Source of the DNA: Bacillota bacterium
Lineage (GTDB): Bacteria > Bacillota > Limnochordia > Darwinibacteriales > Darwinibacteriaceae
Length of the DNA stretch: 33,383 nucleotides
Direction: 5' to 3'
Assembly: GCA_012521335.1 (NCBI GenBank)
Contig: JAAYMM010000040.1
Coordinates: forward strand, 1 to 33,383
In this document: in pieces, positions 1 through 33,383 of the stretch
How positions within the stretch are numbered: position 1 is the first letter of the stretch
How the letters are laid out: the number at the start of each line of letters is the position of its first letter
Position numbers and translations under genes: made by a program
The notes under the pieces: generated by a model
The model's input: only the letters and a program-made list of their open reading frames with translations
Told to the model about the DNA's origin: nothing
The model's database searches: none

Positions 1-1
1 C

Positions 2-919
2 ATGCTAGATCAGCCTCGGGTGCTTACAACTATGGTGCAGGACCATGAGGAAGGCCTGATGGTCCGCGATATTGTCTGCGGCCGTTTGGGGCTAACCCGC
101 GGCCTGCTGCGGCGTATGAAACAAGGGGGCGGCGTTTTCCTCAATGGCCAACGGGACTATCTAACTAGAAGGGTGCGCGCTGGCGATCAGATCCAGATCG
201 TCTTTTTTGATGAAAAGACGGAGCTGGAGCCGCAAGAACTGCCGCTGGACATCGTGTTTGAAGATGAGTATCTGCTGGTTGTGAACAAGGCCGCGGGCAT
301 GGCCGTGCATCCTACGGGGACGTACCAGCAGGGAACCCTGGCCAACGCCATCGCCCACTACTGGCAGGTGATTGGGCTGGAAACGAAGGTGCGCCTGGTC
401 CATCGCTTGGACAAGGACACTTCTGGGCTGCTTTTGGTGGCCAAAGAACCGTATACGCTCCACCAGCTCCTCAAGCAGCTGGGCCGCCGGGAGTTGGTCC
501 GGGAGTATCTGGCTGTCGTGCACGGGCGGTTGGAAGAGCTGCAGGGAGTGATCGCGGTGCCCATTGCCAGGGCCGCCGATCACGGGGTCAAGCGCACAGC
601 CGATCCGGCGGGCAAGGAGGCCAAGACTGTGTACCGTGTCCTCAAGCGGACGCAGGGAGCGAGCTTGGTGCGGGCCCGGTTGGAGAGCGGCCGCACCCAT
701 CAGATCAGGGTGCATTTCGCCCATCTAGGCCATCCGGTTGTGGGCGATCCCCTCTACAGCCAGGCAGTACCCGAACTGGCCGGCCAGGCGCTGCACTCGT
801 GGCGGCTGGAGTTTGTCCATCCTCGCACAGGACGGCAACACGTGATCACCTGCCCTCTGCCGCAGGAGATGCTGTCCGTCTGGAAAAGGTTTCGGGAAGG
901 AGAAGAGGCATGCAGGTGA
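2..919 (+). CDS. RluA/RluD-family 23S rRNA pseudouridine synthase
   Basis: This protein isomerises specific uridines in RNA to pseudouridine, most likely in 23S rRNA. The N-terminal ~75 residues look like an S4 RNA-binding domain (LTRGLLRRMKQGGGVFLNG). The catalytic domain follows, with the family motif HRLDKDTSGLLL; the catalytic aspartate is D137. RTHQIRVHFAHLGHPVVGDPLY is the conserved C-terminal family motif, seen here as RTHQIRVH and GHPVVGDPLY. At 305 aa it has the usual RluD length, so the ATG at base 2 is plausible, but the ribosome site lies outside the window and a start further upstream cannot be excluded. The stop overlaps the start of the next gene by 10 bases, so the two are probably co-translated. 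The exact RNA target cannot be read from sequence. Confidence 0.93.
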   Translation: MLDQPRVLTTMVQDHEEGLMVRDIVCGRLGLTRGLLRRMKQGGGVFLNGQRDYLTRRVRAGDQIQIVFFDEKTELEPQELPLDIVFEDEYLLVVNKAAGMAVHPTGTYQQGTLANAIAHYWQVIGLETKVRLVHRLDKDTSGLLLVAKEPYTLHQLLKQLGRRELVREYLAVVHGRLEELQGVIAVPIARAADHGVKRTADPAGKEAKTVYRVLKRTQGASLVRARLESGRTHQIRVHFAHLGHPVVGDPLYSQAVPELAGQALHSWRLEFVHPRTGRQHVITCPLPQEMLSVWKRFREGEEACR

Positions 920-1335
920 CGGGGAAGATGGTTCGAAAGGGGGCTAAAGCCGGGCTGGAAGCCACGTGGGAGCTGGCCAAAGTGGTGGTGCCCACGGCCG
1001 TGGTGGTGGCTGTCTTTCGCGCCAGCGGGATGCTGGACAGCATCACGGGGTTTTTCGCCCCGTACATGAGCTGGTTTGGCATGTCGGGCGAAGCGGCTCT
1101 GGTTCTGTTCAGCGGGTATCTGATCAACCTGTACGCCGCGGTAGGCAGTATCATGGCCTTGACCTTGAGTCTGAAGGATATTACCATCTGCGCGGTGATG
1201 CTCACTTTCTGCCATTCGCTGCTGGTAGAACTGCCCATCAGCAAGAAAGCAGGCAGCCCGCTCAGCTACATTTTCTTTGTTCGTCTCGGCTGTTCTCTGC
1301 TGGTAGGCTGGATCTTGGGGGTGGTGCTGCCGTGA
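910..1335 (+). CDS. Nucleoside-recognition (Gate) domain membrane protein, first of a pair
   Basis: An integral membrane protein of 141 aa with about four hydrophobic segments, resembling one half of the nucleoside-recognition/Gate domain proteins (SpmA/SpmB-like family). ATG 910 is chosen because GGAAGGAG lies about 8 bases upstream; it overlaps the rluA-type gene by 10 bases. Conserved-looking features are the glycine-rich SGYLINLYAAVGSIMAL segment and the CHSLLVELPI stretch in a membrane helix. The next gene starts inside its stop codon (GTGA) and encodes the matching second half, so the two probably form a heteromeric channel or transporter. Substrate unknown. The family name is historical and does not prove nucleoside transport. 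Confidence 0.75.
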   Translation: MQVTGKMVRKGAKAGLEATWELAKVVVPTAVVVAVFRASGMLDSITGFFAPYMSWFGMSGEAALVLFSGYLINLYAAVGSIMALTLSLKDITICAVMLTFCHSLLVELPISKKAGSPLSYIFFVRLGCSLLVGWILGVVLP

Positions 1336-1784
1336 ATGTGCTTTGGGAAGGGTTTCTGCGGGGAATCAGCGGCGTGTTGCAGATTGCGGCCATAGTAATC
1401 CCTTTAATGATCGTGCTGGAAATAGCTGAAGGAAACGGCTGGCTGAAAAAGGTCAACCGCTATGTGGCTAAGCCCTTTCGGGGCATTGGGGTAAGCGAGG
1501 AAGGGGTCTTTCCCCTGGTGGTGGCCATCGTCTTCGGCATAACTTACGGCTCCGGGCTGATCATCAACCACGTGCGCAGCGGTCAGGTCAGCGCGCACGA
1601 GGCTAAGATCATCGGCACTTTTATGGCCATTGCCCACGCCTTGGTTGAAGACACGATTCTGTTCATGGTGGTAGGTGCTCCGCTCTGGCTGCTGCTCCTG
1701 CCCAGGCTGGTCTTAGCTTTTCTGGCCTCGTACATCGTGCATAGGCGCGGCTCGGCAGCCCTAGGGCAAGGGAACGACTCCTAA
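1332..1784 (+). CDS. Nucleoside-recognition (Gate) domain membrane protein, second of a pair
   Basis: A 150-aa membrane protein translated from GTG 1332, whose codon overlaps the preceding stop in a GTGA arrangement, a sign of translational coupling. It has several transmembrane stretches and the typical Gate-domain pattern FGITYGSGLII near residues 68-78, followed by an AHALVEDT motif in which the H and E/D residues are usual for the family. It is the partner of the upstream gene. The last 24 bases overlap the 3' end of the convergent secreted-protein gene, and no terminator separates them. Function is inferred from family only: export or uptake of a small molecule is possible. Confidence 0.75.
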   Translation: MNVLWEGFLRGISGVLQIAAIVIPLMIVLEIAEGNGWLKKVNRYVAKPFRGIGVSEEGVFPLVVAIVFGITYGSGLIINHVRSGQVSAHEAKIIGTFMAIAHALVEDTILFMVVGAPLWLLLLPRLVLAFLASYIVHRRGSAALGQGNDS

Positions 1785-3080
1785 CCCTTTTAAGAGCCAG
1801 TGATACTGGCCCGGGGTCAGCTCGAACTGCAGGAGCAGCTGGTCGCCCTGGCCTGAAGACACGCGCACCGTGATGCTGAAGGGTTCCAGGGTGATCTGTT
1901 CTAGTGCCCAGGCCGTGCTGGTATCCATGGTGAGCAGGAAATCCACCACGTCACTGCGCTTCTGTCTGAGATCAGGGGCGAAGAGCGTCTCCAACCTAGT
2001 GAGGTCGCCAGTACGGAGTGCTGTCTGCAGATCTCCCAGGAAGCTGGCGCAGGAGGCCGCGATCTCCGGGGGAACCTCGGGAGCCGCGGGTGTGAGGCGG
2101 AAGTAAGTCAGCTGCAGAGCCCCGCCGCCATCCTCCCAGATCATGGCCGCGGTGTAGCGCCCCCCGCGTTCGGTGGAGAGCAGAACGTGATAGGTACCGC
2201 CTGGGCTGGAGGGCACCTCTACAATCTGACTGGACACAGTGCCGTAATAGCTGGGGAGGCTGGCCAGATACTGAGCCAGCCCTTTTTCCTGCAGGGCCGG
2301 GCTCAGCAGCTCGCTCAACTCCTCCACGTCGCGCAGGTTGAGGGCGCGGGTGAACCTGTTGATCTGGATTTGGATGCGGGCGGAGGTTTCACTCTGCCTG
2401 CCACCTGGCAGCTCGTCCTCGTTCTCCCCTCGAGGCTCAACTGCGGGCTCATCGGGCAGGTCAACTCCTCCAACCTCGGCCAGTTCCACCGCGTCAACAA
2501 CGTCTTCCAAGACGTCCTCCACAACTTCCTCAGCAGTTTCTTCCGGTTGTTCCGCCAGGGGCGGAGCCGTGTTCACAAGAACAATAGCAGGGGGAAGAGC
2601 TGTCGGCGGGAGTTCAACCAGCTGGAAGGATCCCTGCACCCGTACCTGCTGCACCTCTTCGGAGATGACTTCCCAGTGTATAGGCAGCTGCAGCGTTACG
2701 GGCACTTCCTGAACCGGCACCGAAAACTCAGGGAGCCAAAGGGCATGCGGGTCCAACACCGCCTGCTCCAACCGCTGCTCCACCAGACCCTCGTAGGAGA
2801 AGGTGACCTGCTGCGGCCGAACTTCACGTACTGTGAAAACCACGGCAGTACTGTCGGGGTAGCGCTGCACGCTGTACTCTACCAGGTCATCGGCCCAGAA
2901 CTCGGTGAGGTGGGCAGCGGGGAAGATGAGGAAAGCGAGCGATGCCGCTTCAGGTTCCACAACGACCTCTCCAGAAACACGCAGAAAACCGGTTTCCGGC
3001 AGATAAAAGACCTCGACTGCGGCTTCCGCTGTTCCCCAGAGGAGCAAGAGTAAGAGTAAACCCAACAACCCTTTCTTCAT
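1761..3080 (-). CDS. Secreted protein with acidic linker and two NTF2-like-sized repeats, function unknown
   Basis: I do not recognise this 439-aa protein. ATG 3080 is chosen over an upstream ATG at 3128 because GGGAGG sits about 7 bases before it and it begins a clear signal peptide (MKKGLLGLLLLLLLWGTAEA). The mature part starts with a beta-rich region (~20-180) that loosely recalls the N-terminal beta domain of M1 peptidases (the stretch FSYEGLVEQ), without any zinc motif. A Glu/Asp-rich linker follows (~175-225), then two similar-sized alpha/beta units (~230-330 and ~335-439). Each begins with a helix of the type RFTRALNLRDVEELSELLSP or FLGDLQTALRTGDLTRLETLF, the usual opening of SnoaL/NTF2-like domains. 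It is probably exported and anchored or periplasm-like in location. It overlaps the convergent Gate gene by 24 bases at the 3' end. Confidence 0.7.
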   Translation of the reverse strand: MKKGLLGLLLLLLLWGTAEAAVEVFYLPETGFLRVSGEVVVEPEAASLAFLIFPAAHLTEFWADDLVEYSVQRYPDSTAVVFTVREVRPQQVTFSYEGLVEQRLEQAVLDPHALWLPEFSVPVQEVPVTLQLPIHWEVISEEVQQVRVQGSFQLVELPPTALPPAIVLVNTAPPLAEQPEETAEEVVEDVLEDVVDAVELAEVGGVDLPDEPAVEPRGENEDELPGGRQSETSARIQIQINRFTRALNLRDVEELSELLSPALQEKGLAQYLASLPSYYGTVSSQIVEVPSSPGGTYHVLLSTERGGRYTAAMIWEDGGGALQLTYFRLTPAAPEVPPEIAASCASFLGDLQTALRTGDLTRLETLFAPDLRQKRSDVVDFLLTMDTSTAWALEQITLEPFSITVRVSSGQGDQLLLQFELTPGQYHWLLKGLGVVPLP

Positions 3081-3127
3081 CCTACCGCCTCCCAACTGGC
3101 TTACCTTGTAGTGTTTAATCTTTGGCA

Positions 3128-3156
3128 TTGAAATCCCTGCCTAGAGTTGGTATAAT
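3128..3156 (+). promoter_or_regulatory. Sigma-A promoter of the aminotransferase-reductase gene
   Basis: TTGAAA at 3128-3133 and TATAAT at 3151-3156 are separated by 17 bases, close to the ideal housekeeping promoter. Transcription would start near 3163, giving a leader of about 40 bases with GGGAGG at 3190-3195 before ATG 3203. Confidence 0.85.
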
Positions 3157-3202
3157 TAACACTGTGCACAAAGTGTGCTCAATACTCTAGGGAGGTTCTA
3201 GG

Positions 3203-5818
3203 ATGCATCCATACATAGAATTTGTCAATCCGCATCTGGGAAAACTGCTCACCGATATCGGTCTGGATAAGCGTTTTCAGCGGGGACAAGGCGCTTACCT
3301 CTATGACCATACTGGGGAGAAGTACCTGGACTGCATTGCTGCTTACGGAGCTCTACCTTTCGGCTACAATCCTCCCGAAATCTGGCAGGCCCTGCACGAC
3401 CTGGAGGCCCGGCAGGAGCCGAGTTTCATCCAGCCTTCGCTGCTGGAAGCTGCTGGGCAGTTGGCAGCCCGCCTGATTCAAGTAGCGCCGGCGGGGATGC
3501 AGTACGTAACCTTTGCTAACAGCGGAGCCGAAGCTGTTGAGGCCTCCTTCAAGCTGGCCCGGGCCAGAACTGGCAGGCCTGTGATTCTTTCCACCAAAAA
3601 CAGCTTTCACGGCAAGACCCTGGGTGCCCTCTCGGCCACCGGGAATGAAGGGTATCAGAAGGCCTTCGGCGCACCTGTGCCCGGCTTCCGCCATATACCC
3701 TACGGTGATATCGCCGCCCTAGAGAAGTACCTGGAAGACCATGCCCATGACACCGCAGCCTTCATTGTGGAGCCCATTCAAGGCGAAGGCGGCATAGTGG
3801 AGCCTCCAGCGGGTTATCTGCAGCAGGTCCAGGAGCTGTGCGCCGAGTTCGGAGTGCTCACCATCTTTGACGAGATCCAATCTGGCTTAGGACGCACCGG
3901 TGCTCTCTTTGCCTGCGCCGAAGAAGGCGTAACTCCCGACATTATGGTGTTGGCTAAAGCTCTGGGGGGCGGTTTGATCCCCATCGGCGCGGTGCTGTGC
4001 ACTGCCGACGCATACACCGAGGAGTTCGGCCTCAAACACTCCTCCACGTTCGCTGGGAATTCCCTCGGGGCCAGAGCTGGCCTCGCTGTACTGGACCTGT
4101 TGACCAGAGACAATGGCGCACTCCTGCACTCTGTGCGCGTCAAGGGAGCTAAGTTGAAAGCCGGTCTGGAGGAAGTGGCCCGGAAATACCCGCAGGTGGT
4201 GAAGGCCATCCGCGGGCGCGGGTTCATGCTGGGCATCGAGTTTGTGAACTCCAAAGACCCCTACCCCCACAGCTTGCTTGGGGTCATGGCTGAACAGGAG
4301 ATGCTCACTCCCATGGTCGCCTCCTATCTCTTGAACGTGGAAAAGGTGCGGGTGGCGCCCACCTTGAACGGAGCTAGCGTCATCCGTATTGAGCCGCCCT
4401 TGATTATCGGGGAAGCCGAGATTGAACGGGTAGTGGAGGCGGTGGAACGGGCAGTGCACCTCTTGGCCTGCCGCAATACGGCCGCCTTCTTGGGGCATCT
4501 GGTTGGCTACAGCCGTCCCGATCTGGCCAGCTCTGCTCCAGAGCCGGCGGAGGCACACCGCGTGGAGCCCCAGCCAGAAGATGGCCGTTTCGCTTTCCTG
4601 GTCCACCCTGTTGATCTGGGCAATTATACCGACTTCGATGCCAGCCTGGCGGCCTTGACCGATGATCAGCTGGAAGATTTAAGCTCGCGCTGGAATGATC
4701 TTGTGGAACCCTTCGTGGTCAGCAGCACTCGCATCGTGGATGCCCTTGGCCGCAGTGCCTATGGTGATTTTATCTGCGTGCCCAAAACAGCTGCCCAGCT
4801 TCTGGCCATGGATAAACGGGAAGCCATCGAGCAGATCATGGCCGCCGTTGACCTGGCCGCCCGGCGAGGAGCGGAGATCGTGGGGCTGGGCGCCTACACT
4901 TCGGTAGTCACCATGGGAGGCAGGCAGCTGCTGCCGTACACCCCGGTGGCTCTGACTACAGGCAACAGCTACACAGTTGTTTCGGGCGTAGAGGCTGCGG
5001 TCACCGCCGCTGAGGAAGTGGGCATGACGCTCAGCTGTGTAACGGGGGCGGTGGTGGGAGCCGGTGGAGCTATTGGCAAGGCCCTCTCACTCCTCCTGGC
5101 CGAGCAGGTGCAGCGTCTGATACTGGTGGGCAATCCCGCCCGCCCGGACAAAAGTGAATACCGCATGCTCAAAGTGGCCGTGGAGATCATCAAGCACCTG
5201 CGCGACCTGCACCAAGCCGGGCGCCGTTTTGCCCCGGGCAGCCTGGGCCACTTCGCTGCTCAGCTCAGCGACGTGCCATCTGACGACGCATCTTTGGGCG
5301 TGTGGGTTGAGTATGTGCGCAGCGTGCTCGCTTCCGATGCACCGTTAACCATCACCGTGGACAGCCGGGCATACCTGCCCCATGCCGATCTGATCATGGT
5401 CGCGACCAGCAGTTTGGATACCCTGATCACCCCGGAGGTGCTCAAACAGGGGGCGGTGGTGTGCGATATGTCCAGACCGGGGAATGTGAGTGAACGGGTG
5501 CTGCAGGAGCGTCCCGATGTACTGGTGATTGACGGCGGGGTGATCGCTCTGCCTAACAGCCCCGATTTGGGCTGGAACTTCGGCTTTGAAAAGGGCACAG
5601 CCTTCGCCTGCATGTCTGAGACCATGATGCTGGCGTTGGAAAGACGCTATGAGCACACCAGCATTGGAGCGGACCTAAGCCTGGAGCACCTGGAACTGAT
5701 GCGCAGTTTGGCGGCCAAACTAGGTTTTTCTCTGGCCGGATTCCGGGCTTTCGATCGGCCGTTGGATCCGCAAGTTTGGGAACGCGTGCGCTCCTTGCGG
5801 AAGGAAGCGACAGCCTGA
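3203..5818 (+). CDS. Bifunctional class III aminotransferase / acyl-thioester (AAR-like) reductase fusion
   Basis: An 871-aa two-domain enzyme. Residues 1 to ~425 are a fold-type I class III aminotransferase: the PLP phosphate loop (NSGAEAVEAS), SFHGKTLGALSATGN, EPIQGEGGI, FDEIQSGLGRTG and the Schiff-base lysine K252 in LAKALGGG. After a ~35-residue linker, residues ~465-871 resemble cyanobacterial long-chain acyl-ACP reductase. They carry GLGAYTSVV, TTGNSYT, the dinucleotide loop VVGAGGAIGKAL and FACMSETMMLALE, whose C803 matches the catalytic cysteine of that family. The inferred chemistry is acyl-ACP or acyl-CoA to aldehyde by the C-terminal half, then transamination to an amine by the N-terminal half. 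An amino-acid-derived substrate is also possible. It has its own sigma-A promoter and terminator and so is a single-gene unit. Start ATG 3203 has GGGAGG 7 bases upstream. Confidence 0.85.
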   Translation: MHPYIEFVNPHLGKLLTDIGLDKRFQRGQGAYLYDHTGEKYLDCIAAYGALPFGYNPPEIWQALHDLEARQEPSFIQPSLLEAAGQLAARLIQVAPAGMQYVTFANSGAEAVEASFKLARARTGRPVILSTKNSFHGKTLGALSATGNEGYQKAFGAPVPGFRHIPYGDIAALEKYLEDHAHDTAAFIVEPIQGEGGIVEPPAGYLQQVQELCAEFGVLTIFDEIQSGLGRTGALFACAEEGVTPDIMVLAKALGGGLIPIGAVLCTADAYTEEFGLKHSSTFAGNSLGARAGLAVLDLLTRDNGALLHSVRVKGAKLKAGLEEVARKYPQVVKAIRGRGFMLGIEFVNSKDPYPHSLLGVMAEQEMLTPMVASYLLNVEKVRVAPTLNGASVIRIEPPLIIGEAEIERVVEAVERAVHLLACRNTAAFLGHLVGYSRPDLASSAPEPAEAHRVEPQPEDGRFAFLVHPVDLGNYTDFDASLAALTDDQLEDLSSRWNDLVEPFVVSSTRIVDALGRSAYGDFICVPKTAAQLLAMDKREAIEQIMAAVDLAARRGAEIVGLGAYTSVVTMGGRQLLPYTPVALTTGNSYTVVSGVEAAVTAAEEVGMTLSCVTGAVVGAGGAIGKALSLLLAEQVQRLILVGNPARPDKSEYRMLKVAVEIIKHLRDLHQAGRRFAPGSLGHFAAQLSDVPSDDASLGVWVEYVRSVLASDAPLTITVDSRAYLPHADLIMVATSSLDTLITPEVLKQGAVVCDMSRPGNVSERVLQERPDVLVIDGGVIALPNSPDLGWNFGFEKGTAFACMSETMMLALERRYEHTSIGADLSLEHLELMRSLAAKLGFSLAGFRAFDRPLDPQVWERVRSLRKEATA

Positions 5819-5837
5819 GGGGAATGGAGTATAATAG

Positions 5838-5862
5838 AAGCCGGGAGCCAGCCCGGCTTTTT
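5838..5862 (+). terminator. Intrinsic terminator after the fusion enzyme
   Basis: AAGCCGGG (5838-5845) pairs with CCCGGCTT (5852-5859) around a 6-base loop, followed by a short T-run (5858-5862). It separates the fusion gene from the DegT-type aminotransferase. Confidence 0.75.
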
Positions 5863-5929
5863 GCCGTGAACAGGAATTCAACTAGGCCTCGAGAAGAACT
5901 ACAAGATAGTATGGATGGGAGTGATCAGC

Positions 5930-7189
5930 GTGGAGAAGCTGGCGATCCACGGGGGTACGCCTGTGCGGACCAAACCGTGGGTGTCCAAATATATGGGGAG
6001 CGAAGAGTTGGGCGCCGAAGAAAAGGCGCGGGTGCTTAACGTTCTGGAGAAAAAGCGCATTTTCCGCTACCTGCCAGACGGGCTGGAAACATCTGAAGCC
6101 AGTGCTCTGGAAGAGGAGTATAAAAGCTTTTTGGGTACCAAATATGCCTTGGCCGTCAACTCGGGTACTTCTGCCTTAATCTGCGCCTTGGTGGCCGCTG
6201 GGGTAGGTCCGGGTCACGAGGTGATCATCCCAGCTTACACTTGGGTGGCCACGGCGGCGGCGGTAGCCATCGTGGGCGCAGTACCCGTCCTAGCGGAGGT
6301 CGACTCCAGTTTGACCTTGGATCCTCAGGATTTCGCTGCCAAAATCACGCCCCGTACCAAAGCCGTGATTGCTGTGCACATGCGGGGGATCTCGGCAGCC
6401 ATGGATGAAATTCTGGCCGCGGCCCGTCAACACAACATCATGGTAATCGAGGATGTGGCCCAGGCCAACGGAGGAACGTACCAGGGGCGCCTGCTTGGAT
6501 CCCTTGGGCATGTGGGCTGCTTCAGCCTGCAGCAGTCCAAAGTGATTGCCGCGGGGGAAGGAGGAATGCTGGTTACCGATTCCGAAGAGTTGTGGCAGCG
6601 GGCGGTATTATATCACGATGGGGCAGGCTATCAGTTCCGTTTTGTTGAGCGGAAAATTCCTGCCTTTCCCGGCCAGAACTACCGCTTAACGGAACTACAG
6701 GCTGCACTGTCCCTGGGTCAGCTGGAAAAAATGCCGGCTATTCTGCGCGTGACACGCGCCAATAAGCGCAAGCTGGTGGAGCGCCTGCGCCGGCAGCCGA
6801 AGATCGAGCTTTCCCCTGTCTTTGGGAGTGAGCGGGATTTAGGCGTCAGTTTGATCTTCTACGTGGAGAACGAAGCCAAGGCGCGCCAGACGGCCCAGGC
6901 GCTCACCGCGGAGGGGATACCTGCCTTCCAAGTTTACGACAATCAGGCCAACGACCAGCATATTTACATCAACTGGGAGTTCCTCCTGAACAAGCGCGAC
7001 CCCTGGGGCGGGCACTTCCCCTGGAGTCTGGCGGAAGGGAGCACTGTGGAGTATTCAGCGGACACCTGTCCGCAGACCCTGGAGCTTCTGGGCCGGGCGG
7101 TGCAGGTTCATCTCAATCATCTTGTGACCGACGAAGACCTGCAGGATATCGAGGCGGCTGTGAACAAGGTTGCCTACCACCTGCTGTAG
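5930..7189 (+). CDS. DegT/DnrJ/EryC1/StrS-family PLP-dependent aminotransferase
   Basis: A 419-aa fold-type I PLP enzyme of the sugar-aminotransferase/dehydratase superfamily. GTG 5930 is preferred over ATG 5915 because GGGAGTGA at 5917-5924 is placed correctly for it, and the resulting N terminus, EKLAIHGGTPVRT, is the usual family start. Motifs seen: NSGTSALICAL (PLP phosphate contact), PAYTWVATAAAV, IEDVAQANGG (the aspartate pairs with the pyridine nitrogen) and SLQQSKVIAAGEGGM with the Schiff-base lysine. The substrate is not clear. Members make amino-sugars or act in AHBA-like pathways, but no nucleotide-sugar genes lie nearby. dapF follows after 16 bases, so the two are probably in one operon. 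Confidence 0.85.
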   Translation: MEKLAIHGGTPVRTKPWVSKYMGSEELGAEEKARVLNVLEKKRIFRYLPDGLETSEASALEEEYKSFLGTKYALAVNSGTSALICALVAAGVGPGHEVIIPAYTWVATAAAVAIVGAVPVLAEVDSSLTLDPQDFAAKITPRTKAVIAVHMRGISAAMDEILAAARQHNIMVIEDVAQANGGTYQGRLLGSLGHVGCFSLQQSKVIAAGEGGMLVTDSEELWQRAVLYHDGAGYQFRFVERKIPAFPGQNYRLTELQAALSLGQLEKMPAILRVTRANKRKLVERLRRQPKIELSPVFGSERDLGVSLIFYVENEAKARQTAQALTAEGIPAFQVYDNQANDQHIYINWEFLLNKRDPWGGHFPWSLAEGSTVEYSADTCPQTLELLGRAVQVHLNHLVTDEDLQDIEAAVNKVAYHLL

Positions 7190-7205
7190 TGGGGAGGGAG
7201 CGTGG

Positions 7206-8021
7206 GTGGAACACGCGTTTACCAAGTATCACGGATTGGGTAACGACTTCATTTTTTTGGAGGACTTGGAAGGAAATCTGCTGCCCCAGGGCGAACAGCT
7301 TGCAAGATTGCTCTGTGACCGGCACTTTGGCATTGGGGCAGACGGCCTGGTTCTCATAATCCGCGGCGAGGACCGGTTTACCATGCGCATTTTCAATGCC
7401 GATGGTTCCGAGGCGGAAATGTGCGGCAATGCGGTGCGCTGTATGGCGGACTACCTGCTGCGCCAAGGCCTGGCAGAAGGCCCTGTGCTTCAGATCAGCA
7501 CTTTGGCTGGGGTGAAAGTAATTCAGGCTGCAGACGGCCTGTACAGGGTGGATATGGGCGAGCCCGACTTCTCTTCGCACGGAGGAGGGCCGCTGCGCCT
7601 GACCGCCTCTGGGCAGGAGTGGCTGTGCCACCCCGTATCCATGGGCAATCCCCACGCGGTAGTTTTTGTTGATGAAGTGGACGCGGTGAACCTGGCCATG
7701 TGGGGGCCCACCTTGGAGAACCATCCGGTATGGCCCCAGAAGGCAAACATTGAGTTTGTGCAGGTGCTGAGCAGGAACAGAATCAAGGTACGGGTCTGGG
7801 AGAGGGGAGCTGGCCCCACATTGGCCTGCGGTACAGGGGCGTGCGCAGCCGCGGTCACATCTACCCGCCTGGGTTTGACTGAGAGCCCGGTGCAGGTAGA
7901 GCTCCCAGGAGGGGGGCTCACCATCGAGTGGAAGATGGGCAGTCACGTCTTTATGTCCGGACCTGCCACGCGGGTTTTTTCCGGTACAGTAGATTTAGAA
8001 GCATTAAGAAGCGGGAGATGA
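7206..8021 (+). CDS. dapF: Diaminopimelate epimerase
   Basis: Converts LL- to meso-diaminopimelate for lysine and peptidoglycan synthesis in the cytoplasm. The two catalytic cysteines of this PLP-independent racemase are present: C73 in MCGNAVRC and C208 in ACGTGACAAAV. The N-terminal KYHGLGNDFIF is diagnostic. GTG 7206 is chosen because GGGGAGGG (7191-7198) lies 7 bases upstream. The 271-aa length is normal. The stop codon overlaps the start of the phosphodiesterase gene, which suggests coupling. Confidence 0.96.
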   Translation: MEHAFTKYHGLGNDFIFLEDLEGNLLPQGEQLARLLCDRHFGIGADGLVLIIRGEDRFTMRIFNADGSEAEMCGNAVRCMADYLLRQGLAEGPVLQISTLAGVKVIQAADGLYRVDMGEPDFSSHGGGPLRLTASGQEWLCHPVSMGNPHAVVFVDEVDAVNLAMWGPTLENHPVWPQKANIEFVQVLSRNRIKVRVWERGAGPTLACGTGACAAAVTSTRLGLTESPVQVELPGGGLTIEWKMGSHVFMSGPATRVFSGTVDLEALRSGR

Positions 8022-8737
8022 TGAGTGTGATCGTAATAGCACATCGGGGTTATTCGGCCAAGGCACCCGAGAATACTATGGCCGCCTTTGAACTGGCTCT
8101 AGAGGCCGGAGCGGATGGGATTGAACTGGATGTCCATCTTACCAAAGACGGCGAAGTTGTGGTCCTGCATGATGAGACCGTGAACCGTACCACCAGCGGT
8201 AAAGGCTCCGTTCGGGAGTATAACTTGGCGGAGTTGAAAGAATTGGATGCCGGTTCATGGTTTGCACCTGAGTATGCTGGAGAGAAGGTGCCCACCCTCC
8301 GGCAGGTGCTGGACCTCTTGAAGGGCAGAGATGTCCTGCTCAACATCGAGACCAAAACCGCCCTCGGCTTTGAACAGCTCAACGAACGGCTGGTACCGCT
8401 GTTGGACAAGTATGATCGCTGGGAGCGGACCATCATCTCATCGTTCAACCACTACTCGCTGGCCCACCTGATCAGCCTGAAGCGAGAGGCCCGTACAGCG
8501 ATCTTGTACATGTCCGCCTTGGTCAATCCTTGGGTCTATGCCAAAAGCATCGGGGCTACAGTGCTCCATCCCTATCATCACACTGTGGTTCCAGAGATCG
8601 TCACCGCTTCTCACCAGAACGGCATGATGGTTAATGTGTGGACAGTGGATCAAGAACCGGATATTGAGCGCATGAAGCAGTGCCGGGTGGATGGGATCAT
8701 CACCAACCAGGTTGAACGCGTGAAGAGCCTGCTCTGA
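8018..8737 (+). CDS. Glycerophosphodiester phosphodiesterase (GDPD family)
   Basis: A TIM-barrel enzyme that hydrolyses glycerophosphodiesters to sn-glycerol 3-phosphate and an alcohol. The N terminus has IAHRGYSAKAPENTMAAF with the catalytic histidine and arginine, then GADGIELDVHLTKDGEVVVLHD with the metal-binding Glu/Asp and second catalytic histidine, and later NIETK. It ends with VNVWTVDQEPDIERM and VDGIITNQ, typical of the family's C terminus. At 239 aa without a signal peptide it is a cytoplasmic UgpQ-like form. The start is ambiguous among ATG 8018, ATG 8021 and GTG 8027, all just behind GCGGGAG at 8011-8017; 8018 overlaps the dapF stop. It ends at a bidirectional terminator. Confidence 0.93.
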   Translation: MMSVIVIAHRGYSAKAPENTMAAFELALEAGADGIELDVHLTKDGEVVVLHDETVNRTTSGKGSVREYNLAELKELDAGSWFAPEYAGEKVPTLRQVLDLLKGRDVLLNIETKTALGFEQLNERLVPLLDKYDRWERTIISSFNHYSLAHLISLKREARTAILYMSALVNPWVYAKSIGATVLHPYHHTVVPEIVTASHQNGMMVNVWTVDQEPDIERMKQCRVDGIITNQVERVKSLL

Positions 8738-8756
8738 AAAGGGACTGGTCACCGCA

Positions 8757-8802
8757 GAAAAAAGAGCTGCCTGCCGCAGTGTGCAGAGCAGCTCTTTCGT
8801 TT
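8757..8802. terminator. Bidirectional terminator between convergent operons
   Basis: AAAGAGCTGC (8761-8770) pairs with GCAGCTCTTT (8788-8797). The stem can extend inward through CTGC (8771-8774) and GCAG (8783-8786). A-rich sequence on the left (8757-8763) and T-rich sequence on the right let it work in both directions, for the phosphodiesterase on + and the M42 operon on -. Confidence 0.85.
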
Positions 8803-8808
8803 TCAAGA

Positions 8809-9810
8809 TTAGACCACGCCTTCCAGATCCGCTTCGGCAACCGCCAGGACCAGGTCCACACAGGCTTGGACATCCCTAAGGTCCACCATTTCAGACGGGG
8901 AGTGGACATAGCGGGTGGGGATGGAGATGGTCCCTGAGGGAACACCTTCTTTGGTCAGATGAATGGCCCCCGCATCCGTGCCGCCCCATTCCAGCACTTC
9001 CATCTGGTATGGGATGTTCTTAGCCTCGCACAGCCCCACCAAAAGGTCTTTGACGCGGGGATGGGCGATGTGGGATGCGTCCTTGACCTTGATCGCGGCT
9101 CCCTGGCCTAGGGATACGGCCATGCGCTTAGCCTCGGGCGTATCCCCGGTGAGGGTTACATCCAGGGCCAGGCCCAGATCCGGATCTAGGCCATAGGCGG
9201 CGGTGCGTGCTCCGCGCAGGCCCACTTCCTCTTGGGTGGTGAAGACACAGTAGAGGGTGTTTCTTGGCCGGTCCAGTTTCCGCAGGGCTTCCACCAGTAC
9301 GGCGCAGCCGATGCGGTCATCCATGCTTTTGGCAATTAAGCGGTCGCCCAGATCGGTAAACTCGCGATGGAATACGCCGAACTGGCCCACCTGAACCTTC
9401 TGCACAGCTTCCTCTCGGCTGGCAGCACCGATATCGATGAACAGTTTGTCCAGCGTGAGCTCTTTCCACTCGGCCTTTCCTTCCTGGTAGACCACGCCGA
9501 TGGTGCCATTGGCAAAACGGACGCGATTGCCCACCAGGGTACTGATGCCTACGCCTCCGATGGGGGCAAAGCGCAGGAAACCATGGTCGTCGATATACGT
9601 GATCACAACACCGATCTCGTCGGTGTGGGCGGCGAACATGATCCTTTTCCCTTCGGCAGAGCCATGCTTGACGGCGACGAGGTTGCCTAGAACGTCGGTG
9701 CGCAGTTCATCAACATGATCCTTGATCAGATCCTTGATAAGTCCCGTCACTTCCGTTTCATAGCCAGAGGGCCCGCAGGCCTCGGTCAACTGTCTGATGA
9801 TCGCTTTCAA
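8809..9810 (-). CDS. M42-family aminopeptidase (third gene of the operon)
   Basis: A 333-aa dinuclear-metal aminopeptidase of the PepA/FrvX/YsdC type, which form large dodecameric tetrahedral particles that trim peptides in the cytoplasm. The ligand and catalytic residues are all visible: AHTDEIG (His), SMDDRIGCAV (bridging Asp), TTQEEVGLRGA (catalytic Glu and metal Glu), LALDVTLTG (Asp) and RYVHSPSEMV (His). The start is TTG at 9810, whose codon overlaps the upstream gene's stop as TTGA. Last gene of a three-gene operon of related but clearly diverged paralogues, ending at the shared terminator. Confidence 0.93.
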   Translation of the reverse strand: MKAIIRQLTEACGPSGYETEVTGLIKDLIKDHVDELRTDVLGNLVAVKHGSAEGKRIMFAAHTDEIGVVITYIDDHGFLRFAPIGGVGISTLVGNRVRFANGTIGVVYQEGKAEWKELTLDKLFIDIGAASREEAVQKVQVGQFGVFHREFTDLGDRLIAKSMDDRIGCAVLVEALRKLDRPRNTLYCVFTTQEEVGLRGARTAAYGLDPDLGLALDVTLTGDTPEAKRMAVSLGQGAAIKVKDASHIAHPRVKDLLVGLCEAKNIPYQMEVLEWGGTDAGAIHLTKEGVPSGTISIPTRYVHSPSEMVDLRDVQACVDLVLAVAEADLEGVV

Positions 9811-10832
9811 CTCAATCCCGCCCTTTCTTCAAGCCGTGCTAGATAGTGTCTAACGAGCTGGTATGCTCCCTCAAAATCATCTTTGCACATGATGGCAGCT
9901 GGTGAGTGGATGTAGCGGCAGGGCACGGAGATCACCGCCACTTTTACCCCGGCCTTGGAAAGCTGAATCTGACCGGCATCCGTGCCGCCTGCAGTGCTCC
10001 GGCGCACCTGCACCGGGATGCCCTTTTCCGCGGCCAAGGCCAACAGCTCCTGCACCAGCTGAGGATGGGGTATTACTGAGCGGTCCATCACCGTTATGGC
10101 TGGTCCCTGCCCCAATGCGGTAGCCTGTTTATGTTCATCTGTCCCCGGTACATCGGAGGCAGTGGTACCTTCCAATACGAGGGCTATATCGGGCTCAATC
10201 TGATAGGCAGCCACTCCTGCACCCCGCAGGCCCACCTCTTCCTGCACCGTAAAGGCGGCGATCAGGGGGAAGGAGACTTTTTCCTGGAGCAGGCGGATGG
10301 CCAGGGCGCAGCCCACACGATCATCCAGGGCTTTGGCCTTCACTTTGTTGGCCCCCAGCTCCTCGTAGGCGGTGGTGAAATAGGCGATCTCGCCCAGCTT
10401 GACCAGTTTTTCCGCCTCTTCTTTGCTCTTAGCTCCGATATCAATCACCATCTCCTGCACCGTAAAGGCCTTTTCCCGTTCCTCTGGCCTCTGCAGGTGG
10501 ATGGGTTTACTGCCGATGACGCCCAGGGTTTTCTTGCTGCCAACCACTACGGATTTGGCCACCAAAACCCGGGGATCTACACCACCGATGGGGCGGAACT
10601 TGAGATAGCCGTCTTTGTCGATGCCCACGATCATCAAGGCCACTTCATCCATGTGGGCAGCGATCATCACCTTCGGGCCTGGCGCATCAGGGTTCTTGAT
10701 CGCCAACAGGTTGCCCAGAGCATCGGTCTTCACCACGTGGGCATGGGGCTCAACTTCGCTGCGGATTAGGTCGCGCACTTCACGTTCCTGGCCGGGCGCG
10801 CCGTTGGCTTGGGTTAAACGGGCTAGAAGCAT
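9807..10832 (-). CDS. M42-family aminopeptidase (second gene of the operon)
   Basis: A 341-aa M42 peptidase with AHMDEVALM, KALDDRVGCAL, TVQEEVGLRGAG and CRYIHSPAA. At the position where its neighbours have an Asp ligand it has Glu (LVLEGTTASDVPG), a common variation that may alter metal or substrate preference. ATG 10832 overlaps the preceding gene by 10 bases, and its own stop overlaps the next start by 4, so translation is coupled through the operon. The three paralogues could form homo- or hetero-oligomeric particles with different residue specificities. That is inference. Confidence 0.93.
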   Translation of the reverse strand: MLLARLTQANGAPGQEREVRDLIRSEVEPHAHVVKTDALGNLLAIKNPDAPGPKVMIAAHMDEVALMIVGIDKDGYLKFRPIGGVDPRVLVAKSVVVGSKKTLGVIGSKPIHLQRPEEREKAFTVQEMVIDIGAKSKEEAEKLVKLGEIAYFTTAYEELGANKVKAKALDDRVGCALAIRLLQEKVSFPLIAAFTVQEEVGLRGAGVAAYQIEPDIALVLEGTTASDVPGTDEHKQATALGQGPAITVMDRSVIPHPQLVQELLALAAEKGIPVQVRRSTAGGTDAGQIQLSKAGVKVAVISVPCRYIHSPAAIMCKDDFEGAYQLVRHYLARLEERAGLS

Positions 10833-11881
10833 GTCAATCCCTCCACAAATTCATGATCGAGGCCCGCGATGAACATGGCCATCAAGCGCCCAGTGCGCTG
10901 GATATCCTGGTAGTCGAGGGTTTCCACGGGGGTGTGCATGTAGCGCAGGGGGATGGACAGCAGTATGGTGGCTACACCAGCCCTGGCCACCTGAATGGCG
11001 TAGGCATCTGTTCCTCCTGGATAGGGGGAAGGATCTAGGGAATAGCTGATGTTCCACTCCTTAGCCGTCTCCACCATCCTGGCGTGCAGCTTGGGATGCA
11101 CATGGGGCCCGATGGCGATGCCCGGCCCGTGCGACACTTTAATCGTGTCTGTCTCCGGCAGGCCGGGGGAATCTCCAAAGCCCACGTCAATGGCAATACC
11201 GATATCGGGGATGATTCCATAGGTGCTGGTAATGGCACCCCTTAAGCCCACCTCTTCCTGCACGGTGGCCACTCCGTATACGTCTGCCTGGTGGGTGATG
11301 GTGGAGAGCGTCTTGAAGCACTCCAAGATGGCGGCTACACCCGCCCGATCATCAAAGGCCTTGCCCGCCAGGAGCGAGCCCTGCAGGTCCACAACGCTGC
11401 GTTTGATGGTAACCAGGTCGCCCACCCGCACAGATCGTTCTGCTTCTTCGGCGCTGTCGAAACCGGCATCGATGAACAGATCCTCCATCTTCACCGCTTT
11501 ACTCTGCTCGCCCGGAGCCTGGATGTGGGGAGGCTTCGCGCCGATGATGCCCGGGAGAGCTCCCTGCCTGCCGTGCACCACCACTTCCTGGGCCAGCAGC
11601 ACCCGCTGGTCAAAACCGCCAATGGTGCTGAAGCGCAGGAACCCTTCTTTTTCGATTTTCGTGATGACCAAGCCGATTTCGTCCATGTGGGCGGCTAGCA
11701 TAACCTTGGGCCTGGGCTCGGGCCCTTGGCCTTTTTTGAGCATGATCAGGTTGCCCAGTTTATCAGTGCGCACTTCGTCGGCCCAAGGGCAGCTCTGCTG
11801 GATCAGCTTCGCCAGCTCAAGCTCGTATCCTGATATCCCCGAGGCCTCGCTCAAAGTGCGGAAGACTTGCTTGACATCCAC
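10823..11881 (-). CDS. M42-family aminopeptidase (first gene of the operon)
   Basis: A 352-aa M42 peptidase and the promoter-proximal gene of the operon. Seen motifs: AAHMDEIGLV, KAFDDRAGVAA, TVQEEVGLRGAI, IAIDVGFGDSPG and LRYMHTPVETL, covering all metal ligands and the catalytic glutamate. The start is GTG 11881, with GGAGGG about 7 bases upstream on the minus strand. No convincing sigma-A promoter could be assigned in the 106 bases between this start and the divergent DUF123 gene. Confidence 0.93.
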   Translation of the reverse strand: MDVKQVFRTLSEASGISGYELELAKLIQQSCPWADEVRTDKLGNLIMLKKGQGPEPRPKVMLAAHMDEIGLVITKIEKEGFLRFSTIGGFDQRVLLAQEVVVHGRQGALPGIIGAKPPHIQAPGEQSKAVKMEDLFIDAGFDSAEEAERSVRVGDLVTIKRSVVDLQGSLLAGKAFDDRAGVAAILECFKTLSTITHQADVYGVATVQEEVGLRGAITSTYGIIPDIGIAIDVGFGDSPGLPETDTIKVSHGPGIAIGPHVHPKLHARMVETAKEWNISYSLDPSPYPGGTDAYAIQVARAGVATILLSIPLRYMHTPVETLDYQDIQRTGRLMAMFIAGLDHEFVEGLTCF

Positions 11882-11987
11882 CTATTTCCCTCCTATCCTC
11901 ACTGGTATTACTGTATTATTTCTGGTCTCTAAAGGAAAAACCTGCAGCACCGAGAATTAATCTAGAATAAGTGGAGAGGGGCAAAGG

Positions 11988-12443
11988 ATGATCAATTCTG
12001 GGGTTTACGTGCTTTGGCTGTATCTGCCGCAGGAGGAGCGCCTGCGCGTGGGAAAACTGGGCGTCTTTTCCTTTCCGCCAGGTGTGTATGCCTATGCTGG
12101 CAGCGCCCAGCGCAACTTGAGGCAGCGCTTGGACCGGCACCGCCGTCTGGAGAAACGCCTGCATTGGCATATCGACTTTTTCCGCGCGCGGGCTCAGTTT
12201 TTGGGCGCAGCCGTGTTTCCCGGCCAGCCCAAAGAAGGTGAATGCAGGTGCGCCCGGCAGCTCAGCCGGTTTACTGGGGCTTACATTCCAGCACCGGGCC
12301 TGGGAGCATCGGATTGCTCCTGCGCTGGGCACTTGGTGTATCTGCCCGGCCTTGAGCCCAACTCAATAGCGCTTGGCCACGCGGTTCATGATATTGAGCT
12401 GGGTACGGCAGAGGCGCTCACATTCTTCGATGCTGGAGATTAG
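11988..12443 (+). CDS. GIY-YIG/DUF123-family protein
   Basis: A 151-aa protein of the DUF123 family, which has a GIY-YIG nuclease-like fold and is sometimes fused to endonuclease III. The family pattern is clear: GVYVLWLYL, FPPGVYAYAGSAQRNLRQRLDRH, LHWHIDFF and a C-terminal Cys-rich GLGASDCSCAGHLVYL. Whether it cleaves DNA is unknown. The ~28 residues after the Cys motif are not typical of the family and overlap a small minus-strand gene by 81 bases. ATG 11988 has purine-rich GGAGAGGGG and AAAGG upstream. Confidence 0.85.
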   Translation: MINSGVYVLWLYLPQEERLRVGKLGVFSFPPGVYAYAGSAQRNLRQRLDRHRRLEKRLHWHIDFFRARAQFLGAAVFPGQPKEGECRCARQLSRFTGAYIPAPGLGASDCSCAGHLVYLPGLEPNSIALGHAVHDIELGTAEALTFFDAGD

Positions 12444-12548
12444 GTCCAGGTTCTTTTTGGGATGCAGCTGCTGGATGCTTTCATCGCACAGCGCCTGCAG
12501 CTCAGCGAGGCGTTCCGTTATTCTCCAGATGATGTCACTAGGGGACAT
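12363..12548 (-). CDS. Small helical protein of unknown function, antisense to the end of the DUF123 gene
   Basis: I do not recognise this 61-aa protein. It reads as a natural amphipathic helical protein (MSPSDIIWRITERLAELQAL at the start) with two cysteines in ECERLCRTQ. ATG 12548 is preferred over upstream starts because AAAGG lies 9 bases before it and an extended -10 promoter sits just upstream. Its 3' third overlaps the 3' end of the convergent DUF123 gene, and it is divergent from tldD with 63 bases between the starts. Confidence 0.55.
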   Translation of the reverse strand: MSPSDIIWRITERLAELQALCDESIQQLHPKKNLDLISSIEECERLCRTQLNIMNRVAKRY

Positions 12549-12582
12549 GGCCGACATCCTTTCTACGTAGTGTGGCGTCACA

Positions 12583-12591
12583 ATTATATCA
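12583..12591 (-). promoter_or_regulatory. Extended -10 promoter of the small minus-strand gene
   Basis: On the minus strand TGATATAAT reads from 12591 to 12583, a perfect TGnTATAAT extended -10 element. No good -35 box is seen, as is usual for this class. Next to it, TGTG-N4-CACA at 12571-12582 is a short inverted repeat that could be an operator in this divergent region. Confidence 0.65.
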
Positions 12592-12611
12592 CAGAACTGG
12601 GAGGGTTTCGC

Positions 12612-14003
12612 TTGCTTTCCGAACGGGTAGTCACTGATGTGCTGCTGGCCGCTCTATCAACTGGCGGCGATTTTGCTGAGATTTTCATGGAAGACACTTA
12701 CAACACCCACATCCGCATGCTGGACGGCGCGGTGGATGAAGCGGTGAGCGGACGGGATTTCGGAGTGGGCATCCGCATTTTTCAAGGCCTTAAATCTGTG
12801 TATGCCTACACCAATGATGTGAGCCGCGATGGTTTGGTGAAGACGGCTCGGGAGGCAGCCGCCGCCCTCTCTGGCGTTCCCGAAGGCCGGACAGTTGTTC
12901 TGGCCCGCATGGCCGTGGAGAAGCTTAACCACGTGCGCCTTGATCCCAGGCAGGTGGGGCATAAAGATAAGGTCGCTGTGATGAAGCGGGCGCACCTGGC
13001 CGCGGCAGGCTACCACGAGCAGATCTCCCAGGTGGCCATCAACTATCTCGATGTTGACCAGAATGTGTTCATTGCCAACTCGGAGGGGCTGTTGGTGGAG
13101 GACCGCAGGGTGCGGACGCGCCTGAGCATCAATGCCGTAGCCAGCAAAGGCAACGAAAAGCAGTCCGCCTTCCGGGGCCCCGGCCGGCATATGGGGTTTG
13201 AGCTGTTCGAGAAGATTGATGTGGAAGAAATCGCCAGGGACGCTGCCCGCAGCGCAGTAACCATGGTTAATGCTGATTACGCCCCCGGTGGGAAGTACCC
13301 CGTCATCATTGATAACGCGTTTGGCGGCGTGATCTTCCACGAAGCCTGTGGCCACAGCCTGGAAGCCACCAGTGTAGCCAAAGGCGTCTCCGAGTTCAGT
13401 GGAAAGCTGGGCCAGAGAATAGCCAGTGAGCTTGTGACGGCAGTAGATGACGGTACGATTCCCAATGCCTGGGGTTCGCAGAACATCGACGATGAAGGCA
13501 CCAAGACCCGGCGCAATGTACTCATTGAAAAGGGCATCCTCAAGGGGTACATGATCGACCGGCTCAACGGCCGGCGCATGGGCATGGAGCCTACGGGCAG
13601 CGCAAGGCGTCAGTCTTATAAGTTCGCTCCTACGTCCCGCATGACCAATACCTTTATCTGCGCCGGTGAATCTACTCGGGAAGAGATCATCGCCAATACC
13701 GAATACGCTCTCTACGCTAAACAGATGGGCGGCGGATCGGTGAACCCGGCAACCGGAGAGTTCAACTTCGCCGTGGCCGAGGGCTACATGGTGCGCAACG
13801 GCAAGATTGCCGAACCCGTGCGGGGTGCCACTTTGATCGGCCGGGGTTCGGAGATTCTGCAGAAGATCGATATGGTTGCGGACAACCTGGCCACTGGCCA
13901 AGGTATGTGCGGATCAGTAAGCGGCAGCATTCCAGCGGATGTGGGGCAGCCCGCTATTAGGGTAGCGGAAATAACGGTAGGCGGACGGAAGGGGGCCAAC
14001 TAA
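12612..14003 (+). CDS. tldD: Metalloprotease TldD
   Basis: A 463-aa subunit of the TldD/TldE protease, a heterodimer that degrades unfolded peptides and matures some ribosomal or antibiotic peptides. The zinc motif HEACGH (H243, E244, H248) is in the family position, followed by SLEATSVAKG. TTG 12612 is chosen because GGAGGG at 12599-12605 is 6 bases upstream and gives the normal family length; the open frame runs further up without a ribosome site. tldE follows 3 bases after the stop. Confidence 0.95.
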   Translation: MLSERVVTDVLLAALSTGGDFAEIFMEDTYNTHIRMLDGAVDEAVSGRDFGVGIRIFQGLKSVYAYTNDVSRDGLVKTAREAAAALSGVPEGRTVVLARMAVEKLNHVRLDPRQVGHKDKVAVMKRAHLAAAGYHEQISQVAINYLDVDQNVFIANSEGLLVEDRRVRTRLSINAVASKGNEKQSAFRGPGRHMGFELFEKIDVEEIARDAARSAVTMVNADYAPGGKYPVIIDNAFGGVIFHEACGHSLEATSVAKGVSEFSGKLGQRIASELVTAVDDGTIPNAWGSQNIDDEGTKTRRNVLIEKGILKGYMIDRLNGRRMGMEPTGSARRQSYKFAPTSRMTNTFICAGESTREEIIANTEYALYAKQMGGGSVNPATGEFNFAVAEGYMVRNGKIAEPVRGATLIGRGSEILQKIDMVADNLATGQGMCGSVSGSIPADVGQPAIRVAEITVGGRKGAN

Positions 14004-14006
14004 CTG

Positions 14007-15362
14007 ATGGAATTTCGTGAGTTCAAAGAACGGATCTTTGCTGCAGGGCAGGCTGCCGGCTTGGAAGAAATGGAAGTGTATGCCACTCGGTCGAAGCGCT
14101 CTACAGTGCGGGTGTTTGAAGGCGACGTTGACGATTACCAGGTCAGCTTGGAGCAGGGTGTCGGCCTGAAGGCTAAGTTCCAGGGCAGGGTCGGCTATGC
14201 CTACGTGGAAGCGCTAGATGAGGATGCGGTGGAGTATCTGGTGGCCGGGGCTAAAGCCAACGCCCAGATCAACGAATCCCAGGACGTAGTGGAGTTTTTC
14301 CCCGGGGGTGCGGAGTACCCTCAGGTGGTGTGCTATAATGAAAGCCTGAGCCGCGTTGCTCCAGAAGAAAGGGTTGCTTTCTGCCTGGAGCTTGAGAAAG
14401 CGGCCTTGGCTGCCGACGGGCGAGTGTTTAAGGTTCCCCATGCCATTACGGGCTACGAAGAGGGAGAGGTGTACATTGCCAACACCAAGGGCCTGGAGCA
14501 GAGCTTCAGTGCCAACGGGGCATACAGCTATGTGGGAGCTCTAGCCCAGCAGAACGGGCAGGTCAAATCGGGCGGCAAGTTCCTGGTGGAGCGGGATTGG
14601 TCCAAATTCAATGCCGCCGAGCTGGCCCGGGAGGCTGTGGAGGAAGCTGTATCGCTCTTGGGAGCTTCCAGCGTGCCTTCTGGTAATTACCGCATCCTGC
14701 TGCGCCGGGATGTGGCGCGGGATCTTCTGGCGACGTTCGTGCCTGTGTTTTCGGCAGAATCGGTGCAGAAAGGGCTGTCTCTGCTCCAAGGCAAGCTGGG
14801 CCAGGTGATCGCCAGCCCCCTGGTGACGCTGGTAGACGATCCCCTGATGGAAGGCGGAGCTGCTTCAGCGCCCTTTGATGGGGAAGGGGTCCCCTCCCGC
14901 CGGAAGCAGGTGATTGAGGCTGGCCGGCTGACCACTTATCTGCACAATCTGAAGACGGCCCGCAAAGATGGAGTGGAGTCCACAGGCAACGCCTCGCGCC
15001 CTTCCTTTAAGGCGCCCGTGGGCATTGCTCCCACCAACTTTTTCATCGAACCGGGGCAGGCGGCCTATGAAGAACTGATTCATACTTTGGGTGACGGCTT
15101 GATCATCATTGATGTACAGGGGACCCACTCGGGGGCCAATCCCGTTTCTGGTGATTTCTCCCTAGGTGCCTACGGTTACTTGGTGCAGGGCGGCCAGATC
15201 GTCGGCCCGGTGGAGCAGATCACTATCGCAGGGAACTTCTTCCAATTGCTGACCAGCGTGGAGGCCATCGGGTCTGACCTGGAGTTCGGCAGCCCGGGGG
15301 TCCGGGGGAATGTGGGTTGTCCTTCGCTGATCATCAGTAGTCTGGCCGTTGCAGGTGTTTAG
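14007..15362 (+). CDS. tldE: TldE/PmbA, partner of TldD
   Basis: A 451-aa member of the TldD/PmbA family without the HExxxH motif, as expected for the non-catalytic partner that completes the heterodimer chamber. The C-terminal pattern GTHSGANPVSGDFSLGAYGY is diagnostic of PmbA-type subunits. It lies 3 bases after tldD, with GGAAGGGGG about 11 bases before ATG 14007. Its stop codon is part of the ribosome site of the following transporter gene. Confidence 0.94.
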   Translation: MEFREFKERIFAAGQAAGLEEMEVYATRSKRSTVRVFEGDVDDYQVSLEQGVGLKAKFQGRVGYAYVEALDEDAVEYLVAGAKANAQINESQDVVEFFPGGAEYPQVVCYNESLSRVAPEERVAFCLELEKAALAADGRVFKVPHAITGYEEGEVYIANTKGLEQSFSANGAYSYVGALAQQNGQVKSGGKFLVERDWSKFNAAELAREAVEEAVSLLGASSVPSGNYRILLRRDVARDLLATFVPVFSAESVQKGLSLLQGKLGQVIASPLVTLVDDPLMEGGAASAPFDGEGVPSRRKQVIEAGRLTTYLHNLKTARKDGVESTGNASRPSFKAPVGIAPTNFFIEPGQAAYEELIHTLGDGLIIIDVQGTHSGANPVSGDFSLGAYGYLVQGGQIVGPVEQITIAGNFFQLLTSVEAIGSDLEFGSPGVRGNVGCPSLIISSLAVAGV

Positions 15363-15371
15363 GAGGAGTAG

Positions 15372-15905
15372 ATGATGAAGCTGAACGCGAAGACTGCGGC
15401 CAATTTGGGGCTGCTCACTGCGGTGTCCATCGTACTGACCCGCGTCTTCGGCGTTATGGTTCCCATCGCGGGCGTTGGGGCCCTGCGCTTGAGTTTTGGC
15501 GAGATCCCCATTATGCTGGCAGGCGTGCTCTTCGGCCCCGCTGCGGGGGCCCTCACAGGAGTGGCCGCGGATCTCATCGGTTATATGATCAACTCCCACG
15601 GGGGGCCCTATTTCCCCGGATTTACCTTCACTGCGGCTCTCGTGGGGCTGATTCCCGCCATGCTGCTGCACAGGAAGCGGGAGAACCTCATTGCTGTTCA
15701 GGTGGCCGGGGCTGTTTTGGTCACGGATCTGCTCACAGGCGTACTGTTGAACACTCTTTGGGTGTCCATTATGTACGGCCAGGGGTTCTTTGTGCTGCTG
15801 CCCATGCGAGTGCTGGCCCGTTTGGTGACCCTGCCTGTGTACACGGTGGTGGTGTTCTGGGCTAACCGCGCGTACCAGGTGCATCTGAGCAGCAGCACCA
15901 CCTAG
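15372..15905 (+). CDS. folT: Folate-type ECF transporter S component
   Basis: A membrane protein of 177 aa with about six hydrophobic helices, matching the substrate-binding S component of energy-coupling-factor vitamin transporters. RLSFGEIPIMLAGVLFGP, GVAADLIGYMI and GGPYFPGFTFTAALVGLIP are the pattern of the folate-specific FolT group. It needs the shared EcfA-EcfA'-EcfT module, which is not in this window. AGGAGG at 15361-15366 overlaps the tldE stop; ATG 15372 or 15375 could be used. No riboswitch was seen. The folate assignment is by motif resemblance only. Confidence 0.8.
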   Translation: MMKLNAKTAANLGLLTAVSIVLTRVFGVMVPIAGVGALRLSFGEIPIMLAGVLFGPAAGALTGVAADLIGYMINSHGGPYFPGFTFTAALVGLIPAMLLHRKRENLIAVQVAGAVLVTDLLTGVLLNTLWVSIMYGQGFFVLLPMRVLARLVTLPVYTVVVFWANRAYQVHLSSSTT

Positions 15906-15948
15906 GGCACTGTCTGCGAATCTCGTACGGCTCTGACGCTGGGCTGAG

Positions 15949-15977
15949 TTGCAGGTGGGATTGGTTTATGCTATTAT
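15949..15977 (+). promoter_or_regulatory. Sigma-A promoter of the small basic-protein gene
   Basis: TTGCAG (15949-15954) and TATTAT (15972-15977) are 17 bases apart, and TGC before the -10 makes an extended element. The likely start of transcription is near 15984. Confidence 0.75.
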
Positions 15978-16016
15978 ATATCTCGCAAATCCTATCAATG
16001 GAGTGTGAAGTCTCGC

Positions 16017-16244
16017 ATGGAGATAGACCCGCCTAAACGGTGGAAGCTGTTTATGGCAGAGATGATTTACAGACTGCCCCAAGAGTCGCGCAAGAAGATT
16101 AAGAAGCTGCTCAAACTGGGCGATGATTATAGAAGCAAAGGGGAGGACGATCTGGCCGAGCACTGCTACTACCTGTCCAGGAAACTGGCGGAGGAAGCCC
16201 GTGCTGTGCACCTGTTGAAAAAAATCGAGCAGCGAGTGAGATAA
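16017..16244 (+). CDS. Small basic helical protein, unknown
   Basis: I do not recognise this 75-aa protein. It is rich in Lys, Arg and Glu and predicted to be all helical, with a run such as ESRKKIKKLLKLGDDYRSKG and a helix-turn-helix-like TPR-sized segment at 35-65. The start is uncertain: ATG 16017 is used here and GTG 16005 is in frame. Neither has a strong ribosome site; GGAG at 16000-16003 is the only candidate. The gene stands alone behind a good sigma-A promoter. Its charge could suit nucleic-acid binding, but nothing shows this directly. Confidence 0.6.
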   Translation: MEIDPPKRWKLFMAEMIYRLPQESRKKIKKLLKLGDDYRSKGEDDLAEHCYYLSRKLAEEARAVHLLKKIEQRVR

Positions 16245-16271
16245 ATATCTGCCTGACCCCCTCGGGTCTGC

Positions 16272-16300
16272 TTGATCTGCAGTCCCAAGTAGGTTAGAAT
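16272..16300 (+). promoter_or_regulatory. Sigma-A promoter of the ArsR-type regulator
   Basis: TTGATC (16272-16277) and TAGAAT (16295-16300) with a 17-base spacer. Transcription should begin near 16307, inside or at the edge of the palindrome at 16308-16319. Confidence 0.75.
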
Positions 16301-16307
16301 GAAATTA

Positions 16308-16319
16308 TGAAATATTTCA
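16308..16319. promoter_or_regulatory. Candidate autorepression operator (12-bp palindrome)
   Basis: TGAAATATTTCA is a perfect 12-base palindrome directly after the -10 box and 15 bases before the ATG of the ArsR-type gene. This is where self-regulating ArsR/SmtB proteins commonly bind. Confidence 0.55.
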
Positions 16320-16334
16320 CAAGGGGGTCGGGTG

Positions 16335-16622
16335 ATGGAGCGGATCAGGCAATGCGCTCAGCACTTTCACGTGCTGGCGGACCCCATTCGACTGCAGATA
16401 CTCCTCTTGCTTCGAGAGCAAGAAATGTGCGTCGGACACTTAGCTGAGGTGCTCGGGGTAAATCAACCTACAGTCTCTTATCACTTGAAACGGCTGCATA
16501 GGGCGGGCTTGGTGGAACGGCGCGCCGAAAACACCTGGAACTACTATTCCCTGAGCACTGATCTGCGCAGTTGGATCAACCACGAGATCGACTACCTGTT
16601 TGAGGTAGAGCCTAAGCCCTAA
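16335..16622 (+). CDS. ArsR/SmtB-family transcriptional regulator
   Basis: A 95-aa winged-helix repressor. HVLADPIRLQILLLL opens the DNA-binding domain, and the recognition helix VNQPTVSYHLKRLHRAGLV is typical of ArsR. The metal motif of helix 3 (ELCVCDL in arsenic sensors) is here EMCVGHL, with only one cysteine plus a histidine, so classic arsenic or cadmium sensing is doubtful. ATG 16335 has AAGGGGG 7 bases before it. The next gene follows after 15 bases and is probably co-transcribed, although it gives no hint of metal resistance. Confidence 0.88.
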   Translation: MERIRQCAQHFHVLADPIRLQILLLLREQEMCVGHLAEVLGVNQPTVSYHLKRLHRAGLVERRAENTWNYYSLSTDLRSWINHEIDYLFEVEPKP

Positions 16623-16637
16623 GCAAGGGGGTTACCG

Positions 16638-16958
16638 GTGAAAGATTTGAAAAGGATAACGGGGGCGCCTTCGCTGTGGCGAGCGGTGCTCATGATCTGG
16701 CGGGCTGGCCTGGAAGCTGTCCAGCAGGGCGAACAGGCGGCCGATCTGAAAGCCCGGGTGGCCAGGTTGGAGGGGGAGCTGTTGGAGCTCTCCAGACTGG
16801 TGCACGACTACGAAACGAAGCTGCACAATCACGTTCGGGACAACAAAGAGCTGACCCAGGCGAAAAAGGAGCTGGAGTGGGGTTACCATGCTCTACTCTT
16901 GGAAAATAACATGCTCCGGGAAGAGGTCTTCAGGCTGAAGGGCAAGCCGCTGGCTTAA
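16638..16958 (+). CDS. Small coiled-coil protein, unknown
   Basis: A 106-aa protein, probably cotranscribed with the ArsR-type regulator. Residues ~30-100 form a continuous heptad-rich coiled coil (ARVARLEGELLELSRL, then NKELTQAKKELEW). The first 25 residues contain an aromatic amphipathic helix (SLWRAVLMIWRAGLEAV) that could contact a membrane or a partner. It starts with GTG 16638, with AAGGGG upstream, and is followed by a strong terminator. No function can be assigned. A structural or DNA-associated role is possible. Confidence 0.7.
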   Translation: MKDLKRITGAPSLWRAVLMIWRAGLEAVQQGEQAADLKARVARLEGELLELSRLVHDYETKLHNHVRDNKELTQAKKELEWGYHALLLENNMLREEVFRLKGKPLA

Positions 16959-16971
16959 GTGCGGGGGAGTC

Positions 16972-16998
16972 GAAGGAGTTCGGACTCCTTCTTCTTTG
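16972..16998 (+). terminator. Intrinsic terminator after the coiled-coil gene
   Basis: GAAGGAGT (16972-16979) pairs with ACTCCTTC (16984-16991) around a TCGG tetraloop, followed by a T-rich tail (TTCTTTG). Confidence 0.85.
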
Positions 16999-17041
16999 TA
17001 GCAGAGGCGCGGTTTCATTCTTGAGGAAAAGGGGTTGCTGG

Positions 17042-17512
17042 ATGGAGGCAAGAAGGCTGGTTCTGACTGCACTCTTGGTGGGACTGGTGGCAGTGGTGAC
17101 CATGACGGTGAGTGTCCCGCTCCCTGGCGTGAAGGGCTATGTGAACATCGGCGATACGGTGGTACTACTCTCGGGCCTTATATTCGGCCCGCTCACCGGC
17201 GCGGCGGCTGGGGGATTTGGTTCGGCGCTGGCCGACATGCTGTTGGGCTATGCCTACTGGGCCCCATGGACACTGATCATTAAGGGCGCAGAGGGTCTGC
17301 TCGCTGGCTGGCTGGCTCTCCGCTGGCACAGGGCAGCAGCAGCCGGCACGGCAGCGGGAGTAATGGTCGTGGGTTACTTCCTGGCCGGCAGCCTGCTCTA
17401 CGGACTGGGCCCGGCACTGGCTTCGCTGCCGGGAGACCTGCTCCAAGGCGCGGTAAGTGCAGCGCTCTGTTTGATCGCGGCTGCCCCGCTGCAGAAATAC
17501 CTGGCATCCTAG
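17042..17512 (+). CDS. ECF transporter S component, vitamin-type, substrate unknown
   Basis: A 156-aa membrane protein with five to six hydrophobic helices, of the ECF S-component superfamily. KGYVNIGDTVVLLSGLIFGP, GGFGSALADMLLGYAYWAPW and TLIIKGAEGLLAG are the family pattern and resemble HmpT/riboflavin-type S components more than FolT. ATG 17042 is chosen over an in-frame TTG at 17021 because AAAAGGGG is spaced 7 bases before it. No energising module is nearby. It lies 78 bases upstream of sigK, with no obvious terminator between. Confidence 0.8.
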   Translation: MEARRLVLTALLVGLVAVVTMTVSVPLPGVKGYVNIGDTVVLLSGLIFGPLTGAAAGGFGSALADMLLGYAYWAPWTLIIKGAEGLLAGWLALRWHRAAAAGTAAGVMVVGYFLAGSLLYGLGPALASLPGDLLQGAVSAALCLIAAAPLQKYLAS

Positions 17513-17524
17513 GGGGCTGAACAG

Positions 17525-17554
17525 GCACACTTCTCCCTTGCAGGTCATAAGATA
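17525..17554 (+). promoter_or_regulatory. Sigma-E/sigma-K-type promoter of sigK
   Basis: GCACACT (17525-17531) and CATAAGAT (17546-17553) are 14 bases apart and match the mother-cell sigma-E pattern (KMATATT / CATACAnT) at 5/7 and 6/8. The -10 region also fits sigma-K exactly (CATAnnnTA at 17546-17554), as expected if sigma-K adds autoregulation. Transcription should start near 17560. Confidence 0.6.
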
Positions 17555-17590
17555 TAAGGCTTGAGCGTTGGGAGAAAGGGGGCACCTGTT

Positions 17591-17938
17591 TTGCTTGCCT
17601 CGTTGGTGAGTGCACTCGGCTCTCTGTTCGCCGAAGGACTAGGGTTCTTAACCGGATTGATTACCAGTGGAAGCGCCTTTCCCAAGCCGCTCCGCCCGGA
17701 GGAAGAAAAGGAGCTGCTCATCAGAAAAGAACAAGGAGACGAAGGTGCCCGCAACATCCTTATTGAGCGGAACCTTCGTCTCGTTGCGCATGTGGTCAAG
17801 AAGTTCGACAACACAGGTGAGGATACAGAAGACCTCATTTCCATCGGCGTGATCGGCTTGATCAAGGCCATCAACACCTTTGACCCAGCCAAGAACACCC
17901 GTCTTGCTACTTATGCCGCCAGGTGCATTGAAAATGAG
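17591..17938 (+). CDS. sigK: Pro-sigma-K, N-terminal part (gene split by the skin-type element)
   Basis: Encodes the first 116 residues of the late mother-cell sigma factor. TTG 17591 is chosen because AAAGGGGG lies 8 bases upstream and it gives the expected hydrophobic pro-sequence ([20 protein letters not shown]...) before AFPKPL, the region removed in the family by SpoIVFB. Residues ~35-116 carry [54 protein letters not shown] and [14 protein letters not shown], which are the N-terminal and region 2 parts of sigma-K. Reading on, the frame enters the element and stops at 18073 after 44 foreign residues, so only an inactive 160-aa protein can be made before excision. It rejoins in frame with 21946-22299 to give a 233-aa pro-protein. 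Confidence 0.93.
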
Positions 17939-17953
17939 AATTCAATGTCAAAC
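17920..17953. other. Left attachment site (within sigK)
   Basis: Centred on GA 17936-17937. It contains a 7-base inverted repeat CATTGAA/TTCAATG (17926-17932 and 17941-17947). The left half (17920-17935) belongs to sigK and the right half (17938-17953) to the element. Confidence 0.75.
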
Positions 17954-20272
17954 GGTTACCCTCAACTCGCCATCTGCCGGCACTGTATGGATCTGATCGA
18001 AAATCCAGACCTCGCAGGCGGTTCCTCCCGTCTGACTGATCACCACTTCTCTGGTGGTTACTTCCACCTTTAGTCTGTGACCCCTAAAAAGCAGCCGGAA
18101 GGAAAAACCCTGCCACTGCCGGGGCAAGAAAGGCCGCAGGCTCAGGTGCTCGTTTTCTACGCGCAGCCCGGCGAAGCCGTACACAATAGCCATCCACGTA
18201 CCGGCCATGCTGGTAATGTGCAGTCCATCATCGGTATCCTTATTGTAGTTGTCCAAATCCAGGCGCGCGGTGCGCAGGTAAAGTTCATACGCCTTGTCGT
18301 GGTATCCGATCTCGGCCGCGATTATGGCATGGACACAGGGCGACAGCGACGATTCATGAACCGTCATGGGTTCATAGAAATCGAAGTTGCGCTTTTTTGT
18401 TTCCAGATCGTAGAGGTGGCCCAGGAAGAAGAGGCCCTGCAGCACATCGGCCTGCTTGATGAAACAGGAGCGGAGAATGCGGTCCCAGGACCAGTTCTGG
18501 TTCAGGGGCAGATCTTCTGGCGCGAGCTGGTCGACGGTGAGCAGCTCCTTATCCATGAACCCATCCTGCTGCTCAAAGACGCCCAGTTCTTCCACCCAGG
18601 GGTAATACATCCTGGCCGAGATATCGGCCCAGTGCTCCAGTTCCGAGGGGCTGAGGCCCAGCTTGGCAGTGAGCTCTTGGTAGGCTTCCTTATTGGTGCT
18701 GCGCAGCCCTTCCAGGACTTCTCGGGTATAGTCCAGGCACCACACCGCGATGCGGTTGGTGTACCAGTTATTGTTCACGTTGTTTTCGTATTCGTTCGGT
18801 CCCGTCACGCCCAGAATCATGTATACGCCCTTTCTGGGCTGGAAAGTCACCCTGCTGGCCCAGAAGCGGCAGATCTCCACTAACACCTCCAGGCCGTAGT
18901 CCACCAGGTACTGGCTATCGCCTGTGTAGCGTACATAGTTGAAGATAGCGTATGCGATGGCTCCATTGCGGTGAATCTCCTCAAAGGTGATTTCCCATTC
19001 GTTGTGGCACTCTTCTCCGTTCATGGTGACCATGGGGTAGAGGGCTCCTTGGAGTCCCAGTTTGCGCGCGTTTTCCTTGGCCTTCTCCAGGTGGTGGTAG
19101 CGGTAGAGCAGCAGATTGCGCGCGATCTCCGGTTCCCTGGTCCCCAGGTAGAAGGGCAGGCAGTAGGCTTCCGTATCCCAGTAGGTACTGCCTCCATATT
19201 TCTCCCCGGTAAACCCCTTGGGGCCTATGTTCAAGCGAGGATCTTCACCTGTGTAGGTCTGGTGCAGGTGGAAGATGTTGAAGCGGATGCCCTGCTGTGC
19301 CAGGGGATCACCGGCGATCACGATGTCGCTTTCCTGCCAGGTCTTCTCCCAAGCCCTGGCGTGCCTGGCCAACAGTTCGTCATAACTGTAGGCAGCGTAT
19401 TTGCGCACCAACTCCACGGCGCGGGCGCTCACCGTTTCATCTGGGTGGTCCCGGTTGGTGGTGACAGCCACTAGCTTTTCCAGGGTGATGGTCTGCCCGG
19501 CGGTAAGCACCAGCTCCACTTCTGCCGCAGCATATCTGGAACGCGCCGTATACCGGGGCTGCAGGCCGTGAGCATCCCTGGCATCCACCACCACTCGGAA
19601 AGCGCTGGCCGCGGCCACCAGGAAGCAGGATTTCTTGGTCTGCATGGTGACCAGTTGATAGTCGGCTGTACTTGCTTCCTCCACCCGCAGCCAGAAGTCT
19701 TCGCCGTAGTTGGCATCTTCGTTGACAACGTTCCCGTCCAGGTAGGGGGTGAGGCTTATTACCGCTCCTTGGCCTGTGGGGTCGCTGTCCAGGGTGATGC
19801 TGTAGCTGATACAGGCCAGCTCGCGGCGGTCTTTACTCACGAAACGCCTGGCCGTGATGGAAAACAAGCGCCCAGCCTCATCGGCCACCTGATAGGAGCG
19901 GACCAACTCTCCCCGGCGCATATCCAACACACGCTGGAAGCGGAGGGGAGGCCAGAGGTTCAGGTCCAGAATCCTGCCGGCCAGCTTGACATCGATACCG
20001 ATGAAGTTCACGGCGTTCAAAACCTTGGCAAAGTACTCCGGATAGCCCACTTTCCACCAGCCCACCACGGTGCGGTCGGGGTAGTAAACGCCGGCAATGT
20101 AGGTTCCCTGCAGGCGGTCGCCGGAGTACATTTCCTCGAAGTTTCCGCGCAGGCCCATGTACCCGTTGCCCAGGCTGGTGATGCTTTCCATGAACCTGTT
20201 GCGGTCAGGATGGAAGCCCTCTTCGACGATACGCCATTCATCAGTTCCCAAAAATACTCTCAGAACGATCAC
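17948..20272 (-). CDS. malP: Glycoside hydrolase family 65 phosphorylase, probably maltose phosphorylase
   Basis: Phosphorolyses an alpha-glucoside disaccharide, most likely maltose, to beta-glucose 1-phosphate and glucose in the cytoplasm. The 774-aa protein shows the GH65 start ([20 protein letters not shown]), [12 protein letters not shown], the motif [17 protein letters not shown] seen in maltose phosphorylases, and [19 protein letters not shown] with general-acid E494 (numbered from GTG 20272). Kojibiose or trehalose phosphorylase is less likely. GTG 20272 overlaps its own ribosome site (GGGGAG, 20277-20272). A CTG at 20263, 8 bases further on, fits that site and the usual N terminus better. 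It lies inside the skin element, antisense to sigK, and has its own promoter and operator. It appears intact. Confidence 0.9.
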
Positions 20273-20293
20273 TCCCCGCGCTGGCTTTAGCTT

Positions 20294-20322
20294 ATTCTAA
20301 CCTAATTTTCACACCTTGGCAA
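20294..20322 (-). promoter_or_regulatory. Sigma-A promoter of malP
   Basis: On the minus strand TTGCCA (20322-20317) and TAGAAT (20299-20294) are 17 bases apart, each one base from consensus. This gives the phosphorylase a vegetative promoter independent of sporulation. Confidence 0.75.
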
Positions 20323-20331
20323 TCGTTTGCA
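20317..20331 (-). promoter_or_regulatory. cre/LacI-type operator over the malP -35 box
   Basis: TGCAAACGATTGCCA on the minus strand fits the catabolite-responsive pattern TGNAANCGNNNNCA at all fixed positions but the last, and has the GCAA-N4-TTGC symmetry of LacI/MalR-family operators. It overlaps the -35 hexamer, so CcpA or a MalR-like repressor bound here would block malP. Confidence 0.65.
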
Positions 20332-20356
20332 CAGCGGGTTGGGGAAAAAACCAGGG

Positions 20357-21040
20357 TTACAGGTTGATCGGGCCGGGAACGCGTGTATCCAAGACGCGCA
20401 GCAGCTGCTCCAGATCGAAGGAAGCAAAACCAGGAATGACGTGGTGGGCATGCCGCAGTAGATTAGCATCTCCCACGCCGATCACTTTCATCCCTGCCTG
20501 CAGCGCGGCCTCGATTCCGGCTTGGGCATCCTAACACACTACGCAGGTCTGGGGCGGGATATCCAGGACCTTGGCTCCTAAAACGAACACTTCTGGATCT
20601 GGTTTGGCTTTGGAAACCAGGTTACCGTCCACGATGACGTCGAAAAACGGCGTGATCTCCAGACGGTCCAGGATGGTGCGCGCATTCTTGCTCGCGGAAC
20701 CGAGGGCAATCTTCACGTTGTGCTCCTTCAGTTCCCGGAGAAAGGCCAGCACGCCCGGAAGGATCTCAGTCTTGTCCATGTTCAGTATGTACTCCACGTA
20801 CCAGGTGTTCTTTTTGTCTGCTAGCAGTGCCTTTTCTTCCTCGCTCTTTTCGAGACCGCCCACTTCCAGGAGGATTTCCAGCGAACGCATACGGCTGACG
20901 CCTTTGAGCCGCTCGTTGTCTTTTTCTGAGAAGTGGAAACCCAGCTCTTCGGCCAGGCGTTTCCAGGCGAGGTAGTGGTACTTGGCGGTATCCACGATCA
21001 CTCCGTCTAAGTCGAAAATGGCTAGCTGTAAAGTATCCAT
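20357..21040 (-). pseudogene. pgmB: Beta-phosphoglucomutase with an internal amber codon
   Basis: Would convert beta-glucose 1-phosphate from maltose phosphorylase to glucose 6-phosphate. ATG 21040 has AAGGAGG 6 bases upstream. The first 169 codons are a normal HAD-superfamily beta-PGM: FDLDGVIVD (D10, D12), GSASKNARTIL and SKAKPDPEVF. Codon 170 (20533-20531) is TAG, where the family has the glutamate of the metal motif ED; the reading frame then continues unbroken (DAQAGIEAALQAGMKVIGVG) to a TAA at 20359-20357. A one-base change from GAG explains it. TAG is an ordinary stop elsewhere in this window (e.g. 7189, 12443, 26003), so suppression is unlikely. The 169-aa product would lack two metal ligands. 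A sequencing error remains possible. Confidence 0.85.
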
Positions 21041-21063
21041 GCTCAACCTCCTTACCGCCCTAC

Positions 21064-21072
21064 ATTATATCA
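21064..21072 (-). promoter_or_regulatory. Extended -10 promoter of the beta-phosphoglucomutase gene
   Basis: On the minus strand TGATATAAT (21072-21064) is a perfect extended -10 element, 24 bases before ATG 21040. The -35 region is weak. It faces away from the recombinase promoter and overlaps it. Confidence 0.7.
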
Positions 21073-21098
21073 TCGGTGCCGCAGTTGGAACATAGAGA
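21070..21098 (+). promoter_or_regulatory. Possible sigma-E promoter of the recombinase
   Basis: TCATCGG (21070-21076), a 14-base spacer and CATAGAGA (21091-21098) resemble the clear spoIIIA promoter of this window (TCATAAC, 14 bases, CATAGAGT). The distance from the -10 to the translation start (CTG 21119) is also the same. The -35 match is weak (4/7). Confidence 0.45.
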
Positions 21099-21109
21099 TT
21101 TACCGGGAG

Positions 21110-21952
21110 GTGAGGGGGCTGATCGCCATCTATGCCCGTGTGAGCACAGAAGAGCAGGCCAAGCAGGGTTTCAGCATTGCCGCACAGATCCGGGAGTGTA
21201 CCAGGCTGGCGGGGGACGCACAAACCCGTGTTTTCGCCGATGAGGGGGTTTCCGGCGAGACGCTGCAGCGGCCTGCCCTGCAGGAACTGATGCGCAGCAT
21301 CGAGGCGGGGGAGATTGAGGAGGTGATTTGCCTGGATCCAGATCGCTTGTCGCGCAAGCTCCTCCATCAGCTGCTGCTGACTGAGGAATGGGACCGCCGC
21401 GGCGTGCGCCTTTCCTTTGTCAATGGCAGTTATGCCAAAACTCCTGAAGGAAATCTCTTTTATGCTCTGCGCGGCGCTATTTCCGAGTTTGAAAAGGCTA
21501 AGATTAACGAGCGCATGTGCCGAGGCAGGAGAGAAAAGGCCAGACAGGGCAGGGTGCTGCGGGATTTTCAGATCTACGGCTACGACTTCGAACCCCGCAC
21601 TGAGCAGCTGATCGTCAATGAACGGGAGGCCGCTGTGGTCAGGCAGATCTATGCCTGGTTTCTCCAACCTCCGCCGGGGATCAAGGGTCTGGCCGGCATT
21701 GCCCGGGCCTTAACCCAAGCCCAGGTGCCCACCAAAAGGGGGGCCGCCCGGTGGCACCGGCAGGTGGTGCGGCAGATCCTTCGCAATCGCACTTATATCG
21801 GGGAGTTCTATCAGAACAAATGGGATACCACAACGGGAAGAGTCCGCCTCAGGCCCCGGGAAGAGTGGATTCTCATCCCCTGCCCGGCAATAATCTCTCC
21901 AGAACTGTTCGCCGAGGTGCAGCGCCGATTGTCAGTGAACTCGAGATCTTGA
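21110..21952 (+). CDS. spoIVCA: SpoIVCA-like serine recombinase lacking the zinc-ribbon/coiled-coil part
   Basis: Site-specific recombinase expected to excise the element and rebuild sigK in the mother cell. Residues 1-~145 are the resolvase catalytic domain: IAIYARVSTEEQA with nucleophile S12, ICLDPDRLSRKLLHQL, and AISEFEKAKINER at the start of the E helix. Residues ~155-265 are the recombinase DNA-binding domain (KRGAARWHRQVVRQILRNRTY). It stops at 280 aa, whereas SpoIVCA-type enzymes have ~500; the zinc ribbon and coiled coil are absent. The last codons and the TGA come from sigK. GTG 21110 touches its own ribosome site GGGAGGTGA (21105-21113). CTG 21119 would have correct spacing and give the usual MIAIY-type start. 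Confidence 0.9.
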   Translation: MRGLIAIYARVSTEEQAKQGFSIAAQIRECTRLAGDAQTRVFADEGVSGETLQRPALQELMRSIEAGEIEEVICLDPDRLSRKLLHQLLLTEEWDRRGVRLSFVNGSYAKTPEGNLFYALRGAISEFEKAKINERMCRGRREKARQGRVLRDFQIYGYDFEPRTEQLIVNEREAAVVRQIYAWFLQPPPGIKGLAGIARALTQAQVPTKRGAARWHRQVVRQILRNRTYIGEFYQNKWDTTTGRVRLRPREEWILIPCPAIISPELFAEVQRRLSVNSRS

Positions 21953-21960
21953 TGCACCTG
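21927..21960. other. Right attachment site (recombinase 3' end / sigK)
   Basis: Centred on GA 21943-21944. The left half (21927-21942) is the end of the element and also codes for the recombinase C terminus. The right half (21945-21960) is sigK. Joined to the left sigK half, it forms a site with perfect 9-base arms CAGGTGCAT/ATGCACCTG, symmetric about the GA (7 bases on each side). The two element halves joined form a 16-base inverted repeat with 12 matches about the same GA. Confidence 0.75.
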
Positions 21961-22299
21961 CGCACCACCAGGCGGGTCCGCCAGGAAATCAAGCTATATG
22001 ACCCCATTGGGGCAGATCGGGAAGGGAACGAAATCAGCCTCATGGATATACTCAGTTCAGACCAGGATGAGGTGCTGGACACTGTGGTGCTGAACATCGA
22101 CCGGGACCGTTTGGCAGAGCACTTTCACTGCCTCTCGCCGCGGGAGCGCACGGTCCTAGAGCTGCGCTTTGGCCTGGGGCAGCAGGAAAAGCTGACTCAA
22201 CGCCAGATCGGTAGGAAGCTGGGCATTTCCAGGTCGTATGTCTCCCGAATTGAAAAGCGGGCGCTGGGCAAACTACTTCAGGCAATGGGCTCCTCCTAA
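21946..22299 (+). CDS. sigK: Sigma-K, C-terminal part
   Basis: The last 117 residues of sigma-K, without a start of its own; it becomes expressed only after excision joins it to 17591-17938. It begins ILMHLRTTRRVRQEI (end of region 2 to region 3), followed by YDPIGADREGNEISLMD and region 4 with the helix-turn-helix QRQIGRKLGISRSYVSRIEKR, which is close to sigma-K of Bacillus. The open frame reaches upstream to 21751 through the recombinase gene, but that part is a shadow. The stop codon lies in the loop of the terminator hairpin. Confidence 0.93.
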   Translation: MLMHLRTTRRVRQEIKLYDPIGADREGNEISLMDILSSDQDEVLDTVVLNIDRDRLAEHFHCLSPRERTVLELRFGLGQQEKLTQRQIGRKLGISRSYVSRIEKRALGKLLQAMGSS

Positions 22300-22319
22300 G
22301 CAGAGCCCATTGCCTATTT
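22280..22319 (+). terminator. Strong terminator overlapping the end of sigK
   Basis: A 13-base-pair stem of AGGCAATGGGCTC (22280-22292) and GAGCCCATTGCCT (22303-22315) with a 10-base loop holding the sigK stop codon, followed by ATTTTCT. Confidence 0.9.
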
Positions 22320-22337
22320 TCTCCACTGCTGGGATTA

Positions 22338-22346
22338 TGGTATAAT
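22338..22346 (+). promoter_or_regulatory. Extended -10 promoter of yqeG-yqeH
   Basis: TGGTATAAT is a perfect TGnTATAAT element about 35 bases before ATG 22381. No clear -35 box is seen. Confidence 0.7.
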
Positions 22347-22380
22347 AAATGGACATCATGTGAAGTGGAGCTGCACCTGG

Positions 22381-22917
22381 ATGAAGTTACTCGTTCCCGA
22401 TGCAATCGTACCTGGAGTAAAGGACATAGATCTGGCTGATCTGCGCCAAAGGGGAATAGCCGGTCTGTTGGTTGATATTGACAACACTCTCGTCCCCTGG
22501 GGCAATCCCCAGATGGATCAGGCCCTGGCCCGGTGGATCGAGCAGGCCAAAGCGGAGGGGTTTAAAGTCTGTTTGGTCTCTAATGCTCTGCCCGAGCGGG
22601 CCCAGAGCTTTGCTGACCTCTTGGGCATCCCTGCAGTGGGCCGGGCTATGAAACCTTTAAGCCGGGCCTTCCGCCGCGGCCTGGTGCAATTGCAGCTGCC
22701 GCCTGGACAAGTTGCCGTGGTGGGCGATCAGCTGTTTACAGATGTGTTCGGAGCTAAGCGGCTCGGATTGTATGCCATCCTGGTCAACCCGCTCAGCACG
22801 GTGGAGCTGGGCTTTACGAAGATCATGCGCAAGCTGGAGCGGAAAATGCTGCGTCGGCTAGCGCGGCGGGGGCTTGTTGACGCGGCTGCTATTAGATCAC
22901 GGCTGGGGAGAGACTAA
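22381..22917 (+). CDS. yqeG: YqeG-family HAD phosphatase
   Basis: A 178-aa HAD-IIIA enzyme of the YqeG family, usually found next to yqeH in Bacillota. It has the nucleophile motif VDIDNTLVPWG, the second motif CLVSNALPERAQS and the C-terminal acidic motif VVGDQLFTDVFGAKRLG. ATG 22381 gives the family N terminus (KLLVPDAIVPGV), with GGAG 10 bases before it; an in-frame GTG at 22360 is less likely. The physiological substrate is not settled for the family. It is followed by yqeH after one base. Confidence 0.93.
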   Translation: MKLLVPDAIVPGVKDIDLADLRQRGIAGLLVDIDNTLVPWGNPQMDQALARWIEQAKAEGFKVCLVSNALPERAQSFADLLGIPAVGRAMKPLSRAFRRGLVQLQLPPGQVAVVGDQLFTDVFGAKRLGLYAILVNPLSTVELGFTKIMRKLERKMLRRLARRGLVDAAAIRSRLGRD

Positions 22918-22918
22918 T

Positions 22919-23995
22919 ATGGAAGAACTGTACTGCCAAGGCTGTGGAGCTAGAATCCAGAGTACTGATCCCGATCAATTCGGCTATGTGCCCGCACACC
23001 TTCTCGGGCAAGATTCCCTGATCTGCCAGCGCTGTTTTCGGATCATCCACTACGGCCGCCATGAACTGGGGGCGGTCAAGGCCGAACAGGCACTGCAGGC
23101 TATCGAGTTCGGCGTGGACTGGGCCTCGGGGATCGTCCTCGTGGTGGACATTTTGGACTTCGAATCGGGGCTGCCGGCAGAATTCTTGAGCCTGCTGCGC
23201 GAGCGGGAGCTGCTCCTAGCGGTGAACAAAGTTGACCTGCTGCCCGCGCAGACGCCCCTCCCGGAAGTGGAAACGTGGGTGCGCCGGCGCTTGAAAGCTT
23301 TGGGGCTGTCTCGCGTGGAGGTGTGCCTGGTCAGCGCCCTCACTGGCTACGGTTTTCCCGCTCTTGCGGACGCCATAGAAGGTTTAGGGGGCCGGGTGCT
23401 CTTTGTGGGCGTAACCAACGTGGGTAAATCCAGCATCCTAGAGCGTCTGCTGGGCATGCGCATCGGAGGGGGCAAGCGCAAAGGCGTTAAACCCACCATT
23501 TCGCCTTACCCAGGCACTACTGTTAGCGTGTCCCAATGGCACGGTCCCGGTATCACCTTCGCTGACTCCCCAGGCTTTGTGCCCCAGGGCCGCATCAGTG
23601 ATCTGGTTTCAGCCGACTTAGCGGTGAGGATCATCCCCCACCGCAGCGTGACCTCCCATCTCTACCCGGTGACCGCGGGTGACTTGATCTTAATTGAGGG
23701 GCTGTGCGTAATGGAATGCCTGGAGACGGGGGAAGGTGGCCTGCTGTTGGGCTTTACCGGCTCAGGCGTGCACTGGCATAAATCCTCCCACAAGCACCTG
23801 GACAAATGGCTGCAGAAAGGAGTTCATTTCTCTAGCTGGGAGGAGCGTCCAGTAACCCTTAAGCCAGGCGAAGACTTGATGGTGAGCGGCTTAGGCTGGG
23901 TTTCGGCCCGCAAGGCAGGTTTCAAATTGCGCCTGCATATCCCCGCAGGGGTGAAGCACTTTATCAGGCCCAACTTGATTGGGCGAAAAAATTAG
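22919..23995 (+). CDS. yqeH: Circularly permuted GTPase YqeH, 30S ribosome biogenesis
   Basis: A 358-aa GTPase needed for assembly of the small ribosomal subunit in Bacillus. An N-terminal zinc finger (YCQGCGARIQ ... ICQRCFRI) precedes GTPase motifs in permuted order: NKVDLL (G4), SALTGYG (G5), GVTNVGKSS (G1), then DSPGF (G3). The C-terminal third is the usual RNA-binding extension. ATG 22919 has GGGGAGA upstream. The gene is one base after yqeG, in the same operon. Confidence 0.95.
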   Translation: MEELYCQGCGARIQSTDPDQFGYVPAHLLGQDSLICQRCFRIIHYGRHELGAVKAEQALQAIEFGVDWASGIVLVVDILDFESGLPAEFLSLLRERELLLAVNKVDLLPAQTPLPEVETWVRRRLKALGLSRVEVCLVSALTGYGFPALADAIEGLGGRVLFVGVTNVGKSSILERLLGMRIGGGKRKGVKPTISPYPGTTVSVSQWHGPGITFADSPGFVPQGRISDLVSADLAVRIIPHRSVTSHLYPVTAGDLILIEGLCVMECLETGEGGLLLGFTGSGVHWHKSSHKHLDKWLQKGVHFSSWEERPVTLKPGEDLMVSGLGWVSARKAGFKLRLHIPAGVKHFIRPNLIGRKN

Positions 23996-24005
23996 TCGTT
24001 TCTAT

Positions 24006-24036
24006 GCATAAAGCTTGTCCGCCCTGCACATACTGT
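24006..24036 (+). promoter_or_regulatory. Possible sigma-E/sigma-K promoter of the 63-aa gene
   Basis: CATACTGT at 24029-24036 fits the sigma-E -10 (6/8), and CATACTGTA fits the sigma-K pattern CATAnnnTA. GCATAAA at 24006-24012 is a 5/7 match to the sigma-E -35, with a 16-base spacer (slightly long). A weak sigma-A reading (TTGTCC, 24015) is possible too. Confidence 0.45.
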
Positions 24037-24068
24037 AAATATCAAAGCCAGTCAGGGAGGAGCAAGCT

Positions 24069-24260
24069 GTGCAGCCATTCGTGTACGAGACAGCCGTGGT
24101 GTATGAGTCTAGTGGGCAGTTTCTGGGAAACATCCGCCGGACCGTGCAGGAGCTGAAGCGAACGCATCCCCAGTTAAGGAACTATGCTTTGGCGGACTTG
24201 GCCCTGCACAGGGGCCGAAAGGCGGTTAGTGTGACTCTGTACTTCCAGCCCAAGAACTGA
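24069..24260 (+). CDS. Small protein of unknown function, perhaps sporulation-expressed
   Basis: I do not recognise this 63-aa protein. GTG 24069 has GGGAGGAG about 6 bases upstream. The sequence suggests a beta strand (FVYETAVVYESSG), an amphipathic helix (NIRRTVQELKRTHPQL) and a last strand (KAVSVTLYFQPKN), a compact alpha/beta mini-domain with a basic surface. The gene stands alone, between yqeH and pepQ, with a candidate sigma-E/K promoter and a clear terminator. Confidence 0.7.
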   Translation: MQPFVYETAVVYESSGQFLGNIRRTVQELKRTHPQLRNYALADLALHRGRKAVSVTLYFQPKN

Positions 24261-24290
24261 AACCCCAATCTCGAATGGGGTTTTTCTTTT
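24261..24290 (+). terminator. Intrinsic terminator after the 63-aa gene
   Basis: AACCCCA (24261-24267) pairs with TGGGGTT (24276-24282) around an 8-base loop, followed by TTTTTCTTTT. Confidence 0.88.
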
Positions 24291-24368
24291 GCCAACCGAG
24301 GAGCAAGGCAGGAGTTTCCAAGCGGGGAATAGAAAAAACAGGTATTAATGCGATTTAGGAGGTCGAGT

Positions 24369-25433
24369 ATGGAGCGAGTAGCCCGGATTCGAGAGCGTCT
24401 GCAGGCCGAGGGCGCAGATGTGTTTTTGATCTCCAATCCTGTGAACAGGCGCTACATAACCGGTTTCACGGGATCGGCCGGCCTGGTGTGGATTTCCGGC
24501 GCCAAGCAGGCTATTCTCACCGACTTTCGCTATGTGGAACAGGTGAAGGCGGAGTGCCCCGGTTGGGAACTGATCAGGATTGAGAGCTACAGTGACACGT
24601 TGGATGAGCTGATCAAAGAGGAAGGCGTGCGCACCCTTCTGTTCGAAGAGGAACATGTCACTGTTAAGCAGCTCAAAGAGTGGCAGGAAAGGTTTTCCTC
24701 GGTTGACCTCCAGGGAACCAGCGGCTGGGTGGAGGAGCTGCGCATGTGCAAGGCCGAGAACGAGATCGAGCACATCCGCAGGGCCGCCCAGATTGGCGAT
24801 GAAGCCTTTGCTGAGCTGCTGCCCCGGATCAAGTCTGGTCTCACAGAGCGCGAAATTGCCCTGGAGCTGGAGTTTCTCATGCGCAAGAAGGGCGCAAGCG
24901 CTATGTCCTTTGCCCCCATTGTGGCCTCCGGGCCCCAAAGCGCCCTGCCCCATGCCCGCCCAGGTGAGCGTATTTTGACCTATGGCGATTTTGTGGTTAT
25001 GGACTTCGGCTGCGTGGTTAACGGGTACTGTTCTGACATGACCAGGACCATCGTCATCGGCGAGCCAGAGGAACAGCACCTGGTAATCTATGACCTGGTG
25101 CTCAAGGCTCAGCTGGAAGCCCTCAGTGCAGTCGCTCCTGGAAAAACCGGGGCCGAGGTGGATGCTATCGCCCGGGAAATCATTTCCGCAGGCGGTTACG
25201 GCGAATGCTTCGGTCACGGGCTCGGACACAGCGTTGGCTTGGAGATCCACGAGAGTCCGCGGCTTTCCAAAATCGACAACACCGTGCTGCAGCCAGGTAT
25301 GGTTGTGACGGTGGAGCCAGGGATCTACGTCCCCGGCTTTGGCGGTGTGCGGATCGAAGACCTAGTGGTAGTCACCGAGGACGGCCACGAGGTTTTGACG
25401 TCCACCTTCAAAGAATTGTATGTGGTGGAATAG
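24369..25433 (+). CDS. pepQ: M24-family Xaa-Pro peptidase (YqhT-like)
   Basis: A cytoplasmic pita-bread-fold metallopeptidase that cuts peptide bonds involving proline. The N-terminal creatinase-like domain (FLISNPVNRRYITGFTGS) is followed by a catalytic domain with the five metal ligands: two Asp in VMDFGCVVNGYCSDMTRT, His in GHGLGHSVGLEIHE, and two Glu in VTVEPGIY and GVRIEDLVVV. At 354 aa it matches Bacillus YqhT. ATG 24369 is chosen because AGGAGG (24357-24362) is 6 bases upstream; ATG 24348 has no such site. efp follows after 12 bases, the conserved Firmicutes order. Confidence 0.94.
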   Translation: MERVARIRERLQAEGADVFLISNPVNRRYITGFTGSAGLVWISGAKQAILTDFRYVEQVKAECPGWELIRIESYSDTLDELIKEEGVRTLLFEEEHVTVKQLKEWQERFSSVDLQGTSGWVEELRMCKAENEIEHIRRAAQIGDEAFAELLPRIKSGLTEREIALELEFLMRKKGASAMSFAPIVASGPQSALPHARPGERILTYGDFVVMDFGCVVNGYCSDMTRTIVIGEPEEQHLVIYDLVLKAQLEALSAVAPGKTGAEVDAIAREIISAGGYGECFGHGLGHSVGLEIHESPRLSKIDNTVLQPGMVVTVEPGIYVPGFGGVRIEDLVVVTEDGHEVLTSTFKELYVVE

Positions 25434-25445
25434 GAGGGAGCAGTT

Positions 25446-26003
25446 GTGATTTCGGTAAACGATTTGCGTACTGGACTTACTATCGAAGTTGACGGCGAGA
25501 TTTACAGTGTTGTGGACTTTCTCCATGTGAAGCCCGGCAAGGGCGCCGCGTTTGTGCGCACGAAACTGAAGAATCTGCGCAGCGGAAACACTGTGGAGAA
25601 GACCTTCAGGGCCGGGGAGAAAGTGGCGCGCGCCCACATTGAACTGAAGGAAATGCAGTTCATGTACAGTACGGGTGATGAGTATTTCTTTATGGATATG
25701 GAAACCTATGATCAGATCGCCCTTGCCTCAGCCGATTTGGGAGATGCACCCAAGTATCTGATCGAGAACATGACCATTGGCATTCAGTTCTACCAGGGCA
25801 AACCGGTGGGCGTAGAGCTACCCACTACCGTGGTGCTGGAGGTGGTGCATACTGAGCCGGGCTTTAAGGGCGATACTGCCCAAGGAGCAACCAAGCCAGC
25901 CACCCTGCAGACGGGCATCACCATTCAGGTGCCGCTCTTCGTAGAACAGGGTGATATGGTCAAGGTGGACACCAGGACCGGGGAGTACCTCTCCCGGGCC
26001 TAG
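25446..26003 (+). CDS. efp: Translation elongation factor P
   Basis: Relieves ribosome stalling at polyproline runs. The 185-aa protein has three OB-type beta domains, the modification loop [10 protein letters not shown] with K32 in the position modified in Bacillus, and the C-terminal [17 protein letters not shown]. It starts with GTG 25446, with GGAGGGAG upstream that overlaps the end of pepQ. Confidence 0.97.
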
Positions 26004-26028
26004 CAAGGTAGAAAAACAGGGGGTGGAT

Positions 26029-26493
26029 TTGTTGGAGACCGTTAAGGAGAAGATTGCCTATCTGCGCGGGGTCCTCGATGGCGAAGTGCCGCCGGAGGAG
26101 GGCCGGAGCAACTTCCTCATTGCCAGAATACTGCAAGTCTTGGAGCAGCTGGCCGCAGATGTGGAAGAGCTGAAAAGGGCTCAGGAAGAGTTGGACGAGT
26201 ATCTGCAGGAAGTGGACTTCGACCTGGCTTATCTAGAGGATGAGTTTTTCGGTGACGAGGACGATTACGACTATCGCGAAGAGTGGGACGAGGATGCTGA
26301 GGACTCCTATGCTGAAGCGGAGTGCCCTGAGTGCGGGTATGTGATGAGGTTTGATGAAGACTTCCTGTTTGACGAGGGAGTTCAGATCCGCTGCCAGCGC
26401 TGTGGTGCCGTGGTTTTTGAAACCGATGACTACCACGAAATAGAAGAGGTCTTCAACGAAGACACCGAGAACGCAGAAGACGAAGAAGACTAA
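26029..26493 (+). CDS. CD1247-like zinc-ribbon protein
   Basis: A ~154-aa acidic protein resembling clostridial CD1247-type proteins, which often sit between efp and spoIIIAA. It has an N-terminal helical domain (KEKIAYLRGVLDGE ... ILQVLEQLAADVEELKRAQ), a very acidic middle and a C-terminal zinc ribbon (CPECGYVMRF ... CQRCGAVVFE). The start is one of GTG 26023, TTG 26029 or TTG 26032 behind AGGGGGTGG. Function is unknown; such proteins have sometimes been mislabelled as AraC-type regulators. It ends before a strong terminator. Confidence 0.78.
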   Translation: MLETVKEKIAYLRGVLDGEVPPEEGRSNFLIARILQVLEQLAADVEELKRAQEELDEYLQEVDFDLAYLEDEFFGDEDDYDYREEWDEDAEDSYAEAECPECGYVMRFDEDFLFDEGVQIRCQRCGAVVFETDDYHEIEEVFNEDTENAEDEED

Positions 26494-26511
26494 GTAGGTG
26501 TGCTTTGCCGT

Positions 26512-26540
26512 GACTGCCCCCAGGGGGCAGTCTTTTTTTT
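26512..26540 (+). terminator. Strong intrinsic terminator upstream of spoIIIA
   Basis: GACTGCCCC (26512-26520) pairs with GGGGCAGTC (26524-26532) around a 3-base loop, followed by eight T. It isolates the spoIIIA operon from efp-side transcription. Confidence 0.95.
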
Positions 26541-26541
26541 G

Positions 26542-26570
26542 TCATAACTTGTCCCCTTTATGCATAGAGT
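26542..26570 (+). promoter_or_regulatory. Sigma-E promoter of the spoIIIA operon
   Basis: TCATAAC (26542-26548), a 14-base spacer and CATAGAGT (26563-26570) match the sigma-E consensus well. The spoIIIA operon is known to be sigma-E-dependent in Bacillus. The leader would be only about 14 bases before ATG 26591. Confidence 0.8.
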
Positions 26571-26590
26571 GCGGTAAGAGGTGGGTGATC

Positions 26591-27478
26591 ATGCTCCGTT
26601 ATCTGGCGCCGTCTCTGCGGGATGTCCTGGGCAGGGCCTCTCTGCAGGGACTAGAAGAGATCCGGCTGCGCCTGCAGCGGCCCCTGATGATCAAAGACCG
26701 AACGGGGTATTTCTACCTCTCTGCTCAGGGCTGTCCGTGTTCCCCCGCACAGGCTTATGTGGTGAGCCGAGACGATCTGGAGCGCACCCTCCAGCTCATC
26801 ACGGAGAACTCCTGGTATGCTTGGGAGCAGGAGATCTTAGGAGGCTACCTCACCTTGCCCGGCGGGCACCGGGTTGGCCTAGCGGGCCAGGCCGTATACG
26901 GCGGAGGTCAGCTGAAAACCATCCGCAGCATCTCGTCCCTGGTCTTTCGCTTAGCCAGGGCTGTGCCCGGAGCGGCGGATCCCCTGATGGATAGGGTGGT
27001 TGGGCCGGGCGGAAGGCAGCTGCTTTCCACTTTGATTGTCTCACCGCCGGGCGGGGGCAAAACCACCCTGCTCAGAGATCTCGCGCGCCAGGTGGCCAAT
27101 CTGGGCTTTCAGGTGGTGGTGATCGATGAGCGCTCCGAGCTGGCAGCCTGCTATCAAGGCGTACCTCAGCTGGATGTGGGCCTGCAGACTGACGTGCTCG
27201 ACGGCTACAACAAGGAGGTAGGTGTACAGCACGCCCTGCGCGCTTTGGGGCCGCAGGTGGTGGTTACCGACGAGATCGGGCAGGCCAACGACGGCTGGAT
27301 CCTAGCGGAACTGGCCCGCAGCGGTGTGAAGGTCATGGCCACGTGCCACGGCGACAGCTGGGATCAGGTCAAAAAGCGAGCTTGGCTCAAAGACAGCTTG
27401 AGTGTTTTTCAGTTGGTGGTTATCCTCTCGCGCCGCCGTGGGCCAGGAACAGTGGAATCTGTTCTAAGAATCAGCTAG
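26591..27478 (+). CDS. spoIIIAA: Stage III sporulation protein AA, secretion-type ATPase
   Basis: The mother-cell ATPase of the SpoIIIA-SpoIIQ feeding channel that links mother cell and forespore after engulfment. The 295-aa protein has Walker A SPPGGGKTTLL, Walker B-like VVIDERSEL and VTDEIG, as in type II/IV secretion ATPases. ATG 26591 has GAGGTGG 6 bases upstream. First gene of an eight-gene operon. Confidence 0.96.
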   Translation: MLRYLAPSLRDVLGRASLQGLEEIRLRLQRPLMIKDRTGYFYLSAQGCPCSPAQAYVVSRDDLERTLQLITENSWYAWEQEILGGYLTLPGGHRVGLAGQAVYGGGQLKTIRSISSLVFRLARAVPGAADPLMDRVVGPGGRQLLSTLIVSPPGGGKTTLLRDLARQVANLGFQVVVIDERSELAACYQGVPQLDVGLQTDVLDGYNKEVGVQHALRALGPQVVVTDEIGQANDGWILAELARSGVKVMATCHGDSWDQVKKRAWLKDSLSVFQLVVILSRRRGPGTVESVLRIS

Positions 27479-27511
27479 CGTTCATAAGCATAAGAGGACA
27501 GGGGTGAGGGT

Positions 27512-28024
27512 GTGAAGGCTTTTGCGGCGGTGCTCATCATCCTTTCCTGCGGCTCCATGGGTGTAATTGTGGCCGGAAGCTATGCGCAGAGGGTGCACCA
27601 TCTGCGGGAGCTGCTCCGCTTTCTGCATCTTCTGGAATCAGAAATTCAGTTCAGCCGAACTACGCTGCCTAAGTTCCTGGCGGGGCAGGCGCCCCTGTTT
27701 TCCGGCGTAGTGGGGAGGTTCCTGGCCGTGCTCCGGCAGGGGTTGGAGGAAGGCCAGGGAGACAGCTTCCAGGCTATCTGGGAACAGGGGCTGGCCCTAC
27801 TGGCTGACAACGGCCTGCCCTCTGCCGCACTGGAAGACCTGCGTGCCTGCGGCGCTGCCCTGGGACGCAGCGATGCTGCAGAACAGTGCAAGCACATCCA
27901 GCGGGCCTTGTTCCGGCTGGAGCAGGCGCTGGCCGCAGCGGAAGAAGAGCGGAGCCGGTATCAGCGCCTTTGGCAGTACCTGGGCTTCTGCACTGGCCTG
28001 CTTCTGGTACTGCTTTTGATCTAG
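27512..28024 (+). CDS. spoIIIAB: Stage III sporulation protein AB
   Basis: A 170-aa membrane protein related to GspF-type platform proteins. It has hydrophobic segments at both ends (IILSCGSMGVIVAGSY, then YLGFCTGLLLVLLLI) and a helical middle (LHLLESEIQFSRTTLPKFL). GTG 27512 has GGGGTGAGG upstream. spoIIIAC begins 11 bases after its stop. Confidence 0.95.
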   Translation: MKAFAAVLIILSCGSMGVIVAGSYAQRVHHLRELLRFLHLLESEIQFSRTTLPKFLAGQAPLFSGVVGRFLAVLRQGLEEGQGDSFQAIWEQGLALLADNGLPSAALEDLRACGAALGRSDAAEQCKHIQRALFRLEQALAAAEEERSRYQRLWQYLGFCTGLLLVLLLI

Positions 28025-28035
28025 GAGGGGTGGGC

Positions 28036-28233
28036 ATGACGGACTTATCTCCCATCTACCGCATTGCCGGGCTGGGTATCTTAGTGGCGGTACTGAACAT
28101 CTTCCTGGTGCAGGCCGATCGGAAGGAACAGGCCCAGATGCTCAGCCTAGCAGGGGTGATCATCGTGCTGTTGTGGCTGGTGCAGATGGTTGGTCAGCTC
28201 TTTTCCCATGTGGAATCGGTCTTTAGGTGGTGA
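28036..28233 (+). CDS. spoIIIAC: Stage III sporulation protein AC
   Basis: A 65-aa protein with two transmembrane helices (AGLGILVAVLNIFLVQA and LAGVIIVLLWLVQMV) and a short positively charged loop. This size and layout are typical of SpoIIIAC in the feeding-channel basal complex. ATG 28036 has AGGAGGGG upstream. Confidence 0.95.
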   Translation: MTDLSPIYRIAGLGILVAVLNIFLVQADRKEQAQMLSLAGVIIVLLWLVQMVGQLFSHVESVFRW

Positions 28234-28631
28234 CAGTTGTGCTCTGGCTTCCCTTAGTGGTTGGTGCGGCCATCGCCCTCACAGTGTTCCAGGCGGAGTT
28301 CCGCGAAGAGCAGCCTGCCTGGGCGGTATTGGTGGCGGCTGCCTTTGCTGTGGTGGTGCTTCTGGCGCTGCTTCCAGAGGTAGCCAGTGTGGTGCAGGCT
28401 CTTACCGCCTTGGCTCGGGAAGGTTCTGTGGGATCCTTTTACCTCAGCCCAGTGCTGAAGACCATCGGAGTGGCCTACATCACCTCCTTTGGGGTGCAGA
28501 TCTGTCAAGAAGCCGGGGAGGCTGCCATTTCCACCGTGATCGAGCTGGCCGGCAAAGTAGTGATCCTGCTTATTGGGCTTCCGCTCCTGCAGGCCATCGT
28601 GCACACTTTGTTTGGCCTTTTGGGACTGTAG
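28230..28631 (+). CDS. spoIIIAD: Stage III sporulation protein AD
   Basis: A ~133-aa membrane protein with about four hydrophobic segments and the conserved YITSFGVQICQEAGEAAIS stretch of the SpoIIIAD family. GTG 28230 overlaps the spoIIIAC stop (GTGA). GTG 28239 is a good alternative, since AGGTGG at 28225-28230 would then be 8 bases away. Confidence 0.94.
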   Translation: MTVVLWLPLVVGAAIALTVFQAEFREEQPAWAVLVAAAFAVVVLLALLPEVASVVQALTALAREGSVGSFYLSPVLKTIGVAYITSFGVQICQEAGEAAISTVIELAGKVVILLIGLPLLQAIVHTLFGLLGL

Positions 28632-28642
28632 CGGTGAGAGTC

Positions 28643-29821
28643 ATGCAGCGTTTCGCAGCCGTCTCGCTTCTGACACTCTGCATACTTCTGGGCAGTTCCT
28701 TCCCGGCACTGGGTGAAAGGGTCCCAGGCGCCCCAGCCTTCCAGGATTCCATCAAAGCCCAGTTGGAGGAATTGGAGTTGGGCGAACTGCTGCGCTTTAG
28801 CGAACGTTTGGAGGAAGGCTACCAAGAGCTACTGCCCAGCCTCGACTGGCGCGACTTAGTGGCCGGATCGCCGGGTTCCGGCTCACCGGGGGATCTGGTC
28901 CTGCTGCTGGCCCGCAGCTTCTTAGGGGAACTCTATGTGAGCTTGGCTCTGCTGCGGCAGCTGCTCGTCATAGGATTGCTCACAGCCTTGCTGCAGCGGT
29001 TGAGCAGCTCTTTCGGCAGCCAAATGGTCGTGGACCTCGCATTTGCCGTCTGTTTCCTGGTTCTGGCGTTCCTTGGGCTGCAGAGCTTCCGCCAAGCGGC
29101 GGAAATCGCCCGCGGTACTGTGGCCACTATGGTGGATTTCATGTACTCTGTCTTGCCTGTGCTGTCCACCCTGCTGGTGGCCGTGGGGGGGATAACAGCG
29201 TCCGCCGTGTTCCATCCGCTGCTTTGGGCCACGGTGAGCATCATGGCCGGCCTAGTGGATCGCCTGCTTCTGCCTTTAATCCTGCTGGCTACGGCCTTTT
29301 CCTTGGTCAGCCAGTTCAGCAGCGAGCTTTCCTTTCCCAAGCTGGGCAGCCTGCTTCGGCAGGCGGTGATCACCATTTTGGGCGTGATGTTCATTGTTTT
29401 TTCGGGGTTCATGGTGGTACGGGGGGCTCTCGCTCCCATCGCCGATGGCATCTCTCTGCGCACCGCCAAATACCTAACCAAGACCTTTGTGCCCATTGCC
29501 GGCAGCATGTTTGCCGATACCCTGGAAGTGGTTGTGGGGGGGTCCCTGCTCATCAAGAATGCCGTAGGCGTCTTCGGGCTGGTGATGATCCTTTGTCTGG
29601 TAGCGGCTCCACTCCTGAAACTTCTAGCCATGGTCTTTGTCTACAAGCTGGTGGGAGCACTGCTGCAACCCCTCTGCGACAGGCGGGTGGTGCAGACCCT
29701 AGAGACGATGGAGTCCTCCTTGGTGCTGGTCATGATCGCCTTAGGCACCGCGGCACTCATGTTCTTCCTGGCCATCACTGTTTTGGTGGGCTTGGGCAAC
29801 TTAGCGGTGGTAATGAGGTGA
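28643..29821 (+). CDS. spoIIIAE: Stage III sporulation protein AE
   Basis: A 392-aa polytopic membrane protein with a cleavable-looking signal peptide (QRFAAVSLLTLCILLGSSFPALG), a short outer domain and about seven transmembrane helices. VLPVLSTLLVAVGG and GSMFADTLEVVVGG are family hallmarks. ATG 28643 follows GGTGAGAG; GTG 28634 is in frame. It is the largest membrane subunit of the channel. Confidence 0.95.
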   Translation: MQRFAAVSLLTLCILLGSSFPALGERVPGAPAFQDSIKAQLEELELGELLRFSERLEEGYQELLPSLDWRDLVAGSPGSGSPGDLVLLLARSFLGELYVSLALLRQLLVIGLLTALLQRLSSSFGSQMVVDLAFAVCFLVLAFLGLQSFRQAAEIARGTVATMVDFMYSVLPVLSTLLVAVGGITASAVFHPLLWATVSIMAGLVDRLLLPLILLATAFSLVSQFSSELSFPKLGSLLRQAVITILGVMFIVFSGFMVVRGALAPIADGISLRTAKYLTKTFVPIAGSMFADTLEVVVGGSLLIKNAVGVFGLVMILCLVAAPLLKLLAMVFVYKLVGALLQPLCDRRVVQTLETMESSLVLVMIALGTAALMFFLAITVLVGLGNLAVVMR

Positions 29822-29826
29822 AGGAG

Positions 29827-30321
29827 ATGTACTGGAAGCAGTGGCTGCAGACGTTGTTGAGCTTGGTGGTCCTTTTGGGAGTGCTGGAGCTTCTGCTCCC
29901 CGCGGGAGAGCTGGCCAGGTTTGCCAAACTGGTGCTGGGCCTAAGCCTGATGCTGGCAGTGCTCCAACCCCTTACCCTCCTGGTAGATCCCGAGCTCCTA
30001 GGAGTAGACCTGGCCTGGCTGCCGGAGACAGGGTCTGCGCCTTATGTTCAGGACCGCGCCGAAAGGTTGCGGTTGGCCGCGGTCAGGGCCCTGTTGGAGG
30101 AGGGGGGCCAGGAGCTGAAAGCCCAGCTGGAAAAAGCTTTGGCGGGGATAGAGGCGGTTCAGAGTGTACGGGTTGAGCTGCCCTTGGAAAACGGTGCTGC
30201 TCCAGTCCGGGTTTTTATCGACCCCTGGGAGCCTGCCACGCGCCGAGAAGCTGAACAGTTGGTGTCGGCCCTGCTCAATCTTCCGCTTCAGCACATCGTC
30301 GTGCTGGCCTGGCCCGAGTAA
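29827..30321 (+). CDS. spoIIIAF: Stage III sporulation protein AF
   Basis: A 164-aa protein with two N-terminal transmembrane helices (TLLSLVVLLGVLELLLP, LVLGLSLMLAVLQPLTLLV) and a C-terminal ring-building-motif-like domain (VQSVRVELPLENG ... QLVSALLNLPLQHIVVL). ATG 29827 has GAGGTG 6 bases before it. A GTG at 29818 overlaps the spoIIIAE stop and is an alternative. It is shorter than the Bacillus protein. Confidence 0.93.
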   Translation: MYWKQWLQTLLSLVVLLGVLELLLPAGELARFAKLVLGLSLMLAVLQPLTLLVDPELLGVDLAWLPETGSAPYVQDRAERLRLAAVRALLEEGGQELKAQLEKALAGIEAVQSVRVELPLENGAAPVRVFIDPWEPATRREAEQLVSALLNLPLQHIVVLAWPE

Positions 30322-30333
30322 AGGTGGTGCACC

Positions 30334-30870
30334 ATGGGTGAACTTTGGAACCGCTTAACAGAACGGCAAAAGAAGATGCTGCCCTGGCTGGCGGTAATCT
30401 TGGTGGCGGGAGTGGGCATGCTCCTCGTTCAGCCCGCTTCCCGGCTGGAAGTAGGCGGCACGGCGCGCGAGCAGCCGCCCGTGGAACTGCAGTCAGAGGC
30501 GGAGGATACGCTGACCCGGGAGCTCACGGCGGTCCTAAACGCCCTGCTGGGCGGAAAACGCTGTACTGTTTTCCTGACCATGGATAGGGGCCCCGCGCTG
30601 CGCATTGCCTACAATGTCACTGAAGAAGTGCGCACTGGGCCAGAGGGAGTAGTGGAAAAGCGGCTAACCTCTACGCCCGTGATCCTGCGCAGTGATGCGG
30701 AGCGGAGGGAGGTGCCCCTCATCCTGGAGCAGGTGGAACCTCAGGTCAGGGGAGTGCTGGTGGTTCTGGACGCGCCGCCCGATGCGGAGCTGCGCCTGGC
30801 GGTGGCCAGGGCCGTGGCCACCGCCCTGCAGGTGCCTATGTATCGGATCGAGGTTGCGTTCAAAAAATAG
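30334..30870 (+). CDS. spoIIIAG: Stage III sporulation protein AG
   Basis: A 178-aa bitopic protein with one N-terminal membrane helix (MLPWLAVILVAGVGMLLV) and a C-terminal ring-building motif domain that in Bacillus forms a large ring in the intermembrane space. It shows VFLTMDRGPALRIAYNVTEE and RGVLVVLDAPPDAELRLAVARAV. It begins at ATG 30334 behind AAAGGTGG. Confidence 0.95.
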   Translation: MGELWNRLTERQKKMLPWLAVILVAGVGMLLVQPASRLEVGGTAREQPPVELQSEAEDTLTRELTAVLNALLGGKRCTVFLTMDRGPALRIAYNVTEEVRTGPEGVVEKRLTSTPVILRSDAERREVPLILEQVEPQVRGVLVVLDAPPDAELRLAVARAVATALQVPMYRIEVAFKK

Positions 30871-30882
30871 GGGGGATGGAAG

Positions 30883-31416
30883 ATGGCAAGATTCTATGTG
30901 GTGCGGGGTAAGAAGGCCCTGTGGAATCTATTCATCTTGGTTGTGGTGATTGCAGCTTTAGTGTACATCTTCCGTGTGGAGCCCGCGGAGGAAGTAACGG
31001 TTGAGCCCAGCACTGAGGTGGAACAGGTGGTAGTGGTGGAGCCGGTGACGGTGCGCACAGTACCCACCAAGTTTGCCGAGTACAGGTTGGAGCGGGAACG
31101 CATGCGCAGCAGGCAGATCGAACTGCTGCAGAACATCGCCTACGATGCCAACACCCAGGGTGAACGCCGCGAAGAAGCCCAAAACCAACTGCAGCTGCTC
31201 ATCGAGCGGATGACCAGGGAGACTGAATTGGAGAATCTGCTTAAGGCTCAAGGCTACTTAGATGCTCTGGTGCTTTTGGATCAGCAAGCTATCACTGTGG
31301 TAGTGCCGGTCACCCTAACCCGGGACGAGGCGGCCCAGATCGGGGAACTGGTGCATCGGCTCACAGGCCTGGGTCTGGAGAGGATCACTATCGTGGACGA
31401 AACCAGAGGTGTCTAG
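30883..31416 (+). CDS. spoIIIAH: Stage III sporulation protein AH
   Basis: A 177-aa bitopic protein that in Bacillus binds forespore SpoIIQ across the intermembrane space. It has one membrane helix (NLFILVVVIAALVYIF), an acidic linker, a helical segment (YRLERERMRSRQIELLQNIA) and the C-terminal ring-building motif. Last gene of the operon, followed by a terminator. Confidence 0.95.
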   Translation: MARFYVVRGKKALWNLFILVVVIAALVYIFRVEPAEEVTVEPSTEVEQVVVVEPVTVRTVPTKFAEYRLERERMRSRQIELLQNIAYDANTQGERREEAQNQLQLLIERMTRETELENLLKAQGYLDALVLLDQQAITVVVPVTLTRDEAAQIGELVHRLTGLGLERITIVDETRGV

Positions 31417-31434
31417 AAGCAGTATGCCTGGAGT

Positions 31435-31466
31435 CTCAGACTCGCGGGGTCTGAGGCTTTTTTCTT
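31435..31466 (+). terminator. Intrinsic terminator after spoIIIAH
   Basis: CTCAGAC (31435-31441) pairs with GTCTGAG (31449-31455) around a 7-base loop, followed after GC by TTTTTTCTT. Confidence 0.88.
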
Positions 31467-31526
31467 GAGAGAGGAAATCCGGAGGGGCTGCAGAAGTTCA
31501 TAGCACACCAGAAGAAGAGGTGGCTT

Positions 31527-31919
31527 ATGGATTTTGAACAGATCAAAGCGTTGATCCAGCTTGTGGATTCCAGTGGAATAACCGAGTTTGAACTGGAAGG
31601 GGGAGACCTGCGCCTCCGCATTCGCAAGGCTTCCACGCCAGCGCAGCCCCCTGCAGCAGTGCCGCCGGGCGCCCAGTTGGAGCCGGTAGCGGCCCCCATG
31701 GTGGGCACTTTTTACCGCTCACCAGCACCGGATGCCCCTCCGTTTGTCCAGGAGGGAGATGCGGTGTCCCCGGGGCAGGTACTGTGTGTGATTGAGGCCA
31801 TGAAGATGATGAATGAAATAGAGGCTGAGCTGAGCGGTGTGGTGCGGCAGATTCTAGTGGCGGACGGCCAACCAGTGGAGTACGGCCAGGTGCTCATGCT
31901 CATCGAACGCAGGGCTTAG
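31527..31919 (+). CDS. accB: Biotin carboxyl carrier protein of acetyl-CoA carboxylase
   Basis: Carries the carboxyl-biotin in fatty-acid synthesis. The 130-aa protein has an N-terminal helix, a Pro/Ala-rich linker (STPAQPPAAVPPGAQ) and the biotinyl domain with EAMKMMNE; K93 is the biotinylated lysine. ATG 31527 follows AAGAAGAGGTGG. accC starts 11 bases after the stop. Confidence 0.96.
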   Translation: MDFEQIKALIQLVDSSGITEFELEGGDLRLRIRKASTPAQPPAAVPPGAQLEPVAAPMVGTFYRSPAPDAPPFVQEGDAVSPGQVLCVIEAMKMMNEIEAELSGVVRQILVADGQPVEYGQVLMLIERRA

Positions 31920-31930
31920 GTGGTGGAGCT

Positions 31931-33283
31931 GTGCGGAGAATTCTCGTGGCCAATCGGGGAGAGGTCGCTCTGCGCATTATCCGCGCCTGCCGGGAGCTGA
32001 GCATCGAGACAGTTGCCATCTATTCGGAGGCGGATCGCACTGCTCTGCACACCACCCAGGCAGATGAGGCCGTGTGTGTGGGCCCTGCCCCCGCGGAGCA
32101 AAGCTACCTGCACATGCAGAACATCCTGGCCGCGGCGTTGATCTGCGGTGCGGACGGGGTGCACCCCGGGTATGGGTTTTTGAGCGAGAACGCACTCTTT
32201 GCGGAAATGTGCGCTGCCCACGGCCTGGTGTTTATCGGCCCTTCGTCCCAGCACCTGGAATTGCTGGGGGATAAGGCCCGGGCCAAGGCGGTCATGGAGG
32301 AGGCGGGGGTACCGGTCATCCCAGGCAGCGGGGTCATCTCCAGCCGGACGGATCTGGTGGAAACTGCCGCGGAGCTGGGTTATCCCGTTTTGCTTAAGGC
32401 CAGGTCGGGAGGCGGGGGCAAGGGGATGCGCCTAGCGCAAGACCGCACTGAGCTTCTTCGGGTCTTTGACACCGCCCGAGCCGAAGCGCGGGCTTCTTTC
32501 CAGGATGATGCTGTGTACCTGGAGAAGTGCCTTCTCGGCGCCAGGCACATTGAGGTGCAGCTTTTGGCAGACAACTACGGGAATGTGGTGCACGTGGGGG
32601 AAAGGGAGTGTTCGCTGCAGCACCGCTATCAAAAGCTGCTTGAGGAGTGCCCAGCGCCGCAGATCAGCGCTGAGCTGCGGGCTAGGCTGGGAGCTGCCGC
32701 CCTGCAGGGCGCACGGGCAGTGAACTACCGGGGTGCCGGGACCATGGAGTTCCTTGTGGATCCCGCGGGAAACTTCTATTTTGTCGAGATGAACCCGCGG
32801 CTCCAGGTGGAGCATCCCGTCACCGAGCTGGTTTACGGTGTGGATTTGGTAAAGGAACAGATCCGCCTTGCCGCGGGCGAACCCTTGAGGTACAGCCAGG
32901 CTATGCTCAGCCCTAGGGGGCACGCCATTGAATGCCGCATCAACGCCGAGGCAGTAGCGCCCGGTTCTCGGCCGATTCCAGGAGTGGTTGAAAAACTGAT
33001 TGTACCAGGTGGGCCAGGGGTGCGCTGGGATAGCCACATTTACCAGGGTTACTCCGTTCCACCGTTCTACGATGCCCTGCTGGGCAAGCTCATCGCCTGG
33101 GGTGAGGATCGGCAGGAAGCGCTGCGGTGCATGGAGCGGGCACTGCAGGAGCTGGTCATCGAAGGTGTGCAGACGAGCCTGGCTTTCCACCGTGCCGTGC
33201 TGCGCGACGAGCGTTTCCGGGCGGGCAGCTATTCCACGGATTTTGTGCGACAGTGGCTGGCAGAATCGGAAATTGTAGGATAA
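31931..33283 (+). CDS. accC: Biotin carboxylase subunit of acetyl-CoA carboxylase
   Basis: ATP-dependent carboxylation of biotin on AccB. The 450-aa ATP-grasp enzyme shows ILVANRGEVALRIIRACREL, the glycine-rich ATP loop ARSGGGGKGMRLA, FVEMNPRLQVEHPVTEL and the C-terminal domain. It starts with GTG 31931 behind GGTGGAG. Length and order after accB are standard for the family. Confidence 0.97.
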   Translation: MRRILVANRGEVALRIIRACRELSIETVAIYSEADRTALHTTQADEAVCVGPAPAEQSYLHMQNILAAALICGADGVHPGYGFLSENALFAEMCAAHGLVFIGPSSQHLELLGDKARAKAVMEEAGVPVIPGSGVISSRTDLVETAAELGYPVLLKARSGGGGKGMRLAQDRTELLRVFDTARAEARASFQDDAVYLEKCLLGARHIEVQLLADNYGNVVHVGERECSLQHRYQKLLEECPAPQISAELRARLGAAALQGARAVNYRGAGTMEFLVDPAGNFYFVEMNPRLQVEHPVTELVYGVDLVKEQIRLAAGEPLRYSQAMLSPRGHAIECRINAEAVAPGSRPIPGVVEKLIVPGGPGVRWDSHIYQGYSVPPFYDALLGKLIAWGEDRQEALRCMERALQELVIEGVQTSLAFHRAVLRDERFRAGSYSTDFVRQWLAESEIVG

Positions 33284-33301
33284 GGAATTGTTTGGTATAA
33301 T
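33273..33301 (+). promoter_or_regulatory. Sigma-A promoter of yqhY
   Basis: TTGTAG (33273-33278) and TATAAT (33296-33301) are 17 bases apart, with TGG before the -10 (extended element). The -35 lies in the end of accC. It suggests yqhY has its own transcript in addition to the accBC read-through. Confidence 0.8.
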
Positions 33302-33322
33302 AGCGGACAGGAGGTGTGAGCG

Positions 33323-33383
33323 ATGTCAGAAAACGAACGCCGCAACGAGTTGGGCGATCTAAAGATTGCCAATGAAGTCGTGG
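33323..33383 (+). CDS. yqhY: Asp23/Gls24-family protein (YqhY), 5' end only
   Basis: The first 20 codons of a gene cut by the window end. MSENERRNELGDLKIANEVV matches the start of Asp23/Gls24 proteins, and the position right after accC is that of yqhY in Bacillus, where it is linked to control of acetyl-CoA carboxylase. ATG 33323 has GGAGGTG upstream. Confidence 0.75.
   Translation, partial: MSENERRNELGDLKIANEVV

Follow-up and report, generated by a model that had tools for sequence, protein, structure and literature searches.

Among the described enzymes closest to the one considered here, PtTamH uses NADH to reduce C12-ACP to an aldehyde, which it then aminates to the C12 amine (PMC9594044), KecF carries its aminotransferase ahead of its reductase (PMC6498172), and PP_2782 and three fusion proteins from Bacillota, Tmar_2123, ThesuDRAFT_00745 and Tfer_2018, have been cloned and their transaminase activity measured (PMC10829540). 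The Bacillota proteins aminate aliphatic aldehydes with glutamate and, in vitro, also take aldehydes that are small or aromatic; they were the subject of transaminase assays only, their role, regulation and distribution not being worked out in that study (PMC10829540). In PigE from Serratia (PDB code 4ppm), for which thioester reduction and transamination have been proposed, the reductase is described as a homologue of acyl-ACP reductase, AAR (PMC8341465).

We analysed 33,383 nucleotides of a contig of a Bacillota bacterium of the class Limnochordia (JAAYMM010000040.1, positions 1-33,383; hereafter the window). A sequence-only reading had proposed that a single protein encoded at 3203-5818 unites an aminotransferase (TA) with an AAR-like thioester reductase (TR), and this was confirmed by the following features.

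3203..5818, + strand: TA-TR fusion gene, a single open frame with an ATG start encoding 871 amino acids
3203..4477, + strand: class III aminotransferase domain of the YgjG/PigE subfamily, residues 1-425 (profile and structure matches, TA tree)
4478..4579, + strand: inter-domain linker, residues 426-459, containing a low-confidence loop in the model (pLDDT around 55 at residues 441-450)
4580..5815, + strand: AAR-like thioester reductase domain, residues 460-871 (profile, PDB, alignment and reductase tree)

Pfam family PF00202 matches residues 26-418 with an E value of 2.5e-91 and 306.8 bits, to be compared with a gathering cut-off of 30.5. The nearest solved structures to the TA half are the aminotransferase half of PigE and YgjG; the structure search made with the whole fusion effectively covered this half only. 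The reductase half matches NCBIfam TIGR04058 (acyl-ACP reductase; E 1.3e-21) with 77.3 bits, below the equivalog cut-off of 449.7, and its PDB sequence matches are PigE 4ppm (E 8e-27, over 4ppm residues 2-350) and the S. elongatus AAR 6jzq (E 3.8e-15). The PigE family NF053554, in which the domain order is reversed, matches from positions 1-193 on with 556.9 bits against a cut-off of 850. The GxxGxxG loop and the catalytic Cys with xxE of the AAR-like (COG5322-type) superfamily are present, as is the TamH-type arrangement, a single chain with the transaminase at its N terminus and the AAR-like reductase at its C terminus. Judged from these matches, the reductase half is homologous to the cyanobacterial AAR without being its orthologue, and the possibility that it belongs to an unrelated dehydrogenase family is refuted. 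Nor is the fusion an assembly artefact, since most of 41 related genomes have the same open reading frame at full length, and so do dozens of independent contigs from Bacillota, some of which carry the name Limnochordia.

This kind of enzyme is already known, since PtTamH, KecF/PP_2782 and the three Bacillota proteins share its domain order, and the suggestion that it was undescribed has to be abandoned. PtTamH likewise comprises a class III transaminase followed by an AAR-like reductase, with the same catalytic lysine and cysteine, but is a proteobacterial protein of 941 amino acids from a tambjamine cluster with a dedicated carrier, TamA, and has no reported partner equivalent to d5 or c5 (see below). 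KecF/PP_2782 of Pseudomonas share the order and the proposed two-step chemistry (PMC6498172, PMC10829540), but belong to a koreenceine-type polyketide cluster. Tfer_2018, Tmar_2123 and ThesuDRAFT_00745, compared by description, have the same order and AAR-domain cysteine and come from the same phylum in the broad sense. The AAR of S. elongatus (PDB codes 6jzq and 6jzy) shares fold and catalytic cysteine with the C-terminal half; unlike the fusion, it is a stand-alone, NADPH-dependent enzyme of the alkane pathway with no aminotransferase. In PigE both domains are homologous to those of the fusion, but their order is reversed, an Arg follows Rossmann strand 2 in PigE-type proteins, and there is no helical insert. 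The contrast with PigE drawn from sequence was thus right as to the reductase coming first and wrong in placing that reductase in a different family, given the 4ppm match and its published description (PMC8341465).

Phylogenetic trees place the TA-TR fusions of Bacillota and Proteobacteria together, apart from the stand-alone reductases of Bacillota and Armatimonadota; SH-aLRT support from quick searches, with some rows long-branched, is 98 in the TA tree and 93 in the reductase tree. A longer protein of 1395 residues is encoded on a Leisingera plasmid (L201:7959-12146), where TA and reductase are followed by around 500 further C-terminal residues; nearby genes encode adenylating and MMPL transporter proteins, and this is probably a specialised-metabolite version.

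Active-site residues and a predicted cofactor switch

The residues expected to support the two activities, and a variable position in the reductase, map as follows.

3956..3958, + strand: codon of K252, the PLP-binding lysine (invariant; homology to YgjG/PigE)
5057..5077, + strand: dinucleotide-binding loop GAGGAIG, residues 619-625 (alignments)
5132..5134, + strand: codon of N644, at the end of Rossmann strand 2 (predicted NADPH-to-NADH switch)
5138..5332, + strand: region with a mostly helical insert of around 50 residues, residues 646-710 (model and alignments)
5609..5611, + strand: codon of the catalytic C803, equivalent to AAR C294 and TamH C887 (alignments)

Both active sites are complete, as had been claimed: K252, D223 (the DEIQ-type aspartate), G619, G622, G625, C803 and E806 do not vary among 20 aligned sequences. 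Loss of the cysteine in homologues, which would have told against the assignment, is not seen, C803 and E806 being kept in all 134 reductase rows compared, whether fused, stand-alone or PigE-type.

The position of residue 644 varies with domain organisation. It is occupied by Asn in 66/66 Bacillota fusions and in four of the five proteobacterial ones. Arg takes its place in 21 of 24 rows for stand-alone reductases of Bacillota (the other three are truncated or frameshifted fusions), in 35/36 stand-alone reductases of Armatimonadota, in the PigE-type rows and in the S. elongatus AAR. An Arg in this position usually recognises the 2'-phosphate of NADPH, and the Bacillota fusions, having Asn, are therefore predicted from the alignment to use NADH, as TamH does; the documented use of NADH by PtTamH is consistent with the Asn at this position in the window protein. 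The helical insert is absent from stand-alone reductases and PigE and present in most fusions. It was considered as a mark of fusion and dropped, four fusion rows being without it.

Distribution, operon context and partner proteins

The search for further fusions and their hosts, which the sequence-only reading had advised, covered 398 genomes drawn evenly from the phylum. TR is present in 241 of these and fused to TA in 55; unfused, it is mostly a protein of around 360-400 amino acids. Within the class the fusion is near-universal and single-copy. The description of the reductase as normally a stand-alone cyanobacterial alkane enzyme understates the range of such proteins, stand-alone AAR-like reductases being common both in this phylum and in Armatimonadota.

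When the fused genomes are left out, a matching stand-alone TA (a match from the N-terminal VNP motif on, with E <= 1e-90) occurs in 123 of 186 TR-positive genomes, compared to 4 of 157 TR-negative ones; these are raw genome counts, uncorrected for shared ancestry. The genes beside stand-alone TAs offered as metabolic hints only lineage-specific neighbours, namely M16 peptidases, an AarF-like kinase and radical SAM/SPASM proteins, the last in four loci (L165:7897-9327, L163, L168 and L174). A class III TA that matches at its N terminus is present in 15 of 21 Armatimonadota genomes; its pocket motifs look YgjG/ArgD-like, however, and it was therefore not counted as the same partner.

The 63 of 186 genomes with TR and no detectable TA partner, together with the reversibility of aminotransferases and the catabolic role of YgjG, might indicate that the two activities work in the reverse direction or serve only as a source of aldehyde, with TA scavenging amines to aldehydes and the reductase regulating or oxidising. 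As AAR, PigE and TamH are all reductive, and neither the dinucleotide loop nor the cysteine that forms the thioester varies, we regard this as improbable and favour synthesis of an amine from an acyl thioester.

The stand-alone TR lies in an operon of conserved order, with variants, which reads coaX-dusB-d5-c5-TR-greA-lysS (gene names assigned by eye). In the genome from which the window comes the order is dusB-d5-c5-greA-lysS, so that TR is missing exactly between c5 and greA, and the fusion is located elsewhere. Several other genomes have the fusion directly behind c5 (L020, L030, L097, L196, G344, G381, G386 and G149), while in L189 it directly follows d5 and in L192 it neighbours the pair of M16 peptidase genes that adjoin the stand-alone TA in other loci.

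The d5 product is an XRE-type helix-turn-helix protein of around 180 amino acids with an HTH_3 domain. For c5, of around 300 amino acids, sequence searches of Pfam, NCBIfam and the PDB gave no significant match. c5 appears to be the family annotated as quinate 5-dehydrogenase. A family so annotated has been noted as present in Thermus and other bacteria (PMC9425974).

An AlphaFold2 model of c5 built from 26 sequences has a mean pLDDT of 90, and its nine best PDB entries are all AAR or carmabin TAD, with Z scores of 12.8-14.2 over around 250 residues at 4-5 Å (VIA-align). The top match reaches 14.2 over 249 residues at 4.4 Å; for comparison, the entry ranked next after these nine, a malic enzyme, scores 10.6. 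Identity to AAR in the structure alignment is around 10 percent and profile-profile comparison with the stand-alone TR yields an hhalign probability of 0.1 percent, detecting no homology at that level, so that the kinship of c5 with AAR is a matter of fold alone. A literature search on carmabin TAD returned no result. The model thus predicts that c5 has the AAR fold over its whole chain, without the catalytic cysteine: no Cys is invariant in c5 and, by eye, an invariant N263 falls at the place of C803 and E266 at that of E806.

c5 is found in 235 of the 241 TR-positive genomes. Linkage to TR and shared control suggest that it probably assists or regulates TR. The protein also persists (e.g. 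L100:7235-8146) in 55 of the 398 genomes, from 17 family codes, that lack TR, in none of which is a matching stand-alone TA found, and c5 would therefore have a role of its own as well.

Promoter, terminator and a putative shared operator

The fusion gene had been credited with its own promoter and terminator. This claim holds, given the near-consensus promoter and the hairpin with T run listed here; the output of the terminator scanner did not include the hairpin.

3128..3156, + strand: sigma-70-like promoter TTGAAA-N17-TATAAT with TG before the -10 (11/12 consensus matches; consensus match only)
3163..3181, unstranded: operator-like dyad TGTGCACA-AAG-TGTGCTCA, just downstream of the -10, with the same motif before the d5-c5 operon
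5838..5864, + strand: intrinsic terminator AAGCCGGG-N6-CCCGGCTT then a T run, with an 8-bp GC-rich hairpin

The recurrence of the dyad was assessed by scoring two TGTGCACA half-sites in palindromic arrangement, 3 or 4 bases apart, with at least 13/16 matches. Such sites lie upstream of 37 of 64 fusion-group genes, seven of the 64 being proteobacterial and all seven without one, and upstream of all 16 d5 genes; first-order shuffles gave expectations of 0.5 and 0.1, respectively. By the same scoring none was found upstream of dusB, coaX, lysS, greA or stand-alone TR. Among the 35 c5 genes, only that of L097 carries the site, and there c5 heads a c5-fusion operon. Around 13 Bacillota fusions have neither operator nor c5/d5 neighbour. 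The site also precedes two of 33 stand-alone TA genes, one of these being a truncated fusion, and this general lack of the operator indicates that TA and TR are not co-regulated in the genomes in which they are separate.

When no more than one mismatch is allowed, the form with 3-base spacing occurs at exactly two sites in the window genome, one before the fusion and one before d5; a reversed control pattern gave no matches there. Two weaker candidates with two mismatches each, one in C29 inside an ABC-transporter-like open reading frame and the other in C88, were rejected as being at chance level. In 29 other genomes the 4-base-spaced sites are mostly at d5; G139, which bears a fusion, has one site at d5-c5 and one before the fusion. 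The operator distribution thus indicates that the site goes with TR: there is one when TR lies inside the d5 operon, and a second when the fusion is set apart.

Like the domains, the conserved residues, the co-occurrence and the operon history, this distribution is read directly from the genomes. From it we infer that d5 binds the predicted operator and that the fusion is one half of a small regulon whose other half is the d5-c5 operon. The position of the site directly after the -10 box fits repression, and d5 probably represses both its own operon and the fusion through the common palindrome.

Substrate, product and place in metabolism

The genes immediately around the fusion provide no lipid context. 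Upstream, at 799-1784 (+), is a SpmA/SpmB-like spore maturation pair, recognised by eye and conserved in near relatives; that the organism is a spore-former, as had been supposed, agrees with a Spo0A match above its cut-off at 252 bits. The divergent gene at 1761-3128 (-) encodes a probably secreted protein with weak SnoaL/DUF4440-like matches, a neighbour that stands beside the fusion in 19 near loci and was not seen in other families. At 8809-11881 (-) three M42-like aminopeptidase paralogues, recognised by eye, follow one another in tandem and overlap end to end; near relatives conserve two or three of them as a group.

Following the fusion, at 5915-8021 (+), come a DegT/DnrJ/EryC1 aminotransferase and a DapF-like gene, and in six relatives (L010, L011, L013, L026, L029 and L034) a DapB-like gene comes after the fusion. 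This lysine/DAP-type cluster has no obvious link to the fusion. The presence of DegT-type, DapF-like and sometimes DapB-like genes in near relatives might nevertheless point to a short, branched or functionalised thioester (e.g. omega-amino or dicarboxylic) as substrate, with a diamine or small amine building block as product. The acceptance of small and aromatic aldehydes by Bacillota fusions in vitro (PMC10829540) would agree with this, as would the closeness of the TA to YgjG, a putrescine (diamine) aminotransferase not separated with strong support from the stand-alone TAs in the TA tree. However, the lysine-type neighbours are lineage-specific, absent in other families and divided from the fusion by the terminator, and the reductase falls in the group of long-chain acyl-ACP reductase and TamH. 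Furthermore, stand-alone and fused TAs have the pocket motifs of PigE, YG-x-hydrophobic-[NP]-[LF]-G-[HYF]-N and [NS]-hydrophobic-hydrophobic-Q, which are missing from YgjG and ArgD. We consider a substrate of this kind unlikely.

An ordinary fatty acyl-ACP is the likeliest substrate, because the only PF00550 (ACP) protein detected in the genome is encoded between plsX and rnc. The same observation bears on whether the fusion might be an enzyme of specialised metabolism in the manner of tambjamine, prodigiosin or koreenceine biosynthesis, in which a dedicated carrier delivers the chain, of polyketide or fatty origin, and the resulting amine cyclises or is condensed. Homologues with a known product do sit in such clusters (PMC9594044, PMC8341465, PMC6498172), and the Pseudoalteromonas and Methylocystis loci are of this kind, but around the fusion there is no PKS, NRPS or second carrier protein, and a gene that occurs once in nearly every member of the class, and widely in the phylum, is unlike a cluster gene. 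Of the readings weighed here, this appears to us the least credible.

We therefore prefer, as probable, the reading in which the protein is a didomain acyl-thioester-to-amine synthase, likely converting fatty acyl-ACP to a long-chain amine, within a d5-repressed regulon that includes c5. The conversion of acyl-ACP to amine is known from the work on TamH, and the transaminase activity from that on the Bacillota fusions. By analogy with TamH and AAR, the acyl chain would pass from the phosphopantetheine thioester to C803 of the AAR-like domain and be released as the aldehyde, presumably at the expense of NADH. The aldehyde would then be handed to the N-terminal PLP aminotransferase and converted to the primary amine, with glutamate the likely donor. 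The likeliest product would be a long-chain primary amine or a derivative of one.

A broader proposal is put forward with considerable reserve, as possible rather than expected: that d5, the AAR-fold pseudoenzyme c5, TR and a PigE-type TA, fused or separate, constitute a repressor-controlled fatty-aldehyde/fatty-amine pathway belonging to core metabolism across much of the phylum. Its product would be an undescribed amine with a long chain, or a lipid derived from such an amine, and the NADPH-to-NADH switch would mark the fused lineage. Literature searches yielded no relevant report of an acyl-ACP reductase or a long-chain amine from Bacillota and, as far as we have searched, the regulon, the cofactor switch, the assignment of c5 and the pairing of stand-alone partners are new.

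Earlier knowledge of such enzymes came from clusters for pigments and alkaloids and from biocatalysis. In many Bacillota the two activities appear instead as a conserved, single-copy and dedicatedly regulated part of ordinary metabolism. If the proposal is true, the labels 'quinate 5-dehydrogenase', 'predicted amino acid dehydrogenase' and 'putrescine aminotransferase' may be misnomers, and Bacillota with the pathway would make a fatty aldehyde or amine that nobody has sought. Cultured relatives offer a direct way of testing this, through the operator, the replacement of Arg by Asn and the partners that occur separately.
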